DNA of 64,000 nucleotides from contig JACPPG010000030.1 of assembly GCA_016191115.1 (NCBI GenBank), positions 62,001-126,000 on the forward strand, written 5' to 3'. How positions within the stretch are numbered: the first letter of the stretch is position 1; each line of letters opens with the position of its first letter. The notes under the pieces were generated by a model that was not told the DNA's origin, did not search any database, and was given only the letters and a program-made list of their open reading frames with translations. Below are positions 1-64,000 of the stretch, piece by piece. The stretch comes from Planctomycetia bacterium. Lineage in GTDB: Bacteria > Planctomycetota > Planctomycetia > Pirellulales > JACPPG01. The translations under genes and the position numbers were made by a program.

Positions 1-485
1 GAATCTATTTCTGGTTCCCCAAGATGTTCGGCCGCATGATGAACGAGTTCTGGGGCAAGGTCCACTTCTTCCTCTCGTTCGTCTTCTTCAACGGCACCTT
101 CTACACGATGCACATCCTGGGGGCCGGCGGCTTTCCGCGCCGCCTGGCCGATCCGTACCACTACGCCAGCTTCCGCGACATGCAGCCCCTGAACCAGTTC
201 ATGACCATCTGCGCGCTGGCGATGGGCGCGTCGCAGCTCATTTTTGTCGCCAATTTCTTCTACAGCATGTTCTTCGGTCCCAAGGTCGGGCGGAATCCCT
301 GGCACGCCAACACCCTGGAATGGTTCGCGCCCACGCCGCCGGGGCACGGCAACTTCGACATGCAGCCGATCGTCTACCGCGGCCCGTACGAATACGGCTC
401 GCCGGAAGTCGACACCGACTACTACCCGCAGACGCAGCCGCCGCCCGAAGGTCACGAGCACACGGGCGACGCGGGGCACCACTAG
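1..485 (+). CDS. ctaD: Cytochrome c oxidase subunit I, C-terminal part (5' end outside window)
   Basis: The reading frame is open from the first complete codon at position 3 to a stop at 483-485, giving the last 160 residues of the haem-copper oxidase catalytic subunit, an inner-membrane protein that reduces O2 and pumps protons. The run IYFWFPKMFGRMMNE and the following FFLSFVFFNGTFYTMH and FPRRLADP are typical of the last helices of COX1. The tail is hydrophilic and ends in a His/Glu-rich stretch. The haem and CuB ligands lie upstream of the window. The heme A synthase gene starts 3 bp after its stop, so the genes are very probably cotranscribed. Confidence 0.93.
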   Translation, partial: IYFWFPKMFGRMMNEFWGKVHFFLSFVFFNGTFYTMHILGAGGFPRRLADPYHYASFRDMQPLNQFMTICALAMGASQLIFVANFFYSMFFGPKVGRNPWHANTLEWFAPTPPGHGNFDMQPIVYRGPYEYGSPEVDTDYYPQTQPPPEGHEHTGDAGHH

Positions 486-488
486 AAC

Positions 489-1517
489 GTGAACCAAGCG
501 CACTTCCAAACCGACAGTCCCTGGCCGCATCGCGCGGCGGTGCTCTTGGTCTGCGCCACGTTTCCCTTGATCTGGGTCGGCGGGCTGGTGACGACCTACA
601 ACGCCGGCATGGCCGTGCCCGACTGGCCCACCACGTTCGGCTACAACTTGTTTCTCTATCCGTGGCAAACGTGGATCGCCGGTCCGTGGGACTTGTTCAT
701 CGAGCACGGCCATCGCTTGTTCGGCGCGGCGGTGGGCGTCTTGACGATCGCCCTGGTGGCTGCCGCGTTCCGCTACGACCGGCGGCCGTGGTTCCGCGCC
801 ATGACGCTCGTGGCGGTGGCCCTGGTGATTTTCCAGGGCGTGCTAGGGGGCCTGCGCGTGCGGCTCGACCAGAGGCTGTTGGCACAACTGCACGGCTGCA
901 CCGGGCCGGCCTTTTTCGCGCTGACCGTGGCTTTGGCCGTTTGGACGTCGCGGCGCTGGCGGGACGGAGTGGATCATTCACCGGCCGCCGCCGGCGATCG
1001 CAGTGCGGCCCGCTTTCAACGATTGGCATGGCTGACGACGGCGCTGGCGTGCGTGCAACTGGTGTTGGGCTCGCAATTGCGGCACGTTCGCGTCGAGGTC
1101 GACGCGTCGGTGTTCCGCGCCGCGGTGTGGCTGCATTTGTTCATGGCCGCGGCGCTTACGATTCACGTCGCGCTTGTGGCCGCGCGCTCGCTCCGCTTTT
1201 GGAACACGGCTGGCTGGCTCGCGCGGCCCGCGGTCTGCCTGGGGGCACTGCTCCTGGTGCAGCTTGGATTGGGCGGAGGCGCCTGGGTGGTGAACTATGG
1301 CTGGCCCGCCGGCTGGTTTGGTCAGCAAGCGTGGGCCCAAGGCTTTGTCGTGGCCCAGGAGAGCAGCACGCAGGCCATCGTCACGACGGCGCACGTCGCC
1401 ACGGGGTCGCTCATTTTGGCGACGGCGCTTTTGGTGGCGCTGCGGTCGATGCTGCTGCCGGCTTCGCGGCCGCTTGGCACCGCGGCCCGATTTGCCCGAC
1501 AGGAGGCGCTCGCGTGA
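489..1517 (+). CDS. ctaA: Heme A synthase (COX15/CtaA family)
   Basis: This 342-aa multi-spanning membrane protein should oxidise the C8 methyl of heme O to the formyl group of heme A for the neighbouring oxidase. The N-terminus carries the family pattern LIWVGGLVTTYNAGMAVPDWPTTFG followed by a helix with EHGHRLFGA (the conserved His region); further His residues occur in QLHGCTGP, WLHLFMAA and TTAHVATGS. About eight hydrophobic segments are visible, as expected. The GTG start at 489 lies 3 bp after the COX1 stop. Its end overlaps the next gene by 4 bp (GTGA), which argues for translational coupling with heme O synthase. Confidence 0.93.
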   Translation: MNQAHFQTDSPWPHRAAVLLVCATFPLIWVGGLVTTYNAGMAVPDWPTTFGYNLFLYPWQTWIAGPWDLFIEHGHRLFGAAVGVLTIALVAAAFRYDRRPWFRAMTLVAVALVIFQGVLGGLRVRLDQRLLAQLHGCTGPAFFALTVALAVWTSRRWRDGVDHSPAAAGDRSAARFQRLAWLTTALACVQLVLGSQLRHVRVEVDASVFRAAVWLHLFMAAALTIHVALVAARSLRFWNTAGWLARPAVCLGALLLVQLGLGGGAWVVNYGWPAGWFGQQAWAQGFVVAQESSTQAIVTTAHVATGSLILATALLVALRSMLLPASRPLGTAARFARQEALA

Positions 1518-2428
1518 GCACAATCCTTGCCATTGCGCCGACCGCCAGCCGCGCGAGCGGCTGGGTGCGCGTGCGCGACTATGTCGAGCTGACCAAACCG
1601 AGAATTGCCGTGCTGGAATTGGTCACGGTGGCCGTGGCCGCGTTCGTCGCGCGGTGGGGCGCGCCCGACGCCTATCGGTTGACGGCCGCGCTTGTGGGAA
1701 CGGCGCTCGTGGCCGCGGGCGCCAGCGCCTGGAACCAATGGATCGAGCGCCGCAGCGACGCGCTCATGGCGCGGACCCTGAATCGCCCGCTGCCGGCCGG
1801 GCGCCTTTCCACGCGCGAAGTGCTGTGGTTCGGCAGCCTGGCGACGATCGCGGGCGTGGCGTGGCTGGCCGCGACGGTCAACGCAGTGACCGCCGTGCTC
1901 GCCGCGGCCACTTGGGCCACGTACGTTTGCGTCTACACGCCGCTCAAGTCGCGCTCGATCCACAACACGGCCGTCGGCGCCGTGGCCGGCGCGATGCCGA
2001 TCTTGATCGGCTGGACGGCAGTCGACGGTCGTTTGGGGCTGGCGGCCGCGACGTTGTTCTTGATCGTCTTCCTCTGGCAGTTTCCGCACTTCATGGCGAT
2101 CGCGTGGATGTATCGGGCCGACTACGCCCAGGCGGGCTTGCGAATGCTTTCGGCTGTCGATCCGTCGGGGCGCCGGGTGGGATTGCAGGCCGTGCTCGGC
2201 GCGCTTGTGCTTTTGCCGGTGAGCCTTCTTCCAGCGGTGCTGCACGTGGCGGGGGGAGGCTACTTCGCCGCGGCGTTGATGTTAGGACTGGGCCAGTTGG
2301 CGTGCGCCGCGTGGTTTGCCCGGCGCCTGGACGAGCGTTCCGCGCGGATGTTGTTGCGGGCGTCGCTTGTGTACTTGCCGCTTGTGCTCTTGCTGTTGAC
2401 GTTGGGTCCGCTGGTTGGTTCCGGATAG
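1514..2428 (+). CDS. ctaB: Protoheme IX farnesyltransferase (heme O synthase)
   Basis: This 304-aa UbiA-superfamily integral membrane prenyltransferase transfers a farnesyl group to heme b, giving heme O, the substrate of the preceding heme A synthase. The visible hallmarks are DYVELTKPRIAVLELVT at the N-terminus, the Asp-rich catalytic loop N-Q-W-I-E-R-x-x-D-A-L-M-x-R-T near residues 74-88 with RPLPAGR after it, and the second loop FLWQFPHFMAIAW. The reading frame is open further upstream, but the GTG at 1514, overlapping the ctaA stop as GTGA, gives a normal family length and the correct N-terminus. Confidence 0.94.
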   Translation: MSTILAIAPTASRASGWVRVRDYVELTKPRIAVLELVTVAVAAFVARWGAPDAYRLTAALVGTALVAAGASAWNQWIERRSDALMARTLNRPLPAGRLSTREVLWFGSLATIAGVAWLAATVNAVTAVLAAATWATYVCVYTPLKSRSIHNTAVGAVAGAMPILIGWTAVDGRLGLAAATLFLIVFLWQFPHFMAIAWMYRADYAQAGLRMLSAVDPSGRRVGLQAVLGALVLLPVSLLPAVLHVAGGGYFAAALMLGLGQLACAAWFARRLDERSARMLLRASLVYLPLVLLLLTLGPLVGSG

Positions 2429-2521
2429 TCTGGCGCGCCCTCCGACGCGGTTGACAAGGTTTTGCCGCGTCGAGCCGATATTGTTTTCTTTGTCGCACGA
2501 ATTGTCTTTGAGAAAGTTGTC

Positions 2522-3436
2522 ATGGCCATTGCCGCTGACCCCCATCACGAACACGCCGGACACTTGAAACTGGAATATCAGCCGGCCTTGCCCCTGCCAA
2601 ACGGCAAGCTGATCGTCTGGCTATTTTTGTCGACGGAGATCATGTTCTTCGCCGCCCTGATCGGCGTGTACATCGTGCTCCGTTTCGGTGCGCCCAACTG
2701 GCCGGCCACGCACGACGTGCACCTTTCCGAGCCCATCGGCGCTTTCAACACGTTCGTGCTGATCTGCTCAAGCGTCACGGTGGTGTTGTCGCTGGAAAGC
2801 GCCCGCGCGAACAAGGCCGGCATGGCCAAGGCGTGGCTCGCCGCGACGTTGATCCTGGGCGCGGTGTTTTTGGGGGTGAAGGGCTACGAGTACAACGCCA
2901 AGTTCTCGCACGGCATCTTTCCGATGTTTCCGCGCAGCCGCATCCACGAGCGGGCCGACTTGAACTACGGTTCGGCCGCGCGGCAGCGTTTGCAGGCGAT
3001 CATCGCGCCGCTGTCGACAAAGCCGGCTGAGGCGTTGACCGAAGAAGATACCGAGCGCCTGGCGCTTGCCAAGAAGCTCGCCGAGCAGTTCAGCACCGAT
3101 AACCTGGTGACGCTGCAGCGGTTGGCCGACGAGGTCATGCCCCCGGCCTCGCGCAGCGGGGAACACGACGGCGAGCATGGCCATGGCCTGAATGACGAGC
3201 ATCCCTGGCTCAAGCTGCCCATCGTCATCCCCGGCGGCAATATGTGGGCCAGCACCTATTTCACGCTTACCGGCTTTCACGCCCTGCACGTGCTCGTGGG
3301 CCTGATCGTCTTCGCGATCATGATGCCCATGACGCTCTCGGCGGCCAAGGCCGGCATCATCGAGAACGTGGGGCTGTACTGGCACTTCGTCGATCTGGTG
3401 TGGATCTTCCTGTTCCCGCTTTTGTACTTGTTCTGA
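2522..3436 (+). CDS. ctaE: Cytochrome c oxidase subunit III with a large soluble insert
   Basis: This 304-aa protein is the non-redox COX3 subunit. Transmembrane segments are seen at about 30-53, 75-95 and 105-120, then at 243-270 ([15 protein letters not shown]) and 285-304 ([14 protein letters not shown]), the last two being family signatures. Between helices three and four lies an extra hydrophilic segment of about 100 residues (135-235), with charged helical sequence and a His/Glu/Asp cluster ([14 protein letters not shown]). The frame is open from 2462, but the ATG at 2522, preceded by GAGAAAG, is the better start. It lies between heme O synthase and COX4 in the oxidase locus. Confidence 0.92.
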
Positions 3437-3479
3437 TGTTTCCGCCGCCCATGAGCGCGGCGATACGACTGGAGCCAAG

Positions 3480-3920
3480 ATGACGACGCACGATTCCGAT
3501 CATGCCGTGGACACTCACGCCCACGCCGAGGGGCACGGCGGCATCGCCAAGTACATCTACGTATTCTTGGCGCTATGCGTGCTCACCGGCGCTTCGTTTT
3601 TCACCTACTCGGACTACTGGCCGTACCACGAGCATCCCGAGGTGGGGCGGTTGTTCATGATGGTCGTGTCGTGTACGAAGGCCATGCTCGTGATTTTGTT
3701 CTTCATGCACGTGAAGTACGAAGCCGACTGGAAATACGTGTTGACGATCCCCGCGTCGATCATGTCGCTACTCTTGATCCTGGCGCTTGTGCCCGATATC
3801 GGTCTCCGCATGCGCACCTATTCGCCCGAGCGGAAAGAGCACGCGGCGCAATCGAAAGCGGCTAACGAGAAGCTTCAAGAAAAGGTCCGCGCGGAGGAGC
3901 CGCACGACGCAGCCCATTAG
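3480..3920 (+). CDS. ctaF: Cytochrome c oxidase subunit IV (prokaryotic type)
   Basis: A 146-aa small oxidase subunit with three hydrophobic helices (about 27-43, 58-76 and 86-105). The second contains the pattern CTKAMLVILFFMHVKYE, characteristic of the bacterial COX4 / caa3-type subunit IV family. The N-terminus is His/Asp-rich and the C-terminus is a charged soluble tail ending in His. The ATG at 3480 follows a GGAG motif, 43 bp after the COX3 stop. It completes the canonical subunit I-III-IV order; subunit II would lie upstream of the window. Confidence 0.9.
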   Translation: MTTHDSDHAVDTHAHAEGHGGIAKYIYVFLALCVLTGASFFTYSDYWPYHEHPEVGRLFMMVVSCTKAMLVILFFMHVKYEADWKYVLTIPASIMSLLLILALVPDIGLRMRTYSPERKEHAAQSKAANEKLQEKVRAEEPHDAAH

Positions 3921-4020
3921 GCGCGGCGCCGCTGCCGCCCGGAAGCGTTCCCCGTGTGTTTGCCAGCACGCCCGGGGGAAGCCGGCGGTGGCACCGCACG
4001 TACCTCGAGAGTGGCGTTTT

Positions 4021-4971
4021 ATGGTTTCCGCGGCCGCCGTCGTCGTTTCGGGGCTCGTGTATCGATACGGCCAGCGCCTGGCCCTGGACGACGTTAGCTT
4101 GTCGATCGACCAGGGAGAGGTCTTCGCCTTTCTCGGACCCAATGGCGGCGGCAAGACGACGCTTTTTCGCCTGCTGTCGACCCTGATTCCAGTGCAGTCC
4201 GGCGAGATCGAAATCCTGTCGCTCGACGCCGCCCGACAGGCCCACCAGGTCCGCCGGCGGATCGGCGTCGTGTTCCAGGCCCCCAGCCTCGACCGCAAAC
4301 TGACCGTGGCCGAGAACCTCTGGCAGCACGCCCGCCTATATGGTCTTTCGGGCAAGGTATTCCAGGAGCGACGGCGTGAGATGCTTTTGCGGTTCGGCCT
4401 GGCCGACCGCGCCGGCGACCTGGTCGAGACGCTCTCTGGCGGACTGCGCCGCCGCGTCGAATTGGCCAAGGGACTCTTGCACCGCCCACAGCTTCTGCTG
4501 CTCGACGAGCCGAGCACCGGGCTCGACCCAGGCGCGCGCGCCGACCTGTGGGAGTATCTCCATCGCGTCCGCGCGGAGGACGGCGTAACGGTCGTGCTGA
4601 CGACCCATCTCTTGGAGGAGGCGGACAAAGCAGATCGTCTGGCAATCATGAACGCCGGTCGCGTCGTCGCACTCGACACGCCCGAGCGGCTGCGCAGCAT
4701 GGTGGGGGGCGACACGATTTCAATCGAGACGCCCGAGCCGGCGGCGCTAGCCGCGAGCATCCGCGAGCGTTTCGGGCGCGAAGTGACCGTCGTTGACGGA
4801 CGCGTGCGGTTCGAGCAGCCCGATGGTCCGCAGTGGGTCGCCCGTCTGGCCACGGAGTTCGCGGGCCGCATCCAATCGATCACGGTGGGCAAGCCGACGC
4901 TCGAGGACGTGTTCATCGCCAAGACGGGCCATCGCTTCCGCGAGGCGGAGGAGGTGGGCGTTGGCGAGTGA
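4021..4971 (+). CDS. ABC transporter ATP-binding protein
   Basis: This 316-aa cytoplasmic ATPase is of the DrrA/CcmA-like type that energises ABC-2 exporters. It has Walker A GPNGGGKT (39-46), a Q-loop in GVVFQAP (Q86), the signature LSGG (138-141) followed by LRRRVELAKGLLHRP, Walker B LLLLDEPSTGLDP (158-170) and the H-loop TTHLLEEAD. A C-terminal extension of about 80 residues (the DUF4162-like region of this class) follows. The frame is open from 3787, but the ATG at 4021 begins the conserved domain. It overlaps the permease gene by 11 bp. Its place between oxidase subunits and a SCO protein suggests a role in oxidase or copper assembly; this is inferred. Confidence 0.92.
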   Translation: MVSAAAVVVSGLVYRYGQRLALDDVSLSIDQGEVFAFLGPNGGGKTTLFRLLSTLIPVQSGEIEILSLDAARQAHQVRRRIGVVFQAPSLDRKLTVAENLWQHARLYGLSGKVFQERRREMLLRFGLADRAGDLVETLSGGLRRRVELAKGLLHRPQLLLLDEPSTGLDPGARADLWEYLHRVRAEDGVTVVLTTHLLEEADKADRLAIMNAGRVVALDTPERLRSMVGGDTISIETPEPAALAASIRERFGREVTVVDGRVRFEQPDGPQWVARLATEFAGRIQSITVGKPTLEDVFIAKTGHRFREAEEVGVGE

Positions 4972-5860
4972 TGGCGTCGTATTGCGGGAAGGCGTGGCGC
5001 TTCGTCCCCAGCCGGGCGGCGGAAGCAGCGATCGCGACGCGCACAATTCCGGTTCGACGATTCATTCCGGCTCGGCCGTCTGGTCCCTTTGCTGGCGCGA
5101 AATGCTACGCTTCGTGCGGCAGCGCAACCGCATTGTGGGGGCGATCGGCCAGCCGGTGCTCTTCTGGGCCCTGTTTGGCGCGGGGCTCGGCCCCACGTTC
5201 CAGTTGGCCGGGGCGGGCACGGACGTCAGCTACCGCGAGTACTTCTTTCCCGGCACGCTCGCGCTCATTCTGCTATTTACGGCGATCTTCTCCACGATCT
5301 CGATCATCGAGGACCGCCGCGAGGGGTTCTTGCAATCGGTCCTGGTGGCGCCCATACCGCGCTGGTCGATGGTGCTGGGCAAAGTGCTGGGCGGCACGGT
5401 GTTGGCCGTCGCGCAAGGGTGGCTGTTTCTCGCGCTGGGCCTCACCGTGGGAATGAAGTTCTCGCTTCCCGGCGTGGCGGCCGCGGGATTGTTTTCGTTC
5501 GTTGTCGCCTTCGCGCTCACGGCGCTCGGATTCGTCATTGCCTGGCGGATGGATTCCACGCAGGGCTTTCACGCCATCATGAGCGTGTTCCTCCTGCCGA
5601 TGTGGCTCCTCTCCGGCGCCTTCTTCCCGGCCGAAAGCGGCTGGCTAAGCTGGGTCATGTGGGCCAACCCGCTGACGTACGGCGTCGCCGGGCTGCGTAG
5701 GCTCTTGTATCTGGGAGAGAATGCCGTGGCCGGGTCGGGCTGGATGGCGGCGCTACCGGCCCTGGCGGTTTGCCTGACTGTAACTTTTGCATTCGCCGTG
5801 GCGACGTTCGCGATGAGCTGTTGGATCGCGAACAAGCGCACGACGGGAGATTTGCTATGA
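4961..5860 (+). CDS. ABC-2 type transporter permease
   Basis: This 299-aa membrane component pairs with the preceding ATPase. After a soluble N-terminus of about 40 residues, WREMLRFVRQRNRIVGAIGQPVLFWALFGAGLG introduces six hydrophobic segments in the ABC-2 layout, with IFSTISIIEDRREGFLQSVLVAP in the conserved cytoplasmic loop. The best start is the TTG at 4961, with GGAGGAGG just upstream and an 11-bp overlap with the ATPase gene; no good ATG lies in this frame before the first helix. The stop overlaps the SCO start codon (ATGA), so ATPase, permease and SCO form one translational unit. Confidence 0.9.
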   Translation: MASDGVVLREGVALRPQPGGGSSDRDAHNSGSTIHSGSAVWSLCWREMLRFVRQRNRIVGAIGQPVLFWALFGAGLGPTFQLAGAGTDVSYREYFFPGTLALILLFTAIFSTISIIEDRREGFLQSVLVAPIPRWSMVLGKVLGGTVLAVAQGWLFLALGLTVGMKFSLPGVAAAGLFSFVVAFALTALGFVIAWRMDSTQGFHAIMSVFLLPMWLLSGAFFPAESGWLSWVMWANPLTYGVAGLRRLLYLGENAVAGSGWMAALPALAVCLTVTFAFAVATFAMSCWIANKRTTGDLL

Positions 5861-6624
5861 CGTTCGCAGTGAAGATTTGGTTGTCGCTGTTGCTCGTGCT
5901 TCTGGCCGCCTACGCCGCGTTCAGCGGTTGGAGGATTTACGACCGCACGGCCACGGCTCTTGTCGCCGCCCCGTCGCCGGCCGAAGTGCCGTCAAACGTC
6001 ATCGAGAGCACGCGCCCTACCGGTTCGCTCGCCGACCTGAAGCTGGTCGACACCAAGAACGAGCCCTTCGACTTCGGCTCGCTCAAGGGAAACGTTTGGT
6101 TGGGCAGCTTCTTCTTCAGCAGTTGCCCGGGACCTTGCGCACAGATGAACCGGGCGATCGCCGCGCTGCAAGAGGAGATCAACAGCGACGATCTGAAGTT
6201 CGTCAGTATCACGGTCGACCCGGCGAACGACACGCCCGAGCACCTGGCCGCCTACGCCCATTCGTTCAAGGCCGATCCCGCGCGGTGGTTCTTCCTCAGC
6301 GGCCCATTTGCCGACGTGCAGCACCTGGGCGCGGAAATCTTCCAGGTGGCCGTCGGTCCCAAGATGCACACCGAACGGGTGATGCTGGTCGACCGCGCAA
6401 GCAAGCTGCGCGGCCTGTACCTGACGAGCGACCCGACGCAGACGTTGGCGCTCAAGCGGAAGATCAAGGAGCTGCTGGCGGAATCGCCGCGGGCAGGCGA
6501 AGACGCGGCAAGCGAGCGAGTTGCCGAATCGTCCGCGGCCGCCAAGGCAGAGGTCGCGGACGATTCACCTGCCAAGGCCGCGGATGGCAGCGCGGCAGAA
6601 CCATCCTCCGAGGCCCAGCCGTGA
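5857..6624 (+). CDS. SCO1/SenC family copper chaperone for cytochrome c oxidase
   Basis: This 255-aa membrane-anchored thioredoxin-fold protein should deliver copper to the CuA site of the oxidase. An N-terminal anchor (about 5-25) precedes the SCO domain with the Cu-binding pair C90-x3-C94 (CPGPC) and the distal histidine H171 in KMHTERVMLVDR; VSITVDPANDTPEHLAAYA is the usual SCO segment. The last about 45 residues are a low-complexity Ala/Ser/Glu/Asp tail not seen in most SCO proteins. The start ATG at 5857 overlaps the permease stop; the stop overlaps the DUF420 GTG. The location beside oxidase genes fits the role. Confidence 0.93.
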   Translation: MTFAVKIWLSLLLVLLAAYAAFSGWRIYDRTATALVAAPSPAEVPSNVIESTRPTGSLADLKLVDTKNEPFDFGSLKGNVWLGSFFFSSCPGPCAQMNRAIAALQEEINSDDLKFVSITVDPANDTPEHLAAYAHSFKADPARWFFLSGPFADVQHLGAEIFQVAVGPKMHTERVMLVDRASKLRGLYLTSDPTQTLALKRKIKELLAESPRAGEDAASERVAESSAAAKAEVADDSPAKAADGSAAEPSSEAQP

Positions 6625-7091
6625 TCGCCAGTGCGGATGTCCTTTTGCTGGCATTTGCCGTCGAGGACCTGTCGACCGTCAACGCGCTCTTGAACGCGAC
6701 TGCGACCGTGCTATTGCTGTCGGGCTACTATGCGATCAAGCACGGCCGGGAGCAGGCGCACAAGCGGGCGATGCTATCGGCATTCGCGGTTAGCATCCTG
6801 TTTTTGGCATCGTACGTCGTATACCACCTCCGGGTGCGCAGCGTTCATTTTCCAGGTCCGCCGCCGATCAGCTACGTCTACTACGCGATCCTGGTTCCGC
6901 ACGTCATCTTGGCGGCCACGGTGCCGGCGCTGGCGCCTGTGACCATCTACTTTGGGCTGACCGACCAGCGGCAGCGACACCGCCGGCTAGCCCGCTTTAC
7001 GTTTCCGATCTGGCTTTTTGTTTCCGTCACCGGCGTGATCGTGTACCTGATGCTTTACCACCTGTACCCAGCCGCGAGCGGTGGGGTATAA
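6621..7091 (+). CDS. DUF420 family membrane protein
   Basis: This 156-aa protein has four hydrophobic helices and the DUF420 (YozB-like) features: LNATATVLLLSGYYAIKHGREQAHKRAMLSAF, FLASYVVYHLRV and the terminal IWLFVSVTGVIVYLMLYHLYP, with conserved His residues. Members usually sit next to SCO and cytochrome c oxidase genes and are thought to assist oxidase assembly; the biochemical function is unknown. The GTG at 6621 overlaps the SCO stop (GTGA). Confidence 0.88.
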   Translation: MIASADVLLLAFAVEDLSTVNALLNATATVLLLSGYYAIKHGREQAHKRAMLSAFAVSILFLASYVVYHLRVRSVHFPGPPPISYVYYAILVPHVILAATVPALAPVTIYFGLTDQRQRHRRLARFTFPIWLFVSVTGVIVYLMLYHLYPAASGGV

Positions 7092-7092
7092 T
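7087..7092 (+). promoter_or_regulatory. Possible -10 hexamer before the small secreted-protein gene
   Basis: A perfect TATAAT lies at the DUF420 stop, 56 bp before the next ATG at 7148. No convincing -35 box is seen at 16-19 bp upstream, so this is only a candidate. Confidence 0.25.
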
Positions 7093-7147
7093 GCCAACCA
7101 TAGTTGCCGCCCGGCCTTGTCCCCCCGGCGGTTGGAAGCGCGACAAC

Positions 7148-7504
7148 ATGAACACCCGATCTCGACGCACACTCTGGCACGCGACGACGTTCTGCCTGAC
7201 GATGGCGATTATTTTCGCCGCGTGCCCCACGGCGAGCGCCTGTCCAAGCTGCAAGGCGGCCCTCGCCGCGCAAGAAGGGCAGGGGGACCTCGTCAAGGGT
7301 TTTTTCTGGAGCATCATGTTCATGCTCTCGATGCCCTTTACGATCCTCGGCTCGTTCAGCGGTTACATGTATCTTCTGGTGCGCCGCGCGCGGCGCGACG
7401 GCGGCCTCACGCCATCGAATGCGGCCATCGCACTGCCATCGAGCGAGCAAGCCGCCGCGAGCACCGGTGCGCTCGAGCATGAGGAAGAGCTGGCGTCGCT
7501 CTAG
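7148..7504 (+). CDS. Small secreted or membrane protein of the oxidase locus, unknown function
   Basis: A 118-aa protein. The N-terminus (about 1-32) is a signal-peptide-like segment ending in a small-residue region, followed by ASACPSCKAAL (a CxxC pair, possibly metal-binding or redox). A second helix lies at about 52-75 (FFWSIMFMLSMPFTILGSFSGYMYLLV). The tail is hydrophilic. The ATG at 7148 has GGAAG about 13 bp upstream; an upstream ATG at 7091, overlapping the DUF420 stop, is possible but would add a non-signal leader. The CxxC and the location suggest oxidase or copper assembly; this is inferred from context only. Confidence 0.7.
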   Translation: MNTRSRRTLWHATTFCLTMAIIFAACPTASACPSCKAALAAQEGQGDLVKGFFWSIMFMLSMPFTILGSFSGYMYLLVRRARRDGGLTPSNAAIALPSSEQAAASTGALEHEEELASL

Positions 7505-7568
7505 CTCTAGCACTGCGGTCAAAAAAGGCCGTGAAGCGCGTGTGCCGCTGACGCCGCACCGCAACCGC

Positions 7569-7949
7569 TCATCGATCGCGTTGTTCCGTGTCGCGCGCCT
7601 CCGCCGGTGGCGGATCGACAAAATGATCCCACACCATCCATATGGCACGGGCATACCGAAAGAACCATAGTGGAAAGACCACGCAGAACACGGCCAGCGA
7701 CCAAAGCAAGACCCGCGGCGAAAGGTCCGTCAATGCAAATCCGGCCACGTATGCGGCCGTGACCAGTAGCGCCGTCACGCCGTAGTTGAAGTAGATCGAG
7801 CCCAGAAAGTAGCCCGGCTCCCGTTCGTAGCGCAGGCCACACGCAGGGCAGTTCGGATGCATGCGCAAGGCGCCGGCAAAGAGCTTTCCGCGTCCGCACC
7901 GCGGGCAGCGCAATCGCGCGGCGCGGCCAATAAGCTTCCATAGGCTCAC
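7569..7949 (-). CDS. DUF983 family zinc-ribbon membrane protein
   Basis: A 126-aa protein with an N-terminal zinc-ribbon pattern (C15-PR-C18 and C34-PA-C37, in RCPRCGRGKLF and NCPACG) followed by two transmembrane helices, the usual DUF983 layout. The family is often encoded near cytochrome c oxidase genes; its function is not established. The GTG at 7949 is chosen because GGGAG lies 6 bp upstream on this strand; a TTG at 7988 would add 13 residues. The gene runs convergent to the oxidase locus, 64 bp from the preceding stop. Confidence 0.85.
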   Translation of the reverse strand: MSLWKLIGRAARLRCPRCGRGKLFAGALRMHPNCPACGLRYEREPGYFLGSIYFNYGVTALLVTAAYVAGFALTDLSPRVLLWSLAVFCVVFPLWFFRYARAIWMVWDHFVDPPPAEARDTEQRDR

Positions 7950-8192
7950 GCGCGGCTCCCGTTGGTGGGAGGAGTGTCGAATGTCCAAGTCCGAATGTGC
8001 GAGGAAGTCGAAAGCACGAAATCAGAAGCGGTCGATGCCGGATTGCCCGCCGCCGCCGAGGTACGATACCCTACTGTTTGCCATATCGGGAGTGCGGGGC
8101 CTGCTCGAGCCGTTTGCGTCCCGTGAGGACGCATCGATCGCAACTCCGTTTCCCGCAAACCACGATGATAACCCGGAAGCGAGGAGGCGTTT

Positions 8193-8366
8193 GTGCGCGG
8201 CGTTGGTCGACTGTTGCAGATCGCCGGACTCGTCGCGCCGATTCTGGCCATCGCGCTGCAGGTCGCGGGGCAATTGAGCGTCGGCAAGATGCTCGTGATG
8301 GCCGTGGCAGCGATCGCGCTTTTCTACATCGGGCGGATTCTCGAAGGCTACGCCCGGGGCGGCTGA
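8193..8366 (+). CDS. 57-aa small membrane protein
   Basis: A short gene with a strong ribosome binding site, AGGAGG, 5 bp before the GTG at 8193. The product is MRGVGRLLQIAGLVAPILAI followed by a loop (QVAGQLSVGKML) and a second hydrophobic segment, ending FYIGRILEGYARGG: a two-helix hairpin of 57 residues. Proteins of this shape are common in planctomycete genomes as I remember them, but no function is known. It starts 243 bp from the divergent DUF983 gene. Confidence 0.72.
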   Translation: MRGVGRLLQIAGLVAPILAIALQVAGQLSVGKMLVMAVAAIALFYIGRILEGYARGG

Positions 8367-8387
8367 CGGTTCGCATCCAGTGCGTAT

Positions 8388-8416
8388 TTAGCCGCCGGTG
8401 AATCACCGGGGGCTAA
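8388..8416. repeat. Short palindrome of the TTAGCC/GGCTAA type
   Basis: TTAGCC at 8388 and GGCTAA at 8411 enclose CCGGTGA/TCACCGG, forming a nearly perfect hairpin just after the 57-aa gene. It has no U-tract, so it is more like a REP element than an intrinsic terminator. Confidence 0.6.
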
Positions 8417-8734
8417 GAAGCGTGTGACTCGCCACGGCCGACGGGTTCCTGAAAAACCGCTTTCCATTTGGCGCTTCTGCCAGTGGGCGTGTGCACCCAG
8501 CGCGCCGCGACCGGCGATGGCCGGCCGATCTCGCTTTCCGCGAAGTGAGCCCCGACTTATACTTAGGTAACTGGGTAGTCGGATTGTCGCACATCCCGCC
8601 CGAGCATAGCGCGCGATTTCCAATCCAAGGAACGGAAGGGGTGAGGCCGCTGCCGATCTGCGGCGCGAACCAAGAAAACGGTTCGGCAGGAGCCTTGACC
8701 CCCCGTTCGTGTGCCCCCGCGAGGCCCTAACAAC
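8417..8734. other. Non-coding stretch before the PQQ protein gene
   Basis: About 320 bp with no supported gene. Short open frames in it lack ribosome binding sites and family resemblance. Presumably it holds the promoter of the following gene; no clear -35/-10 pair could be chosen. Confidence 0.5.
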
Positions 8735-11053
8735 GTGAGCACCGGTTTCGTGCGCCGCTTAGCATGGATCGTGCGAATGAGCACGGGACTGGCTCTCGTG
8801 CTTCTGGCGGCCGACACCAGTCGCTCCCAGCCCTTCTTCTACGGCCTGTCGAGTCGTTTCGAGCTGTCGGATTCCCTCGACGTCCCCGAGGCCGACGCGG
8901 ACACCAAGGCGAGGTTGGAGCAGGCCCATGCCTTCGTCGCCGACCATCAATGGGACGAAGCGATTGAGACGATCCGTCAGGTGATGGAGGGGGACCAGGG
9001 GCGCGTGATCCCGGCGAGCGACCAGCGATACGTGAGCGTCCGCGAGTATTGCCACATGCGATTGGCCGCGCTCCCCGAGGAGGCGCTGGCGCTGTATCGC
9101 GGGCGGGTCGACGCCCAGGCAAAGCGGCTCTTGGACGATGGGCTGGCGCGACGCGACAGCGAGCCTGTGTCGCGCGTCGTGGACCATTTCTTGTGCAGCA
9201 GCGTCGGCGACGAGGCCCTTCTGGCGTTGGGGGAAATGGCGCTTGAGCAGGGGGACCACGGCGGGGCGCGCCGCTATTGGGAAAGACTGATTGAGACGCC
9301 TCCGCGTCTGGTCCGGCGCGACGTGTTCGAGCGGGTCGTGGCGGCGGAAACCACCACCGGCGACGAGCGCCGGTTGCTCGACCGCTGGTACCGGCCCGAC
9401 AGTGCGGCGCCGCCGTCGGACTACGTCTTCCGCGACGAAACGTCATTGGATGATCCGACCCGCGGCGCGCTCGTTGAGTTGTGGCGCGAGCGCGGCCTTT
9501 CATCGAGCCGGCTTGCCTATCCGCGCTCCGATATCGACCTGGCGACCGTGCGGGCGCGCCTGATCCTCGTTTCGATCCTGGAGGGCTCGCTCGAGCGCGC
9601 CCGAAACGAACTGGCCAGCTTTCAGGCCATGCATCCGGAAGCGAAGGGCCGCCTGGGCGGCCTGGATGTGAACTACGGCGAAGCGCTCGCGGCCACGCTC
9701 GAAAAGGCGCAAGCCTGGCCGCAACCGACGACCGACGCGGACTGGCCAACCTTCGCCGGATCGCCAGCGCGCTCAAAAGCATCGCCCATGGCGCCCAAGC
9801 CGGAGGTCGTGCTGTGGCAGAAAAAGGGGCTTCCCAAGCCACCCAATACCGAATCGGGCTATCCCTCGCCGCGGGTGGCGGAAGCGAAGACCGACCTGTT
9901 GAGCTACCATCCGATCGTCGTCGGCAGTCTCGTGCTTGTGAACACGCCGCACGAGATTCGCGCCTACGACGTGTTGACTGGTCGGCCGGCGTGGGGCGAT
10001 GACGAAGTGATCTACCGTCCGTCGGAGCCGGTGCGCGAACTGTCGAGCGGTCCCGGCGGCACGCTCGGCGTGGCGCGGTTCACCATGACCGCGCATTCGG
10101 GACGCATCTACGCGCGGATGGGCGATCCATTGACGAGCCGGCCCGAGGAAAACTCGATTTTTCACCAGCCGTGCTATCTGCTGTGCCTGGACCTGCGCGG
10201 CGAAGGGCGCATTGTCTGGCCCCCGGTCCGCCCCGAGGACAAGTGGGCCTTCGAGGGTTCGCCCATTGTCGACGGGGATCGACTTTATGTCGCGCTGCGG
10301 CACGGCGCGCGGCCGCAAGCCCACGTCGCGTGTTACGACGCGCGAACGGGACGGCCGCTGTGGCGGCAGTTCGTCGCCGCCGCCGAGACTCCCGCCCGCG
10401 GCCAGGCTGGCGAGTGCACGCACAACCTGCTGACGCTGGCACACGGCATGCTCTACTTCAACACGAATCTCGGCGCCGTGGCCGCCCTCTCGGCAGACAA
10501 CGGACGCCTACAGTGGATCACGCACTACCGGCGCGCGAAAAAAGGGGACTTGAACCAGCGGGCCTGGCACTTCTACCGCGACTTGACGCCGTGCGTGTAT
10601 GACCGCGGCCGGCTGTTTGTCGCTCCGTCCGATAGCGAGAGCATCCTGGCGCTCGACGCGGCCACGGGCCTGCTCATATGGGAGACCACGCTGCCCAAGG
10701 ACGTCGTCCACTTGCTGGGCGTCGGCGGCGACACGTTGTGGGCCAGCGGCGAGAAGCTATGGAAGATCAACGTGGAAACGGGCAAGGTCGGCTACCCCTG
10801 GCCGGAAGGACCCGCGCCCAAAGGCTTCGGCCGCGGCACCCTGGCCGGAGGCAAAGTGTACTGGCCCACCCAAAAGGAGATCTACGTCTTCGACGCGCGG
10901 AGCGGCCAAGAGGAGCCACCGCTCGGTCTGGCCGCCATGGATGGCGCCGTAAGCGGCAATCTCGTCGCGGCCGGCGAGGTGCTCATCGTTGCCGCCAGCG
11001 AGCAACTGTTGGCATTGGGCCCCGTCAATCGCCAGGTGGCCCAGGGGAAGTAG
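8735..11053 (+). CDS. Secreted PQQ-like beta-propeller repeat protein
   Basis: A 772-aa exported protein. The N-terminus has a basic stretch (FVRRLAWIVR) and a hydrophobic core ending AADTSRSQP, consistent with a Sec signal. Residues about 45-330 are helical with TPR-like character (ARLEQAHAFVADHQWDEAIETIRQVMEG). From about 360 on, BamB/PQQ-like blades recur: RAYDVLTGRPAWG, ACYDARTGRPLWRQ, ALSADNGRLQWITHY, LALDAATGLLIWETT, VFDARSGQEEP. The start is uncertain: GTG codons lie at 8711 and 8735 and an ATG at 8777; 8735 gives the best signal peptide. Function unknown; such propellers often act as scaffolds or bind quinone cofactors. Confidence 0.85.
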   Translation: MSTGFVRRLAWIVRMSTGLALVLLAADTSRSQPFFYGLSSRFELSDSLDVPEADADTKARLEQAHAFVADHQWDEAIETIRQVMEGDQGRVIPASDQRYVSVREYCHMRLAALPEEALALYRGRVDAQAKRLLDDGLARRDSEPVSRVVDHFLCSSVGDEALLALGEMALEQGDHGGARRYWERLIETPPRLVRRDVFERVVAAETTTGDERRLLDRWYRPDSAAPPSDYVFRDETSLDDPTRGALVELWRERGLSSSRLAYPRSDIDLATVRARLILVSILEGSLERARNELASFQAMHPEAKGRLGGLDVNYGEALAATLEKAQAWPQPTTDADWPTFAGSPARSKASPMAPKPEVVLWQKKGLPKPPNTESGYPSPRVAEAKTDLLSYHPIVVGSLVLVNTPHEIRAYDVLTGRPAWGDDEVIYRPSEPVRELSSGPGGTLGVARFTMTAHSGRIYARMGDPLTSRPEENSIFHQPCYLLCLDLRGEGRIVWPPVRPEDKWAFEGSPIVDGDRLYVALRHGARPQAHVACYDARTGRPLWRQFVAAAETPARGQAGECTHNLLTLAHGMLYFNTNLGAVAALSADNGRLQWITHYRRAKKGDLNQRAWHFYRDLTPCVYDRGRLFVAPSDSESILALDAATGLLIWETTLPKDVVHLLGVGGDTLWASGEKLWKINVETGKVGYPWPEGPAPKGFGRGTLAGGKVYWPTQKEIYVFDARSGQEEPPLGLAAMDGAVSGNLVAAGEVLIVAASEQLLALGPVNRQVAQGK

Positions 11054-11093
11054 AGTACAGGATATGGGCGCCATGGCCACGGAGGTACCCGAC

Positions 11094-11167
11094 GTGGGCA
11101 TGCCCCCGTACAACCGCATGCCCACGGCGAACGTGGGCATGGCGCCGCCGCACTGGCAATGCCAGTG
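11094..11167. repeat. Cluster of GTGGGCATG-type inverted repeats
   Basis: GTGGGCATGC (11094-11103) pairs with GCATGCCCAC (11116-11125), a further GTGGGCATG follows at about 11133, and CACTGGC/GCCAGTG (11151-11167) forms a small perfect hairpin. The motif is shared with the palindrome at 47852-47887. The cluster fills the gap between the PQQ protein gene and moxR and could separate the two transcripts. Confidence 0.6.
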
Positions 11168-11206
11168 GCACACGGCAAGGACAAACCATAGCAGCACGAG
11201 TCACCC

Positions 11207-12277
11207 ATGGAATCGCCCACCACGTTACGCGAAGACGACGTCCAGGCTGTCCACAAGCTGAACGCCGCGTACCGGCGGCTCGTCGCCGAGCTGGGACGCG
11301 TGATCGTCGGCCAGCAGCAGACGATCGAAGAACTCTTGATCGCGATGTTCGCCCGCGGGCATTGTCTGCTGGTCGGCGTCCCCGGCCTGGCTAAGACGCT
11401 GTTGATCCGCACCCTGGCCGACACGCTGTCCTTGAAATTCAGCCGCATCCAGTTCACGCCCGACTTGATGCCATCGGACATCACGGGCACCGAGGTGATC
11501 CAGGAGGACAAGGCATCGGGCGTGCGGCAGTTCAAGTTCCTGGAGGGTCCGATCTTCGCCAACGTCATCCTGGCCGACGAGATCAACCGCACGCCCCCCA
11601 AGACGCAGGCGGCGCTCTTGGAGGCGATGCAAGAGCACCAGGTGACGGTGGGCGGGACGAAGCATCGGTTGAGTGAGCCGTTCTTCGTGCTGGCGACGCA
11701 GAATCCGATTGAGCAGGAAGGGACCTATCCGCTTCCCGAGGCGCAGCTCGATCGTTTTATGTTCAATACCTACGTCGACTATCCGGACGAGGAAGAAGAG
11801 CTGGAGATCATCCGCCGCACGACGACCGAGGCACTGCCCGCGCTCGAGCCGACGCTCTCGGCCGAAGAGATCCTCTCGCTGCAGACGATCGTTCGCAAGG
11901 TGCCGATGGCCGAGCACGTGGCGCGCTATGCCCTCCGCTTCACGCGGTTGACCCGCCGCGAAAAAGGGGAAGTGCCGCAGTTCATTCGCGACTACGTGAG
12001 CTGGGGCGCAGGGCCACGAGCCAGCCAGTATCTGGTGCTGGGCGCCAAGGCCCGCGCCGTGCTGCACGGCCGGTACTACGCGGATTGCGAGGACGTTCGC
12101 GCCGTGGCGGCGCCGGTCCTGCGGCATCGCATCATGACCAACTTCAATGCCGAGGCAGAGGGCGTCAAGCCGGACACCATCATCAAGCGACTGATCGAGG
12201 TGATTCCGGAGTCCGATTTGGAGACCACCGCCGGTGGACGCGTACCAGAAGTATTTAGATCCGCGGACGCTCGCTAG
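11207..12277 (+). CDS. MoxR-family AAA+ ATPase
   Basis: A 356-aa cytoplasmic ATPase with Walker A GVPGLAKT (57-64), Walker B VILADEINRTPPKTQ (from 120), sensor region LATQNPIEQEGTYPLPEAQLDRF, and the C-terminal lid LRFTRLTRREKG. MoxR proteins act as chaperones that insert cofactors or remodel partners, usually with DUF58 and von Willebrand factor A proteins, which are exactly the next genes. ATG at 11207. Its 3' end overlaps the DUF58 gene by 44 bp. It heads a co-directional cluster running to 24818. Confidence 0.93.
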   Translation: MESPTTLREDDVQAVHKLNAAYRRLVAELGRVIVGQQQTIEELLIAMFARGHCLLVGVPGLAKTLLIRTLADTLSLKFSRIQFTPDLMPSDITGTEVIQEDKASGVRQFKFLEGPIFANVILADEINRTPPKTQAALLEAMQEHQVTVGGTKHRLSEPFFVLATQNPIEQEGTYPLPEAQLDRFMFNTYVDYPDEEEELEIIRRTTTEALPALEPTLSAEEILSLQTIVRKVPMAEHVARYALRFTRLTRREKGEVPQFIRDYVSWGAGPRASQYLVLGAKARAVLHGRYYADCEDVRAVAAPVLRHRIMTNFNAEAEGVKPDTIIKRLIEVIPESDLETTAGGRVPEVFRSADAR

Positions 12278-13139
12278 GCTGCACGGCCTGGAGCTGCGGG
12301 CGCGGTCGATCGTCGAGGGGTACGTGGCGGGGATGCACCGCAGCCCGTACCACGGCTTCTCGGTCGAGTTTGCCGAGCATCGCGAGTACGTCCCCGGCGA
12401 CGACCTGCGGTACGTCGATTGGAAAGTCTTCGGCAAGACCGACAAGATTTACCTTAAGCAGTACGAGGAGGAGACGAACCTCGTTTGCTATCTGCTGTTG
12501 GACACGAGCGAGAGCATGCGCTACAAGAGCGAGCAGGCAGCGCTGTCCAAGCTCGAGTACGCGCAGTGCGTTGCCGCGGCGCTCGCGTACCTCACGCTGC
12601 AACAGCAGGATAGCGTGGGGCTGGCGACGTTCGATCAAGAAGTGCGCACGCTCTTGCGTCCCAGCGGCAATCCGTCGCATCTCAAGCAGCTCTTGCACGT
12701 CATGGAGGAATCGCGCGCCGATCGGAAAACGTCGACCGGGCCCATCTTTCACGATCTGGCCGAACGACTGAAGAAGCGCGGTATCGTCGTCATCTTGAGC
12801 GACCTCTTCGACGACGTGCCGGCGATGCTCTCCGGATTGAAGCATTTCCGCCACCGCCGGCACGAGGTCGTGGTGTTCCACGTCCTCGACCCGGCCGAAT
12901 TGGATTTCCCGTTCCAGCGGACGACGCTGTTCAAGGGGCTCGAACAGTTGCCCGACGTGCTCAGCGATCCCCGCGCGCTCCGCAAGGCGTACCTTGCCGA
13001 ATTCCAGGCGTTCATCCGGCAGGTGCAACTCGGCTGCCGGGCACAACGGGCCGACTACGTGCAGTTGCGCACCGACCAACCGTTGGATTTGGCCCTCAGC
13101 AGCTACCTGTCGTCGCGATTGACCAGGGCCACGCAGTAA
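12234..13139 (+). CDS. DUF58 domain protein
   Basis: A 301-aa cytoplasmic protein with the DUF58 core: GMHRSPYHGFSVEFAEHREYVPGDDLRYVDWKVFGKTDKIYLKQYEEE, followed by a vWA-like fold whose MIDAS-type site reads LLLDTSESM (DxSxS). The start is the GTG at 12234 inside the moxR 3' end; the overlap implies tight coupling. DUF58 proteins are the standard partners of MoxR ATPases. No membrane segment is seen. Confidence 0.92.
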   Translation: MDAYQKYLDPRTLARLHGLELRARSIVEGYVAGMHRSPYHGFSVEFAEHREYVPGDDLRYVDWKVFGKTDKIYLKQYEEETNLVCYLLLDTSESMRYKSEQAALSKLEYAQCVAAALAYLTLQQQDSVGLATFDQEVRTLLRPSGNPSHLKQLLHVMEESRADRKTSTGPIFHDLAERLKKRGIVVILSDLFDDVPAMLSGLKHFRHRRHEVVVFHVLDPAELDFPFQRTTLFKGLEQLPDVLSDPRALRKAYLAEFQAFIRQVQLGCRAQRADYVQLRTDQPLDLALSSYLSSRLTRATQ

Positions 13140-13158
13140 CAACGGCCGTTAATGACCG

Positions 13159-15366
13159 ATGACTCTTGAGTTCCCCATGTTGTTGGGTTTGTGGGTCCAT
13201 CCGGCGATGCTCGGCTGGCTGGCGGCGGCCGGAGTGCCGCTATTGATCCATCTGCTGAATCGCCGCCGGCATCGCGAGATCGAATGGGCGGCCATGCAGT
13301 ACTTGCTGGCCGCGATCCGCAAGAATTCCCGCCGCCTGAAGATCGAGCAGTGGCTGCTCTTGGCCGTGCGGACGCTGTTGGTCGTGGCGATCGTCGCGGC
13401 CGTGGCCGAGCCCGTGCTCGAGCGCAGCGGGCTATTGACGCGCATTGGCCAGCCCACGCACAAGGTGCTGGTGATGGACGCGTCGTACTCGATGGCCTAC
13501 AAGCCGGCCGACCGCAGCCGTTTCGACCGCGCCAAACAGCTCGCCGAGCAGATCGTCGCGGAGAGCAGTCAGGGGGACGGGTTTACGCTCGTGTTGTTGG
13601 CCGATCCTCCGCAGGTGATCGTGGGCACGCCATCCTTTGCCCCGACCGAATTCCTTGGCGAGATCGCGGCCTTGAAGATTACGCACGGTGGGGCCGATCT
13701 GGCCGCCACGCTGGCCAAGATCGAGCAGATCCTGCAAGCGGCTCGCCGGGAGTATCCGCGCCTCGGGCAGCAGCAGGTCTTCTTTCTAAGCGACCTGGGA
13801 CGTACCACCTGGGCCCCCGACGCAACCGGCGCGGCCGTCGCCGAATTTCGCGAGCGCAGCCAGCGGCTGGGCGACGCGGCGGTAATGACCGTGATCGATC
13901 TCGGTCAATCGGCCGCCGAGAACATGGCCGTCGAGCAGCTTCGCCTGGCCGATCCGATTGTGACAGTGGGCCAGGAGACGCAGCTCGCGGCCGAGGTCCG
14001 CAACTTTGGGCGGCAGCCCAAATCGCGGCAAATGCTCGAGTTGCTGATTGACGGACGTCGCGCGGCGGATCGGGTGATCGACTTGCCGCCCGGCGGCCGC
14101 GTGACCGTTGGGTTTCCCCACCGATTCGATGCGCCCGGCGATCATGCCGTCGAGCTGCGGCTGGCCGCCGATCTCTTGGACGTCGACAACCACCGCTATC
14201 TGGCGCTACCGGTGAAGGACCAGATTCGCGTCCTGTGCGTCGACGGGCGGCCGTCGGGTGGGGAGTTCAAGTCGGCCACGGACTATCTGGCGGTCGCGCT
14301 CTCTCCCGCGGCGGGACAGCAGCTTCGCGCGCGCGTTCGGCCCGAGGTCGTCTCCGAGCGTGCGCTACTCGACGCGGACCTGACGCACTTCGACTGCGTG
14401 TTTTTGTGCGACGTGGCACAGTTCACCGATCGCGAGGCGAGGGTGCTGCGCTCGTACTTGAATTGGGGCGGTGGACTCGTGTTCTTTCTCGGCCCCCAGG
14501 TGATGGCCGACAACTACAACCGGCAATTGGCCCATCCCACGGCCGAAGACCATCGCGTCTTGCCGGCGCAGTTGCTGAGACCCGTCGAAGAGGCGCACTA
14601 TGGGCTCAACCCGCTCCAGTACCGCCATCCGCTTGTCACCGCGTTTCGCGACCAGGAACAGGCTGGCCTTTTGACCACGCCGGTGCACAAGTATTTCAAG
14701 CTACAAGTGCCCGAGAAGTCCCGCGCCCAAGTGGCGGTCGCCTTGGACGGCGGCGATCCGTTCATCGTCGAGGAGCCGCTTGGCCGTGGGCGGTCGATCC
14801 TTGTCGCGACGACCGCCGACGCGACCTGGACAGCCATGCCCATGTGGCCCAGCTACGTGCCGATCGTGCAAGAGCTGTTGATGCTCGCCACGCGCGGGCA
14901 GATTCCCGAGCACAACGTGTTAGTCGGGCAGACGTTGGGCGGACTGCTCCCGTCGGCATCGGGACAATCGGTCGACATTCGCCTGCCCGCCGGCGAGACG
15001 AAACGGGCGACGGTGACCGGCGACGGCGCCGAGCGGTACTGGTCTTTCCCCGACACCGCCACGAGCGGCATCTTTCAGGCGCAAGGAGCGGCGCGTCCCG
15101 CCAATCAAGCCACGAGCGAATCGTTCGCCGTCAACGTCAACACTGTCGAGAGCGACTTGACGCAGGTCGATGCCGAGGAATTGTCCCGCGATGTCTGGCC
15201 CGGCGTGCGTTATTACCATCGCACGAACTGGCAGAACAGCGACGCGGCGGTCGACGCCGAGATCGTCGTCCGCAGCCGGCTGCACTTGTGGCTCTTGTGG
15301 TTGGCCCTTGCCCTTGTCGTGACCGAAAGTTTTTTGACCTGGTTTACGGGGCGACAAGCACGATGA
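13159..15366 (+). CDS. BatA / von Willebrand factor A domain membrane protein
   Basis: A 735-aa protein starting with the BatA N-terminal domain: a helix with HPAMLGWLAAAGVPLLIHLLNRRRHREIEWAAMQYL, then a second helix at about 72-92. A vWA domain follows with VLVMDASYSMAY (DxSxS MIDAS core). The central part resembles a class I glutamine-amidotransferase-like fold (RVLCVDGRPSGGEFKSATDYLAVAL, LNWGGGLVFFLGPQV). A C-terminal transmembrane helix lies at about 710-730. ATG at 13159; the stop overlaps the next start (ATGA). The protein is likely anchored with most of its mass in the periplasm. Confidence 0.88.
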   Translation: MTLEFPMLLGLWVHPAMLGWLAAAGVPLLIHLLNRRRHREIEWAAMQYLLAAIRKNSRRLKIEQWLLLAVRTLLVVAIVAAVAEPVLERSGLLTRIGQPTHKVLVMDASYSMAYKPADRSRFDRAKQLAEQIVAESSQGDGFTLVLLADPPQVIVGTPSFAPTEFLGEIAALKITHGGADLAATLAKIEQILQAARREYPRLGQQQVFFLSDLGRTTWAPDATGAAVAEFRERSQRLGDAAVMTVIDLGQSAAENMAVEQLRLADPIVTVGQETQLAAEVRNFGRQPKSRQMLELLIDGRRAADRVIDLPPGGRVTVGFPHRFDAPGDHAVELRLAADLLDVDNHRYLALPVKDQIRVLCVDGRPSGGEFKSATDYLAVALSPAAGQQLRARVRPEVVSERALLDADLTHFDCVFLCDVAQFTDREARVLRSYLNWGGGLVFFLGPQVMADNYNRQLAHPTAEDHRVLPAQLLRPVEEAHYGLNPLQYRHPLVTAFRDQEQAGLLTTPVHKYFKLQVPEKSRAQVAVALDGGDPFIVEEPLGRGRSILVATTADATWTAMPMWPSYVPIVQELLMLATRGQIPEHNVLVGQTLGGLLPSASGQSVDIRLPAGETKRATVTGDGAERYWSFPDTATSGIFQAQGAARPANQATSESFAVNVNTVESDLTQVDAEELSRDVWPGVRYYHRTNWQNSDAAVDAEIVVRSRLHLWLLWLALALVVTESFLTWFTGRQAR

Positions 15367-17744
15367 AAGGCACCTTGCCCATCTGGCTGGAGCGCTTCCT
15401 CGGTCTCGATGCGGCCGAGAGCGGTGAAGGCACGATCTGGCGCCTCGACTACCACTGGCCCCTTGCGCCCTGGTTGACGCTGGTTGCCGCGGCCGTGCTG
15501 GCGGCGCTCATCGCCTTGTTTTACTTGCGCGAGGCAGGGGCCGCCCGCCGCACTGTCCGCCTGGCGCTTGTGGCCATGCGACTTTCGCTGGTGGGAATTC
15601 TGTGCTTCATGATCGCGCAATTCGCCCTCTCGCTCGAGCGGACGGGATTGCCGTATCTGGTCTTCGCGGTCGACGATTCCGCGAGCATGGGCACCGAGGA
15701 TCGCTACGACGATGCACAGATTCGGTCGGCCGCGCAGCAGCAAGCGCGCGCCGGCGGATTTGATACGGCGACGCGATTGCACCTGGCGAAGTCGCTCCTG
15801 TTGGCCGACGACGGCGAGCTGGTGCGCGACGCCGCGCGGCGCTACAAGGTCCGGCTGTACACCCTCTCGGACGCCGCACGCGGCGAGCCCGGCGAGCCGC
15901 GGGAGTTGCTGGATCGCCTTCGCCAGCTCGAGCCGAACGGTCAGACCAGCCGGCTAGGGCAGGGGATCCGCTCGATCCTCAACGACCTCCGCGGCGCGCC
16001 GCCTTCGGCCATCGTGCTATTTACCGACGGCATCAACACCGAAGGAGAATCGCTTGCCGACGCCGCGGCCTACGCCCGCCGCAAGGGCGTTCCGCTATTT
16101 ACCGTGGGACTGGGGAACGAACGGCCCAATCGCGACCTGGTAGTGAGCGATCTTTTGGTCGACGACGTGGTGTTTGTCGACGACGTGGTGAACTTCGAGT
16201 TCAAGCTCACCGGACACGGGTTCGAGCAGAAACGCGTCGACGTGGTGCTGCACGTGAAGAACGATCCGGCACCGCTGTCCAAAACGACCGTGGTTGTCGG
16301 TCCGGATGGCGAGTCGCAGAAGGTTCGCATCTCGTACCGTCCCACCGTGGTGGGAGACTTCGACTACGTCGTCGAAGTCCCGAGCCGGCCGGAAGAATCG
16401 CAGGCCGACAACAACCAGCAAGAGCGCGTGGTGAGCGTTCGCAAGGAGCAGATTCGCGTCTTGCTGGTGCAGTCGTACCCCAGCTATGAGTTCCGCTATT
16501 TGAAGCACCTACTGGAACGCGACACGACGATCAAGCTTAGCACGCTGTTGCAGGAAGCCGACCCTGGCTACGCCGAAATCGATCAGTCGGCCCTGCGCTC
16601 GTTCCCCGTGCGGCGCGAGGAGCTGTTCGCGTACGACGTGCTGATCTTCGGCGACGTCAATCCCACCTTTCTCGGACGCGGCGTGATGCGGAACGTCGCC
16701 GACTTCGTCACCGAAAAGGGAGGCGGGTTGGTTTGCATCGCCGGGCGGCGGTTTATGCCGGCGGCGTATCGAGACACGCCGCTGGCGAGCCTGTTGCCTG
16801 TCGAGTTCGACGGTGCCTCGGCCGGTCAGCCGATCGTCGGCCGGGCCGAGGGGTTCCAGGTCTCGCCGACCGATCTCGGTTTGGCAAGCCCCACCATGCA
16901 GTTGGGCGATTCGCTGGAGCAGACGCGGGAAATCTGGTCGAACTTGCCGCCGATGTACTGGATGTTCGAGGTGGCCAAGCTCAAGCCGGCCGTCCGCGTG
17001 TTAGCCGAACACCCTTCGCGCTCCGGTGGTGACGGCGAAAAGCTGCCGCTGGTCTCGTTGCAGTACGTCGGCGCCGGGAAGGTCCTGTTTCACGCCGTCG
17101 ACGGCACGTGGCGATGGCGTTACCGGGTTGGCGACGTGTTTTTGGCGCGGTACTGGGTGCAGACCGTCCGTTACCTGAGCCGCGCGAAGCTGTTGGGCAA
17201 GGACCGCACGGCCGAACTCTCGACCGATCGGCGCGAATACCGCCGCGGCGAGCCGGTCAAGCTGCGCGTCCGCTTCACCGACGAACGGCTGGCGCCGGCC
17301 GAGGACGATGGCGTTGCGGTCGTTCTCGAGCAGGAAGGGCGCAACAACCAGCGCTTGCAATTGCGGCGGCTGTCGAGCGGTCGGGGCGTCTTCGAAGGCG
17401 TGTTTTCCGACCTGCCGCAGGGCCGCTACCATGCCTGGATCGCCGCGCCTGCGCTGACGGGTGGCGCGCCGGCCGCCGACTTCCTCGTGACCGCGGCGCC
17501 GGGCGAATTCGAGCGGATCGAAATGGACGCCGCCGAGCTGCAACGCGCGAGCGCCGAGACCAAGGGACGCTACTTCACGCTAGCGACCGCCCGCGATCTG
17601 AAGCGGTCATTGCCCGAGGGACGCCAGGTGCCGATCGAGACCCTGCAGCCGGTGGTGCTGTGGGACAAGTGGCCGCTTTTGGCCTTGTTTCTCGCGCTAT
17701 TGGCGGGGGAATGGGTTCTGCGGAAACGGCACGCAATGGTATAA
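15363..17744 (+). CDS. vWA and glutamine-amidotransferase-like membrane protein
   Basis: A 793-aa protein, second large partner in the MoxR cluster. Helices at about 37-55 and 68-90, then a vWA domain with FAVDDSASMG (D104, S106, S108 of the MIDAS motif) and IVLFTDGINTEG. A CARDB-like beta region follows (DDVVFVDDVVNFEFKLTGHG), then an amidotransferase-like domain (IRVLLVQSYPSYEFRYLKHLLERD, GGLVCIAGRRFMPAA) and a C-terminal helix near 775-790. The ATG at 15363 overlaps the BatA-type stop. The frame is open much further upstream, but that part is a shadow of the preceding gene. Confidence 0.87.
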   Translation: MKGTLPIWLERFLGLDAAESGEGTIWRLDYHWPLAPWLTLVAAAVLAALIALFYLREAGAARRTVRLALVAMRLSLVGILCFMIAQFALSLERTGLPYLVFAVDDSASMGTEDRYDDAQIRSAAQQQARAGGFDTATRLHLAKSLLLADDGELVRDAARRYKVRLYTLSDAARGEPGEPRELLDRLRQLEPNGQTSRLGQGIRSILNDLRGAPPSAIVLFTDGINTEGESLADAAAYARRKGVPLFTVGLGNERPNRDLVVSDLLVDDVVFVDDVVNFEFKLTGHGFEQKRVDVVLHVKNDPAPLSKTTVVVGPDGESQKVRISYRPTVVGDFDYVVEVPSRPEESQADNNQQERVVSVRKEQIRVLLVQSYPSYEFRYLKHLLERDTTIKLSTLLQEADPGYAEIDQSALRSFPVRREELFAYDVLIFGDVNPTFLGRGVMRNVADFVTEKGGGLVCIAGRRFMPAAYRDTPLASLLPVEFDGASAGQPIVGRAEGFQVSPTDLGLASPTMQLGDSLEQTREIWSNLPPMYWMFEVAKLKPAVRVLAEHPSRSGGDGEKLPLVSLQYVGAGKVLFHAVDGTWRWRYRVGDVFLARYWVQTVRYLSRAKLLGKDRTAELSTDRREYRRGEPVKLRVRFTDERLAPAEDDGVAVVLEQEGRNNQRLQLRRLSSGRGVFEGVFSDLPQGRYHAWIAAPALTGGAPAADFLVTAAPGEFERIEMDAAELQRASAETKGRYFTLATARDLKRSLPEGRQVPIETLQPVVLWDKWPLLALFLALLAGEWVLRKRHAMV

Positions 17745-17745
17745 T
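17740..17745 (+). promoter_or_regulatory. Possible -10 hexamer before the coiled-coil protein gene
   Basis: A perfect TATAAT overlaps the end of the vWA gene, 40 bp before the ATG at 17786. The upstream region has only a weak TTCTGC at a fitting distance. It could give an internal promoter within the cluster. Confidence 0.25.
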
Positions 17746-17785
17746 CGTGTGGCGGAGTCGTGCTCCAAGCGCGCGAGAGTTTTTG

Positions 17786-20700
17786 ATGGCTCACCCGCTC
17801 ACCCAGCAGCTCGAACGACTTCGCCGCCGCGCCCGGGGGTTTGTTATCCGCGAGGCAACGGCGCGGGCCGTGCTGGTCGTAGTCTTGACGGCGGCGCTTT
17901 TGGCCCTGGCCGACTACCTGGTCCATATCCAGGATCGTGGCCTGCGCGCGATTCTCACCCTGGCGGCACTAGCCGCGTGCGCCGTGGGAGTGCGCCGTGT
18001 CGCACGCGCCATCCGCGGTAGCCGGTATCGTCCCGTGCAAGTAGCGCAATGCGTCGAGCGGTTGCATCCTGGCTTGAGGGGATCGCTCGCCAGCGCCATC
18101 GAGTTCTTGCAGGAACGGGAAGATGATCCGCGCGCGGGATCTCCCGACCTGCGCCGGGCCGTTGTCGCCCTGGCAACGGCCGAGGTTGAGCGGCTTGATC
18201 TTGCCAGCACGATTGACGCCCGGCCCGCTCGGCGGGCGATGCTCCTTGCTGGCGCGGTCGTGGCAATGGTCGCGCTTTTGGCCCTGTTCGATCTGGCGGC
18301 CGCCCGGACCGCGATCGTACGTCTCGCCAATCCACTCAACGACGCGGAGTGGCCGCGGGCGAATCGCCTGGTCATCGCCCAACCGGTCGAGCGGTTGCCA
18401 TTGGGTCAGACGTTTGAGGTCCGGGTGGTGGACGCGGCCGGCGCCCCCTTGCCGGACGACGTGGCGATGCACTACCGCTTCGCCGATCCTGACGGCGGCA
18501 CGACCGAGGAAGTCGAGCCGATGCAGTTGGTGAACGGGATGCTGCTCGCGCGGCGCGAGAGGGTCGAGCGGCCGTTTGAATACCGCGCGGCGGGAGGCGA
18601 CGACCACGCCATGCCCTGGACGCACCTGGAAGTCGTCGAGCCACCAGAACTGCGCGACGCGTCGGTTACGTTGAGCTTCCCCGACTACACCGGATGGCCG
18701 GACCGGTCGGGCGAGCTTCATGTGCGCGGCATCGCGGGCGCCAAGGTCAGTATCCTTGCCACGACCACGAAGCCGCTGCGGTCAGCGACCGTGCGCACGG
18801 ACGACGAAGAGGACGTTGCGGCGGCGGTCAGTCAGGATGGCTATCATTTCACGGCGCCTGCCGACGCGGAACACGAGATGATCGTCCGCAAGTCGGGGAC
18901 GTACCGCTTCGATCTTGTGGATCGCGAGGGATTTCCAAGCGCAGCGGGTCCCCAGTACGAGATCCGAGCCGTGCCCGATGCCGCGCCCGCGGTCGAGATC
19001 CAGGAGCCGAAAGCGAACATCTTTGTTACGCCCGATGCCACCGTCCCACTAGCGCTTCTGGCCACGGATGACCTGGCGATCCAGCGAATCGACTTGGTCT
19101 ACTTACGCTCCGACCAGTCGGACCGCGGCGCGGCGACGATTTTGCTCGACGTGGGGCCCGACCGCGTTTCACCTGAGCTTGCCCGCGCGTCGTCCGCCGA
19201 AGGCTACGCGGGCGACCGGCGCGAACTCTCGCACGATTGGGAGCTTAAGGCTTTGGGCCTCTCACCCGGCACGCAAATGACCTTTCACGCCGCGGCCACC
19301 GACTACCTTCCGCAAACCGCGCAGAGCTTCCCGCGCCGGCTTTCGGTCGTCACGCCCGAGGAGATTCAGGACTTGCTTGCCGACCGCCAAGCAGGCATCT
19401 TCCACGAGCTGGCCCGCGTGTTAGAACTGCAGCGGAACGCCCGCACGCACGTTGCCGGTCTAGAGACGCAGCTTGACCAGACGGGCAAGCTCACCAAGCC
19501 GGACGTCGACGCGCTACAGGGCGCCGGGCTCAATCAGCAGCAAGTCGACCGCGAATTATCGAGTGACAGCGAAGGCGTTCGCGCCCAGATCGTCGACTTT
19601 CTGACCCAGTTGAGAATCAACAAGGTCGATGGCCCCGATACTTCTCGTGAGATGCAAGACATGCTCGCCGAGCTCGCGCGACTGTCGCAAGGGCCTCTGC
19701 CAGAAGCCGCCCGCGAGCTGACCGTTGCCACCAAGGCCGCGCAGGTCGACGCGCAGGAGCCGAAGTCCGACGCGGACGGCACGTCGCTCGGCGGCGCGCT
19801 CAAGGCCGCCGGCGGCGCACAGGACGAAGTGATCGCATCGCTCGAGCGGATGATTGCCGACGTCGAGAAGTGGGTCAACTACCGGCACTTCCACCGCGAG
19901 ATCGGTCAGTTGGCGAAGACGCAGGAAGAGATCGCCGAAGAAACCGCGGCCGCCGCTCAGCGAACGCTTACCCGGACGCTTGAGGACCTCGATGCACAGC
20001 AGCGCGCCGATTTGCAAAAGCTGGCGCAGAGGCAACTCGAGCTGGCGCGCCGCCTGGATCGGCTCGAGCAAAGGATGGACGACACGGCCGCCGCCGCCCG
20101 GCAGGACGACCCGCTCGTGGCCGACACCGTGGCCGACGCGCTTGCGCATGCCCGCGACGCCGGCGTGTCCGAGGCGATGCGGACCACGGGCCAAAACGTC
20201 GAACAGAATAAATTGGGCCAGGCGATCGAGAGCCAGAAGAAGGTGGTCGATGATCTGCGCGAGCTATTGGACATCTTGTCGAACCGGCGCGAGCACGAGC
20301 TGGGCCGGTTGGTGAAGAAACTGCGCGAGGCCGAGGCGAAGCTGGCGCAACTGGCCGCCGAGCATGAGGGCCTGCGGAAGAAACTTGCCGCCGCCGCGGA
20401 GCAAAGCGACGAAGAGGCCCGCCGCCGTGAGTTGGAGCGGCTCACCCGGCAAGAGCGGGACCTCGAAGAGGAAGTCGCCCGCTTCGCCCGCCAGCTCGAA
20501 CGATTGCAGGCCGACAAGGCGAGCGCGACCGCGGCCAAGGCCGGCGGCAAGATGGGCGAGGCGGGCCGCAGCGGCAGCGCCGGCGACGCCGCGGAGGCGG
20601 CGCGACAGGCCGCCGACGCCCAGCAGGACCTTGAAGAGGCCCAGCAGCAACTGGCCGACCAGCGCCGCCAGGCCGAGGTCGACCTGGCCCAGGAGCAATT

Positions 20701-21412
20701 GGCTCGCATGGAAGACGCCGTCGCCAGCATGCGCACGCGCCAGGAAAAGCTCATCGAGGAGACCCGGCACTACGAACAGGCGCGGGTCGCGCGGGGGAAC
20801 CTCACGCGGACCGAGGCTGCCAGCGTGCGCGAAATGGCCCGGCAGCAGCTCGGCCTGCGCGACGAATCGCACCAATTGGCCGAGACGCTGTCAGGGGCCG
20901 AGGTCTTCCAGTTTGCGCTTGGCGCGGCCGAAAACGACATGACGCAAGCGGCTGCGCGTTTGGACCAGCGCGACACAGGGGATGAAGCAGTGCGGGCAGA
21001 GTCGAGCGCGCTAGCGCGGCTCGAACAGCTTCTGGCGGCACTCGCGCCCGAGGAAGGCCGTCCGCAGGAGCCCTCCGAGGGACAGGCGGGAGAAGGGCAG
21101 GGGGGTGGGGGGCAGCAGCAGGGGGCGGTCCGTTCGGTCGCCGAGCTGAAACTGCTAAAATTGATCCAGGAGCAAATCAACCGTCGTACCCAGGCGCTGG
21201 ACGAAGCCCGTCGCGAATCGATCGAGCTATCGGCCGAACAGGAGCGCGAATACGCGGCGTTGAGCCAGGAGCAGGGCAAGCTGGCCGATATGATCGCGAA
21301 CATGATGCAAGTTGCCGACGAAAAGCCGGAGGACGATCCCGAGCGCTTGCCCGACCTGCGGCAAGCGCCGGACGTTCCGCCTGACCGCGAGGCGCCGGAG
21401 GAGAAGCCATGA
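17786..21412 (+). CDS. Giant coiled-coil membrane protein (DUF4175-like)
   Basis: A 1208-aa protein. Hydrophobic helices at about 30-48, 53-70 and 150-172 are followed by a periplasmic beta-rich region (about 180-520, with PELRDASVTLSFPDYTGWPDRSGELHVRGI). From about residue 590 it is almost continuous heptad-rich coiled coil (for example LVKKLREAEAKLAQLAAEHEGLRKKL and RRELERLTRQERDLEEEVARFARQLERLQ), with a Gly-rich break near 1120. The layout resembles TIGR02302/DUF4175 proteins. The ATG at 17786 follows the vWA gene by 41 bp and the stop overlaps the next ATG (ATGA). Its abundance of coils suggests a structural or scaffolding envelope role; the function is unknown. Confidence 0.85.
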   Translation: MAHPLTQQLERLRRRARGFVIREATARAVLVVVLTAALLALADYLVHIQDRGLRAILTLAALAACAVGVRRVARAIRGSRYRPVQVAQCVERLHPGLRGSLASAIEFLQEREDDPRAGSPDLRRAVVALATAEVERLDLASTIDARPARRAMLLAGAVVAMVALLALFDLAAARTAIVRLANPLNDAEWPRANRLVIAQPVERLPLGQTFEVRVVDAAGAPLPDDVAMHYRFADPDGGTTEEVEPMQLVNGMLLARRERVERPFEYRAAGGDDHAMPWTHLEVVEPPELRDASVTLSFPDYTGWPDRSGELHVRGIAGAKVSILATTTKPLRSATVRTDDEEDVAAAVSQDGYHFTAPADAEHEMIVRKSGTYRFDLVDREGFPSAAGPQYEIRAVPDAAPAVEIQEPKANIFVTPDATVPLALLATDDLAIQRIDLVYLRSDQSDRGAATILLDVGPDRVSPELARASSAEGYAGDRRELSHDWELKALGLSPGTQMTFHAAATDYLPQTAQSFPRRLSVVTPEEIQDLLADRQAGIFHELARVLELQRNARTHVAGLETQLDQTGKLTKPDVDALQGAGLNQQQVDRELSSDSEGVRAQIVDFLTQLRINKVDGPDTSREMQDMLAELARLSQGPLPEAARELTVATKAAQVDAQEPKSDADGTSLGGALKAAGGAQDEVIASLERMIADVEKWVNYRHFHREIGQLAKTQEEIAEETAAAAQRTLTRTLEDLDAQQRADLQKLAQRQLELARRLDRLEQRMDDTAAAARQDDPLVADTVADALAHARDAGVSEAMRTTGQNVEQNKLGQAIESQKKVVDDLRELLDILSNRREHELGRLVKKLREAEAKLAQLAAEHEGLRKKLAAAAEQSDEEARRRELERLTRQERDLEEEVARFARQLERLQADKASATAAKAGGKMGEAGRSGSAGDAAEAARQAADAQQDLEEAQQQLADQRRQAEVDLAQEQLARMEDAVASMRTRQEKLIEETRHYEQARVARGNLTRTEAASVREMARQQLGLRDESHQLAETLSGAEVFQFALGAAENDMTQAAARLDQRDTGDEAVRAESSALARLEQLLAALAPEEGRPQEPSEGQAGEGQGGGGQQQGAVRSVAELKLLKLIQEQINRRTQALDEARRESIELSAEQEREYAALSQEQGKLADMIANMMQVADEKPEDDPERLPDLRQAPDVPPDREAPEEKP

Positions 21413-22212
21413 GTCGTTTACCAAGTTCTGGTTGGCTCGCCTGCGCGACGACTATTGTGGCGCTGGTTGGCCCCCGTGTGGCGATGGCCGATGACAAGGC
21501 GCCGCTCAACCAGCGTACGTCAAGCACGAAAGACGCGTCTGCCGTCAAGTCACTCGACGACGAATTGCTCAAGGACCTCGGACCTGATCCGCTTGGCGGG
21601 GACGCGGCCGCGCCGGCCGGCGCCGCCCGCAAGCCGGCTGGCGCGAGAAGCGATAAAGCCACGAGCGACGGCGACGCGCTGGATCGCGAACTCCTCAAGG
21701 GCCTTGGCGACGGGGAAGACCTCGGCCCGCCGGGCGAGCAGGATCCGCTGACGCGATTGAACAACAAGATGCGCGAGGTCGAGTCGCTCATGGCCCGATC
21801 TCGCTCCGACGATTCCACACAGCGGCTGCAAACCGAGATCATTCGCGACCTGGACGACCTGATCAAGGAGGCACGGAAACAATGCCAAGGAGGCAACTCC
21901 TCGTCCTCAAGCGGCAAGGGGCAAAAACAGGCCACGCGCCGCCGAGATTCCTCGCAGCCCGGCCGGCAGTCGCAGGCCAACCGCCCGGGCGACAACGCGG
22001 CGCGCCAGAGCAGGGCAGGGACGCGCGAGGACGCGACGGCCAAGCCGGACCTGTCCGACATTCGTGAGTTGCTCAAGGGAGTGTGGGGACGGCTGCCCGA
22101 GCGCGACCGCGAGCAGATGCTGCAATCGTACGAAGAGCAGTTCCTGCCCAAATACGAGCAAATGATCGCCGATTACTTCCGTTCGATCGCCGAGCAACAA
22201 AAGAAGCGGTAG
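21409..22212 (+). CDS. Secreted protein of the MoxR/vWA cluster, unknown function
   Basis: A 267-aa protein with a signal peptide (about 1-27, ending GPRVAMADD). Two copies of a short acidic motif occur: DDELLKDLGPDPLGG and DRELLKGLGDGEDLG. A helical segment LTRLNNKMREVESLMARS follows, then a Ser/Gln/Arg-rich linker and a conserved-looking C-terminus (DIRELLKGVWGRLPERDREQMLQSYEEQFLPKYEQMIADYFRSIAEQ). The start overlaps the stop of the coiled-coil gene, so they are probably partners. I do not recognise a named domain; comparable genes occur at this position in other planctomycetes as far as I recall. Confidence 0.78.
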   Translation: MSRLPSSGWLACATTIVALVGPRVAMADDKAPLNQRTSSTKDASAVKSLDDELLKDLGPDPLGGDAAAPAGAARKPAGARSDKATSDGDALDRELLKGLGDGEDLGPPGEQDPLTRLNNKMREVESLMARSRSDDSTQRLQTEIIRDLDDLIKEARKQCQGGNSSSSSGKGQKQATRRRDSSQPGRQSQANRPGDNAARQSRAGTREDATAKPDLSDIRELLKGVWGRLPERDREQMLQSYEEQFLPKYEQMIADYFRSIAEQQKKR

Positions 22213-22243
22213 GGGATAAGCGCGTGCAGGGGCAAGACCAGCG

Positions 22244-22267
22244 AGCCCACGGGTTTATCCCGTGGGT
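22244..22267. repeat. Short palindrome GCCCACGGG/CCCGTGGGT
   Basis: A hairpin with 9-bp arms and a TTTAT loop between two genes of the cluster. The motif is a REP-like unit of the kind scattered through planctomycete genomes. Confidence 0.55.
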
Positions 22268-22313
22268 CCGGGAATCCGCCGAGGACTCCCACGACTCCAG
22301 GAGGGCCGAAGAC

Positions 22314-23375
22314 ATGGATCGCCTCACGCGGCTTTGCCGGACATGCGCCTGGATCGCGCTTGTGTCCGCGCCGCTGGTCTTATCGCGGGGCGCCGCGGCG
22401 GCGCCGCGGGTAGACGACGTGGATCGCTCGGGCATTGAGCTCATGAATCCATCGAGCATCCGCGCCGTCGAGCGGGGGCTATCCTATCTGGCCGATCGGC
22501 AGCGCGACGACGGATCGTTCGGCTCCGGCGGATGGAGCCGCAACGTCGCCGTCTGCGCGCTGTCGGGCATGGCCTTCGTGGCCTCCGGCAGCACCCCCGA
22601 CGAAGGGCCCTACGGCGAGAAGGTGGCCCACTGCATCGACTTTTTGCTCAACAACACTGGCGATGAAGGCTTCGTGCACGTGCCCGACGACACGGGGCAT
22701 GGACCGATGTACGGGCACGGGTTCGCCACGTTGTTTCTGGCCGAGACGTACGGCATGACGATGCGGCCGGACATGCGCGAGAAATTGACCAAGGCTGTGA
22801 ACCTGATCGTCGACACGCAGAACGCCGAAGGGGGGTGGCGCTACCAGCCGCAGCGCCGTGACGCCGACATCTCGGTTACCATCTGCCAGGTGATGGCGCT
22901 CCGCTCAGCGCGGAACGCCGGCCTGTACGTGCCGCCGCGAACGATCGAACGGTGCATTGAGTACGTCAAGCGCAGCCAGAACGCCGACGGCGGGTTCATG
23001 TATATGCTGCAGCAGGGCGGCCCCAGCGCGTTTCCGCGCACGGCTGCGGGCGTGGTCGCACTCTATAGCGCCGGCGTCTACGAGGGGCCGGCCGTTCAAA
23101 AGGGGCTCACCTACTTGATGGACAGCCTGCCGCGCGGCAACGTGCTCAACCGCGACAGTCACTACTTCTACGGCCACTACTACGCCGTGCAGGCCATGTG
23201 GCACGCCGGCGGCGAAAAGTGGCGGGCCTGGTATCCGGCGATTCGCGATGAGCTTTTGGCCCGGCAGCGCGAGGACGGCTCGTGGATGGACTCGATCTGC
23301 CCCGAATACGGCACAGCGATGGCGTGCATCATCTTGCAGATGCCCACTAACTACTTGCCCATCTTTCAGCGGTAG
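22314..23375 (+). CDS. Secreted prenyltransferase/squalene-oxidase-repeat (terpenoid cyclase fold) protein
   Basis: A 353-aa exported protein. A signal peptide (about 1-26) is followed by alpha/alpha-toroid repeats recognisable as IRAVERGLSYLADRQRDDGSFG, IVDTQNAEGGWRYQPQ, CIEYVKRSQNADGGFMYM and LLARQREDGSWMD (the QxxDGxW/F motif). There is no DxDD cyclase motif, so a catalytic terpene cyclase is unlikely; such proteins act as binding scaffolds. The ATG at 22314 has AGGAGG 9 bp upstream; upstream open frame is repeat sequence. It continues the MoxR/vWA cluster. Confidence 0.86.
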   Translation: MDRLTRLCRTCAWIALVSAPLVLSRGAAAAPRVDDVDRSGIELMNPSSIRAVERGLSYLADRQRDDGSFGSGGWSRNVAVCALSGMAFVASGSTPDEGPYGEKVAHCIDFLLNNTGDEGFVHVPDDTGHGPMYGHGFATLFLAETYGMTMRPDMREKLTKAVNLIVDTQNAEGGWRYQPQRRDADISVTICQVMALRSARNAGLYVPPRTIERCIEYVKRSQNADGGFMYMLQQGGPSAFPRTAAGVVALYSAGVYEGPAVQKGLTYLMDSLPRGNVLNRDSHYFYGHYYAVQAMWHAGGEKWRAWYPAIRDELLARQREDGSWMDSICPEYGTAMACIILQMPTNYLPIFQR

Positions 23376-23394
23376 ATGAGACGTCTCGGGATGA

Positions 23395-23625
23395 ATCATG
23401 GGCGTTCAAGCCCCGATAAGGGGCGGCGGCGTGCAGCCCTGGGCGTAAGCCCTGGGGTCGCCGTTCACACGAATTCTCCGAAGCCCCGACGGGGCGACGG
23501 AATGAGACGCGCGCAGTCCTCGCGCGGCAGTTCGGCGTCGCCCCTATCGGGGCTCGCGATTGGGATTGTCCGCCGTCTCCGGGGGCTGACGCCCGGCTCC
23601 ACGCCGTCGCCGCTTGCGCGGCCGA
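23395..23625. repeat. Cluster of short palindromes (CCCCGACGGGG, GGGCGTAAGCCC types)
   Basis: Several hairpin units stand in a row: GCCCCGATAAGGGGC, CCCTGGGCGTAAGCCCTGGGG, AGCCCCGACGGGGCG, GCCCCTATCGGGGC and CCGGGGGCTGACGCCCGG. Such clusters are widespread in planctomycetes and several other phyla and often produce spurious proteins. The frame of the next gene is open through the cluster, but that part is not believed to be coding. Confidence 0.7.
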
Positions 23626-23636
23626 AGAGGGCCGGT

Positions 23637-24818
23637 GTGCCACGGCTTGTTCGTCAAGCCGTGCTGGCCTTGATAGCGGCCCTCCTCGCGCCGCTTGGTG
23701 CATCGGCCGCGACTGTCGTCCCGGCGACCGGCGCGCGGTTCGAGGCGCAGCTTGCCGCCATTGCGTCCGATGGCCAGGTGACCTTCAAGACCGCGGACGC
23801 GGCGCAGTCGATTCCCCTTGCGGACCTCGTGACGTGGGGCGCGCTCGTAGAGCCGGGGCGGGGCGTGCAAGTGCTACTCGCGTCCGGCGGTCTTGTCGTG
23901 GCCGACTCCGTACGCACAGAGGCGGAAAGCCTCGCCATCGACTCGGCCTTGCTAGGCCGACAGACCATTCCATTGGAGCTCATTTCCGGGATCGTCCTTC
24001 AGTCGCCGCTCGAGGTTCAGGACCGGGACCGGCTGGCGGCCCGGCTGCTCGAAAAACGCGAGCGGGCCGACCGGCTGCTCTTGGCCAACGGCGACCAACT
24101 GGCCGGCAATCTGTTGGCCATTACCGACAAGGCGGTCGACTTCGAGACGGCCGGCCAGAAGCTCACGGTCGAACTGGCCAAGGTGGCTGCCATCGCCTTC
24201 GACCCGTCGCTGGCTGCCGCCGATAGGGCAGGGGACCAGCGCGTGCTGGTCGGGCTGTCCGACGGCAGCCGCATCAGCGCCACGCGGATCGCGATTGCCG
24301 GGCAGCGCGTCGCGCTCTCGCTCGACGGTCGCGCGCCGTGGGAATGCCCGGCCGACGCGATCGTGTTCCTGCAGCCTCTGGTCGGCAGGGCGAGGTATCT
24401 CTCGGACCTTTCGGCTGAAAGCTACCGCCATCTGCCGTACCTGAGCCTTTCGTGGCCGTACCGCAACGACGCGAACGTGACTGGCACCCAACTTCGCGCT
24501 CTCGGGCACCCGTACGCCAAGGGCATCGGCATGCACAGCGCCGGGCGGCTCACGTACAGGCTGGACAAGCGATACCGCGCGTTCGACGCCGATATCGCGC
24601 TCGACGACCAGGTGGGCCGCGGCGGCTCGGTCGTGTTCGCGGTCTACGCCGACGACAAGCTCGCGTTCAAAAGCGAAGTAATCCGCGGCGGCGCCCCTCC
24701 GGTGCCGGTCCACGTGGACGCCACCGGCGCGCGGCGCTTGAGCCTGATCGTCGAATACGCCGACAAAGGGGACGAGCTGGACCGCGCTGATTGGCTCAAC
24801 GCGCGGGTGGTGGAGTAG
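23637..24818 (+). CDS. Secreted NPCBM-domain protein
   Basis: A 393-aa protein. A signal peptide (VRQAVLALIAALLAPLGASAA) is followed by an all-beta region (about 30-255; FEAQLAAIASDGQVTFKTADAAQSIPLADLVTWGA, and a repeated unit LANGDQLAGNLLAITDKAVDFETAGQ). The C-terminus (about 260-393) is an NPCBM carbohydrate-binding module: LRALGHPYAKGIGMHSAGRLTYRLDKRYRAF and IALDDQVGRGGSVVFAVYADDK. The GTG at 23637 with GAGG 6 bp upstream is chosen; the longer open frame from 23376 is palindromic repeat sequence. It is probably attached to cell-surface glycans; last gene of the co-directional cluster. Confidence 0.84.
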   Translation: MPRLVRQAVLALIAALLAPLGASAATVVPATGARFEAQLAAIASDGQVTFKTADAAQSIPLADLVTWGALVEPGRGVQVLLASGGLVVADSVRTEAESLAIDSALLGRQTIPLELISGIVLQSPLEVQDRDRLAARLLEKRERADRLLLANGDQLAGNLLAITDKAVDFETAGQKLTVELAKVAAIAFDPSLAAADRAGDQRVLVGLSDGSRISATRIAIAGQRVALSLDGRAPWECPADAIVFLQPLVGRARYLSDLSAESYRHLPYLSLSWPYRNDANVTGTQLRALGHPYAKGIGMHSAGRLTYRLDKRYRAFDADIALDDQVGRGGSVVFAVYADDKLAFKSEVIRGGAPPVPVHVDATGARRLSLIVEYADKGDELDRADWLNARVVE

Positions 24819-24830
24819 GGGCGTCCCACG

Positions 24831-25136
24831 TTATCTCCGATCGCGCCAGTAGTCTTCCCGGCGGCGACTATGCGCGATCGCGAGAATGCGGATCTCCAAA
24901 TCAACAAGCTCGTAGATCACAACGTAGGGAAATCGGTTCACCACAACACGGCGGATCCCTTCGTCATCCGGCATTGTTTCCAATCGCCCAAAGCGGTGGG
25001 GATCAGTTCGGATTCTCTGAAAAGCTGCATCCACCTCCGTGAGGAAATCAACAGCCAGACCTCGCTGGCGACTTTCGTACTACCGGGCGGCTTCGCGCAG
25101 TTCTTTTTCCGCAGCCGCCTCGATACGCAGCTTCAT
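24831..25136 (-). pseudogene. RelE/ParE-family toxin interrupted by an amber codon
   Basis: Read from the ATG at 25136, the frame gives MKLRIEAAAEKELREAAR, then TAG (25080-25082), then YESRQRGLAVDFLTEVDAAF and on to RRVVVNRFPYVVIYELVDLEIRILAIAHSRRREDYWRDR. The frame is the same on both sides, and the TAG stands exactly where ParE proteins have the first Tyr of the usual YYE. Without the stop the product would be 101 aa, a normal ParE length. The ATG overlaps the antitoxin stop (ATGA). The toxin would bind DNA gyrase or act as a ribosome-dependent RNase; here it is probably dead, or made only with suppression of the amber codon. An internal GTG at 25034 could start a 67-aa fragment. Confidence 0.85.
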
Positions 25137-25378
25137 GTCGGCCCCTTGTTGGCGATCGTTTGCCGAAGCTCTGCGAGCACTTCATCCCAGTCGCGAAGTG
25201 TTGTACGACCTTCTCGAATTGCGTCACGACGACGCCGGATTTCGTTGGCCAAAGACTCGTCGACGTCCTCGTCCATGCTCCCCGGCTCCAGGCTCAAGAG
25301 TAACTGGTGTGCAAGCTCAGCCCGCTCGCTCAAATTCAGAGACAAAGCTGCCGTAAGAACGTCGGATAAGGACGACAT
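25133..25378 (-). CDS. Addiction-module antitoxin (TIGR02574-like)
   Basis: An 81-aa acidic protein: MSSLSDVLTAALSLNLSERA, then ELAHQLLLSLEPG and a charged C-terminus with DVDESLANEIRRRRDAIREG and WDEVLAELRQ. This is the usual layout of the short antitoxins found upstream of ParE/RelE toxins. The ATG at 25378 has AGGAGAG upstream on the minus strand. Its stop overlaps the toxin start by 4 bp. As the toxin is interrupted, this antitoxin may persist alone. Confidence 0.83.
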   Translation of the reverse strand: MSSLSDVLTAALSLNLSERAELAHQLLLSLEPGSMDEDVDESLANEIRRRRDAIREGRTTLRDWDEVLAELRQTIANKGPT

Positions 25379-25472
25379 GGGCCTTCTCTCCTGATGCTGT
25401 ACAGCCGGCGCGGGCACTAGCGGACGTCACCAATTGTAGCCTGGGTACTGTGCGATTTGGAGAGCACGTACC

Positions 25473-26678
25473 TCACGCCCCATATTTCCCCAATCGCCCG
25501 GCGTTCGCCAGCATTAGCGGCATCAGGTATTTCGCCTCGAACGTTCCCATGCCGCCGCGCAGGCATTCCCGCTCGCCGAAGGTCTCGCAATGATCGGGGC
25601 GGCACGCGTCGGACACGAGCACCGTCGGCACCGGGTGCCAACTGTGCGACCGCAAAAAGCTGGGCGTGCTGTGATCGCCCGTCACCGCGAGCACCGTGGG
25701 GTGCAGGGCCGTGATCCGCGGCACGATCGCGTCCAATTCCTCGATGCGGTGCACCTTGGCCTGAAAGTCGCCGTCCTCGCCCGTGCTGTCGGTGTACTTG
25801 AAGTGGATAAAGAAGAAGTCGAAGTTGGCCCACTGCTCTTCGAGCACCTGCATCTGTTCATCAAGCGTGCGCGCCTGGCCGACAAGCCGCATGCCGACCA
25901 GCCGGGCGAGCCCCTTGTACATCGGATAGACGGCGATCGCCGCCGCCCGCAGGCCATAGACTTCCTCGAACGAGGGCAGGGCGGGGCGTTCGGAAAAGCC
26001 GCGCAAGGTAAGCCCGTTCGCCTTCGGCTGATCGGCCAGGATCCGCCGCGCCTGGACGACGAACTCGCGGGCCACTTCCGCCGTTTTCTTGCTATTCGCG
26101 TCCGCTGCTTGTGGGTCCAATGGCGGTACGCCGGTGGCCTGCGGATCAGTGTCGTGCACGTTGCCGCCCAGCCCGGGTGCCCGAAACACAACGACGAAGC
26201 GGTGCTCCTTCACGGGCTCGACGAACACTTCGACGCCGGGAATCCTGACCTCGCGGAGCTTCACGGCCAAGGGGGCGCTTTCCTCGGTGGCGATCCGTCC
26301 GGCGCGGCGATCAGTAATCAGCCCTGCGGCATCCAGCGTGCAGAAGTTGCCGCGCGCGGCGACATCCTCGGGCCCAAGCGCAAAGCCGATGCCTGTCGCC
26401 TCGAGCGCGCCGCGGCCGATGACGTACTCGAGGGGGTCGTATCCGAAGAGCGCCAGGTGCCCCGGCCCGCTCCCGGGCGTGATGCCGGGCTTAACGGGGA
26501 TGCTACCGCCGAGCACGCCGCGCCGCGCCAGGGCGTCGAGCCGCGGAGTTTTGGCGGTCTCGAGCTCGGTCATTCCGCCCGACTGGAACGGCAGCCCGCC
26601 CAGCCCGTCGGCCACGAGCATGACGATCTTCGAGTCGTTGCGGACGTGCAAGCTGCGCGTCAGGTCGTGCATGTCCAT
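25473..26678 (-). CDS. apgM: Cofactor-independent phosphoglycerate mutase (archaeal ApgM type)
   Basis: A 401-aa alkaline-phosphatase-superfamily enzyme that interconverts 2- and 3-phosphoglycerate. Metal site residues appear in MLVADGLGGLP (D24) and VLAVTGDHSTPS; the catalytic serine is S70 in GITPGSGPGHLALFGYDP; the insert YVIGRGALEATGIG and the KYTDSTGEDGDFQAKVHRIEELD segment are typical of the ApgM class. ATG at 26678. It stands alone, divergent from glucose-6-phosphate isomerase 356 bp away, which makes a two-gene glycolytic neighbourhood. Confidence 0.92.
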   Translation of the reverse strand: MDMHDLTRSLHVRNDSKIVMLVADGLGGLPFQSGGMTELETAKTPRLDALARRGVLGGSIPVKPGITPGSGPGHLALFGYDPLEYVIGRGALEATGIGFALGPEDVAARGNFCTLDAAGLITDRRAGRIATEESAPLAVKLREVRIPGVEVFVEPVKEHRFVVVFRAPGLGGNVHDTDPQATGVPPLDPQAADANSKKTAEVAREFVVQARRILADQPKANGLTLRGFSERPALPSFEEVYGLRAAAIAVYPMYKGLARLVGMRLVGQARTLDEQMQVLEEQWANFDFFFIHFKYTDSTGEDGDFQAKVHRIEELDAIVPRITALHPTVLAVTGDHSTPSFLRSHSWHPVPTVLVSDACRPDHCETFGERECLRGGMGTFEAKYLMPLMLANAGRLGKYGA

Positions 26679-26787
26679 CGTTCAGAATCCTAGCGTCGCA
26701 CGGGAAATGGTCCGGTGAGCGAGTTGCGACCCCCTTGTGGTAGCACAACGGGGTCGATTGGCAAGTAGGCGAAGCGGAAGAAGTGGA

Positions 26788-26878
26788 GTAGGGTGCTCTG
26801 CGAGCACCGATCTTGGCACAGGGGCGAAAGCAGGCGAGGATTTCGCCGAGCCGCATTGGTGCTCGCAGAGCACCCTAC
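26788..26878. repeat. Large inverted repeat with 21-bp perfect arms (GGTGCTCTGCGAGCACC type)
   Basis: The 21-bp arm at 26788-26808 is exactly the reverse complement of 26858-26878, enclosing a 49-bp loop. Each arm itself contains the small palindrome GGTGCTCTGCGAGCACC, which recurs at 29319-29335. It lies in the divergent gap between apgM and pgi. Confidence 0.8.
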
Positions 26879-26931
26879 ATTCCCGCCCGGCGTGCGATGC
26901 TTGGCAGGCGGCAGTGTAGTCGGATATGTTT

Positions 26932-27013
26932 GGGGGGCGGGCATCCTGCCCGCCTTCGCGCCGCAAGTGACTCGTGACCACGCAATCGAAGGCGGGCAAG
27001 ATGCCCGCCCCCC
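26932..27013. repeat. Inverted repeat of the GGGCGGGCATC(C/T)TGCCCGCC type
   Basis: The 27-bp arm 26932-26958 is the reverse complement of 26987-27013 with one mismatch; each arm is itself a hairpin (GGCGGGCAxxxTGCCCGCC). Single units of the same repeat occur at 34622-34645 and, split by a mobile element, at about 58175-58360. It ends 21 bp before the pgi start codon. Confidence 0.8.
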
Positions 27014-27034
27014 CGCATACGGGAACCCACTGCC

Positions 27035-28450
27035 ATGGACCCTATCCGTTACGACCCGACCGGTGTGTTCGTCGCCGGAGGAATCACTCGCGAAGACGTG
27101 GCCGCGATCATGCCCAAGGTCGACGCCGCGCGCCGCGAAGTGTTGACCGACGCCGAACTGTGGCGCACAGGCGGGCCGGTGCCGCCGGCGCAGGAGCCGC
27201 TCGACGCCGGCTTCATTGAACTGCCTGACCGGTTGCTGGCCGAGTATCAGAAGAACCGCGCGACGAGCGAGCTGGGGCGGATCTTGGCAGCCGGCCGACG
27301 ACTGGCCGACGAGGTCGACCGCGTGCTCGTCCTGGGGATCGGCGGCTCGTACATGGGTGCCCGCGCGCTCTTCGAGTCGTGCTGCCCGCCGTACTACAAC
27401 GAGCTCGCGCGATCCGAGCGTGGCTCCCGGCCGCGCGTCTACTTCGAGGGCAATAACGTCGACAACGATGTCACGCAGGGCGTGTTGGACCTGCTGGGTC
27501 GCGACCGCGTGGCCGCCGGCGTGGCGGACCGCTGGGGCATTGTTGTGATCAGCAAGAGCGGCGGGACGCTCGAGACCGCCGTCGCCTTCCGGCAGTTCCT
27601 GGCGGCGCTGCGGCAGTCGTGCGGCGGAGACGCCAAGCAAGCCGCCCGCCTGGTGCTGCCCGTCACCGGTCAATCCGGCCGGCTGCACGACCTGGCGACG
27701 GCGCTCGGCTGCGGTGAGATTTTCAACATACCGGACGGGGTAGGGGGGCGCTACTCGGTGTTGAGTGCCGTGGGCCTGGTTCCGGCGGCGGTGTTGGGCT
27801 TGGACGTGGTCGCGCTTTTGGAGGGGGCGGCGGCGATGAACGTCCGCTTCCGCGCGGCAGCCGCGGGCGATAACCCCGTGCTCGACTATGTGGCCGTGTG
27901 CCACCAGTTCGAGGCGAAACGCGACGCGCACATTCGCGTGCTGTCGACGTGGGGCAAGAGTCTTGAAGCGGCCGGCATGTGGCACGATCAGTTACTCTCC
28001 GAAAGTCTCGGCAAGCACGAGCGCGGCGCGACGCCGCTGACGGTCGTCAACACCCGCGATCTGCACTCCCGCGGCCAGCAACATCAGCAGGGGCGCCGCG
28101 ACAAGCTGATCACCAACGTGATCGTCGACCGGCCGCGCCGCGAGCCGCTGGCGGTCGGCCGCTCGGACCTGGATCAGGACAAGCTGAACTCGCTGGCGGC
28201 GAAGACGGTGCCGGACATCATGGCCGCGGCCATTGCCGGCACGAACCGCGCCTACGGAGAGGACGGCCGGCCGACGGCCGACCTGCACTTGCCGCGGTTG
28301 GATGAGGCCAGCATCGGCCAGTTCTTTCAGATGCTGATGCTGGCGACGGCCGTCGAGGGGCGGTTGATCGGGATCAATCCGTTCGGGCAGCCGGGCGTGG
28401 AATCGTACAAATCGCACATGAACGCCATCCTGCGGGGCGAGCGGACCTGA
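27035..28450 (+). CDS. pgi: Glucose-6-phosphate isomerase
   Basis: A 471-aa cytoplasmic glycolytic enzyme converting glucose 6-phosphate to fructose 6-phosphate. It has two SIS subdomains: VLVLGIGGSYMGARALFE (about 100-117) and WGIVVISKSGGTLETAVAFR. The PGI signature GGRYSVLSAVGLVPAAVLG is intact, with NLVLPVTG-like and KHERGATPLTVVNTRDLHSRGQQHQQG segments containing the catalytic Glu/His region. Slightly shorter than the 550-aa enterobacterial form but typical of the compact bacterial class. ATG at 27035. Divergent from apgM. Confidence 0.94.
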   Translation: MDPIRYDPTGVFVAGGITREDVAAIMPKVDAARREVLTDAELWRTGGPVPPAQEPLDAGFIELPDRLLAEYQKNRATSELGRILAAGRRLADEVDRVLVLGIGGSYMGARALFESCCPPYYNELARSERGSRPRVYFEGNNVDNDVTQGVLDLLGRDRVAAGVADRWGIVVISKSGGTLETAVAFRQFLAALRQSCGGDAKQAARLVLPVTGQSGRLHDLATALGCGEIFNIPDGVGGRYSVLSAVGLVPAAVLGLDVVALLEGAAAMNVRFRAAAAGDNPVLDYVAVCHQFEAKRDAHIRVLSTWGKSLEAAGMWHDQLLSESLGKHERGATPLTVVNTRDLHSRGQQHQQGRRDKLITNVIVDRPRREPLAVGRSDLDQDKLNSLAAKTVPDIMAAAIAGTNRAYGEDGRPTADLHLPRLDEASIGQFFQMLMLATAVEGRLIGINPFGQPGVESYKSHMNAILRGERT

Positions 28451-28565
28451 GTTTTCCAAAAGACGGTGTGTCCGTGGCAGCGCGCGCCGCGGAAAACCGG
28501 TAGAATGCGGTGGCTTTCAGCCGAACGGCGACGCAGCTTGCCGACCTTTGGGGACTCAAGCGAAT

Positions 28566-29261
28566 ATGGCCATTGAGCTTACCTGGCTGGGACATGGATC
28601 ATGGTCGATCGCCTTGCGCGGCGCCGACGGCCAGCATACGATCCTCGTCGATCCGTTCTTGGACGATTCGCCCGCGGCTCCCGTTCGCTCTGGCGACGTG
28701 GCGGCCGACACGATCCTGGTCTCGCACGGCCATTTCGATCACATCGCCGACGCCGCGAAGATCGCTAAGCGGACCGGGGCCCTGGTGATCTCGAACTTCG
28801 AGATTTGCGAGTGGCTCACGAAACAAGGGGTCGAGCGCACGCATCCGCACAACCTGGGGGGCGGTTCGCAGCAGAAATTCGGCCGCGTGCAGTTGACGCT
28901 CGCCCATCATAGCTCGGTATTGCCCGACGGAACCTACGGCGGCAACCCTTCCGGGTTTCTGCTGTGGGCGGACGCCAAGAAGCTGTACTTCGCCTGCGAC
29001 ACGGCGCTGTTCTACGACATGAAGCTGGTGGGCGAGGAAGGGATCGACGTGGCCGTGCTGCCGATTGGCGATCAGTTCACGATGGGCCCGGCGGACTCCA
29101 TTCGGGCGATCAAGCTATTGACGCCCAAGGTGGTGTTGCCGTCGCACTACAATACCTGGCCGCCGATCGCGCAGGATGCCGGCCGCTGGGCAGAGCGCGT
29201 TCGCCAGGAGACGAGCGCCGAGCCGCGCGTGCTTTCGCCCGGGGAAAAAACGCAATTGTGA
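28566..29261 (+). CDS. UPF0173 metal-dependent hydrolase (metallo-beta-lactamase fold)
   Basis: A 231-aa cytoplasmic hydrolase. The N-terminus AIELTWLGHGSWSI and the motif H54-G-H56-F-D58-H59 (VSHGHFDHIAD) are diagnostic of this YtkL/UlaG-like group; further ligands lie in LAHHSS, YFACDTALFYDMKL and the terminal VLPSHYNTWPPI. The substrate is unknown. The ATG at 28566 starts the conserved domain; a TTG 18 bp upstream is less likely. It lies 115 bp after pgi. Confidence 0.9.
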   Translation: MAIELTWLGHGSWSIALRGADGQHTILVDPFLDDSPAAPVRSGDVAADTILVSHGHFDHIADAAKIAKRTGALVISNFEICEWLTKQGVERTHPHNLGGGSQQKFGRVQLTLAHHSSVLPDGTYGGNPSGFLLWADAKKLYFACDTALFYDMKLVGEEGIDVAVLPIGDQFTMGPADSIRAIKLLTPKVVLPSHYNTWPPIAQDAGRWAERVRQETSAEPRVLSPGEKTQL

Positions 29262-29318
29262 GATGTTGCCCGCCGCAGCGGCGCGGCGATACGGTGAGGG
29301 TGCTCCGCGAGTCGTAGG

Positions 29319-29335
29319 GGTGCTCTGCGAGCACC
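29319..29335. repeat. Palindrome GGTGCTCTGCGAGCACC
   Basis: A third unit of the motif found in both arms of the inverted repeat at 26788-26878, with a degenerate partial unit (GGTGCTCCGCGAG) just before it. It is between the UPF0173 and the DUF6263-like genes. Confidence 0.65.
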
Positions 29336-29397
29336 ATGAGAGTATTTTTCCAAACGTGGACTTTTGACAAACAAAACCAGGAAATCGGGGGTGTCCG

Positions 29398-30354
29398 ATG
29401 CAAGCGTTCCGACGAGTTACTCTGAGCCGCCTGGCGACGATCGTCGCTTTACTGGCCGTCGTCGTCTTCACCGCGGCCGCGAGCGCGCGGGCGGAGACCA
29501 AGTTACGGTGGAAGTTTAAGGCCGGCGACAAGGTCGGCTATGAAATGGGCATGGAGATGGACCAGGACATGAAGATCGGCGACATGAGCGTGGGCATGAA
29601 GATGACGCATCGGATGGACATGTCGTGGGACGTCAAGGACGTCGCCGCCGATGGCACCGCCACGATCTCCCAAACCGTCAATCGCGTCCGCATGGATATG
29701 ACGCTGCCTCCCGGCGCCGGCGCGGGACCGATCAAGTACGATTCCAAGGCCGAAAAGCAGGAGCCGGGGGCCGAAATGATCGCCCCCATGTTCGACGCCA
29801 TGGTGGGCAAGCCCTTCACGATGAAGGTGACCACCCTGGGTGAGGTGAAGGAAGTGCAACTCCCCAAGGCCATGATCGAAGCGATGAGCAAGACCCCCTT
29901 GGGCGCGATGAACCCGATGTTCAGCGAGGACGGCATCAAGCAGATGTTCAAGCAAAACGTCCTGCCTCTTCCCGAGAAGGCGGTTGCCGACGGAACGACC
30001 TGGGATTCAACGATGGAGATGAAGGGCCTCCCGTTCGGCAAAATGGTCTCGGAGACGCACTACAAGTACGCCGGGCAGGAAGAGCGCGGCGGGAAGAAGC
30101 TCGACAAGATCGACGTGTCGGCCAACACGAAATTCGAGAAGGCCCCCAACGCCGAGATCCAGCTCGATATCAAGAACCAGGAGAGCGCGGGAGCGATCTA
30201 CTTCGACAACAAGGCCGGCACCGCGGTGGAATCGAGCCAGACGAGCAAGATGTCGATGGAAGTCGAATTCGGCGGCATGACGATCGAGCAAGATGTGACG
30301 ACCAAGACGACGCTGAAGCGCGTCGATCCGTCGAAGTCCGCCCGCGAGCTGTAA
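29398..30354 (+). CDS. Secreted DUF6263-like protein
   Basis: A 318-aa exported protein: signal peptide at about 1-32 (ending ASARAE), then a beta-rich domain beginning TKLRWKFKAGDKVGYEMGMEM. It is unusually rich in Met and Lys, with many amphipathic strands (DMSVGMKMTHRMDMSWDVKDVAADGTATISQTVNRVRMDM). The pattern matches DUF6263-type planctomycete secreted proteins as I recall them. No catalytic motif is evident. ATG at 29398. It ends about 100 bp from the convergent beta-helix gene. Confidence 0.75.
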   Translation: MQAFRRVTLSRLATIVALLAVVVFTAAASARAETKLRWKFKAGDKVGYEMGMEMDQDMKIGDMSVGMKMTHRMDMSWDVKDVAADGTATISQTVNRVRMDMTLPPGAGAGPIKYDSKAEKQEPGAEMIAPMFDAMVGKPFTMKVTTLGEVKEVQLPKAMIEAMSKTPLGAMNPMFSEDGIKQMFKQNVLPLPEKAVADGTTWDSTMEMKGLPFGKMVSETHYKYAGQEERGGKKLDKIDVSANTKFEKAPNAEIQLDIKNQESAGAIYFDNKAGTAVESSQTSKMSMEVEFGGMTIEQDVTTKTTLKRVDPSKSAREL

Positions 30355-30454
30355 ACGGCGTTTGCGTAAGCACGATTGTTGCGCGCGATAGAAAGTCTCT
30401 CAGGGGGCTGCCACCGCTGGGCTTCGCAAGCGCGATCGATGGCGGTGCGCGCGG

Positions 30455-31930
30455 CTACTGCTTGTTCTTGACGTATCGCACCTCGAAATCGCGGATCGAC
30501 AGCTTTAGCTCACGGTCCGGGCCGCTGACGTTGCCGGCACTGATGTAGGCGTACGGCTTAAGCCCGACGCCGGACTGCTTCGCCTTGGCGAAGACGCGCA
30601 ATTTGGAGACGCCGGTCGGCGAGAGGAAGAAATTCTGACCCAGGGTCAGGCCGTTGCAGGAGAAGGCGAGCGGAGGCGCTTCGGAGCCGCTTTCGAGCCG
30701 CTTGGAGTACCAGGCCAGCGTATCCTGGTCGCCCGTGACGTCGGCGGAGAACTCGAACCAATCACCGGCGTCGTATTTCAGGTTCGCCAGTTCCGGACCG
30801 CCCTCGAACGAGATGACGCGGTTGGGGGTGTGGTCGTTGAACGCGCCGGGGCGGATCACGATGTCGTCGCCGCGGACCGTCACCTCGTCCGCCGGCCAGC
30901 CCCGCGCCACCAGCGTCACGTTTTTGGTGACTGGCTCGCCCAACGGGGGCAGATCGATCGGATTGGAGCGGGTACGGTTGGCCTCGCGACTGATCGTGTC
31001 GTCGTCCCAGCCGACGTTGGCCTCGCCCTGGTCCATGCCGGTGAAGAGGTTTCCCCAGCAGTCGCGGCGGCGTCCCTGGAGCTGCCCGTTGCCGGTTCGC
31101 CCGCGGTTTCCCTCCAGCCACACGGTCAGATTGGAGCGCACCAGCCCGACGGCGTCGATGCCGTAGCCTTTGTTCGACTCGCTGTAAACGCGGCCCGACA
31201 CGACGCAGTCGACGAACTGGATGCCGTCGCCTCCGTTGAGGCGCGTGGTCGCGTCCAACAGCACGTGATGCGAGTCCTCGAAGTGCGCTCCCACGCCGGC
31301 GTTGTCGTGGCAATTGAACTCGAGCCGTCCCCCGTCGTATTGCGAGCACAACAGGGCCACGGGTTCGTCCACGCCGGTGATCACCAGACCCCGCGTCGTG
31401 AATGCCTTTCCGCTCCCCACGATGACCAGGCCGCCTCCCTGAACGGTCACGTCGCGAAGGAACTGCCGCACGTGGTGATCGGAGTAATTCGTGGGGAACT
31501 TCGAGGTGACGGAGACCGCCCAGCCTTTGCCGAGCTGGACGATGCGGCTGGTGGCGCCGTTGCCCTCGATGCCGAAATTGAGCGGCCGCGGCTCCTTGTC
31601 GTCGCCGTAGGCGCGTTCGGGAAAATGGATCGTCTGCGAAATGTGCAGAACGCCGTCGACGCGCAGGACGCCCCCTTCGTCGGGCAGGCCGCGAAGAAAC
31701 CGAGAAATGGCCCGATCGTTCCCCTCGACGGCGGCCGCCGTGCGTGTGTTGTACGTGCAGCCGATGGCCAGCGCGTCGTAGGTCTTAGCGGCCGCGCGGC
31801 CACACAAGGAGAGCAGCACGCCCAGAGCAAACAGCGTGTGCCAGTGGTTACGCCGGTGCTTGCCGTCGTTTGGGGAAGCGACACCGGTTGAGCCAGTGGC
31901 ACATATTTCGTCCAGGGCGCCACCGAGCAT
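30455..31930 (-). CDS. Secreted right-handed beta-helix protein
   Basis: A 491-aa protein. An N-terminal extension precedes a hydrophobic stretch (WHTLFALGVLLSLCGRAAAKTYDA) that looks like a signal peptide; an internal start nearer to it is possible. The middle has parallel-beta-helix character: LRDVTVQGGGLVIVGSG, RGLVITGVDEPVALLCSQYDGG, NDNAGVGAHFEDSHHVLLDATTRLNGGDGIQFVDC. The C-terminal about 120 residues form a separate beta-sandwich-like domain (WFEFSADVTGDQDTLAWYSKRLESGSEAPPLAFSCNG). No lyase active-site signature was recognised. Such proteins commonly bind or cut polysaccharides. Confidence 0.7.
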   Translation of the reverse strand: MLGGALDEICATGSTGVASPNDGKHRRNHWHTLFALGVLLSLCGRAAAKTYDALAIGCTYNTRTAAAVEGNDRAISRFLRGLPDEGGVLRVDGVLHISQTIHFPERAYGDDKEPRPLNFGIEGNGATSRIVQLGKGWAVSVTSKFPTNYSDHHVRQFLRDVTVQGGGLVIVGSGKAFTTRGLVITGVDEPVALLCSQYDGGRLEFNCHDNAGVGAHFEDSHHVLLDATTRLNGGDGIQFVDCVVSGRVYSESNKGYGIDAVGLVRSNLTVWLEGNRGRTGNGQLQGRRRDCWGNLFTGMDQGEANVGWDDDTISREANRTRSNPIDLPPLGEPVTKNVTLVARGWPADEVTVRGDDIVIRPGAFNDHTPNRVISFEGGPELANLKYDAGDWFEFSADVTGDQDTLAWYSKRLESGSEAPPLAFSCNGLTLGQNFFLSPTGVSKLRVFAKAKQSGVGLKPYAYISAGNVSGPDRELKLSIRDFEVRYVKNKQ

Positions 31931-31984
31931 GCTTGAAGCCTCGTTCCCGTTTCTGTTGCCGACCCGTTCGCGTAGTCTCCTATC

Positions 31985-33406
31985 TTAGCATACGGGACCG
32001 GGACCGCGCCAACGCACGGCGGCGGAGTCCCCAGGGCCATTCTGTTTTTCAAAATGGCGAGGCGGGAAAATGGGACTGGCTCCGAGCATAAACAGCGCAA
32101 GCCCTTTCAGACCAACGTTTCGTCTCGGTGCCTGTCCCACTTTCCCGCCGGTGCGCCGCCGGCAAGCTTGCTCGTCGGCGTAGGTGATAGCGCCTACCGC
32201 CACACGCGTCAATCGTCGGATGGGTGGCAAGAACTCGATCTCCTCCAGAGTGCCGTCGCCGATGTCGACGCGGCCATGCACCCGCGGAAGGCCCAGCTTA
32301 TCCAATTGCACGCCCAGGTTGCTCAGTACCGCCGTGGCCATGCACCGCCGCGCGGAGACAAGCGCCGCCAGCGCCCGGCGAAAGCGGGAAAGGAGCGAAA
32401 TAAAGGACACGAACGTCAAGCCCATCCGGAACCGCTTGATTAGCCCTGTGTCGCGACGCACGCTACCAAGCAGCCGGCGCGGCGTGGCGTACCGACCCGG
32501 CTTGCGGTCGATGAATGCCATCGAGACGACGTTGGCCGCTGGAAGCCGCGCGTCTTGTTGCGTGCGCATATTGATCGGCATCGTGATCCGCAGGCAACCA
32601 TGCGGCTGATCGTGCCGCTGGTTCCACTGGTCGACTGCCAGGAGCAGGTCCCGCACCAACAGGTCGTTTACCGTAACGCCCAGGCGCTCGGCCACCCGCC
32701 GCAAGTTCGCCAATTGACGGCGGTCGAACCGGTGGCTGTGAAACGCCGGGCTGTGGGCGGCTTTGTGCGGGTCGTCGCCGCCCGGGTCAGGATAGCGCGA
32801 TGCGGCGACGGGCACGGGCCGATTCCAGAAGAACTCGGCCAGTCCGACGGCGGACAAGATCGCCAGTGGCGCCCGCAGCAGGCGCGCGAGTAGCCCGACG
32901 CCGAAGCGAGCCCGGCCGTGCAACCGGGCGAGTTCGAGCGGCCGGGAGGGAACGCCGGCCTTCTCATCGCCGGGCGCCATCGCGACGTAGCATGCAAGCA
33001 GATCTTCCACAAACTGCATGGCGGCTATGCCGTCGCAGCACGCGTGATGAAACTCAACGAGGACGTTGGTCCGCGACGCGCCGGCCCGCACCCACGCGCG
33101 CATGCCGACCTGTCGACGGATGTCCAGCAGTCCGTATTGGCGATTGACCGGTTCATCGAGCGGCGCCCACTGAAGGTGAGGAGTGGGGTCGTCCGCGGGC
33201 ACCCAGCAAGCCTGGCCGTCGATGTCCCGCACGATCGATTGCAGGAGCGGGTGCCGCGCCGCGGCCTCCTTGAGCGCTCTCGTGAATCGATCCCGGTCGA
33301 GCTGCCCGCGGAACGACAGCCGCAGGTAGAAGGCCATCGGGTAATCGGACGTATCGTCCGCCAGCATATACGACTCGAACGGCACCAGGGGAAGAGGGGC
33401 GCGCAT
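31985..33406 (-). CDS. Condensation/acyltransferase-fold protein whose 3' end is a mobile element
   Basis: A 473-aa protein of the chloramphenicol-acetyltransferase-like superfamily (WS/DGAT or NRPS-condensation-like). The catalytic HHxxxDG reads HHACCDG (about residues 119-125); RFTRALKEAAARHPLLQSIVRD and NDLLVRDLLLAVDQWNQ are typical of this fold. The last about 55 residues do not belong to the family: from EQACRRRTGGKVGQ onward they are translated from a miniature transposable element (32032-32170) and its flank. The native C-terminal strand and helix are thus replaced, and activity is doubtful. ATG at 33406. Confidence 0.78.
   Translation of the reverse strand: MRAPLPLVPFESYMLADDTSDYPMAFYLRLSFRGQLDRDRFTRALKEAAARHPLLQSIVRDIDGQACWVPADDPTPHLQWAPLDEPVNRQYGLLDIRRQVGMRAWVRAGASRTNVLVEFHHACCDGIAAMQFVEDLLACYVAMAPGDEKAGVPSRPLELARLHGRARFGVGLLARLLRAPLAILSAVGLAEFFWNRPVPVAASRYPDPGGDDPHKAAHSPAFHSHRFDRRQLANLRRVAERLGVTVNDLLVRDLLLAVDQWNQRHDQPHGCLRITMPINMRTQQDARLPAANVVSMAFIDRKPGRYATPRRLLGSVRRDTGLIKRFRMGLTFVSFISLLSRFRRALAALVSARRCMATAVLSNLGVQLDKLGLPRVHGRVDIGDGTLEEIEFLPPIRRLTRVAVGAITYADEQACRRRTGGKVGQAPRRNVGLKGLALFMLGASPIFPPRHFEKQNGPGDSAAVRWRGPGPVC
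32032..32170 (+). mobile_element. MITE family 1, copy A (right end lost)
   Basis: A 139-bp copy starting CAGGGCCATTCTG and ending at CAAGCTTG; the last 18 bp present in the other copies (to ...GGCCCTG) are missing and no target duplication is found. It has the internal hairpin of the family. It lies inside the 3' end of the acyltransferase-fold gene on the opposite strand. Confidence 0.85.
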
Positions 33407-33727
33407 GGGTATGCACCTGTGCCGGCAACGTTCAGGGTGGGCGGGAACCGATCGATAGCACCTTGGGCGTGGCGGCGGTCGCGGCGGCGCGGGAGGCTCT
33501 GTGGCCTCGCGCGCGGGCGGCCGCCACTACTGTCGCAAAGCGGCCGGATGGGGAATCTGTTACAAGCCGGCCTGTGCCTGCCGCGGGCAATTGCTAACGC
33601 ACGTTCAGTTTCCCCGACACCTGGGAATAAACTTTGCTCCAGGGCGATATGCTTGCATCGCCCGCGGTCGCGCTCGAAAATCCGTGCAGCGAACGGCTTC
33701 TGCCCCTTCATTCACGGAGTTTGTTCC
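33407..33727. other. Divergent intergenic region without a recognised gene
   Basis: About 320 bp between the acyltransferase-fold gene (minus) and the alpha/beta hydrolase (plus). It presumably holds both promoters; no clear boxes, repeats or RNA genes were found. Confidence 0.5.
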
Positions 33728-34576
33728 ATGCAACGCACGAAATCGCCTGCCGCCCGCATCGCCATCATCTGCTCCTTGAGCTGCGCCTTTGCGGTCGTGG
33801 CGATGGCCGCGGAGCCCAAGCACGGATCGTTCCAGGCCTCGGACGGCGTCAAGATCCACTACATGGAAATGGGGCAGGGCTCGCCCGTCGTTTTGATCCA
33901 CGGGTACACAGGCACGGCCGAAGGCAATTGGTTCAGTAACGGCGTGGCCGAGGCGTTGGCTAAGAATCACCGCGTGATTGGTATCGACTGTCGCGGCCAC
34001 GGCGAGAGCGAAAAGCCGCACGACGCCGCCAAGTATGGCCCACAGATGTCCAAGGATGTAGTCGAGCTGATGGACCACTTGAAGATCGCCAAGGCCCACG
34101 TGCACGGGTACTCGATGGGCGGCATGATCGTTACTCAGTTGTTGGCCATGTGCCCGGACCGGTTCATCACCGCCTCGTACGGCGGTTCGGGCGTGCCGGA
34201 GACCGATCCGGCACAGCAGGAAAAGGTGCCCGCCGACCAGCCTGGCCCCGATCCGCAGGAGGCCGAGGCGTCGGCCAAGCTGCAGACCAATCCGCACCGC
34301 GACAACGAGGCCCTGGCCGCCGTCCGCGCGTATCCGTGGAAGGAGGGTGAGCGGACGAGCATCGACCTGACGAAGATCAAGATTCCGGTCCTGGCGATCA
34401 ACGGCGAATTCGACCGGCCCAACGCCAAGACGCATCGCATGCAGCGCGAGCTGACGTCGTTCAAGGCGGTGGTCTTGCCGGGCAAGTCGCACCTGACCGC
34501 GATCATGGCGGGCTACATCCCACAGCTTTACATCGACACGCTGGTGGACTTCATCAACGCCAACGACAAGGCGTGA
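33728..34576 (+). CDS. Secreted alpha/beta hydrolase
   Basis: A 282-aa exported hydrolase. Signal peptide at about 1-28 (ending VVAMAAEP). The oxyanion motif HGYTG (58-62), the nucleophile elbow GYSMGG (S129), an acid in AINGEFDRPNA and the catalytic His in VLPGKSHLTAI complete a Ser-Asp-His triad. DCRGHGESEKPHDAAKYG is typical of the family. The substrate cannot be predicted. ATG at 33728; the much longer open frame upstream is a shadow of the divergent gene. Confidence 0.88.
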   Translation: MQRTKSPAARIAIICSLSCAFAVVAMAAEPKHGSFQASDGVKIHYMEMGQGSPVVLIHGYTGTAEGNWFSNGVAEALAKNHRVIGIDCRGHGESEKPHDAAKYGPQMSKDVVELMDHLKIAKAHVHGYSMGGMIVTQLLAMCPDRFITASYGGSGVPETDPAQQEKVPADQPGPDPQEAEASAKLQTNPHRDNEALAAVRAYPWKEGERTSIDLTKIKIPVLAINGEFDRPNAKTHRMQRELTSFKAVVLPGKSHLTAIMAGYIPQLYIDTLVDFINANDKA

Positions 34577-34580
34577 GCAA

Positions 34581-34736
34581 CCAATGGGGAATGATGAATG
34601 ATAAATGATGAATGGGATTTAGGGGGGCGGGCATCTTGCCCGCCTTCTTCCTTGACGCGCGCCACTTCGCCCATATTGGACCAACGGCGCGCTTTCCGTC
34701 GTTCACATCATTCCGCATTCATCATTCATCAATTGG
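34581..34736. repeat. Composite inverted repeat (GATGAATG ends) with a GGGCGGGCATC unit inside
   Basis: CCAAT...GATGAATGATAAATGATGAATG at the left is matched by CATTCCGCATTCATCATTCATCAATTGG at the right. A hairpin GGGGGGCGGGCATCTTGCCC at 34622 sits inside. Repeats with such near-palindromic ATGAATGATGAATG ends are commonly seen between planctomycete genes. Confidence 0.6.
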
Positions 34737-34747
34737 CGGCGCCCTGG

Positions 34748-34871
34748 CAGGAGAACTGCCAAGTCGTGGGAGAGGGGGTCAGGCACATTTTTCGGCCGAA
34801 GGTCCTTCGGAAGAATTGAGAACCGCGTGCGGCGAAAAATAAGCCAGACCCCGGACTTTGCGGTTCTTCTG
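34748..34871 (+). mobile_element. MITE family 2, copy 1, with a 10-bp target duplication
   Basis: A 124-bp element with imperfect terminal inverted repeats (CAGGAGAACTGCCAAGTC at the left; reverse complement of the right end CAGAAGAACCGCAAAGTC). GGCGCCCTGG occurs directly on both sides (34738-34747 and 34872-34881). The whole element folds as one long imperfect hairpin around CGAAGGTCCTTCG. Copy 2 is at 39674-39798 in the opposite orientation. Confidence 0.82.
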
Positions 34872-35410
34872 GGCGCCCTGGTCGCCACCATTGCCATGGC
34901 GCTCGGCGCGGCCACCGCCCACGGAGCCCCTCCCATGACCATCATCGTGACTAGCTCAGCCTTCAAAGCTGGCACGCCGATACCCAAAAGGCACACGGCC
35001 GACGGCGAGGATGTATCGCCGCCGCTGACGTGGGACAACGTGCCGGAGGGCACAAAAGAGCTGGCGCTGGTGGTGGACGACCCGGACGCGCCCACCGCGA
35101 AGCCGTGGGTGCACTGGGTGCTCTACAAGATTCCCGCCGGCGTCCGCGCTTTGCCCGAGGGAGTCCCCGCCGCCAGGGCAAGCTGGCCGAGCCGGCCGGC
35201 ACGCTACAGGGGAAGAACTCGTGGCCGTCGAAGAACGTGGGCTACCGAGGTCCGTCGCCCCCCTCGGGCGTGCACCACTATCGCTTCCATCTGTACGCAC
35301 TCGATGCCCCGCTGGAAGTCGCGCCAGAGCTGGACAAGGACGCGCTCGTCAAGGCAATGACCGGCCATGTGGTGGCCGAAGGGGAACTCGTGGGGACGTA
35401 CCGGCGGTGA
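34827..35410 (+). pseudogene. YbhB/YbcL (Raf kinase inhibitor-like, PEBP) gene, frameshifted
   Basis: The PEBP fold is clear but split between two frames. In the first frame the gene reads MTIIVTSSAFKAGTPIPKRH, then DGEDVSPPLTWDNVPEGTKELALVVDDPDAP and WVHWVLYKIPAGVRALPEGV. From about 35165-35185 the homology moves to another frame: QGKLAEPAGTLQGKNSWPSKNVGYRGPSPPSGVHHYRFHLYALD, ending GELVGTYRR at 35410. A one-base shift explains it. The 5' end is also disturbed: a family-2 MITE lies in the signal-peptide region, and the present N-terminus (MRRKISQTPDF) comes from the element. The product was probably a secreted PEBP-like protein. Confidence 0.82.
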
Positions 35411-35451
35411 ACGCAGCGGCGGCATCTTGGGACCACGCCCGAGAATGACGC

Positions 35452-35568
35452 ATGTCGAAGGACTATTGCCTAAAGAAGCACGAAGCATGAAGCACGAATG
35501 ACGAGGGCTCTTTGTTTGACGTTCGATATTCGGATTTCTTTCGACATTAGACAGTAGTCCTTCGACAT
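35452..35568. repeat. Inverted repeat with ATGTCGAAGGACTA ends
   Basis: The 14-bp arm at 35452-35465 is perfectly complementary to TAGTCCTTCGACAT at 35555-35568. Inside are several AAGCACGAA-type submotifs and TTCGGATTTCTTT, which recurs in the repeat at 48413-48552. Confidence 0.65.
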
Positions 35569-35573
35569 TCCTC

Positions 35574-36311
35574 ATGCCGGATCGACGTGTGCACCGCGGG
35601 CCGCATCCGAGCGACGGCCGCATCTTTGGGGCCGAGGCCCTGCCGGCGCTCCGCGCCGCGGCGCACGATCTCTCGTGGCTCCTGGGGCGCGACTACGCCG
35701 AAGCGTCGTCGCTCAAGATCGTCGGCGATCGCTACGACCTGGTCGCCCGCCAGCGGACGGCATTGACGCGGGCCGTCTGCTCGGAGCAACAGCGCGATCG
35801 GCGCCGCGCTCATGAAGTGCCGCTATCGACGCTGCGGGGGCAGACGGTCCTGGTTGACGGCTACAACGTCCTGACGACGATCGAGGCGGCCCTCTCTGGC
35901 GGTGCGATCCTGGCCTGCCGGGACGGCGCGTGGCGGGACATGGCCAGCATGCACGGCTCGTACCGCAAGGTGGCCGAGACCCGCCCCGCGCTAGCGCTCG
36001 TGGGCGGTTTGTTGGCCGAGCACGAGATCGGCAGCCATTGGTACCTCGACAGCCCTGTGTCGAATAGCGGGCGCCTGCGGACGTTCATGCTCGATGTGTC
36101 AGCGGCGACCGGCTGGGACTGGCAAATCGAGCTGGTGGCCAACCCGGATGCGATTTTGCGAAAGGCAGGCGAGCCGGTGGCGTCAGCCGACAGCGCGATC
36201 CTGGACGCGTGCGAGCGATGGGTCAACCTGGCGCGCAGCGTGGTCACGGCGCACGTCGCCGAGGCGTGGATCGTCGATCTCGAATCAATGAAAAATGCGG
36301 AACGACAGTAG
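35574..36311 (+). CDS. DUF434 domain protein
   Basis: A 245-aa cytoplasmic protein. The N-terminal part has the DUF434 pattern (LPALRAAAHDLSWLLGRDYAEASSLKIVGDRYDLVARQRTALTRAVC), followed by VLVDGYNVLTTIEAALSGG, which resembles the N-terminal strand of PIN/NYN-type nucleases and includes an Asp, then a region ending LVANPDAILRKAGEPVASADSAILD with a further possible acidic site. This arrangement (DUF434 plus DUF5616-like) is found in archaea and planctomycetes; function unknown. A nuclease role is inferred only. ATG at 35574. Confidence 0.75.
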   Translation: MPDRRVHRGPHPSDGRIFGAEALPALRAAAHDLSWLLGRDYAEASSLKIVGDRYDLVARQRTALTRAVCSEQQRDRRRAHEVPLSTLRGQTVLVDGYNVLTTIEAALSGGAILACRDGAWRDMASMHGSYRKVAETRPALALVGGLLAEHEIGSHWYLDSPVSNSGRLRTFMLDVSAATGWDWQIELVANPDAILRKAGEPVASADSAILDACERWVNLARSVVTAHVAEAWIVDLESMKNAERQ

Positions 36312-36391
36312 TCCGCGCAGGGTGCTCCGCGCGGCTTCCTCCTTTGCGCGCTGTAGAATGCCTCGGTGACGGCACTCCAAGGGGATCGCCT

Positions 36392-37894
36392 ATGAGAATC
36401 TTGCTCGTTTTCCTCGCAACGATCCCCGCTCTCTCCAGTTCGGCAGCGTCCTTCGCCGCCGAGCCACGTCGGCCCAATATTCTCTTCATCATTGTCGACG
36501 ACCAGTCGCCGTTCGATCTCAAGGTCTGTGAGCCCAAGTCGGCGCTGCGGACGCCTGTGCTCGACCGGCTGGCCGCCGAGGGGATGGTCTTCGACGCCGC
36601 GCATCACATGGGATCCTTCATTGGCGCTGTCTGTACGCCGTCGCGGCACATGATCATGAGCGGGCGGACCGTGTGGCACTTGCCGATCGGGCCGGGGGCG
36701 CAGCGGCACTGCCCGCCCGATCTCGAGCGGAACGCGATGGCCGCGGTCTTCAACCGGGCCGGATACGCGACGATGCGGACTTGCAAGACCGGCAATAGCT
36801 ACGAAGGCGCGGACAGGCAATTCGCCGTTCGCAGGGATGCCGACAAGCGCGGCGGCACCGACGAAACAGGGAGCGCCTGGCACGCCGAGCAGGTTCTCGA
36901 CTACCTCAACGAGCGCGATACCAATCGGGACGCTCGTCCCTTCTTGATCTTTTTCGGCTTCTCGCACCCGCACGACACGCGCGACGGCAAGCCCGAGCTG
37001 CTGGCCAAATACGGCGCGGTGAACCACACCGATCCGCATTCGCTGCCGCCTGCCAATACCCGCCAGCCGCCTTTGCCGGTGAACTATCTACCGGCCCACC
37101 CGTTTCCGCATGGGCATCCCGATTCGCGCGACGAAGTGGCCGTGAGCGGGGTGTGGAAGAATCGCGACGAGCGCACGATCCGCAACGAGCTGGGCCGCCA
37201 GTTCGCCTGCAGCGAGAATATCGACACGCAGATCGGCCGCGTGCTCGACCGGCTCAAGGCCATGGGCGAACTGGAAAACACCTATGTCTTCTACACAGCC
37301 GACCACGGGATCGCGATCGGCCGCCACGGTTTGCAGGGCAAGCAGAACCTGTACGAACACACGTGGCGCGTGCCCTTCATCGCCAAGGGGCCCGGCATCA
37401 AGCCGGGCTCGCGCGCGAAAGGGAATATCTACCTCTTGGACGTGCTCGCCACGCTGTGCGATCTTACTGGCGTCCAAACTCCCGAGTCCAACGAGGGCGT
37501 CAGCTTCAAAGCCGTTTTGGAGGGCAAACAGCAAACAGTGCGCGACGTGCTGTACGGCGTCTATAGCGGCGGCACCAAACCTGGCATGCGCGCCGTGAAG
37601 CATGGCGACTGGAAGCTGATCAAATACGACGTGATGGACGGCCAGGTCCACGAGACGCAGTTGTTCAACCTTGCCGAAAACCCGTACGAGTTGCTCGACC
37701 AGCATCACGATCCGCAGGTCATCGCCCTCACGGGCCGCGACCCCGCGAAGCACGAGCGGAACCTGGCCGGCGACCCGTCCTACCGCGACAAGCTGGCCGA
37801 AATGGAGGCGCTATTACTGGCGGAAATGCGCCGGCTTCACGATCCCGAACGACTTTGGAACCAAGAAGCTGATCCCGGCGCATCCTTTCGATAA
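36392..37894 (+). CDS. Secreted sulfatase
   Basis: A 500-aa exported arylsulfatase-family enzyme. Signal peptide about 1-23 (ending SFAAEP). Metal ligands in NILFIIVDDQSP (D36, D37), the formylglycine motif C81-T-P-S-R85 followed by HMIMSGR, and the C-terminal metal site TADHGIAIGRHGLQGKQNLYEHTWRVPFIAKGPGI are all intact. Maturation needs conversion of C81 to formylglycine. The substrate is a sulfated carbohydrate or other sulfate ester, unknown. ATG at 36392. Sulfatases are greatly expanded in marine and soil planctomycetes. Confidence 0.92.
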   Translation: MRILLVFLATIPALSSSAASFAAEPRRPNILFIIVDDQSPFDLKVCEPKSALRTPVLDRLAAEGMVFDAAHHMGSFIGAVCTPSRHMIMSGRTVWHLPIGPGAQRHCPPDLERNAMAAVFNRAGYATMRTCKTGNSYEGADRQFAVRRDADKRGGTDETGSAWHAEQVLDYLNERDTNRDARPFLIFFGFSHPHDTRDGKPELLAKYGAVNHTDPHSLPPANTRQPPLPVNYLPAHPFPHGHPDSRDEVAVSGVWKNRDERTIRNELGRQFACSENIDTQIGRVLDRLKAMGELENTYVFYTADHGIAIGRHGLQGKQNLYEHTWRVPFIAKGPGIKPGSRAKGNIYLLDVLATLCDLTGVQTPESNEGVSFKAVLEGKQQTVRDVLYGVYSGGTKPGMRAVKHGDWKLIKYDVMDGQVHETQLFNLAENPYELLDQHHDPQVIALTGRDPAKHERNLAGDPSYRDKLAEMEALLLAEMRRLHDPERLWNQEADPGASFR

Positions 37895-37982
37895 AATCAT
37901 AAAATCAATGAGACCATGGCGGATGCGGGCCGGGGTACACGATCGAAGGCCATGAATCACGTATGGAAGGAAAAGATACATC

Positions 37983-38447
37983 ATGACTATCTATCTGCTC
38001 GCGCTATTGCTCGGCGTCGTGGCAGGACTGCGCACCATGACGGCGCCGGCAATGGTGAGCTGGGCGGCGCATCTCGGTCGGCTCGATCTGGCGGGAACCT
38101 GGCTTGCCTTTCTAGGCAACGTGTGGGCCACCGGGATTCTGACGCTGCTCGCGCTCGTTGAGTTCGTCACCGATCAACTCCCTTCGACGCCCAGCCGCAC
38201 CGTGCCGGTCCAATTTGGCGCCCGCCTGGCGTCGGCGGCCCTCTCGGGCGCCGCACTCGGAGCCGCCTGTGGGTCGATAGTTGGCGGACTACTCGCGGGA
38301 ATGGTCGGCGCGGTCATCGGCACTCTCGGTGGACGCGCTTGCCGCGCGCGGCTTGCGGCCGCATTCGGTCGCGATCGACCCGCGGCGTTCATTGAAGACG
38401 CCGTTGCCATTGTTGGCGCGATACTGATCGGAGTCGCATTGCCGTGA
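37983..38447 (+). CDS. DUF4126 family membrane protein
   Basis: A 154-aa protein with four to five hydrophobic segments, including a Gly/Ala-rich SAALSGAALGAACGSIVGGLLAGMVGAVIGTLGG. The N-terminus LLLGVVAGLRTMTAPAMVSWAAHLG and LVEFVTDQLPSTPSRTVP are the DUF4126 hallmarks. Function unknown. The ATG at 37983 is the best start. The stop overlaps the next gene's GTG, so it is cotranscribed with the flavoprotein that follows. Confidence 0.85.
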   Translation: MTIYLLALLLGVVAGLRTMTAPAMVSWAAHLGRLDLAGTWLAFLGNVWATGILTLLALVEFVTDQLPSTPSRTVPVQFGARLASAALSGAALGAACGSIVGGLLAGMVGAVIGTLGGRACRARLAAAFGRDRPAAFIEDAVAIVGAILIGVALP

Positions 38448-39424
38448 GCCGATTTGATGCAATCATCATCGGTGCCGGTCAGGCTGGTCCGGCCCTGGCG
38501 GGCCGGCTCACGGGAGCTGGCATGACTCTCGCCCTCGTCGAACGAAAGCTTTTCGGCGGGACCTGTGTCAACACGGGCTGCTATGTGGGGCTCGAGTTTG
38601 CGCAGATGTACCGGCGTTTCGGGGCGCGCGTGACCGTCATCGAGAAAGGACCGCGTCTCGTGGCGCGAGAGGACGAGGATGTCTCGGAAGCGATCCGGGA
38701 GATTCTGGTTCGCGAGGGCATTACCGTGCGTGTCGGCGCCGCGTGCATCAGTTTCGCGAAACAGGAGCGGGGCGTCGCCGTCGGCATCGACTGCGCCGAG
38801 GGCGAGCCTACATTCGTTGGTTCGCACGTTCTGCTCGCCGTCGGACGTCGGCCGAATACCGATGATCTCGGCTTGGAAAGAGCCGGCGTGACAACCGATG
38901 CGCGCGGGTATATCACCGTCGACGATAGCCTCGCCACGAACGTTTCCGGCATCTGGGCACTCGGCGACTGTAATGGCCGCGGCGCCTTTACGCACACGGC
39001 GTACAACGACTTCGAGATTGTTGCCGCCAATCTGCTCGACGGAGCGCAGCGTCGCGTCAGCGACCGCATACCCGCCTATGCGCTCTACATCGACCCCCCA
39101 CTCGGCCGCGTGGGAATGACCCTGCGCGAGGCGCGTGCCAGCGGCCGGCCGCTTTTGGTTGGCAGCCGCCCCATGAGTCGCGTCGCCCGCGCGATCGAAA
39201 AGGGCGAGACACAGGGCTTCATGAGAGTGGTCGTCGATACCCAGACGCGGAAGATTCTTGGCGCCGCGATCCTCGGCGCCGGTGGCGACGAGGCGATTCA
39301 TGGGGTGCTGGACATCATGAATGCCGACGTTCCCTATGATGTGCTAGAGCGGGCAGTGCCCATCCATCCGACGGTCTCGGAGCTCATCCCCACGATGCTG
39401 AGCGAAATGCGCCCGTCCGAATAG
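38444..39424 (+). pseudogene. Class-I pyridine nucleotide-disulfide oxidoreductase with a large internal deletion
   Basis: A 326-aa product related to mercuric reductase and dihydrolipoamide dehydrogenase. The FAD-binding GAGQAG (10-15) and redox disulfide CVNTGC (41-46) are present, but the next residues are YVGLEFAQMYRRFGARVTVIE, which in complete enzymes begin the NAD-binding domain about 130-140 residues further on. The reading frame is kept across the junction (38581/38582). NAD domain, FAD second motif (GIWALGDCNG) and dimerisation domain follow normally. Missing most of the first FAD-domain half, it is unlikely to be active. GTG at 38444 overlaps DUF4126. Confidence 0.82.
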
Positions 39425-39548
39425 CGCTCACGCACGCCCTCGCCGCCGTCGAACGAATCGCCCGGCGTTCCCAATTGGAAACGCCGGGCGACGTTGTGCG
39501 CTTCGGGCAATCTCGATGCACTGGCCAAATGTAGGGAGCCCGAACAGG

Positions 39549-39620
39549 AGGCGCTGGTGGGAGTCGAACCCACGGTGGCGGATTTGCAATCCGCTGCCTT
39601 AGCCACTTGGCTACAGCGCC
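39549..39620 (-). tRNA. tRNA-Cys (GCA)
   Basis: On the minus strand from 39620: acceptor arm GGCGCTG pairs with CAGCGCC, discriminator U. The D arm AGCCAAGTGGCTAAGGC, the anticodon stem-loop GCGGATTGCAAATCCGC with anticodon GCA, and the T arm GTGGGTTCGACTCCCAC are all canonical. No CCA is encoded. Confidence 0.95.
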
Positions 39621-39673
39621 AAACCCCCTTGTCTGCGTAACTTAGGGCAACTCCCCAGGTCGGTCAAGGGTAC

Positions 39674-39798
39674 CAGAAGAACTGCAAAGTCCGGGGTCTG
39701 GCTCATTTTGTCGGCACATGCGGTTCTCAATTCTTCCGAAGGACCTTCGGCCGACAAATGTGCCTGATCCCCTCTCCCAGGACTTTGCAGTCTTCCTG
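39674..39798 (-). mobile_element. MITE family 2, copy 2
   Basis: A 125-bp element with CAGAAGAACTGCAAAGTC at the left and its near complement GACTTTGCAGTCTTCCTG at the right. It is the reverse complement of copy 1 (34748-34871) with about 85-90% identity by eye. No matching direct repeat is seen at its ends, so the insertion is probably older. Confidence 0.8.
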
Positions 39799-40532
39799 GG
39801 GGCGGCACGGGGGAGCCGGCCTGATCTCGACCGTTCGTAGCATTCCGCTGGCGCCTGCGCTTTGGGCAGTAGGAAGCGGTGAACCCAACATTGTCCGCGA
39901 TTGGGAGGTCGGAGCCATGAAATCCATTGCCGCGGTCTTGTCGTCGTTCAGCCTGGGGACCGGCTGTGCGATCGCGATTGATCTGGCCGTCACCGCCGCC
40001 GGCGAGGGCGTGCCCCCATTGATCACCCTATGGAGTGAGATGCTCAGCCTGCTGCCGTGAAGGCAAGCAGGCAGCCGGCAGCGGGCGGAGACGAATGCAG
40101 CGCAACCGGCCGGCGCTCGGCCGAGCGACAAAGACCAACCTTGAGGCTTAGCCCACTTTGGGGAGAGCATGGGACCATGAAGACGATCACGCTTTGGCTC
40201 TTGTGCCGCGATCCGTTTCCGCGACGAACACGGGCCGCGGCTCGGCACTCGATCGCCGCAGTCCTGAGCAGCTCGATTGTGAAAGTCGCCCTTGCGCCGA
40301 TTCTGTTGGCGGCGCGGGTGCGATTCGCACGCGGGAATTGAGGCCGCGAGTTCGACGTCGCCCGCGACGGTCAGCGAGATCTCAATGATCTCCAGATCAT
40401 GATCTCAAATCTCACATCCGAGATTTGCGATGCTCGCGAGCGGTCCAGGCCGTACGTCGATCCCGCCGTATCGCTCACTTTCCGGCCTCCCGCCTCCAGG
40501 CTCCCCCGCCCGCGTGCTACAATCCTTCTGGA
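39799..40532. other. Gene-poor region between a MITE and the flavin monooxygenase
   Basis: About 730 bp. Two short open frames are possible genes: 39917-40060 (listed separately) and 40177-40341 (54 aa, MKTITLWLLCRDPFPRR...; no good ribosome site). TACAAT at 40518-40523, only 10 bp before the monooxygenase ATG, would suit a -10 box of a nearly leaderless transcript, but no -35 is evident. Confidence 0.5.
39917..40060 (+). CDS. Possible 47-aa membrane peptide
   Basis: ATG at 39917 is preceded by GGGAGG and GGAG, a good ribosome site. The product (MKSIAAVLSSFSLGTGCAIA, then a hydrophobic stretch and EMLSLLP) has one hydrophobic helix. No family is recognised; the core SIAAVLSS also occurs in the frame at 40177-40341. 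It may be a chance frame. Confidence 0.35.
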   Translation: MKSIAAVLSSFSLGTGCAIAIDLAVTAAGEGVPPLITLWSEMLSLLP

Positions 40533-42164
40533 ATGAGCACTGACGCTGGGGTTCAATTCGTCGACACGCTCGTCGTGGGCGCTGGGCCCGTCGGGCTAAC
40601 GATGTCCGCCGAGCTCGCGCGGCACGGCGTTCCCTATCGCGTTATCGACAAGGCTGCCGCGCCCACCGACAAGTCGAAGGCCCTGGTGCTGTGGAGCCGC
40701 AGCCTGGAAATGCTCGACGACATGGGCACGGTCGCCTCCTTTCTGGCTGCCGGTCGCCCGGTGCACGCCGTCACCATGGCGAGCGGCACGAAGCGGCTTG
40801 CGCACATCGAGTTCGAGATCGACAGCCCGTTTGACTACGGCCTGATGATCCCGCAGAGCGAGACCGAGCGATTGCTGACGGCGCACCTCGCGGCGGGGGG
40901 GCATCGCGTCGAACGGCAAATCGAGCTCGTGCAATTCACAGCCGACGCCGAGGGCGTCACATCGACGCTTCGCACCGCCGACGGTCGCGAGCAAACGGTC
41001 CGCAGCCTTTGGCTCGTAGGATGCGACGGCGCACACAGCGCGGTGCGGCATGGGCTGGGCATCGAGTTCTCCGGCGACGCCGAGCCGAACGACTGGATGC
41101 TTGCCGACGTACATATTCATGGCCCTGTGGCGGATGATGAGGTCACGATCTATTTTCACCAGGACGGAGTGCTGGCCTTCTTCCCTATCACGAGCGACCG
41201 GTTCCGCGTCATTGCCGACCTGGGGGCCGCGAAGAACACGGCGCGGCCGGCCGACCCGACGCTCGAGGACGTGAAGCGATTGGTCGACGCACGCGGCCCC
41301 GGTGGGATCACCGTTAGCGATCCGGTGTGGTTGGCGGGCTTTCGCATCAACGAGCGCAAGGTGGACGACTATCGCCATGGGCGTGTCTTTCTTGCCGGCG
41401 ATGCGGCGCACATCCACAGCCCCGCGGGCGGGCAAGGCATGAACACCGGCATGCAAGACGCCTACAACCTGGCTTGGAAGCTGGCGCTGGTCGACGCCGG
41501 CCGGGCCAAGGACTTGCTGCTGGACAGCTATTCGATCGAGCGCAGCGCCGTCGGCGACCAGGTGCTGCGGGACGCCGGTTTCCTGACACGTGCGGCGACG
41601 CTCCGCAATCCCGTCGCCCAGCAGCTTCGCAATCATTTGTACTTGTTCCTCGGCTCGTTGGGCGCGGTCCGGCAGCGGATCAGCGACACTTTGTCGGAGA
41701 TGGCGATCAACTATCGCAAGAGCCCCCTCACTGGCGAGCGCAGCAGCCTTGGGGCGCACGCCTGGCAGTTGGGCGTGGGTGTCGCGGCCGGTGACCGGGC
41801 GCCGGACGTTCCCCTGGTTGACGCGGCAACGGACCAGCCGGTGCGCTTGTTCGACGTGTTCCGCGGGACGCGCCACGTGCTGGTGCTCTTGCCGGGCGTG
41901 GAGCCGGCGGCCGACGTTGCACCACTCGTGGAGATGCAGGCGGCCATCGAGGCGCGCTATCCCGGCGTGATCGCTTCTCACGTGGTGGCCCGCGGCCGCG
42001 GCCCAGGCGTCACCTATCTCGACTCGGATCTGGCCATGCACAAGCGTTACGGCGCGGGCGCGAGGACGCTGTATTTGATCCGGCCCGACGGCTACGTTGG
42101 TTATCGCAGCCAACCGGCGGAACTGGCCGGATTGCTGGCGCATCTGGATGAGTACCTGGTCTAG
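40533..42164 (+). CDS. FAD-dependent aromatic monooxygenase (PheA/TfdB class)
   Basis: A 543-aa cytoplasmic flavoprotein. It has the dinucleotide-binding GAGPVG (16-21), the DG motif LVGCDGAHSAVRHGLGI, and the GD motif VFLAGDAAHIHSPAGGQGMNTGMQDAYNLAWKLA; a thioredoxin-like C-terminal domain begins near 420 (GDRAPDVPLVDAATDQPVRLFDVFRG). This is the group A hydroxylase layout used on phenols and similar aromatics with NAD(P)H and O2. The actual substrate is not predictable. ATG at 40533 is close to TACAAT (40518). Confidence 0.9.
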   Translation: MSTDAGVQFVDTLVVGAGPVGLTMSAELARHGVPYRVIDKAAAPTDKSKALVLWSRSLEMLDDMGTVASFLAAGRPVHAVTMASGTKRLAHIEFEIDSPFDYGLMIPQSETERLLTAHLAAGGHRVERQIELVQFTADAEGVTSTLRTADGREQTVRSLWLVGCDGAHSAVRHGLGIEFSGDAEPNDWMLADVHIHGPVADDEVTIYFHQDGVLAFFPITSDRFRVIADLGAAKNTARPADPTLEDVKRLVDARGPGGITVSDPVWLAGFRINERKVDDYRHGRVFLAGDAAHIHSPAGGQGMNTGMQDAYNLAWKLALVDAGRAKDLLLDSYSIERSAVGDQVLRDAGFLTRAATLRNPVAQQLRNHLYLFLGSLGAVRQRISDTLSEMAINYRKSPLTGERSSLGAHAWQLGVGVAAGDRAPDVPLVDAATDQPVRLFDVFRGTRHVLVLLPGVEPAADVAPLVEMQAAIEARYPGVIASHVVARGRGPGVTYLDSDLAMHKRYGAGARTLYLIRPDGYVGYRSQPAELAGLLAHLDEYLV

Positions 42165-42186
42165 TCGAGCGGGAGCGAGGCATCGT

Positions 42187-43323
42187 ATGAAGCTCCGTCG
42201 GTCCGCGATCCTGAGTGCGCTTGTCGTCCTGGCCATCGCAGGCATGTGTGGTGCCGTCGAGCACGTCGACGTCTATCGCGTGCCGGGGCGATTCGGTGGT
42301 TGGCCGGCCAATCACGGCATCTGGTCGTGGGGGGATGAGATCCTGGTCGGTTTCAGCGCGGGACATTTCAAAGACAACGGGCCCGAGCGGCACGCCATCG
42401 ATCACGACCGGCCGGAAGAGCACTTGCTTGCCCGCAGCTTGGACGGCGGCCGCACGTGGGCGATCGAGAACCCCGCCGCAGCGGCCGCGCTCATTCCGGC
42501 GGGAAAGGCCTTGCACGGCATCGCGCCGCCGGGGCTCAAAGAGAACGAGTGGCGCGATTGCCCAGGCGGAATCGACTTTACGCATCCCGATTTCGCCATG
42601 ACACTGCGGATGACCGACGCCAACGTCGGCCCATCGCGCTTCTACTACTCGACCGACCGCGGCCACGCCTGGCGGGGACCGTTTCGCTTGCCGAACTTCG
42701 ACACGCCGGGCGTTGCCGCGCGGACCGACTACATCGTCAACGGCAAGGACGACTGCCTCGTGTTTCTGACGGCGGCAAAAACCAACGGGCACGAAGGGCG
42801 CGTGCTTTGCGCCCGCACGATCGACGGCGGCCGCACCTGGAAGTTCGTCTCCTGGATCGGGCCGGAGCCCGACGGCTTTTCGATCATGCCTTCCACGGTG
42901 CGATTGGGGGCGACGGAACTGCTCACCGCCCTGCGGCATCACGAGGGGTCGAAGCGGTGGATCGACCTGTACCGTTCGCACGACGACGGACGAACCTGGC
43001 AGGACGCAGGCATCGCCGTCCCCGATACGAGCGAAGGAAACCCGGCCAGCCTGGTCCGGCTGCGCGACGGCCGGCTGTTCCTCGCCTACGGCTACCGCAA
43101 GGCCCCCTTTGACATGCGCGCCCGATTGAGCAACGACGGCGGCCGTACGTGGGGCGAGGACATCGTGCTACGGAGCGGCGGCGGCTGCCGGGACCTCGGC
43201 TATCCGCGGAGCGTCCAGCGGGCCGACGGGAAGGTGGTGACGGTCTACTATTTCAGCGACGAGCCGCTCGGCGATCGCTATATTGCAGCGACCATCTGGG
43301 ACCCAAGCAACGCTGGCGGCTAG
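42187..43323 (+). CDS. Secreted sialidase-like (BNR/Asp-box) protein
   Basis: A 378-aa exported beta-propeller protein. Signal peptide about 1-25 (ending GMCGAVE). Five Asp-box repeats are seen: SLDGGRTWAIEN, STDRGHAWRGP, TIDGGRTWKFV, SHDDGRTWQDA and SNDGGRTWGED. They fit the six-bladed sialidase fold, but the catalytic Tyr/Glu/Arg set cannot be confirmed by eye. ATG at 42187. It lies 22 bp after the monooxygenase gene and upstream of a short-chain dehydrogenase and a GH2 enzyme, a carbohydrate-using neighbourhood. Confidence 0.85.
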   Translation: MKLRRSAILSALVVLAIAGMCGAVEHVDVYRVPGRFGGWPANHGIWSWGDEILVGFSAGHFKDNGPERHAIDHDRPEEHLLARSLDGGRTWAIENPAAAAALIPAGKALHGIAPPGLKENEWRDCPGGIDFTHPDFAMTLRMTDANVGPSRFYYSTDRGHAWRGPFRLPNFDTPGVAARTDYIVNGKDDCLVFLTAAKTNGHEGRVLCARTIDGGRTWKFVSWIGPEPDGFSIMPSTVRLGATELLTALRHHEGSKRWIDLYRSHDDGRTWQDAGIAVPDTSEGNPASLVRLRDGRLFLAYGYRKAPFDMRARLSNDGGRTWGEDIVLRSGGGCRDLGYPRSVQRADGKVVTVYYFSDEPLGDRYIAATIWDPSNAGG

Positions 43324-43383
43324 CCCGCTATGTATGGCGTTTGTGTCTCGATGTCATTCCGTCTCACTGCTTGCGGAGGCCCC

Positions 43384-44205
43384 ATGCCGACTCTGAAAGG
43401 CAAGACGATGTTCATCACCGGCGCCAGCCGGGGGATCGGCAAGGCGATCGCGCTTGTGGCCGCGCGGGACGGCGCCAATGTCGCCATCGCCGCCAAAACT
43501 ACCGAGCCCCATCCCAAGCTGTCGGGCACGATCTTCACGGCCGCCGAGGAGATCGAGCGGGCCGGCGGCAAGGCGCTGCCGCTGGCGGTCGATATCCGCA
43601 ACGACGAGCAGACCGCCGCCGCCGTCGAAAAGACGGTGCAGACCTTCGGCGGCATCGACCTTTTGGTCAACAACGCGAGCGCGATCTTCCTCGCGCCGAC
43701 CACGGCCACGCCCATGAAGCGGTACGACCTGATGCACCAGGTCAACGTCCGCGGCACGTTCCTCTGCTCGCAGTTGTGCATCCCGCATTTGAAGAAGGCC
43801 GCGAATCCGCACATCTTGAACCTGGCCTCCCCGCTGTCGATGCAGGCCAAGTGGTTCTCAGGCCACCTCGCCTATACAATGAGCAAGTTCGGCATGAGCA
43901 TGTGCGTGCTGGGCATGGCCGCCGAGCTGGCCGGCGACGGAATCGCCGTCAACGCGCTTTGGCCGCGGACCGTGATCTGGACCGCGGCCGTCGAGAACCT
44001 GCTCGATCCCAACGCCCGGCCGTACTGCCGCAAGCCCGAGATCATGGGTGACGCGGCGCACTTCATCCTCACCAGCGACAGCCGTTCCTGCACCGGGAAC
44101 TTCTTCGTCGATGACGACGTGCTCCGCCGCCACGGTGTCACCGACCTGGATCAGTACGCCATGCAGCCAGGGCACGAGTTGCAGCCGGATTTTTTCCTGG
44201 AATGA
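43384..44205 (+). CDS. Short-chain dehydrogenase/reductase (HSDL2-like)
   Basis: A 273-aa cytoplasmic NAD(P)-dependent oxidoreductase. Cofactor motif TGASRGIG (12-19), NNAS (96-99), catalytic Ser in LNLASPLS, Y164 and K168 (AYTMSKFG) are intact. The N-terminal AAKTTEPHPKLSGTIFTAAEEIERAGGKALPLAVDIR and the PRTVIWTAAVENLL segment are characteristic of the HSDL2 group, here without the SCP2 domain. ATG at 43384; the stop overlaps the GH2 start (ATGA). Substrate unknown. Confidence 0.9.
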   Translation: MPTLKGKTMFITGASRGIGKAIALVAARDGANVAIAAKTTEPHPKLSGTIFTAAEEIERAGGKALPLAVDIRNDEQTAAAVEKTVQTFGGIDLLVNNASAIFLAPTTATPMKRYDLMHQVNVRGTFLCSQLCIPHLKKAANPHILNLASPLSMQAKWFSGHLAYTMSKFGMSMCVLGMAAELAGDGIAVNALWPRTVIWTAAVENLLDPNARPYCRKPEIMGDAAHFILTSDSRSCTGNFFVDDDVLRRHGVTDLDQYAMQPGHELQPDFFLE

Positions 44206-46058
44206 CGGGCCTGAATCGCATGCGGACGACGCTCTTTTTCGTCTTGTTGGCGGCCGCGGTCTGCGTCGTCGCGCGCGACACCGTCAGGGCCGCGGAGTGG
44301 AAGCCGGCCGCCGGGCCCCTTTCGACGCGATGGACCAAGGACGTCCGGCCGGACAACGCGTGGCCCGAATATCCGCGGCCGCAGATGGTTCGGCCCGAGT
44401 GGCAGAACCTCAACGGGTTGTGGCAGTTCGCGGTCGCCAGGCCGGATGAGGCGCCGCCGATCGGGCGCGACCTCGACGAGCAAATCCTCGTGCCGTTCCC
44501 GGTCGAATCGGCACTCTCGGGCGTAATGCGAAGCGTCGAGCGGGTGTGGTATCGGCGGACGTTCACCGTCCCGCCCGCCTGGTCCGGCAAGCGCGTGCTC
44601 TTGCACTTTGGCGCGGTCGATTGGGAGGCGACCGTTTGGCTCAACGGCCGTGAGTTGGGCACGCATCGCGGCGGCTACGACCCGTTCGATTTCGACATTA
44701 CCGACGCACTGAGAGCCACAGGCGAGCAGGAATTGGTCGTCGGCGTGTTCGATCCGAGCGACGCCGGCACGCAGCCGCGCGGCAAGCAGGTCAAAAAGCC
44801 GCGCGGCATCTGGTACACGCCCAGCACCGGCATCTGGCAGACGGTGTGGATCGAGCCAGTGCCGATGCACGCTCACATCGGTTCTATTCGCGCGGTGCCG
44901 GACTTGAAGGCGGGGAAAGTCCGCGTCGAGGTCGGGAGCAACTATACCCTGAAGCGCGCCATCCCGGCGCAGCTCAAAGTGCTCGACGGCGATCGTGTCG
45001 TCGTCACAGGAACTGCCCATATCGGCGTGCCGCTCGAGCTGGCCATCCCGCAGCCCCGGGCGTGGTCTCCCAGCGATCCCTTCTTGTACGGATTGAAGGT
45101 GACGTTTGGTGACAGCGAGCAGTCGATGGACACGGTCGAAAGCTACTTCGGCATGCGCGACGTCGCGGTCGGCAAGGACCAGAGCGGGATCACGCGGCTG
45201 TTGCTCAACGGCGAGCCCCTATTCCAGTTCGGCCCGTTGGACCAGGGGTTCTGGCCCGATGGGCTGTACACGGCGCCCTGCGACGCGGCGATGCGCTACG
45301 ACCTCGAGGTCACCAGGCGGCTGGGCTTCAACATGGTCCGCAAGCACGTCAAGGTCGAGCCCGATCGCTGGTACTACTGGTGCGACAAGCTGGGTCTGCT
45401 GGTGTGGCAGGACATGCCCAGCGGCGACGCATCGGTCGCGCCGGGCAAGGGAGAGATCACCCGCTCGCCCGAATCGGCCAGGCAGTTCGAGACCGAGCTC
45501 GTGGGCATGATCGGTGCGCGATGGGGCCACCCGTCGATCGTGATGTGGGTCGTCTTCAACGAAGGATGGGGGCAATACGACACGGCGCGGCTCGTTAATC
45601 GCGTTCACACGCTCGATCAGTCGCGGCTCGTCTGCGGCGCCAGCGGATGGAACGACGTGCCGGCCGGCGACGTTCACGACATCCACGTCTATCCGGGCCC
45701 CGGCGCAACTAAGCCCGAGGAACGGCGCGCGGCGGTGCTAGGTGAATTTGGCGGGCTGGGGCTGCCCTTGGCCGGCCACACGTGGCAGAACGAGAAGAAT
45801 TGGGGGTATCGCAACCTCAGAACCACCGATGAATTGAACGACGGATACTTGAAGCTGCTGGCGAACCTGCGGCCGCTCGTCGGCGAGCCGGGGTTGAGCG
45901 CCGCCGTCTACACGCAGACGACCGACGTCAAGATCGAGGTCAACGGCATCATGACGTACGACCGCGAAGTCGTGAAGCTCGACGAACAGCGCGCCGCAGC
46001 GGCCGCCACCAAACTATACCAGCCGCCCCCCGCGGTGCGGACGCGGCCGGATCGCTAG
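44202..46058 (+). CDS. Secreted glycoside hydrolase family 2 protein
   Basis: A 618-aa exported beta-glycosidase. Signal peptide about 1-30. Sugar-binding domain LNGLWQFAVARPDEAPPIG..., then beta-sandwich (WYRRTFTVPPAWSGKRVLLHFGAVDWEATVWLNGRELGTHRGGYDPFDFDI) and TIM barrel. The acid/base glutamate is in FNEGW (E454) and the nucleophile is likely E515 in GEFGG. The barrel also shows RKHVKVEPDRWYYWCDKLGLLVWQDMP. The first ATG (44202) overlaps the SDR stop; an ATG at 44220 would also give a good signal peptide. It probably hydrolyses a beta-linked galactoside, glucuronide or mannoside. Confidence 0.9.
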   Translation: MTGLNRMRTTLFFVLLAAAVCVVARDTVRAAEWKPAAGPLSTRWTKDVRPDNAWPEYPRPQMVRPEWQNLNGLWQFAVARPDEAPPIGRDLDEQILVPFPVESALSGVMRSVERVWYRRTFTVPPAWSGKRVLLHFGAVDWEATVWLNGRELGTHRGGYDPFDFDITDALRATGEQELVVGVFDPSDAGTQPRGKQVKKPRGIWYTPSTGIWQTVWIEPVPMHAHIGSIRAVPDLKAGKVRVEVGSNYTLKRAIPAQLKVLDGDRVVVTGTAHIGVPLELAIPQPRAWSPSDPFLYGLKVTFGDSEQSMDTVESYFGMRDVAVGKDQSGITRLLLNGEPLFQFGPLDQGFWPDGLYTAPCDAAMRYDLEVTRRLGFNMVRKHVKVEPDRWYYWCDKLGLLVWQDMPSGDASVAPGKGEITRSPESARQFETELVGMIGARWGHPSIVMWVVFNEGWGQYDTARLVNRVHTLDQSRLVCGASGWNDVPAGDVHDIHVYPGPGATKPEERRAAVLGEFGGLGLPLAGHTWQNEKNWGYRNLRTTDELNDGYLKLLANLRPLVGEPGLSAAVYTQTTDVKIEVNGIMTYDREVVKLDEQRAAAAATKLYQPPPAVRTRPDR

Positions 46059-46083
46059 CACGGCGAAGGGCCGCTACACTGCG

Positions 46084-46362
46084 TCAGCTTTCGGTGTTGT
46101 CGTTGTTGTTGTCGCACGGATGGCGCGGTGCGCTGACGTCGGCACGGTACGTTTCGCGAATCCATGAGGCGGCTTTGTTGGCCTTGCTCTGCGTCGGGAA
46201 GGGACCGGCACGCCAGGTGTACCCGTTCTTGTGGACGTCCAGGATCCACAGGCTGCAGTACCTAGAGTTCTTCTTGCTCTTGCTGCCGGCATGGGCCGGG
46301 CTGCACAGGGCCCCGGCGAGCGACAGGGTTACGGCACAGGCGACGACGAGGGCGCGGAGCAT
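46084..46362 (-). CDS. Small secreted protein, unknown function
   Basis: A 92-aa protein. ATG at 46362 has GGAGGT 8 bp upstream; the longer open frame beyond is unlikely. A signal peptide (MLRALVVACAVTLSLAGALC...AHA) is followed by a compact domain SKSKKNSRYCSLWILDVHKNGYTWRAGPFPTQSKANKAASWIRETYRADVSAPR. The spacing of W/G/A residues loosely resembles a SPOR-like or phage-type fold, but no family is recognised. It ends in an Asn/Asp-rich tail. It lies convergent to the GH2 gene, 25 bp away. Confidence 0.65.
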   Translation of the reverse strand: MLRALVVACAVTLSLAGALCSPAHAGSKSKKNSRYCSLWILDVHKNGYTWRAGPFPTQSKANKAASWIRETYRADVSAPRHPCDNNNDNTES

Positions 46363-46695
46363 GGTGTGTGACCTCCAAATCGCGGTTCTAACTTGGCGAG
46401 GGCAAGGCGAGACCATCTGCCACGATGGATTCACGGGCAGTTTACGCACTCAGTCCCCGACTTCAAGCTCCTTTTCTGCGCATTTTTCCTATTTACACGG
46501 CCGGTAAGGGGTCCGGAAGCTGCGATGAGGCCGCAAATTTCGCGGAAACTCCCTAACCGTCAAAATCGGCCCAAAGCGTAGGCTCGTTTCTGCCGATCAA
46601 TTCCCTGGCAATCGGCACCCTCGGATTGTCGGCCTGCGCCGCATATCGGCGAAGGGGCCTGCGATCCAGACGGCCGAGACCAAGGGAACGCTTTG

Positions 46696-47844
46696 ATGAG
46701 TCGCCCAGGATCCCAAGCCACGCCCCATCTTCGCGGTCCTGGCCCGTTGGCCACGGTCCTCGTCGCAGCCGCGCTCGTGGCATTGGCCTCGGGCTGCCAG
46801 ATCATTGCCGAAGAATGCTCGATGTTGTCGCCCCCGCCGAACTATTGCCACGACTTTGCTCCTCCGTCGTGCTACGGCTTTTACCCGACCCTTTGGCGCC
46901 CCTGGCCCTGCAACGTCGAGACTGCCGAGCCCGAAGAGGCTGAGGGCGAAAAACCGGAAGAAGGGCGCGGCGAGACGAAGGGGCAAGAAGAGACTTTACC
47001 GGAGCCCAAGGAAGGCCAGGTTCCGGGCGACGTGTTCGAGGCGCCCACAGTGCCGCCCGAAAGTCAGCCGCCGGAGACAGAGACACCACTACTGCCGCCC
47101 GGAACGCCAGGAGCGCCTGATCCGTTCGCGCCGGCGCCGACCGAACCGCCCGCCGAGACGCCGTCGGCCGAACCGCTGCCGGAGCGCCTGCTGCCTGATC
47201 AGCCCAGTGCCGAGCCGCCAGCGACCGAACCATCTGCGACGCCTCCCGGGCACGGCCGTTGGAATATGAACGGTCTCCCGAGCGATGCTCCCGAGGGCGG
47301 TCTGGTCCAAGACGGTCCGGATACCGCGGGCGGTCGATCGGTTCCGCCGTCGCTATTGGTGCCGGATGAAGTGCCGCCGGGACGCAGTCCGAAGTCCAAA
47401 CGCATCCAGAATGCGGCCCGTCCGAGCCCGGTCCGCGGCACGTCCGTGACCGAACCGCCAGCCAGAAAGCCAGGGCGGCGGAATGCGGCGGAATCGGGCG
47501 AGCAACGGATTCCGGTCGCCGAAGCCGCGTCCGACGGACCACAACTGCTCGGCCAGAGCGAAAGCAGCCATAAGCCCGCGATCGGTCGCAGCCGGGCAAT
47601 CCGGGACAGCCAATCCGCGCCTGCGGCTTCGACGGCGGACGACCTCAAAGGCGCAAGCGGGTGGCACTCGAGTCAGTCCAGCAGCGGAGCCCGCCGTTCG
47701 ACCACCGGGGGCGAAGGGCAACAGAAGCGCTCGGCGTCGGTCGAGTATCCAGGCCGCCAGACGAGTTACACCAAGCCCGCCGCCCCGGCCACTTCCGCAG
47801 CGCCCGAGTTCACCGCCGGCGGCAGCTCCAATCCGCTGCGATAA
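46696..47844 (+). CDS. Proline-rich lipoprotein, unknown function
   Basis: A 382-aa protein with a lipobox-like LASGC at residues 31-35, suggesting export and lipid attachment. Then a short Cys-containing part (ECSMLSPPPNYCHDFAPPSCYGFYPTLWRPWPCN) and a long disordered segment rich in Pro, Glu, Ala and Ser (EPEEAEGEKPEEG, TEPPAETPSAEPLPERLLP, ATEPSATPPGHG). The second half is Arg/Ser-rich and also low complexity. No domain is recognised. ATG at 46696, next to a TTG. Confidence 0.6.
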   Translation: MSRPGSQATPHLRGPGPLATVLVAAALVALASGCQIIAEECSMLSPPPNYCHDFAPPSCYGFYPTLWRPWPCNVETAEPEEAEGEKPEEGRGETKGQEETLPEPKEGQVPGDVFEAPTVPPESQPPETETPLLPPGTPGAPDPFAPAPTEPPAETPSAEPLPERLLPDQPSAEPPATEPSATPPGHGRWNMNGLPSDAPEGGLVQDGPDTAGGRSVPPSLLVPDEVPPGRSPKSKRIQNAARPSPVRGTSVTEPPARKPGRRNAAESGEQRIPVAEAASDGPQLLGQSESSHKPAIGRSRAIRDSQSAPAASTADDLKGASGWHSSQSSSGARRSTTGGEGQQKRSASVEYPGRQTSYTKPAAPATSAAPEFTAGGSSNPLR

Positions 47845-47851
47845 ACATGCC

Positions 47852-47887
47852 CGTTGCCATGCCCACGCTCGCGTGGGCATGGCAACG
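47852..47887. repeat. Perfect 17-bp-arm palindrome downstream of the lipoprotein gene
   Basis: CGTTGCCATGCCCACGC (47852-47868) is followed by TC and its exact complement (47871-47887). It is between two converging genes (stop at 47844; YkgJ stop at 47937) and shares its GTGGGCATGG core with the repeats at 11094-11167. It may act as a bidirectional terminator or REP element. Confidence 0.75.
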
Positions 47888-47936
47888 AACGGACATGGCC
47901 TCCTCGGAAACATCTCCCTCGCGATGGGGTCTGGCG

Positions 47937-48353
47937 TCACAGGCGAATGACGGCCAGTTGCTCAAGGATCTTCTCCACCGGGATCAATGTCCCACGGCCA
48001 CTGCCCGGACACACCTGGCAGGTTTCCTTCCACGCCTCGGGCGTTTTGACGTTCGAATCCCAAAAGGGCCACGTGCGGCATTGCCGCGGCCGCTCTTCGT
48101 AAACCCCGCAGTGCCGCGTCTGCGGGTCGAAGAACACGCAATCGCCGTTGTCGTACTCGATCAGGCTCTTGCGAACGCCCACCTTGCGAACGTACTTGCG
48201 CTCGAAGGCCTCGACCGCCATGTGCAGCCGCTTCGCCAGCGCCGCGATCTCGTCGTTCGTGACCCACACAAAGCCCGGCGCGCCGGTGCAGCAATTGCCG
48301 CACTGCGTGCACTCGAATCGCAATCCCTCGCGAAACCACGGCTGATCGGCCAT
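47937..48353 (-). CDS. YkgJ-family cysteine-cluster protein
   Basis: A 138-aa cytoplasmic protein with the YkgJ/Fe-S-type Cys pattern: FECTQCGNCCTGAPGFVWV at residues 14-32, then CVFFDPQTRHCGVYEERPRQCRTWPFW and TCQVCPG. The family is thought to bind a zinc or iron-sulfur centre; function unknown. ATG at 48353 (MADQPWF...) has AAGGAA upstream; the frame beyond to 48434 overlaps an inverted repeat. It converges with the lipoprotein gene. Confidence 0.88.
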   Translation of the reverse strand: MADQPWFREGLRFECTQCGNCCTGAPGFVWVTNDEIAALAKRLHMAVEAFERKYVRKVGVRKSLIEYDNGDCVFFDPQTRHCGVYEERPRQCRTWPFWDSNVKTPEAWKETCQVCPGSGRGTLIPVEKILEQLAVIRL

Positions 48354-48412
48354 TGGGCTGGTTCCTTTGGGTCGGGTCTGTCTTCGCGGAGAAGAGGCTC
48401 CCGTTGGAGACA

Positions 48413-48552
48413 AATGACGAATGTCTAAATCCAAATGTCTAAAGAAATCCGAATAACCGAAGGCCGAAAGGGCCGACCGAGCAGCCCGCGGTCGTCATTT
48501 GGCCTTCGAGCTTCGGATTTCTTTAGACCTTCGAGCTTTGACATTCGTCATT
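48413..48552. repeat. Inverted repeat with AATGACGAATGT ends
   Basis: AATGACGAATGT (48413-48424) matches ACATTCGTCATT (48541-48552), and CTAAAGAAATCCGAA matches TTCGGATTTCTTTAG (48512-48526) inside. It is a planctomycete-type interspersed repeat, related to 35452-35568. Confidence 0.7.
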
Positions 48553-48558
48553 CCGTCT

Positions 48559-49740
48559 TTACGGCACGGGGGCTTGCGCGGCGATCTCCGCCAACGCCGC
48601 CACGGCCGCTTCGACGTCTTCTTCCGCATTCATCGGTCCCAGGCTGAATCGCACGGTGCCACCCAGCGCGCGGGTGGCCAGCGCCCGGTGCATCAACGGT
48701 GCGCAGTGCAGGCCAGCCCGCACTTGCACGCGGAACGCTGTGTCGAGCGTCGCGGCCAGCTCCTGCGGATCGTAACCTTCGAGCGTGACGCTGACCACGC
48801 CGACGCGCGATTCGGCCGAGGCCGGGCCGTGGACGCGCACGCCCTTAACGGTCGAGAGCCCGTCGAGCAACAGCCGCGTCAGCTCGATCGCGCGGGCGTG
48901 CAGCGACGCGATGCCTTGCTCGGCCAGCCAACGCACGCCGGCCCCCAGACCCACGATCCCCGGCACGTTCAAGTTCCCCGATTCGTACTTGTCCGGCAGG
49001 TCGTCGGGCTGGCGATCGCGGTCGCTGAAGCTGCCGGTGCCCCCCTGGCGCAGGCTCGCCACGCGATCCTCGGTTGCCGGCCGAATGTAAAGGATACCGG
49101 TCCCCAGCGGCCCCAACAGCCCCTTGTGCCCGGGCGCCGCCAACAGGTCGACGGAGAGCTCGTCGACGTCGATCGCCATCTCGCCGAGCGACTGCGCGGC
49201 GTCCAATAGAAACAGCGCCCCATGCGCGCGGGCGATGCGGCCCACGGCGGCCGCCGGCTGCACGGCGCCGGTGACGTTCGAGGCGTGTACGAGCGCCACG
49301 AGCCGCGTGTGGGGACGCATGGCCTTTTGCACCACCTCGGGATCGACGATGCCTGCCGCGTCGCAACCGACGCGCGTCACCTGAATGCGGCCGGCGTCCT
49401 GCAGAGCGGCCAGCGGGCGCAACACCGAATTGTGCTCGGCGACGCTCGTCACCACGTGACCGCCGCCGGAAGCCAGCACGCCGTGGATGGCGATGTTCAG
49501 CGAGTCGGTGCCGTTGAGCGTGAAAATAATCCGCCGCGGATCGCCCGCCCCGATCCATTTGGCGACTGCATGGCGGGTGGCATCGACAGCGTCGCGAGCG
49601 GCAATCCCCTCGGCGTATGCGCCGCGCCCGGCCGCCGCGCCGATTTCCCGCTGGTACGTGTCGACCGCCTGGTAGACGGCCTCAGGCTTGGGCCAGCTTG
49701 TGGCCGCGTTGTCCAGATAGATGCGGCGGAGTGTGGACAT
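48559..49740 (-). CDS. Cysteine-desulfurase-like class V aminotransferase
   Basis: A 393-aa PLP enzyme. The N-terminus IYLDNAATSWPKPEAVYQAV, H103 (VAEHNSVLRPL), D180 in FLLDAAQSLG and the PLP lysine K206 in AAPGHKGLLGP are intact. The overall pattern matches the TIGR01977 cysteine-desulfurase family protein group rather than IscS/SufS. The C-terminal VRAGLHCAPLMHRALATRALGGTVRFSLGPMNAEEDV is in the expected form. It probably removes sulfur or an amino group from cysteine or a related amino acid. ATG at 49740. It is next to a MITE (49953). Confidence 0.9.
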   Translation of the reverse strand: MSTLRRIYLDNAATSWPKPEAVYQAVDTYQREIGAAAGRGAYAEGIAARDAVDATRHAVAKWIGAGDPRRIIFTLNGTDSLNIAIHGVLASGGGHVVTSVAEHNSVLRPLAALQDAGRIQVTRVGCDAAGIVDPEVVQKAMRPHTRLVALVHASNVTGAVQPAAAVGRIARAHGALFLLDAAQSLGEMAIDVDELSVDLLAAPGHKGLLGPLGTGILYIRPATEDRVASLRQGGTGSFSDRDRQPDDLPDKYESGNLNVPGIVGLGAGVRWLAEQGIASLHARAIELTRLLLDGLSTVKGVRVHGPASAESRVGVVSVTLEGYDPQELAATLDTAFRVQVRAGLHCAPLMHRALATRALGGTVRFSLGPMNAEEDVEAAVAALAEIAAQAPVP

Positions 49741-49952
49741 GGTCAGGGTTCAGGAGCCGAGTTCAGGCTACAGGCGACACGCGACAGGCCAGCAGGGCCA
49801 ACTGACCACAGTCTACAAGCTGCGGACCGCCGGCGGGAGGGCGGAAGGAGAGGAGCAACGTGCACTGCGGCGCCCAGCGCGAGCGTTTGAAGGGATCAAT
49901 AAGGACGTAGATCGGCTGCGCGTTTCCCAGATTCACAAGATGGGCTGTAGTG

Positions 49953-50107
49953 CAGGGCCATTCACAGATTCAAGCTTGCCGGCGGCGCACCGGCGGGAAA
50001 GTGGGACAGGTACCGAGACGCAACGTTGGTCTGAAAGGACTTGCGCTGTTTATGCTCGGAGCCAGTCCCATTTTCCCGCCTCGCCATTTTGAAAAACAGA
50101 ATGCCCG
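49953..50107 (-). mobile_element. MITE family 1, copy B, with 10-bp target duplication
   Basis: A 155-bp copy in reverse orientation, CAGGGCCATTCACAG at the left and ...AAAACAGAATGCCCG at the right (the end normally reading GGCCCTG has lost two bases). GGCTGTAGTG stands directly on both sides (49943-49952 and 50108-50117). The internal hairpin CTCGGAGCCAGTCCC is present. It lies 113 bp before the restriction-endonuclease relic. Confidence 0.88.
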
Positions 50108-50220
50108 GGCTGTAGTGGTAGATGCTTGGACATGGCCCGACGACGCGGTATGCTTGGCTCGCCTGACAGTTACCTGGCTTTGGACTCCGGCTTTCGACCA
50201 AAAACCTCGGGGGGGCTTGC

Positions 50221-51371
50221 ATGGCGGAAGCATCTCTACGAACTTTGCTCGGCCGCTGGCGCGATGACCCCGGGGGAACCTACCAAACCTGGTTCCTTTG
50301 GGAAGACCGGCTGAAGAATTTCCGATCCATCCGCCGAGGTATTGCCGTCGTTGTCTCCGAGATCGAAGCCGGAACCTTCGGCAACGTCTACAAGGGCTCG
50401 TCTCTGGAGACGGTCGTCGGCTCCATCGCTGAGCAACGGCAGATTTTCAAAGGCGCCGACCATGCCTTCTTATGGAAGCCGAAGCTCCGTATCCCGGACA
50501 TCTACGAGAGCCGCGAGAATCAGACTGCTTTCGGACGGTTCCTCAACACCTGTACCTGCTGCGACAACGAAGCACAAATCATCGGATCGATCCAGGCGCT
50601 CGATCAGAAAGAAATCAAGGGCCTGAGGCCCGCGGCAGCGAATCTACTGTACTTCCTGCATCCCACGCTCGTGCCACCTTTTAACACGGCCATCGTCGCG
50701 GGGTACAACGCGCTGACTGGCGCGAAAGTCAAGCTTGGCAAGTGGGACCAGTATCTCGCCATGCGGCAGGGGATCTTGTTGCTAAACCAAGAATATCGCG
50801 ACCTCCTCTCAAACGACCTGGGCGCAATCGCAGGAGCCTTGTTCGACGTTGGGACGGGCCGCTACCCGCCGCCGCCGCAGGATGCCGGCGAATCTGCGGT
50901 TGCGCAATGGAAGGCAGATTTGGCGCTTGTCCGCGAAGAAGCTGACCGAGCCAACAAGCAGAGGGCCGGCTCTCGGATGGCTGTCTCGCTGCCTTACCCG
51001 CCCCTTTGGAAACGATGCAGGCCACCGACGCGATCCGGCTGATCGATGTCCTCTGGATCGACAAGGAGACCGGTCGCGTCGCCGCGGCCTTCGAGGTAGA
51101 GCACACGACTTCGATTTACTCGGGCATCGTGCGCATGCTCGATCTCGCGCTTGGGCTGCCCGACCAGCCTGCGCAGGCGCTATTTCTGGTAGCACCCGAT
51201 GCGCGCGAAGGCGACGTCCGAGAGCAACTGCGGCGACCCGCGTTTAGCAGAGTGGCGGATCTGAAGGTCCGCTTTCTTCCCTACAGTGAGCTCGCGACAC
51301 ATCGTGAGTCAATTGCGCGGTTTGGCCATGGAATGAAGGGCATCGACGCCATAGCACGGGTGTTGATCTGA
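50221..51371 (+). pseudogene. Type II restriction endonuclease-like gene, deleted and frameshifted
   Basis: Two frames carry parts of one protein. Part 1 (50221-51042) reads WEDRLKNFRSIRRG, GTFGNVYKGSSLE and RPAAANLLYFLHPTLVPPFNTAIVAGYNALTGAKVKLG. Part 2 (51006-51371) reads ATDAIRLIDVLWIDKETG, AAFEVEHTTSIYSGIVRMLDL and ALFLVAPDAREGDVREQLRRPAFS. In complete relatives known to me as type II restriction-like proteins, the parts are joined by a further about 35 residues around a KHTxxQW...D-V-W motif, missing here after EEADRANKQRAG. A frameshift near 51000-51006 follows. The AFEVE pair would be part of a PD-(D/E)xK site. No methyltransferase gene is nearby. Confidence 0.78.
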
Positions 51372-51433
51372 GGCGAGGAAAAGGGGCGAACGGCTCGGTC
51401 CCCTGTTTGTCTGCCTTTTTTCCCCTTATCGCC

Positions 51434-53518
51434 TCACTCCAACTGACTGATTGGCAATTCGGCCACGATGCGCGTGCCCTGGCCCGGCGCGCTGTCGATC
51501 GTGGTGGTCCCGCGCAGCAGGTGGGCCCGCTCGCGAATGCCGCGCAGGCCGAACGTCTTGCCGGAAAGCGTCCGCGGATCGAAGCCGATCCCATCGTCGG
51601 CGACCTCCAAGCGGATCCAGGCGTGCTCCTGGGTCAAGCGCACGCGGATCCGCGCGGCGCGGCTGTGTTTGCGGGCGTTGGTGAGGGCTTCCTGGCAGAT
51701 GCGGAACAGCCCGCTCTCCAACAGCGGCGAAAAACGCCCGGACTTCACTTGATGCTCGAAGTCGATCGAGTGGCTGCCGCGTTGCTCCTCGATCAAGTAC
51801 TCGATGGCCGGCACGATCCCCGAATCGTCGAGGATCATGGGCTGCAAGCCGTTGATCATGCGGCGGGCTTCCTGGATGGTATCGCGCAACAGCTTGAGCG
51901 CGGTGTCGAAGGCCGGCGTGCGATCCGCGCCGGCCACGGCTTGCTTGGCCGATTCCAGATGCATGATGGCGGCTGTGACGTATTGCACCAGCCCGTCGTG
52001 AATCTCGTAAGCGATGAGCTTTCGATCGGCTTCGTGTCCGCACAGGAGTTGGCGCAAGAGGACTTGCTCGTTGCGCAAGGCGGCGTCGGCCCGCTCGCGT
52101 TCGAGCACTTCATCCTGCAAGCGAATGTTCGTCGCCGTCAGGCTATGCGTCCGGTCGGCGACGCGTTTTTCCAGTTCGTCGCGGGCCTTGCGGAGCTCTT
52201 CCTCCGCTAGCAGCCGCTCGGAGATGTCGATCGCCACGCCGCCGAGGTACGTTTGGCCCGAGCGGGCGTGAACGGGGAACTTATACACCAGCCAGTTTCG
52301 CTGCACGCCGTCGGGCGTCGGGACGGTCTCGATCAACTGCGTCGCGCGGTCCTCGGACAAGACCTGCTGATCGACGGTCCGCAGTCTGTCGGCAAGCTCC
52401 GGACCGAACATTTCCAGATCGGTCTTGCCGACGATCGGCTCGGGCCCGGTCTGGAACATCTTGAGAAACGTGGCATTGACGTACGCCTGGCGGCCGTCGG
52501 CGTCCTTCATGAAGGCCACGGCGGGATTGTTGTCCATGAAGGCGCGAAATCGCTCCTCGCTCTCGGCCCGGGCCAGTTCGGCCTGCTTGCGGTCGGTGAT
52601 GTCCTCGACGCATCCCACGTAATTGGCGGCATCGGCGTCCGATTCGCCGATGCGCCGGGCCACGGTACGGACCCACCGCAAGCCACCCTCGGGCGTGACC
52701 ACGCGGTATTCGGCGAGAAATGGCCCCCGCTCGCCCACTGCGCGGAGCCACGCTTCGCGCAAGTCCGGCACATCCTCCGGATGGACCGTCGACAGCCAAC
52801 CGAACCCCAGGTTCTCACTAGGAGACCGCCCGGTCATGCGTTGCCAATGGGGACTCATGTACGCGCAGAATCCGCGCTCGTCGCACTCGAAGATCGCCAG
52901 CGGCGCGGCTTCGCAGAAAGTGCGAAAGCGAGCTTCCCCGGCGCGGAGGGCCTCGTCGACCCGTAGGCGCTCGAATTCGCGCGCCGCCCGCGAGGCCACC
53001 AGCGCGAGCGCCATCTCGGCCAGCCGCGGATCGGCAAGCGGCGTCTTCCACAGCGCGGCCACGATCCCCAATGGAGCTCCGGCGATGTCAAACAAGGGTG
53101 CCCCAATGTAGCTCTCGATGCGCCACGTGCGCAGCAATTCGTCGTCGGGGAATTGCTCCTGCGCACCTTCACGATACGTGCACAACCGTGCTCCGATAAC
53201 CGTCTCGCAGGGCGTTCCCGCCAGCGGATAGCTCGCATCGAAGTGGAGATCGCCGTCGGCGTAAACCAAAGGGGCTTTGACGCCGTCGAGCAGCGGATTC
53301 AGCTCGCCCACCAGCACGTAGTCGGCCTTCAGGCAATCGGCCAGCGTCGTCACAAGCGTCTGAAAGAAGGCCCCGCCCGCCAGGCCGGGCGTCTCCAGGA
53401 GGTGCCGCAGACGCTCGGCGACCTCCTGATAGTCCGCGACCTGCCGCTCGAGATCGTCGACGCGCTTCTGCCACGACGCGTCAGTGCCCGCACGTTGGTG
53501 TTGGGTTTCATTACGCAT
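51434..53518 (-). CDS. PAS/GAF sensor histidine kinase (NarL-type HisKA_3)
   Basis: A 694-aa soluble sensor kinase. Predicted order: GAF (about 30-190; DYVLVGELNPLLDGVKA, CETVIGARLCTY, SYIGAPLFDIAGAPLGIV), PAS1 (about 195-320; FCEAAPLAIFECDERGFCAYMSPHWQRMTG), PAS2 (about 325-440; FMDNNPAVAFMKDADGRQAYVNATFLKMF), coiled coil (445-500), HisKA_3 with the phosphorylated H507 in EIHDGLVQYV, and HATPase with NARKH, DDGIGFDP and GLRGIRERA. No transmembrane helix, so it senses a cytoplasmic signal. A response regulator is not adjacent. The ATG at 53518 is chosen because upstream the frame enters a MITE. Confidence 0.89.
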   Translation of the reverse strand: MRNETQHQRAGTDASWQKRVDDLERQVADYQEVAERLRHLLETPGLAGGAFFQTLVTTLADCLKADYVLVGELNPLLDGVKAPLVYADGDLHFDASYPLAGTPCETVIGARLCTYREGAQEQFPDDELLRTWRIESYIGAPLFDIAGAPLGIVAALWKTPLADPRLAEMALALVASRAAREFERLRVDEALRAGEARFRTFCEAAPLAIFECDERGFCAYMSPHWQRMTGRSPSENLGFGWLSTVHPEDVPDLREAWLRAVGERGPFLAEYRVVTPEGGLRWVRTVARRIGESDADAANYVGCVEDITDRKQAELARAESEERFRAFMDNNPAVAFMKDADGRQAYVNATFLKMFQTGPEPIVGKTDLEMFGPELADRLRTVDQQVLSEDRATQLIETVPTPDGVQRNWLVYKFPVHARSGQTYLGGVAIDISERLLAEEELRKARDELEKRVADRTHSLTATNIRLQDEVLERERADAALRNEQVLLRQLLCGHEADRKLIAYEIHDGLVQYVTAAIMHLESAKQAVAGADRTPAFDTALKLLRDTIQEARRMINGLQPMILDDSGIVPAIEYLIEEQRGSHSIDFEHQVKSGRFSPLLESGLFRICQEALTNARKHSRAARIRVRLTQEHAWIRLEVADDGIGFDPRTLSGKTFGLRGIRERAHLLRGTTTIDSAPGQGTRIVAELPISQLE

Positions 53519-53587
53519 GGGCAAAGCGGTCTGTTTCTCAAGTCTATCATTCCGCCGACGGCCCGTCGACGTTCCGGACCGTGGCCA

Positions 53588-53744
53588 CAGGGTCATTCTG
53601 TTTTTCAAAATGGCGAGGCGGGAAAATGGGACTGGCTCCGAGCATAAACAGCGCAAGTCCTTTCAGACGAACGTTGCGTCTTGGTGCCTGCCCCACTTTC
53701 CCGCCGGTGCGCCGCCGGCAAGCTTAAATCTGTGAACGGCCCTG
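53588..53744 (+). mobile_element. MITE family 1, copy C, with 10-bp target duplication
   Basis: A complete 157-bp copy. Ends CAGGGTCATTCTG and ...GAACGGCCCTG. ACCGTGGCCA occurs directly on both sides (53578-53587 and 53745-53754). The hairpin arms GGCGGGAAAATGGGACTGGC and their near complement are separated by about 36 bp. It lies 70 bp upstream of the histidine kinase ATG, within its likely promoter region. Confidence 0.9.
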
Positions 53745-53948
53745 ACCGTGGCCACCTGCCATCAGGAACGCGAGTGCGGCGATGTCCTGCTACGCCACAA
53801 GCGGCTGGCGCCGAGGTGTCGAAAGGCTGACACGTGCTCTCTTGGACGCCGCCCCGTCTTGCGCGACTTGCAAGTGGTGCCGCGCGTATGGCATACTCCC
53901 CTCCGTTGGGGTTAGCAGTTAACGCTCCGGAGCGAAGGCCTTCCAACG

Positions 53949-54443
53949 ATGCAAAAGCAAGCCCCGCCGCTCGTGGCCATCATCATGGGCAGCAAGTCGG
54001 ATTGGGAGATCATGCGCCACGCGGACGAGACGCTTGATCGCTTCAAAGTGCCGCGCGAATGTCGGGTGATTTCCGCGCATCGCACGCCTGACGCGCTGCG
54101 CGAGTACGTGCTCGCCGCCGAAGGACGCGGCATCGAAGTGCTGATCGCCGCGGCCGGCGGCGCCGCGCACCTGGCCGGCGTCGTCGCCGCCCATACGGTG
54201 CGCCCCGTGCTGGGCGTGCCGATTCCCAGCACGACGCTCCAGGGGCTCGACTCCTTGCTGGCCATCGTGCAAATGCCGGCCGGCATTCCGGTTGGCACTT
54301 TAGCGATCGGCAAACCGGGCGCCATCAACGCCGCGCTACTGGCCGTGAGCATCCTGGCCGCCGCCCGACCGGATCTGCGCGACCAACTGCAACAGTTCCG
54401 CGCCGAGCAAGCGCAAAGAATCCTCGATGAGACGCTGCCGTAG
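53949..54443 (+). CDS. purE: 5-(carboxyamino)imidazole ribonucleotide mutase (class I PurE)
   Basis: A 164-aa cytoplasmic purine-synthesis enzyme converting N5-CAIR to 4-carboxy-AIR. Motifs: VAIIMGSKSDWEIMRHADETLDRF (GSxSD), VISAHRTPDALREYV, IEVLIAAAGGAAHLAGVVAAHT and GVPIPSTTLQGLDSLLAIVQMPAGIPVGTLAIG. The length and the motifs fit the class I mutase. No purK lies downstream in the window, which is unusual for the N5-CAIR route, so its partner is elsewhere. ATG at 53949. Confidence 0.94.
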   Translation: MQKQAPPLVAIIMGSKSDWEIMRHADETLDRFKVPRECRVISAHRTPDALREYVLAAEGRGIEVLIAAAGGAAHLAGVVAAHTVRPVLGVPIPSTTLQGLDSLLAIVQMPAGIPVGTLAIGKPGAINAALLAVSILAAARPDLRDQLQQFRAEQAQRILDETLP

Positions 54444-54503
54444 GAAGCGATTAGCGACTGGCAATTGGCGATTAGCCGGCGCTGACGCCCGCCACTGGGC
54501 ACA

Positions 54504-55322
54504 TCAGTCGCCTCGCCACGGGTCGTAGTCCGTCTCGTGGCGATCCAGGTCGCGGATCACCGCCTCCCATTGGAACGGATAGCGCATGGCCTGCGTCAGC
54601 ACCGAGCGGCTCTGCCGGGCCACGGCCGGCGGCACGACTTGCAAATCGCGCCCCGTCGCCATCGCCCGCAGGTTCACGGCGCAGGTCCGCTCCATATCGA
54701 GCATGTCCAAGAGTGCCTGCTCGATCGTGGCGGCACAAGTCAGGAGACCGTGGTTCGCCAGGATCAACGCGCGGCGATCGCCGAGCGCGTCGACGATGTC
54801 GGTGGCTTGCCCCTCGTCGATCACCACGCCCGTGTAGTCGACGTACACGGCATGGTCCTCGAAGAACGAGCAGCCCGTCTGGTCCAACGGATCCAGCTCG
54901 ATCCCAAGCGCGCTATAGGCGGTGCCGGCGGGCGGGTGCGTGTGCACGGCGCAATTGACGTCCGGCCGGGCCTGATGGATGGCCGAATGGATGCAGAACC
55001 CGGCGAAGTTGATCATCGGCCAGCCGTCGATGATCTCTCCCTCCTTGTTGACCAGGACCAGGTTCTCGGCCGTGACTTCGCTGAAGAACTTGCCGAACGG
55101 GTTAACCCAGAAGTACTCCGGCGCACCGGGCACGCGGAGGCTGATGTGTCCGGCCAGGCCGTCGTCGAGCCCGCGCCGCGCCAGGATGCGGTAGGCGGCG
55201 GCCAGCTTGACGCGCTCGCGCCGGGATTCGGGCGTGCCGGCCAGCGCGATGATCCGCCGCTTCTCTTCGGGGTCGCCGGCCGTCTTGTCGCGCAAGATTG
55301 TGGTCGGATCGGTGTTTACCAT
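54504..55322 (-). CDS. Class II aldolase/adducin family protein
   Basis: A 272-aa protein of the FucA/AraD fold. Zn ligands in HTHPPAGTAYSALG and ILANHGLLTCA, with the phosphate-site-like ARRGLDDGLAGHISLRVPGAPEYFWVNPFGKFFSEV. Substrate unknown; relatives include decarboxylases and aldolases of uncertain role and alpha-adducin-like proteins. ATG at 55322 with AAGGAGA 6 bp upstream on the minus strand; the frame is open upstream to 55427 but the ribosome site decides. It lies 92 bp from the enoyl-CoA hydratase. Confidence 0.88.
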   Translation of the reverse strand: MVNTDPTTILRDKTAGDPEEKRRIIALAGTPESRRERVKLAAAYRILARRGLDDGLAGHISLRVPGAPEYFWVNPFGKFFSEVTAENLVLVNKEGEIIDGWPMINFAGFCIHSAIHQARPDVNCAVHTHPPAGTAYSALGIELDPLDQTGCSFFEDHAVYVDYTGVVIDEGQATDIVDALGDRRALILANHGLLTCAATIEQALLDMLDMERTCAVNLRAMATGRDLQVVPPAVARQSRSVLTQAMRYPFQWEAVIRDLDRHETDYDPWRGD

Positions 55323-55414
55323 GGGAATCTCCTTGGGCGCGCAAGCGGCGCCGTGCATTGGCGCATCGTACCGAAGTCGTGCGTTGCGTGCCACTGCCGA
55401 CGCGACCGCCGCGG

Positions 55415-56191
55415 TCACGATGACCATTTCGGCGGCCGCTTTTCGAGAAACGCCGAAATGCCTTGCTTGGCGTCGGCGAGCGCGGCGTTTTCGACCATGG
55501 CCCGTCCCGCCACTTCGTACGCGGCCGGCCGATCGAGCGGCAGTTGCTCGTAGAACGTCCGCTTGCCCAGCGCAACGATCGCACCGCTAGTGTCGGCGAC
55601 TTGCCGTGCCAGCGACATCGTCTCCTCGTCGAGCTTGTCGCGCGGCACGACGCGGTTCACCAGGCCGATCCGCTCGGCCTCGGCCGCCGAGATGGGCGTC
55701 CCTGTCAGCAGCATCTCCATGGCGTGCTTCGGCCGCACCGCACGGGCGAGCGCCACGGCTGGCGTCGAGCAAAACAGGCCGATCCGCACGCCCGGCGTGG
55801 CAAACGTCGCGTCGGCGGCGGCGACGACCAGGTCGCAGGTGGCCGCTAGTTGGCAGCCGGCCGCCGTGGCGATCCCCTGCACCGCGGCAATCACCGGCTG
55901 GGGCAGCAGGCGAATCGCCTCCATCACATCCGTGCACTGCGCGAACAAGCTCACGAGCACGGGCTCGGGCGCGTCGACGATCTCGCGCAGGTCGTGTCCG
56001 GAGCTGAACGCCGGCCCCTCGGCGCGGAGGACGACGCATTTGATGCCCCGGTCGGCGGCAATCTCGCGGAGCCGGTCGCGCAGCTCATTGAGCAATTCGC
56101 GCGACAGAGCATTGCGCCGCGCTGGATTCGCCAGCGTCAGCACGGCGACGCTGTCCACGCGTTCGCTCCGCAGCAGCCGTTCGTCACTCAT
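55415..56191 (-). CDS. Enoyl-CoA hydratase/isomerase family (ECHDC3-like)
   Basis: A 258-aa crotonase-fold protein. The oxyanion regions FSSGHDLREI and ATAAGCQLAATCDLVVAAADATFATPGVRIGLFCSTP fit the ECH superfamily; the FCSTPAVALARAVRPKHAMEMLLTG segment is typical of the ECHDC3-like branch. One of the two usual catalytic Glu positions appears replaced (GIATAAG and PGVRIG), so the reaction may not be classical hydration. ATG at 56191. Between a class II aldolase and an acyl-CoA ligase on the same strand, a catabolic neighbourhood. Confidence 0.88.
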   Translation of the reverse strand: MSDERLLRSERVDSVAVLTLANPARRNALSRELLNELRDRLREIAADRGIKCVVLRAEGPAFSSGHDLREIVDAPEPVLVSLFAQCTDVMEAIRLLPQPVIAAVQGIATAAGCQLAATCDLVVAAADATFATPGVRIGLFCSTPAVALARAVRPKHAMEMLLTGTPISAAEAERIGLVNRVVPRDKLDEETMSLARQVADTSGAIVALGKRTFYEQLPLDRPAAYEVAGRAMVENAALADAKQGISAFLEKRPPKWSS

Positions 56192-56209
56192 TTCGCCACC
56201 GCCTTGTTG

Positions 56210-56351
56210 GATCCGCAGATTACGCAGATTTCGCCGATATGAAGGAAGGCGAAGAGAGCCGCACGTTGGCTCAAATGTTTCGTCACGCGGCCGACGCAGG
56301 TACTTCGTCTCTTACTCGAAGAATCTGCGTCATCCGCGAAATCCGCGGATC
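56210..56351. repeat. Inverted repeat with GATCCGCAGATTACGCAGATT ends
   Basis: The left end 56210-56230 (GATCCGCAGATTACGCAGAT) is matched by AATCTGCGTCATCCGCGAAATCCGCGGATC at 56322-56351. This intergenic repeat type is widespread in bacteria and gives spurious NLRHPRNP-like peptides. It lies between the ECH and acyl-CoA ligase genes. Confidence 0.75.
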
Positions 56352-56382
56352 ACTTCCGTCTCCCCAAGCCCGCCGATTGCTC

Positions 56383-58029
56383 TCACAGCGCCGCCGCCCG
56401 CTCGCGCAGCGCGTATTTCACGATCTTGCCCGTCGACGTCTTCGGCAGCGGGCCGAAGACCACCGTCTTGGGCGCCTTGAAGTGGGCCATGTTCTTACGG
56501 CAGAACTCCATGATCTCCCGGTCCGTTGTTGCCTCGCATCCTTGCTTCAATGTGACGAACGCACACGGCGTCTCGCCCCAGGTCGAGTCTGGCCGGGCGA
56601 CCACCGCCGCTTCGAGCACCGCCGGATGCTGGTACAGCACGCCCTCGACTTCGATCGTCGAGATGTTCTCGCCCCCTGAGATAATGATATCTTTCGACCG
56701 GTCCTTGAGCTCGATATATCCGTCCGGGTGTATGACGCCCAGGTCGCCCGTGTGGAACCAGCCGCCGGTGAAAGCGGCCTCTGTGGAGCGGGGGTTCTTC
56801 AGGTAACCCTTCATGGTGATGTTGCCGCGCATCATCACCTCGCCCAGCGTCTGGCCGTCGGCGGGGCGGGGCTCCAGGGTTTCGGGATCGGCCACCATCA
56901 ACCCTTCGAGGACCGGGTAGGCCACGCCTTGCCGGGCCTTGAGCGCGGCGCGCCGGTCGGCCGGAAGCGCGTCCCACTCGCCGTGCCATGCGCAGACGAC
57001 CGCCGGGCCGTATGTCTCAGTCAAGCCGTAGACGTGAGTGACGTGAAAGCCGAGCTTCTCCATCGCCGCGATCACCGCGGCGGGTGGCGCGGAGCCTGCC
57101 GTCATCACCTCGATCGTGCGGCCGCCCGCGCGGCGGGCTTCAGGCGGCGCGTTGCTGAGCATGTTGAGCACGACCGGGGCGCCGCAGAAGTGCGTCACCC
57201 CGTGCTCGGCGATCGCCGCGTATACGGCCTCGGCCGTCGTCTTCCGCAGGCACACGTGCGTGCCGGCCACCACGCTCAGGCCCCACGTGAAGCACCAGCC
57301 GTTGCAATGAAACATCGGCAGCGTCCACAGGTAGACCGGCCGCGGCGGCAAGCTCCATACGAGCACGTTGCCCAGCGAATTCAGGTACGCGCCGCGGTGA
57401 TGAAACACCACGCCCTTGGGGTCGCCGGTGGTGCCGGACGTGTAGTTGAGCGCGATCGCCTGCCACTCGTCGTCCGGCAAGGTGAGCGGAAACGCCGGAT
57501 CCCCCTCGGCCAGGAGCGCTTCGTACTCGACCTGGCCCAACCGCTCGCCCGGCCCGTCGTAGACGGGGTCGTCGATGTCGATCACCAGCGGCCGAACCTT
57601 GGCCAGCTTTAGCGCCTCTTTGACGATTAAGGAGAACTCGCGGTCGGTCAGTAGGGCCTTCGCCTCGCCATGGTCGAGGATGAAGGCGATCGCCGCCGGG
57701 TCGAGCCTTACGTTCAGCGCGCACAGTACGGCGCCGGCCATCGGCACGCCGTAATGGGCCTCCAACATCGCCGGCACGTTGGGGGCCATGATTGCCACGG
57801 TGTCCGAGCGCCCGACGCCGCGCGCCGCGAGCGTCGAGGCCAGCCGCCGGCAGCGGGCGTAGAACTCGGCATACGTCGCCCGGCGCGGCCCGTGAATGTA
57901 CGCCGTGTGCGCCGGGTAGACGGCGGCGGCCCGCGCCAAAAACGTTAACGGCGAAAGCGCCGTGTAGTTAGCCGGGACGCGCCCCAAGTCGCGGTCGTAT
58001 TTGTCGGGCAAGTGGGCAGAATCGGTCAT
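56383..58029 (-). CDS. Long- or medium-chain acyl-CoA synthetase (ANL superfamily)
   Basis: A 548-aa cytoplasmic adenylating enzyme that activates a carboxylic acid to its CoA thioester. P-loop-like YTSGTTGDPKGVVFHHRGAYLNSLG, YGLTETYGPAVVC (A5), GWFHTGDLGVIHPDGYIELKDRSKDIIISGGENIS (A7-A8) and the catalytic Lys in KTSTGKIVKYALRE are intact. FHCNGWCFTWGL is characteristic of the AcsF/AMP-ligase branch close to plant-type acyl-activating enzymes. ATG at 58029; the longer upstream frame is intergenic. MITE copy D lies 158 bp upstream. The ECH and aldolase genes follow on the same strand. Confidence 0.91.
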   Translation of the reverse strand: MTDSAHLPDKYDRDLGRVPANYTALSPLTFLARAAAVYPAHTAYIHGPRRATYAEFYARCRRLASTLAARGVGRSDTVAIMAPNVPAMLEAHYGVPMAGAVLCALNVRLDPAAIAFILDHGEAKALLTDREFSLIVKEALKLAKVRPLVIDIDDPVYDGPGERLGQVEYEALLAEGDPAFPLTLPDDEWQAIALNYTSGTTGDPKGVVFHHRGAYLNSLGNVLVWSLPPRPVYLWTLPMFHCNGWCFTWGLSVVAGTHVCLRKTTAEAVYAAIAEHGVTHFCGAPVVLNMLSNAPPEARRAGGRTIEVMTAGSAPPAAVIAAMEKLGFHVTHVYGLTETYGPAVVCAWHGEWDALPADRRAALKARQGVAYPVLEGLMVADPETLEPRPADGQTLGEVMMRGNITMKGYLKNPRSTEAAFTGGWFHTGDLGVIHPDGYIELKDRSKDIIISGGENISTIEVEGVLYQHPAVLEAAVVARPDSTWGETPCAFVTLKQGCEATTDREIMEFCRKNMAHFKAPKTVVFGPLPKTSTGKIVKYALRERAAAL

Positions 58030-58186
58030 GGTCGCAGAAGATTTCGTTCGGTGGCGCGCGTCGGTATTGAGGGCGGCCGCCGGCGCGCCCCCCCGCCTAT
58101 TGCAACGGAGCGCGGCACAGGGTCCGCAGTCCCAGCGGAATTGTACCGTGGCGGCGTGGCGGCGCCACATTCCGGGGGGGCGGGCA

Positions 58187-58343
58187 CAGGGCCGTTCACA
58201 GATTCAAGCTTGCCGGCGGCGCACCGGCGGGAAAGTGGGATAGGCACCGAGACGCAACGTTCGTCTGAAAGGACTTGCGCTGTTTATGCTCGGAGCCAGT
58301 CCCATTTTCCCGCCTCGCCATTTTGAAAAACAGAATGGCCCTG
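58187..58343 (-). mobile_element. MITE family 1, copy D, with 10-bp target duplication
   Basis: A complete 157-bp copy in reverse orientation: CAGGGCCGTTCACAG at the left and CAGAATGGCCCTG at the right. GGGGCGGGCA stands directly on both sides (58177-58186 and 58344-58353). The target was itself a repeat of the GGGCGGGCATCTTGxCC type, so the MITE is nested and younger than that unit. Confidence 0.92.
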
Positions 58344-58432
58344 GGGGCGGGCATCTTGTCCTTGCCGGCGCAGATGGCCGGTTTGTCGGTTTAGCCGCTG
58401 CGAAATAGATTCAAGCACGCGGGGCGACGCAC

Positions 58433-58468
58433 GCGCCCGGAGCTCAACTGGATAAAGCAGCCGACTTC
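58433..58468 (+). other. tRNA-Arg-like 5' half (remnant)
   Basis: GCGCCCGGAGCTCAACTGGATAAAGCAGCCGACTTC corresponds to the acceptor 5' strand, D arm (with an AGC for GAGC change that weakens the stem) and the first half of the anticodon stem-loop of a bacterial tRNA-Arg(TCT). The 3' half is missing; unrelated sequence follows. It could mark an old integration or recombination junction, or be chance. Confidence 0.4.
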
Positions 58469-58627
58469 GGCCTTCTGGTTAGCGCCAGTGGTGCTGCTCT
58501 GCCCTGGCCGCCTTCTGCGCGGGTCTGTCCTCCTGATTTCCGAGGACAAACGCAACGAGGTTCTCGCGACCGAGTTGATTCGGTAGGTGCCTGTCCACAG
58601 TGCGACGCTTCGGGAAGCCCCCAATCC

Positions 58628-60520
58628 CTACTTCGGCAGCTTCTGCAGCGCGTCGAAGTCGGCGGCGCCCGTGCCTTCACCCGCGGGCTTGGTTTTTTTC
58701 TTGATCAACTGGTCCTGGCTGATGTGGATCTTCTGGTACGTCTTGTCGGAGATGACGAAGTACCAATCGGCGAACCGGTCGTTGAGTTCCTTGACGCGCT
58801 TTTCGCCGGCGGCGACCTTCTTGTCGTAGTCGTCCTGCTTCCGCTTGTTGTCATCCTCGATCCGCTTCCGCGCCGCGGCAGCCTCCTTCGCCGCTTTCGC
58901 CTTGGCGGCTTCCGCCGCGTCGGAATCCTCGGGCTCTTCGGTGGCCGGCCTGGCTTCCGCCGGCTTGTCCGTCGTCTCGGGGGCATCGGCCGGCTTAGAG
59001 TCGGCTGGTTTTGCGTCCGCCGGTTTGCTTTCCGCGGGCTTGGCGGCGTCGGCCGGTTTGCTAGTGGACTTGGCCGGCGGGGCTTTGCTCGTCGGCTGGC
59101 GTGGCGGCGCTTTGGTCGTGCCTTGCGGCTGGGCCAGGGCCAGCAGGTTCTCATCCCCCGGCTGGAACCTTGTCGATTCGTTCTTCGGCTCGGCCTTGTC
59201 CGACGCCGGCTCCGCTGCCTCTGGGCCCTCGGGCACCTCTTGCAACTCCGGCTTGGCGATCAACTCGGGCCGGAAGCGGGTCGTCACCATGATGTAGCGT
59301 TCGACGCCGGCGTCGCCGGTCTTCTTTTCCTTGTCCGCCGACTTGTCAGCGGCCGAGCTGTCGCTCGAAGCGGCTTCATCGTCTTGGGACTTCTTGTCAC
59401 CTTCCGAGGCCGCCGCGTCTTCCTCTTCGTCTTCCCGGCCGCGACCGGCGATGTTGCCGACCCGCAGAACGTATTCCACGCCGTCGCTCGTGCCGCAGCG
59501 GACCTCCCCCTCGTTGGAAACGATCTCCAGGGCGTCGCTGTCGGCGCCGCGCTTGGCGAAGAAGAAACCGCGACGAGCGAGCGCTTGCGCGGTCTTCGAG
59601 TTCTTTTCGAAATCGCCGCTCGCGCGCAAATCGGCGCTCAGGCCCTGCGGCTTGTGAGCCACGTCGACGATCTTCAAGTCGTCGAGCGCGGATTTCAGGT
59701 CGTTGAGCTTCTGCGTGTCGAGCTCCTCATCCTCGGCCAGGGTCACGGCGCCCCATTTGCCGGTCGCTGGGTCGAAGACCTTCATCTCCTCGAGGTTCCA
59801 CTTCGAATCCTTGCTGTTGAAGTCCACCGTGGTCACGCTGCGCTGGTTGACTGCGCCGTTCACTTCGTCGACGTTGTGATCGTCGAGCACGACTTCCTTC
59901 ACGTCGAAGGCGTTGAGCTTCAGCAAGTCCTCCTCGATCCAATTCTGGAACTTGGTGGAGAGCTTGTCGGTCTTCACGATCACGCGGTACACGGGGTCCT
60001 GCCCCGGCACGCGGACAAAGTGCAGGTCGGGCCGGTCGGGGTCCTTCTTGCCGATGATGAAATCGGCCAGCTTGTTGCCGTTTTTGTCCTGGAGCGTCAC
60101 GCGCTTGCCGACGCCCTCGGCCCCGGGGGCCAGCTTCGTCGCGTCGGGATCGACGACGCCGTAGAGCTCGTGCTTCGAGGGGTCCTTGCTGACCAACTCC
60201 AGCTTCTTCAAACCGATGACGGCCGTGGCCGCCTGCGCCAGGTGATCCTTGGCGTCGGCCGGATAGTTCTCGTGCGACGGGATCGACCACACGCCGCTGG
60301 TTTGCGTCACCTTGAAGGGCCGGAGCATGCCAGTGTCGTTGTCGAATTCGACCACCTCGAGCGTGGTGGCGGACAGCGGGTCCTCGAAATCGGGAAAGAA
60401 GGGCTGGCCCATGTCAGCCTGCGGATCGACGATCATGGGCTTCGGGCGCAGCATCCACGCGCCGGCCAAAAGCAGGACGGCGGCCCCGACGAATACTGCG
60501 GTCTTGGTGTTCTCGTTCAT
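58628..60520 (-). CDS. DUF4340 domain protein, partner of the GldF-GldG exporter
   Basis: A 630-aa membrane-anchored protein. N-terminal helix (about 8-24), then DUF4340 repeats: ATTLEVVEFDNDTGMLRPFKVTQTSGVWSIPSHENYPADAKDHLAQ, and later VYRVIVKTDKLSTKFQNWIEEDLLKLNAFDVKEVVLDDHNVD. The second half is low complexity: an acidic stretch, then Lys/Pro/Ala-rich repeats (KPADAKPADSKPADA) and a charged coil (EAAAARKRIEDDNKRKQDDYDKK), ending in a compact segment. DUF4340 genes typically follow GldG-like ABC exporter genes, as here (138 bp downstream on the same strand). Confidence 0.86.
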   Translation of the reverse strand: MNENTKTAVFVGAAVLLLAGAWMLRPKPMIVDPQADMGQPFFPDFEDPLSATTLEVVEFDNDTGMLRPFKVTQTSGVWSIPSHENYPADAKDHLAQAATAVIGLKKLELVSKDPSKHELYGVVDPDATKLAPGAEGVGKRVTLQDKNGNKLADFIIGKKDPDRPDLHFVRVPGQDPVYRVIVKTDKLSTKFQNWIEEDLLKLNAFDVKEVVLDDHNVDEVNGAVNQRSVTTVDFNSKDSKWNLEEMKVFDPATGKWGAVTLAEDEELDTQKLNDLKSALDDLKIVDVAHKPQGLSADLRASGDFEKNSKTAQALARRGFFFAKRGADSDALEIVSNEGEVRCGTSDGVEYVLRVGNIAGRGREDEEEDAAASEGDKKSQDDEAASSDSSAADKSADKEKKTGDAGVERYIMVTTRFRPELIAKPELQEVPEGPEAAEPASDKAEPKNESTRFQPGDENLLALAQPQGTTKAPPRQPTSKAPPAKSTSKPADAAKPAESKPADAKPADSKPADAPETTDKPAEARPATEEPEDSDAAEAAKAKAAKEAAAARKRIEDDNKRKQDDYDKKVAAGEKRVKELNDRFADWYFVISDKTYQKIHISQDQLIKKKTKPAGEGTGAADFDALQKLPK

Positions 60521-60657
60521 GGCGATTCGGTCTCCACGTGGCTCGCCGGCGCTCTCGCCCGGCGATGCTGCTGTGATGAGCTATGGTTCGGTTCTGCTAA
60601 GCCCGAAGGTTGTTCTTCGTCGATCGGCCGGGCGCCGGCCGCGGGGTTGCCTTGTCA

Positions 60658-63378
60658 CTACGATCGTAAACGGGAACGCGCCACGCCCTCGCGTTCCTTG
60701 GCTCGCCGGTTGAAGTACACGCCCAGCCCGACAAGCATCGGCAATATGGGCGGCAGGACGACGGCCCACAGCTTGTACCAGTTCTGCACCGAGCTGACCT
60801 GTTGCGCCAGGTCGCTGTCGATCTTGCGAATGGCCGCGTCGCGCTGTTTCTTGAGTGCGTCGCTCTTCTGCTCGAGCTTGCTCCGCTCGTGCTGCTGGGC
60901 GATCGCCTCTTCGGTCATGCGGGCCACGTCGTCCAGGCCCTTTTTCTCCTTCACTTTCTTGACCGCCTCGTTCAAGTCTTGATTGGCCTTGGCGATCGCG
61001 TCGTCGTACTCCTGGTTGAATTGTTTGCGATTGGCGATGCTCTCCTCGCGGGCCTTGTCCATCCGCCGCTCGATCTGCTCCAGTACGCGGTGCTGCGGGC
61101 GCCGCTTGCGAATGTCGATGAACCGGTCGTCGCCCGCCAGCCCATCGAGCGTGTTAAGCACGAACGTCACGTCGTCCACGTTGAGGTCGAAACCACCTTC
61201 GATGTCCTGGCCGCGGGCCCGCAACTGGAAGAACTCGGCGAACAAGGGGTCGATGTCCGAAACCAGGACGACGTTGATCTCCGCGGGCTTCTTGTCGGCT
61301 GATTCTTTGTCGCCAGCCGCGTCGGTGTCTTGCGACGGATCGAGCGGGTTCTCCTTGGGCTTGCCGTGGATCCGCGCGGCGATGATGTACTCCTGGCCGG
61401 TGGGCTGCGTCTTGCGATACGGATTCAGGCCGCCGCCCTGGCCGAAGAACGAAGGTTGCAGGATCTGGTCGTAAGCGACAGTGCCCGTGTCGTGCCCGGT
61501 GGTGATCAGGGGCTCGAACGTCAGTGGCGAGGAATTGAGCTTTTGGATCGATCCCGGAAACACGAACAAGAGCATCTGCAAGCCGGACGAAATCGGGTCG
61601 GCGGGATTGAAGACCTTCGTCGCCCCCAGCCCGGTATCGACGAACACAAATTCGTCCGGGAAGTCGAGGAACTTCTTGAACGGGTTGTACTCCTGCCACA
61701 CGACCTGGCGGGCCGAGAAGTCCACGCCCAACAGATCCCACAGCGGTTGAATGTTCCCCTTGGGCATGGGGCGCTGCTGCATGCCCATCATGCCGCCCGG
61801 CGGCTGCTTCTCGGCACTGGTGGCCGGGACGTTGCGGGCCAGAAACGGGAACGGGTCCTCGAAGATCGCGGTGGGTTGGCCGTGCCGCACGCAGTTGATG
61901 AAGTTGTTCAGTTGCTCCTGCGACAGGCTGGAGGGCTGCACCGCCAACAGCACGTCGTAGCGCTCGGCGATCGGCGCGTCGGGGCTGACCTGCACCACTT
62001 CGTACTGCTTTTTCAACTCCTCGATCAACGGTTCCTCCGGCGTCGGCCGGAAGGTCTGCTGGTCGAAGCCGCCGAACATCCGCGCGTCGGTCGTGAGCAC
62101 GCCCAGCCGCTTGCGCTTCTGCTGGCTGACGGTGGCGATGGAACGGGCCAGCTCATACTCGACCGGAATCCCCCGGTCCATGAACGGCACGACGACCTTG
62201 TTCAAGCCGGACGTGACGGCCACGCCCATGTAAATGTCGTCGACCTTGAAGGCGCCGCGGGAGCGGGAGGGGACCTGCCGGCTATTGATGCCGAATTGCT
62301 GCTCGGCCCGCTCGGCGTTCTCGCTCAACGGTTCGGTGTCGTGAACGGTGACGTCGATCTTGTTGCGATCGAGCGCCTCGAACTCGCGGAGCGCCGATAG
62401 CAGGTTGAGACGCGTCTGCACATAGGCCTCGGGCACTTCCGGGCTGATGTAGGCGTCGATCTTCACGGGACTCTTGGGATCGAGCTGGGCGACCAGCTTC
62501 TTGGTCTGGGGCGAGAGGCTGCTCAATCGCTCGCTGCTGATGTCGGCGCGATAGTCGAAACGCTGCTGGAAGATCAGCACGAGCCCCGCGGCTGCCAGCA
62601 GGAGCGCCACGGCCCGCACGGCGTAGTGGGTACCCAGAGACGAGCCGCGCCCGCCTTGCCAGTGGCGACGGCCGATCAACAACATGCTCAAGTACAGCAT
62701 GGATGCGACGATCAAAAGGAAAAATGCCACGCCGGCCATGCTGATCACGCCGCGGCCGAAATCGCGGAACTGCGATTCCAGGCTCCAGCCCTTCACGGCG
62801 AGCGCTGCCTGCGTGGGCAGGATCACGTCGGCCGAGGCGGCAAACGCAAGCGGCGCGTTAAAGAGCGCCCCCAGCACGAAACCGACCGTCAGGTTGCCGG
62901 TCAAAAAGCTGGCCACCATGCCGACCGACAGCATCGCCAGGCCGACGAACCAGTAGCCGATGTAAGTGGCCAGGAACAAACCGACGTCGGGCGAGCCCAG
63001 CCACGCCAGCACCACGAAATTGCAGAACAGCGAGAACACCAGGGCCACCGAAAAGATGGCCACGGCCGCCAGGTACTTGCCGATCACCACGTCGAAGTCG
63101 TTGGCGGGGATGGTCAACAGCAGCTCGTCGGTCCCTTGCCGCCGCTCGTCGGCCCAGATGCTCATCGTGATCGCCGGGATGAACACCAGCAGGATGTACG
63201 GCAGGTACTTGTTCAACTGGTCGAGGTTGGCCAGGTTCGAGTTGAAGAACTCGTTGGGCCAGAACGCCGCGAACGAGCTCAATAGCACGTACACGCAGAT
63301 GAACACGTACCCCGTGGGGTTGGCGAAATAGCTGAAAAAGTTGCGCCGAAAAATAGCGCCGATCACATTGGTGTTCAT
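60658..63378 (-). CDS. GldF-GldG fusion: ABC-2 permease joined to an auxiliary transport protein
   Basis: A 906-aa membrane protein. Residues about 1-240 are an ABC-2 permease (GldF-like) with six helices (RRNFFSYFANPTGYVFICVYVLLSSFAAF, YLPYILLVFIPAITMSIWADERRQGTDELLLTIP). From about 250 comes a GldG-type ABC_transp_aux region: RFDYRADISSERLSSLSPQTKKLVAQLDPKSPVKIDAYISPEVPE and YDVLLAVQPSSLSQEQLNNFINCVRHGQPTAIFEDPFPF. A coiled coil (about 780-860) and a C-terminal helix (WAVVLPPILPMLVGLGVYFNRRAKERE) follow. In Bacteroidetes GldA/F/G are separate gliding proteins; here the two membrane parts are one chain. ATG at 63378. Confidence 0.9.
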   Translation of the reverse strand: MNTNVIGAIFRRNFFSYFANPTGYVFICVYVLLSSFAAFWPNEFFNSNLANLDQLNKYLPYILLVFIPAITMSIWADERRQGTDELLLTIPANDFDVVIGKYLAAVAIFSVALVFSLFCNFVVLAWLGSPDVGLFLATYIGYWFVGLAMLSVGMVASFLTGNLTVGFVLGALFNAPLAFAASADVILPTQAALAVKGWSLESQFRDFGRGVISMAGVAFFLLIVASMLYLSMLLIGRRHWQGGRGSSLGTHYAVRAVALLLAAAGLVLIFQQRFDYRADISSERLSSLSPQTKKLVAQLDPKSPVKIDAYISPEVPEAYVQTRLNLLSALREFEALDRNKIDVTVHDTEPLSENAERAEQQFGINSRQVPSRSRGAFKVDDIYMGVAVTSGLNKVVVPFMDRGIPVEYELARSIATVSQQKRKRLGVLTTDARMFGGFDQQTFRPTPEEPLIEELKKQYEVVQVSPDAPIAERYDVLLAVQPSSLSQEQLNNFINCVRHGQPTAIFEDPFPFLARNVPATSAEKQPPGGMMGMQQRPMPKGNIQPLWDLLGVDFSARQVVWQEYNPFKKFLDFPDEFVFVDTGLGATKVFNPADPISSGLQMLLFVFPGSIQKLNSSPLTFEPLITTGHDTGTVAYDQILQPSFFGQGGGLNPYRKTQPTGQEYIIAARIHGKPKENPLDPSQDTDAAGDKESADKKPAEINVVLVSDIDPLFAEFFQLRARGQDIEGGFDLNVDDVTFVLNTLDGLAGDDRFIDIRKRRPQHRVLEQIERRMDKAREESIANRKQFNQEYDDAIAKANQDLNEAVKKVKEKKGLDDVARMTEEAIAQQHERSKLEQKSDALKKQRDAAIRKIDSDLAQQVSSVQNWYKLWAVVLPPILPMLVGLGVYFNRRAKEREGVARSRLRS

Positions 63379-63535
63379 GGCAATTCCCGCAATTCGTTAC
63401 CGAATAACGCCTTGTCGCGCGACTCCGGCATCAAGGACGTGTCGACGCCTCAAAACGCCGATTCGCTTGCCGATCGACTGCATCGATCGACCCCAAGTTG
63501 GCAAGGTCGCGCCAGATCGGCGCACTTGCGCCCCG

Positions 63536-64000
63536 TTACGCTTCGCTGGCGGTTAACTCATGGAAATGTACGTCGAGCGGTTTTCCGTCGCGCGTCAAGT
63601 CGGCCGGCGTGCCGTCGTACCGTAGGGTCCCCTCGTCGATAAACAGCACCCGGTCGGCCATGGCGTCGACCTCTTGCAGGATGTGCGTCGAGAGCAAGAT
63701 CGTCTTGTCCTGACCCAAACGGCGGATCGTCTCCCGAACCTCGCGAATCTGATTGGGATCGAGCCCGGCGGTGGGCTCGTCGAGGATCAGCACGTCGGGC
63801 TCGTGCAGCAGCACCTGCGCCATGCCGACGCGCTGGCGATACCCTTTCGATAGCTTGCCGATGGCCTTGCCGATCACGGCCCCCAGGGCGCATTGATCGA
63901 TCACGGCCTCGATCCGCTCGTGCTTATGGTGGCCCGACAGTCCCCGCGCGTCGGCGAAGAACTCCAACAGCCCACGCGGCGTCATGTCGGGGTACAAGGG
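63536..64000 (-). CDS. ABC transporter ATP-binding protein, C-terminal part (5' end outside window)
   Basis: The 155 codons in the window carry LSKGYRQRVGMAQVLLHEPDVLILDEPTAGLDPNQIREVR (signature, Walker B and D-loop) and the H-loop LSTHILQEVDAMADR. The N-terminal half with Walker A lies beyond 64000. The TPRGLLEFFADARGLSG segment is typical of GldA-like gliding/exporter ATPases. The stop at 63536 is 157 bp upstream of the GldF-GldG start, so the order is ATPase, fused permease, DUF4340. Confidence 0.92.
   Translation of the reverse strand, partial: PLYPDMTPRGLLEFFADARGLSGHHKHERIEAVIDQCALGAVIGKAIGKLSKGYRQRVGMAQVLLHEPDVLILDEPTAGLDPNQIREVRETIRRLGQDKTILLSTHILQEVDAMADRVLFIDEGTLRYDGTPADLTRDGKPLDVHFHELTASEA

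What the first reader, a model, noticed from the sequence alone, without database searches (positions are those of the whole stretch)
24831..25378. ParE-type toxin with an in-frame amber codon at a conserved tyrosine
The antitoxin is intact, and the toxin frame continues on both sides of a TAG at 25080-25082 that takes the place of the first Tyr in YYE. Tyr codons (TAT/TAC) are one base from TAG. The antitoxin stop overlaps the toxin ATG, as in live modules. Either the toxin was recently inactivated with everything else preserved, or amber suppression gives rare full-length toxin. A 67-aa product from an internal GTG (25034) would lack the N-terminal helix.
Basis: partly seen in the sequence, partly recalled or inferred. 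Interest (0 to 1): 0.6.

Follow-up and report, generated by a model that had tools for sequence, protein, structure and literature searches.

The report
ParE toxin broken by amber codon
A small self-poisoning gene pair that this bacterium gained between two household genes has a stop signal early in the toxin gene, most likely an ordinary recent inactivation, since about one in ten toxins of this kind in related genomes is broken in the same general way while the antidote gene is kept.

Summary
On the minus strand an intact Unstab_antitox-family antitoxin (25378-25133) overlaps by four bases (ATGA) a ParE toxin frame (25136-24831) whose codon 19 is TAG (25082-25080). Read through, it is a good ParE by sequence and predicted fold. 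One detail is probably wrong: the seven closest open relatives all have Trp (TGG) there, so the motif was more likely WYE than YYE.

The best explanation is ordinary nonsense inactivation. TAG is a normal stop here: release factor RF1 is present, no CUA-anticodon tRNA was found among 57, and 10 of 34 long window ORFs end in TAG. Relatives decay the same way: 16 of 150 listed homologues carry in-frame stops, against 0 of 38 antitoxins. All three stop codons occur, about as single-base change predicts, and codon 19 is one of the two most nonsense-prone codons. Two of three sister species with the flanking genes have almost nothing between them; the third has unrelated DNA. Module G+C is 56% against 65%, so it looks like a lineage-specific gain that later lost its toxin.

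Amber read-through is not supported. A base error cannot be excluded without reads. Such decay is already described.

The parts
25133..25378 (-). Intact antitoxin gene, 81 aa, Unstab_antitox family (PF09720; weak TIGR02574)
   Evidence: relatives 57-61% identical beside ParE toxins
24831..25136 (-). ParE-type toxin gene, 101 codons plus stop, interrupted by TAG at codon 19
   Evidence: PF05016, 40.6 bits; fold model and PDB matches
25080..25082 (-). In-frame TAG, codon 19, in the middle of predicted helix 1; Trp (TGG) in the closest relatives
25133..25136 (-). ATGA overlap of toxin start and antitoxin stop
   Evidence: sequence
24831..25034 (-). 67-aa ORF from internal GTG; no family match, lacks strand 1 and helix 1
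24820..25470 (.). Stretch present here; the flanking genes are about 36 and 80 bp apart in sister genomes G002 and G003, and G001 has unrelated DNA
   Evidence: coding part 56% G+C against 65% for the window

Best explanation
This is a horizontally gained type II toxin-antitoxin module whose toxin has been switched off by a single nonsense mutation. A ParE-type toxin gene and its Unstab_antitox antitoxin gene lie between two conserved chromosomal genes (shown: sister species lack the module there; gain rather than loss in the sisters is inferred). A one-base change then turned a codon of the [WY]YE motif into TAG (inferred; most likely at a Trp codon, because the closest relatives have Trp). 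Translation now stops after 18 residues, in the middle of helix 1, so no ParE fold is made and the module should be non-toxic (inferred). The antitoxin frame is intact and may still bind its operator or neutralise related toxins (inferred). The event is recent in evolutionary terms, because the rest of the frame has hardly drifted.
For: Intact frames, overlap and profile fit: read-through score above 86% of 83 open homologues. TAG terminates normally: RF1 at 451 bits, no CUA tRNA among 57, 10 of 34 long window ORFs end in TAG. The same lesion recurs: 16 of 150 listed toxin homologues in the order have in-frame stops, against 0 of 38 antitoxin homologues with an internal stop (one-sided Fisher p 0.023). 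In 29 clean single-stop toxins the stops are 14 TAG, 8 TGA, 7 TAA; one-step mutation predicts 40-45% TAG. Codon 19 is one of the two most nonsense-prone codons of the family. 27 of the 29 have an open upstream ORF in antitoxin position. A relative, G052, holds an antitoxin with no toxin found. Sister species lack the module at this site, and its G+C is low. [quoted passage not shown] ccdO157 decay (PMC2654758).
Against: The closest open relative is only 52% identical, so the age of the stop and the ancestral codon are inferred. No reads could be seen, so the base itself is unverified. Two near-invariant positions also differ (G28A, P94E), which could mean older decay, though 7 of 83 open homologues also show two such departures. 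Stops cluster mildly at codons 18-20 (8 of 29 against about 11-15% expected; p 0.009-0.05, stretch chosen after seeing the data), which pure mutation does not fully predict.
Confidence: 0.86

Rival explanations
1. Base error or minority variant in the assembly: the true or commonest sequence of the population has a sense codon and the toxin is intact.
For: No reads available; the genome is a 93-contig draft. In genomes of 20 contigs or fewer 0 of 23 listed homologues had stops, against 16 of 127 in the others (p 0.13).
Against: Explaining the family-wide 10.7% by error would need roughly 0.7% wrong bases, which the intact antitoxins contradict; a one-contig genome, G568, also carries such a stop. 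None of this tests the window's own base.
Confidence: 0.09
2. Programmed or leaky amber read-through gives a small amount of full-length toxin.
For: The frame downstream is well conserved; a mild excess of stops at codons 18-20 in relatives.
Against: No CUA tRNA found, RF1 present, TAG is an ordinary terminator, stops in relatives are of all three kinds and scattered along the gene, and the closest relatives have a sense codon. Basal leakage of any stop cannot be excluded.
Confidence: 0.03
3. The truncated product from GTG 25034 (67 aa) is a functional small protein, for instance one that binds the antitoxin.
For: It is an open frame.
Against: No family match; it lacks strand 1 and helix 1 of the predicted fold.
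Confidence: 0.02

Closest known systems
ParE toxins of type II parDE systems (Pfam PF05016); closest solved by sequence profile: M. tuberculosis ParE2 (8c26); by fold: 6xrw, 8c26, 5cw7, 7r5a
   Same: Sequence profile, predicted fold, and a gene pair with an overlapping antitoxin
   Different: In-frame TAG at codon 19; the antitoxin is of the Unstab_antitox family (PF09720)
Unstab_antitox (PF09720) / TIGR02574 'addiction module component' paired with RelE/ParE-type toxins
   Same: Antitoxin family and gene order, shared by relatives in the order
   Different: Toxin cannot be translated in full
Decaying chromosomal TA systems, e.g. ccdO157 in E. coli (PMC7167474, PMC2654758)
   Same: Toxin disabled by nonsense mutation in a chromosomal, horizontally gained module
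   Different: Different toxin family and host; here the antitoxin is still intact

Membership tests
ParE toxin (PF05016) | Profile match above the curated cut-off | tested here: met
   40.6 bits against 23, read through
ParE toxin (PF05016) | ParE/RelE fold: two N-terminal helices and a beta sheet | tested here: met
   Model pLDDT 88; E2-5 H7-23 H27-44 E61-66 E71-78 E81-89; top PDB matches are ParE toxins
ParE toxin (PF05016) | Uninterrupted reading frame | tested here: not met
   TAG at codon 19; it is therefore a ParE pseudogene, not a working ParE
ParE toxin (PF05016) | Toxic activity (gyrase poisoning in characterised ParE) neutralised by the partner | not testable with these tools
   Needs expression
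Type II toxin-antitoxin module | Antitoxin gene directly upstream, usually overlapping | tested here: met
   ATGA overlap; PF09720 E 3.9e-13
Stop-codon recoding / amber suppression | Suppressor tRNA with CUA anticodon | tested here: not met
   57 tRNAs, none CUA; genome 94% complete
Stop-codon recoding / amber suppression | Release factor 1 absent, or TAG avoided as terminator | tested here: not met
   RF1 451 bits; 10 of 34 long window ORFs end in TAG
Stop-codon recoding / amber suppression | Same stop codon conserved at the same place in relatives | tested here: not met
   Stops scattered over the gene and of three types; closest open relatives have TGG
Decaying chromosomal TA module | Toxin nonsense mutation with the rest intact, in a horizontally gained insert | tested here: met

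The most novel reading that the evidence does not exclude
In this lineage nonsense alleles of ParE toxins are selected rather than merely tolerated: the pair is kept as an antitoxin-only protection against incoming related toxins, with the [WY]YE codons as a preferred switch-off point (8 of 29 clean stops at codons 18-20).
Probability: 0.08. Interest if true: 0.45.

Novelty: already known. Interest (0 to 1): 0.17.

Why it matters
It shows a toxin-antitoxin module caught soon after its toxin was switched off, with everything else in place. The survey around it gives a figure: about one in ten listed ParE-type toxins in this order has an in-frame stop, while none of the 38 listed antitoxins does. 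That bears on whether chromosomal toxin-antitoxin modules are kept for a function or drift. As a single case it is ordinary.

Tried and rejected
Amber recoding: no CUA tRNA, RF1 present, stop types as one-step mutation predicts. A programmed stop at codon 19: the mild excess at codons 18-20 is weak and was noticed after the fact; codon 19 is a mutational hot spot. Internal start: no family match. Plasmid and viral relatives of the toxin: none found. Metagenome scan: none allowed. Promoter scan: no sigma-70-like site near the module (other promoter types not covered). Defence-system library: no match. Two stops flagged in antitoxin relatives: neither is internal on inspection. The C80:38042 tRNA that ARAGORN did not call reads CGA (Ser) by eye, not CUA. 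Dating by dN/dS was not attempted because the nearest open relative is only 52% identical. A first attempt to hand in this report was malformed and returned nothing.

Full report
Observation. On the minus strand, an 81-aa antitoxin gene (25378-25133) is followed with an ATGA overlap by a toxin frame (25136-24831). Codon 19 of that frame is TAG (25082-25080) and the frame ends in TAA. The antitoxin matches PF09720 (E 3.9e-13). The toxin, read through, matches PF05016 ParE_toxin (E 3.9e-10, 40.6 bits, cut-off 23); the 67-aa ORF from GTG 25034 matches nothing. A structure prediction of the read-through protein (12-row alignment, mean pLDDT 88) gives a ParE fold whose best PDB matches are ParE toxins (6xrw, 8c26, 5cw7, 7r5a). 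A sequence profile search also finds M. tuberculosis ParE2 first (8c26, E 3.9e-9). Codon 19 lies in the middle of helix 1 (residues 7-23), so the product made under normal termination is 18 residues long.

The lost residue. In 83 open homologues the column is W in 67 and Y in 14. The seven closest open relatives shown all have TGG. This is an inference, because no relative closer than 52% was found.

Is TAG a stop here? RF1 is present (451 bits, cut-off 423). Of 57 tRNA genes none was found with anticodon CUA: ARAGORN typed all but one, and the untyped one reads CGA by eye. A pattern for a CUA anticodon followed by a T-loop gave four places; the only one inside a known tRNA gene is tRNA-Arg(UCU). 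Ten of 34 long ORFs of the window end in TAG. The genome is 94% complete, so a missed tRNA is possible but unlikely.

Relatives. In 397 genomes of the order, 142 hold toxin relatives at E <= 1e-6; 16 of the 150 listed matches carry in-frame stops (counted by hand). The same search with the antitoxin gave 38 matches, two flagged with stops; on inspection neither is internal. Toxin against antitoxin: one-sided p 0.023. With class-wide searches added, 29 clean single-stop toxins were picked by hand from the alignment. Their stops are 14 TAG, 8 TGA and 7 TAA, close to what one-step mutation of the open homologues' codons predicts (TAG 40-45%). Codon 19 is one of the two most nonsense-prone codons. 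Eight of 29 stops fall at codons 18-20 against 11-15% expected (p 0.009-0.05 depending on the mutation model), but that stretch was chosen after seeing the data. 27 of the 29 have an open upstream ORF in antitoxin position; the one at L190 does not look like an antitoxin. One relative (G052) has an antitoxin with no toxin match behind it.

How recent. The read-through protein fits the family profile better than 86% of open homologues. It departs at two near-invariant positions (G28A, P94E); 7 of 83 open homologues also have two such departures. Little decay has followed the stop.

Where it sits. In the same genus, G002 and G003 hold both flanking genes (the phosphoglycerate-mutase-like neighbour is 83% and 81% identical) with about 36 and 80 bp between them. 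G001 (80%) has about 530 bp there with no toxin or antitoxin match. The window has about 650 bp. The module's G+C is 56% against 65% for the window. Both facts point to a lineage-specific gain; loss in the sisters is less likely given the composition, but not excluded.

Mechanism. A horizontally gained toxin-antitoxin module lost its toxin by one nonsense mutation; the antitoxin frame persists. Shown: the stop, the intact antitoxin, the absence of the module at this site in sister species, the family-wide recurrence. Inferred: single-base origin at a Trp codon, lack of toxicity, any residual antitoxin role. Decay of chromosomal modules through nonsense mutation is described (PMC7167474; PMC2654758), so the kind is known.

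Limits. No reads were available; a base error remains possible (about 9%). In genomes of 20 contigs or fewer, 0 of 23 listed homologues had stops against 16 of 127 elsewhere (p 0.13; counted by hand), so part of the family-wide rate may come from draft assemblies, although a one-contig genome (G568) also carries one.

Noticed in passing
L073 513-851 (G000:C55:93112-93450): A second PF05016 frame in the same genome, beside an antitoxin-like ORF, with an in-frame TAA at about codon 46; the other seven PF05016 matches of the genome have no flagged stop.
   Followed up: partly
L108 (G000:C80:36500-38474): A dense array of about 14 or more tRNA genes in 1.5 kb at a contig end, like the tRNA arrays of mobile elements or phages; no CUA anticodon.
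   Followed up: partly
L205 and L059 (G012:C286:1-2700): Two related ParE/antitoxin modules in tandem, one toxin with TGA at codon 7, the other a C-terminal remnant with TGA at the conserved Trp 97.
   Followed up: partly
L216 (G052:C138:13604-13831): Antitoxin about 60% identical to the window's with no ParE match downstream: an apparent orphan antitoxin.
   Followed up: partly
window 26788-26878 and 29318-29336: A palindromic repeat, GGGTGCTCTGCGAGCACC, occurs as a 24-nt inverted pair and again 2.5 kb away, both between genes; possibly a dispersed repeat of this genome.
   Followed up: no
window 26932-27013: A 27-nt inverted repeat (96% complementary, 28 nt between the arms) just in front of the glucose-6-phosphate-isomerase-like gene.
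   Followed up: no
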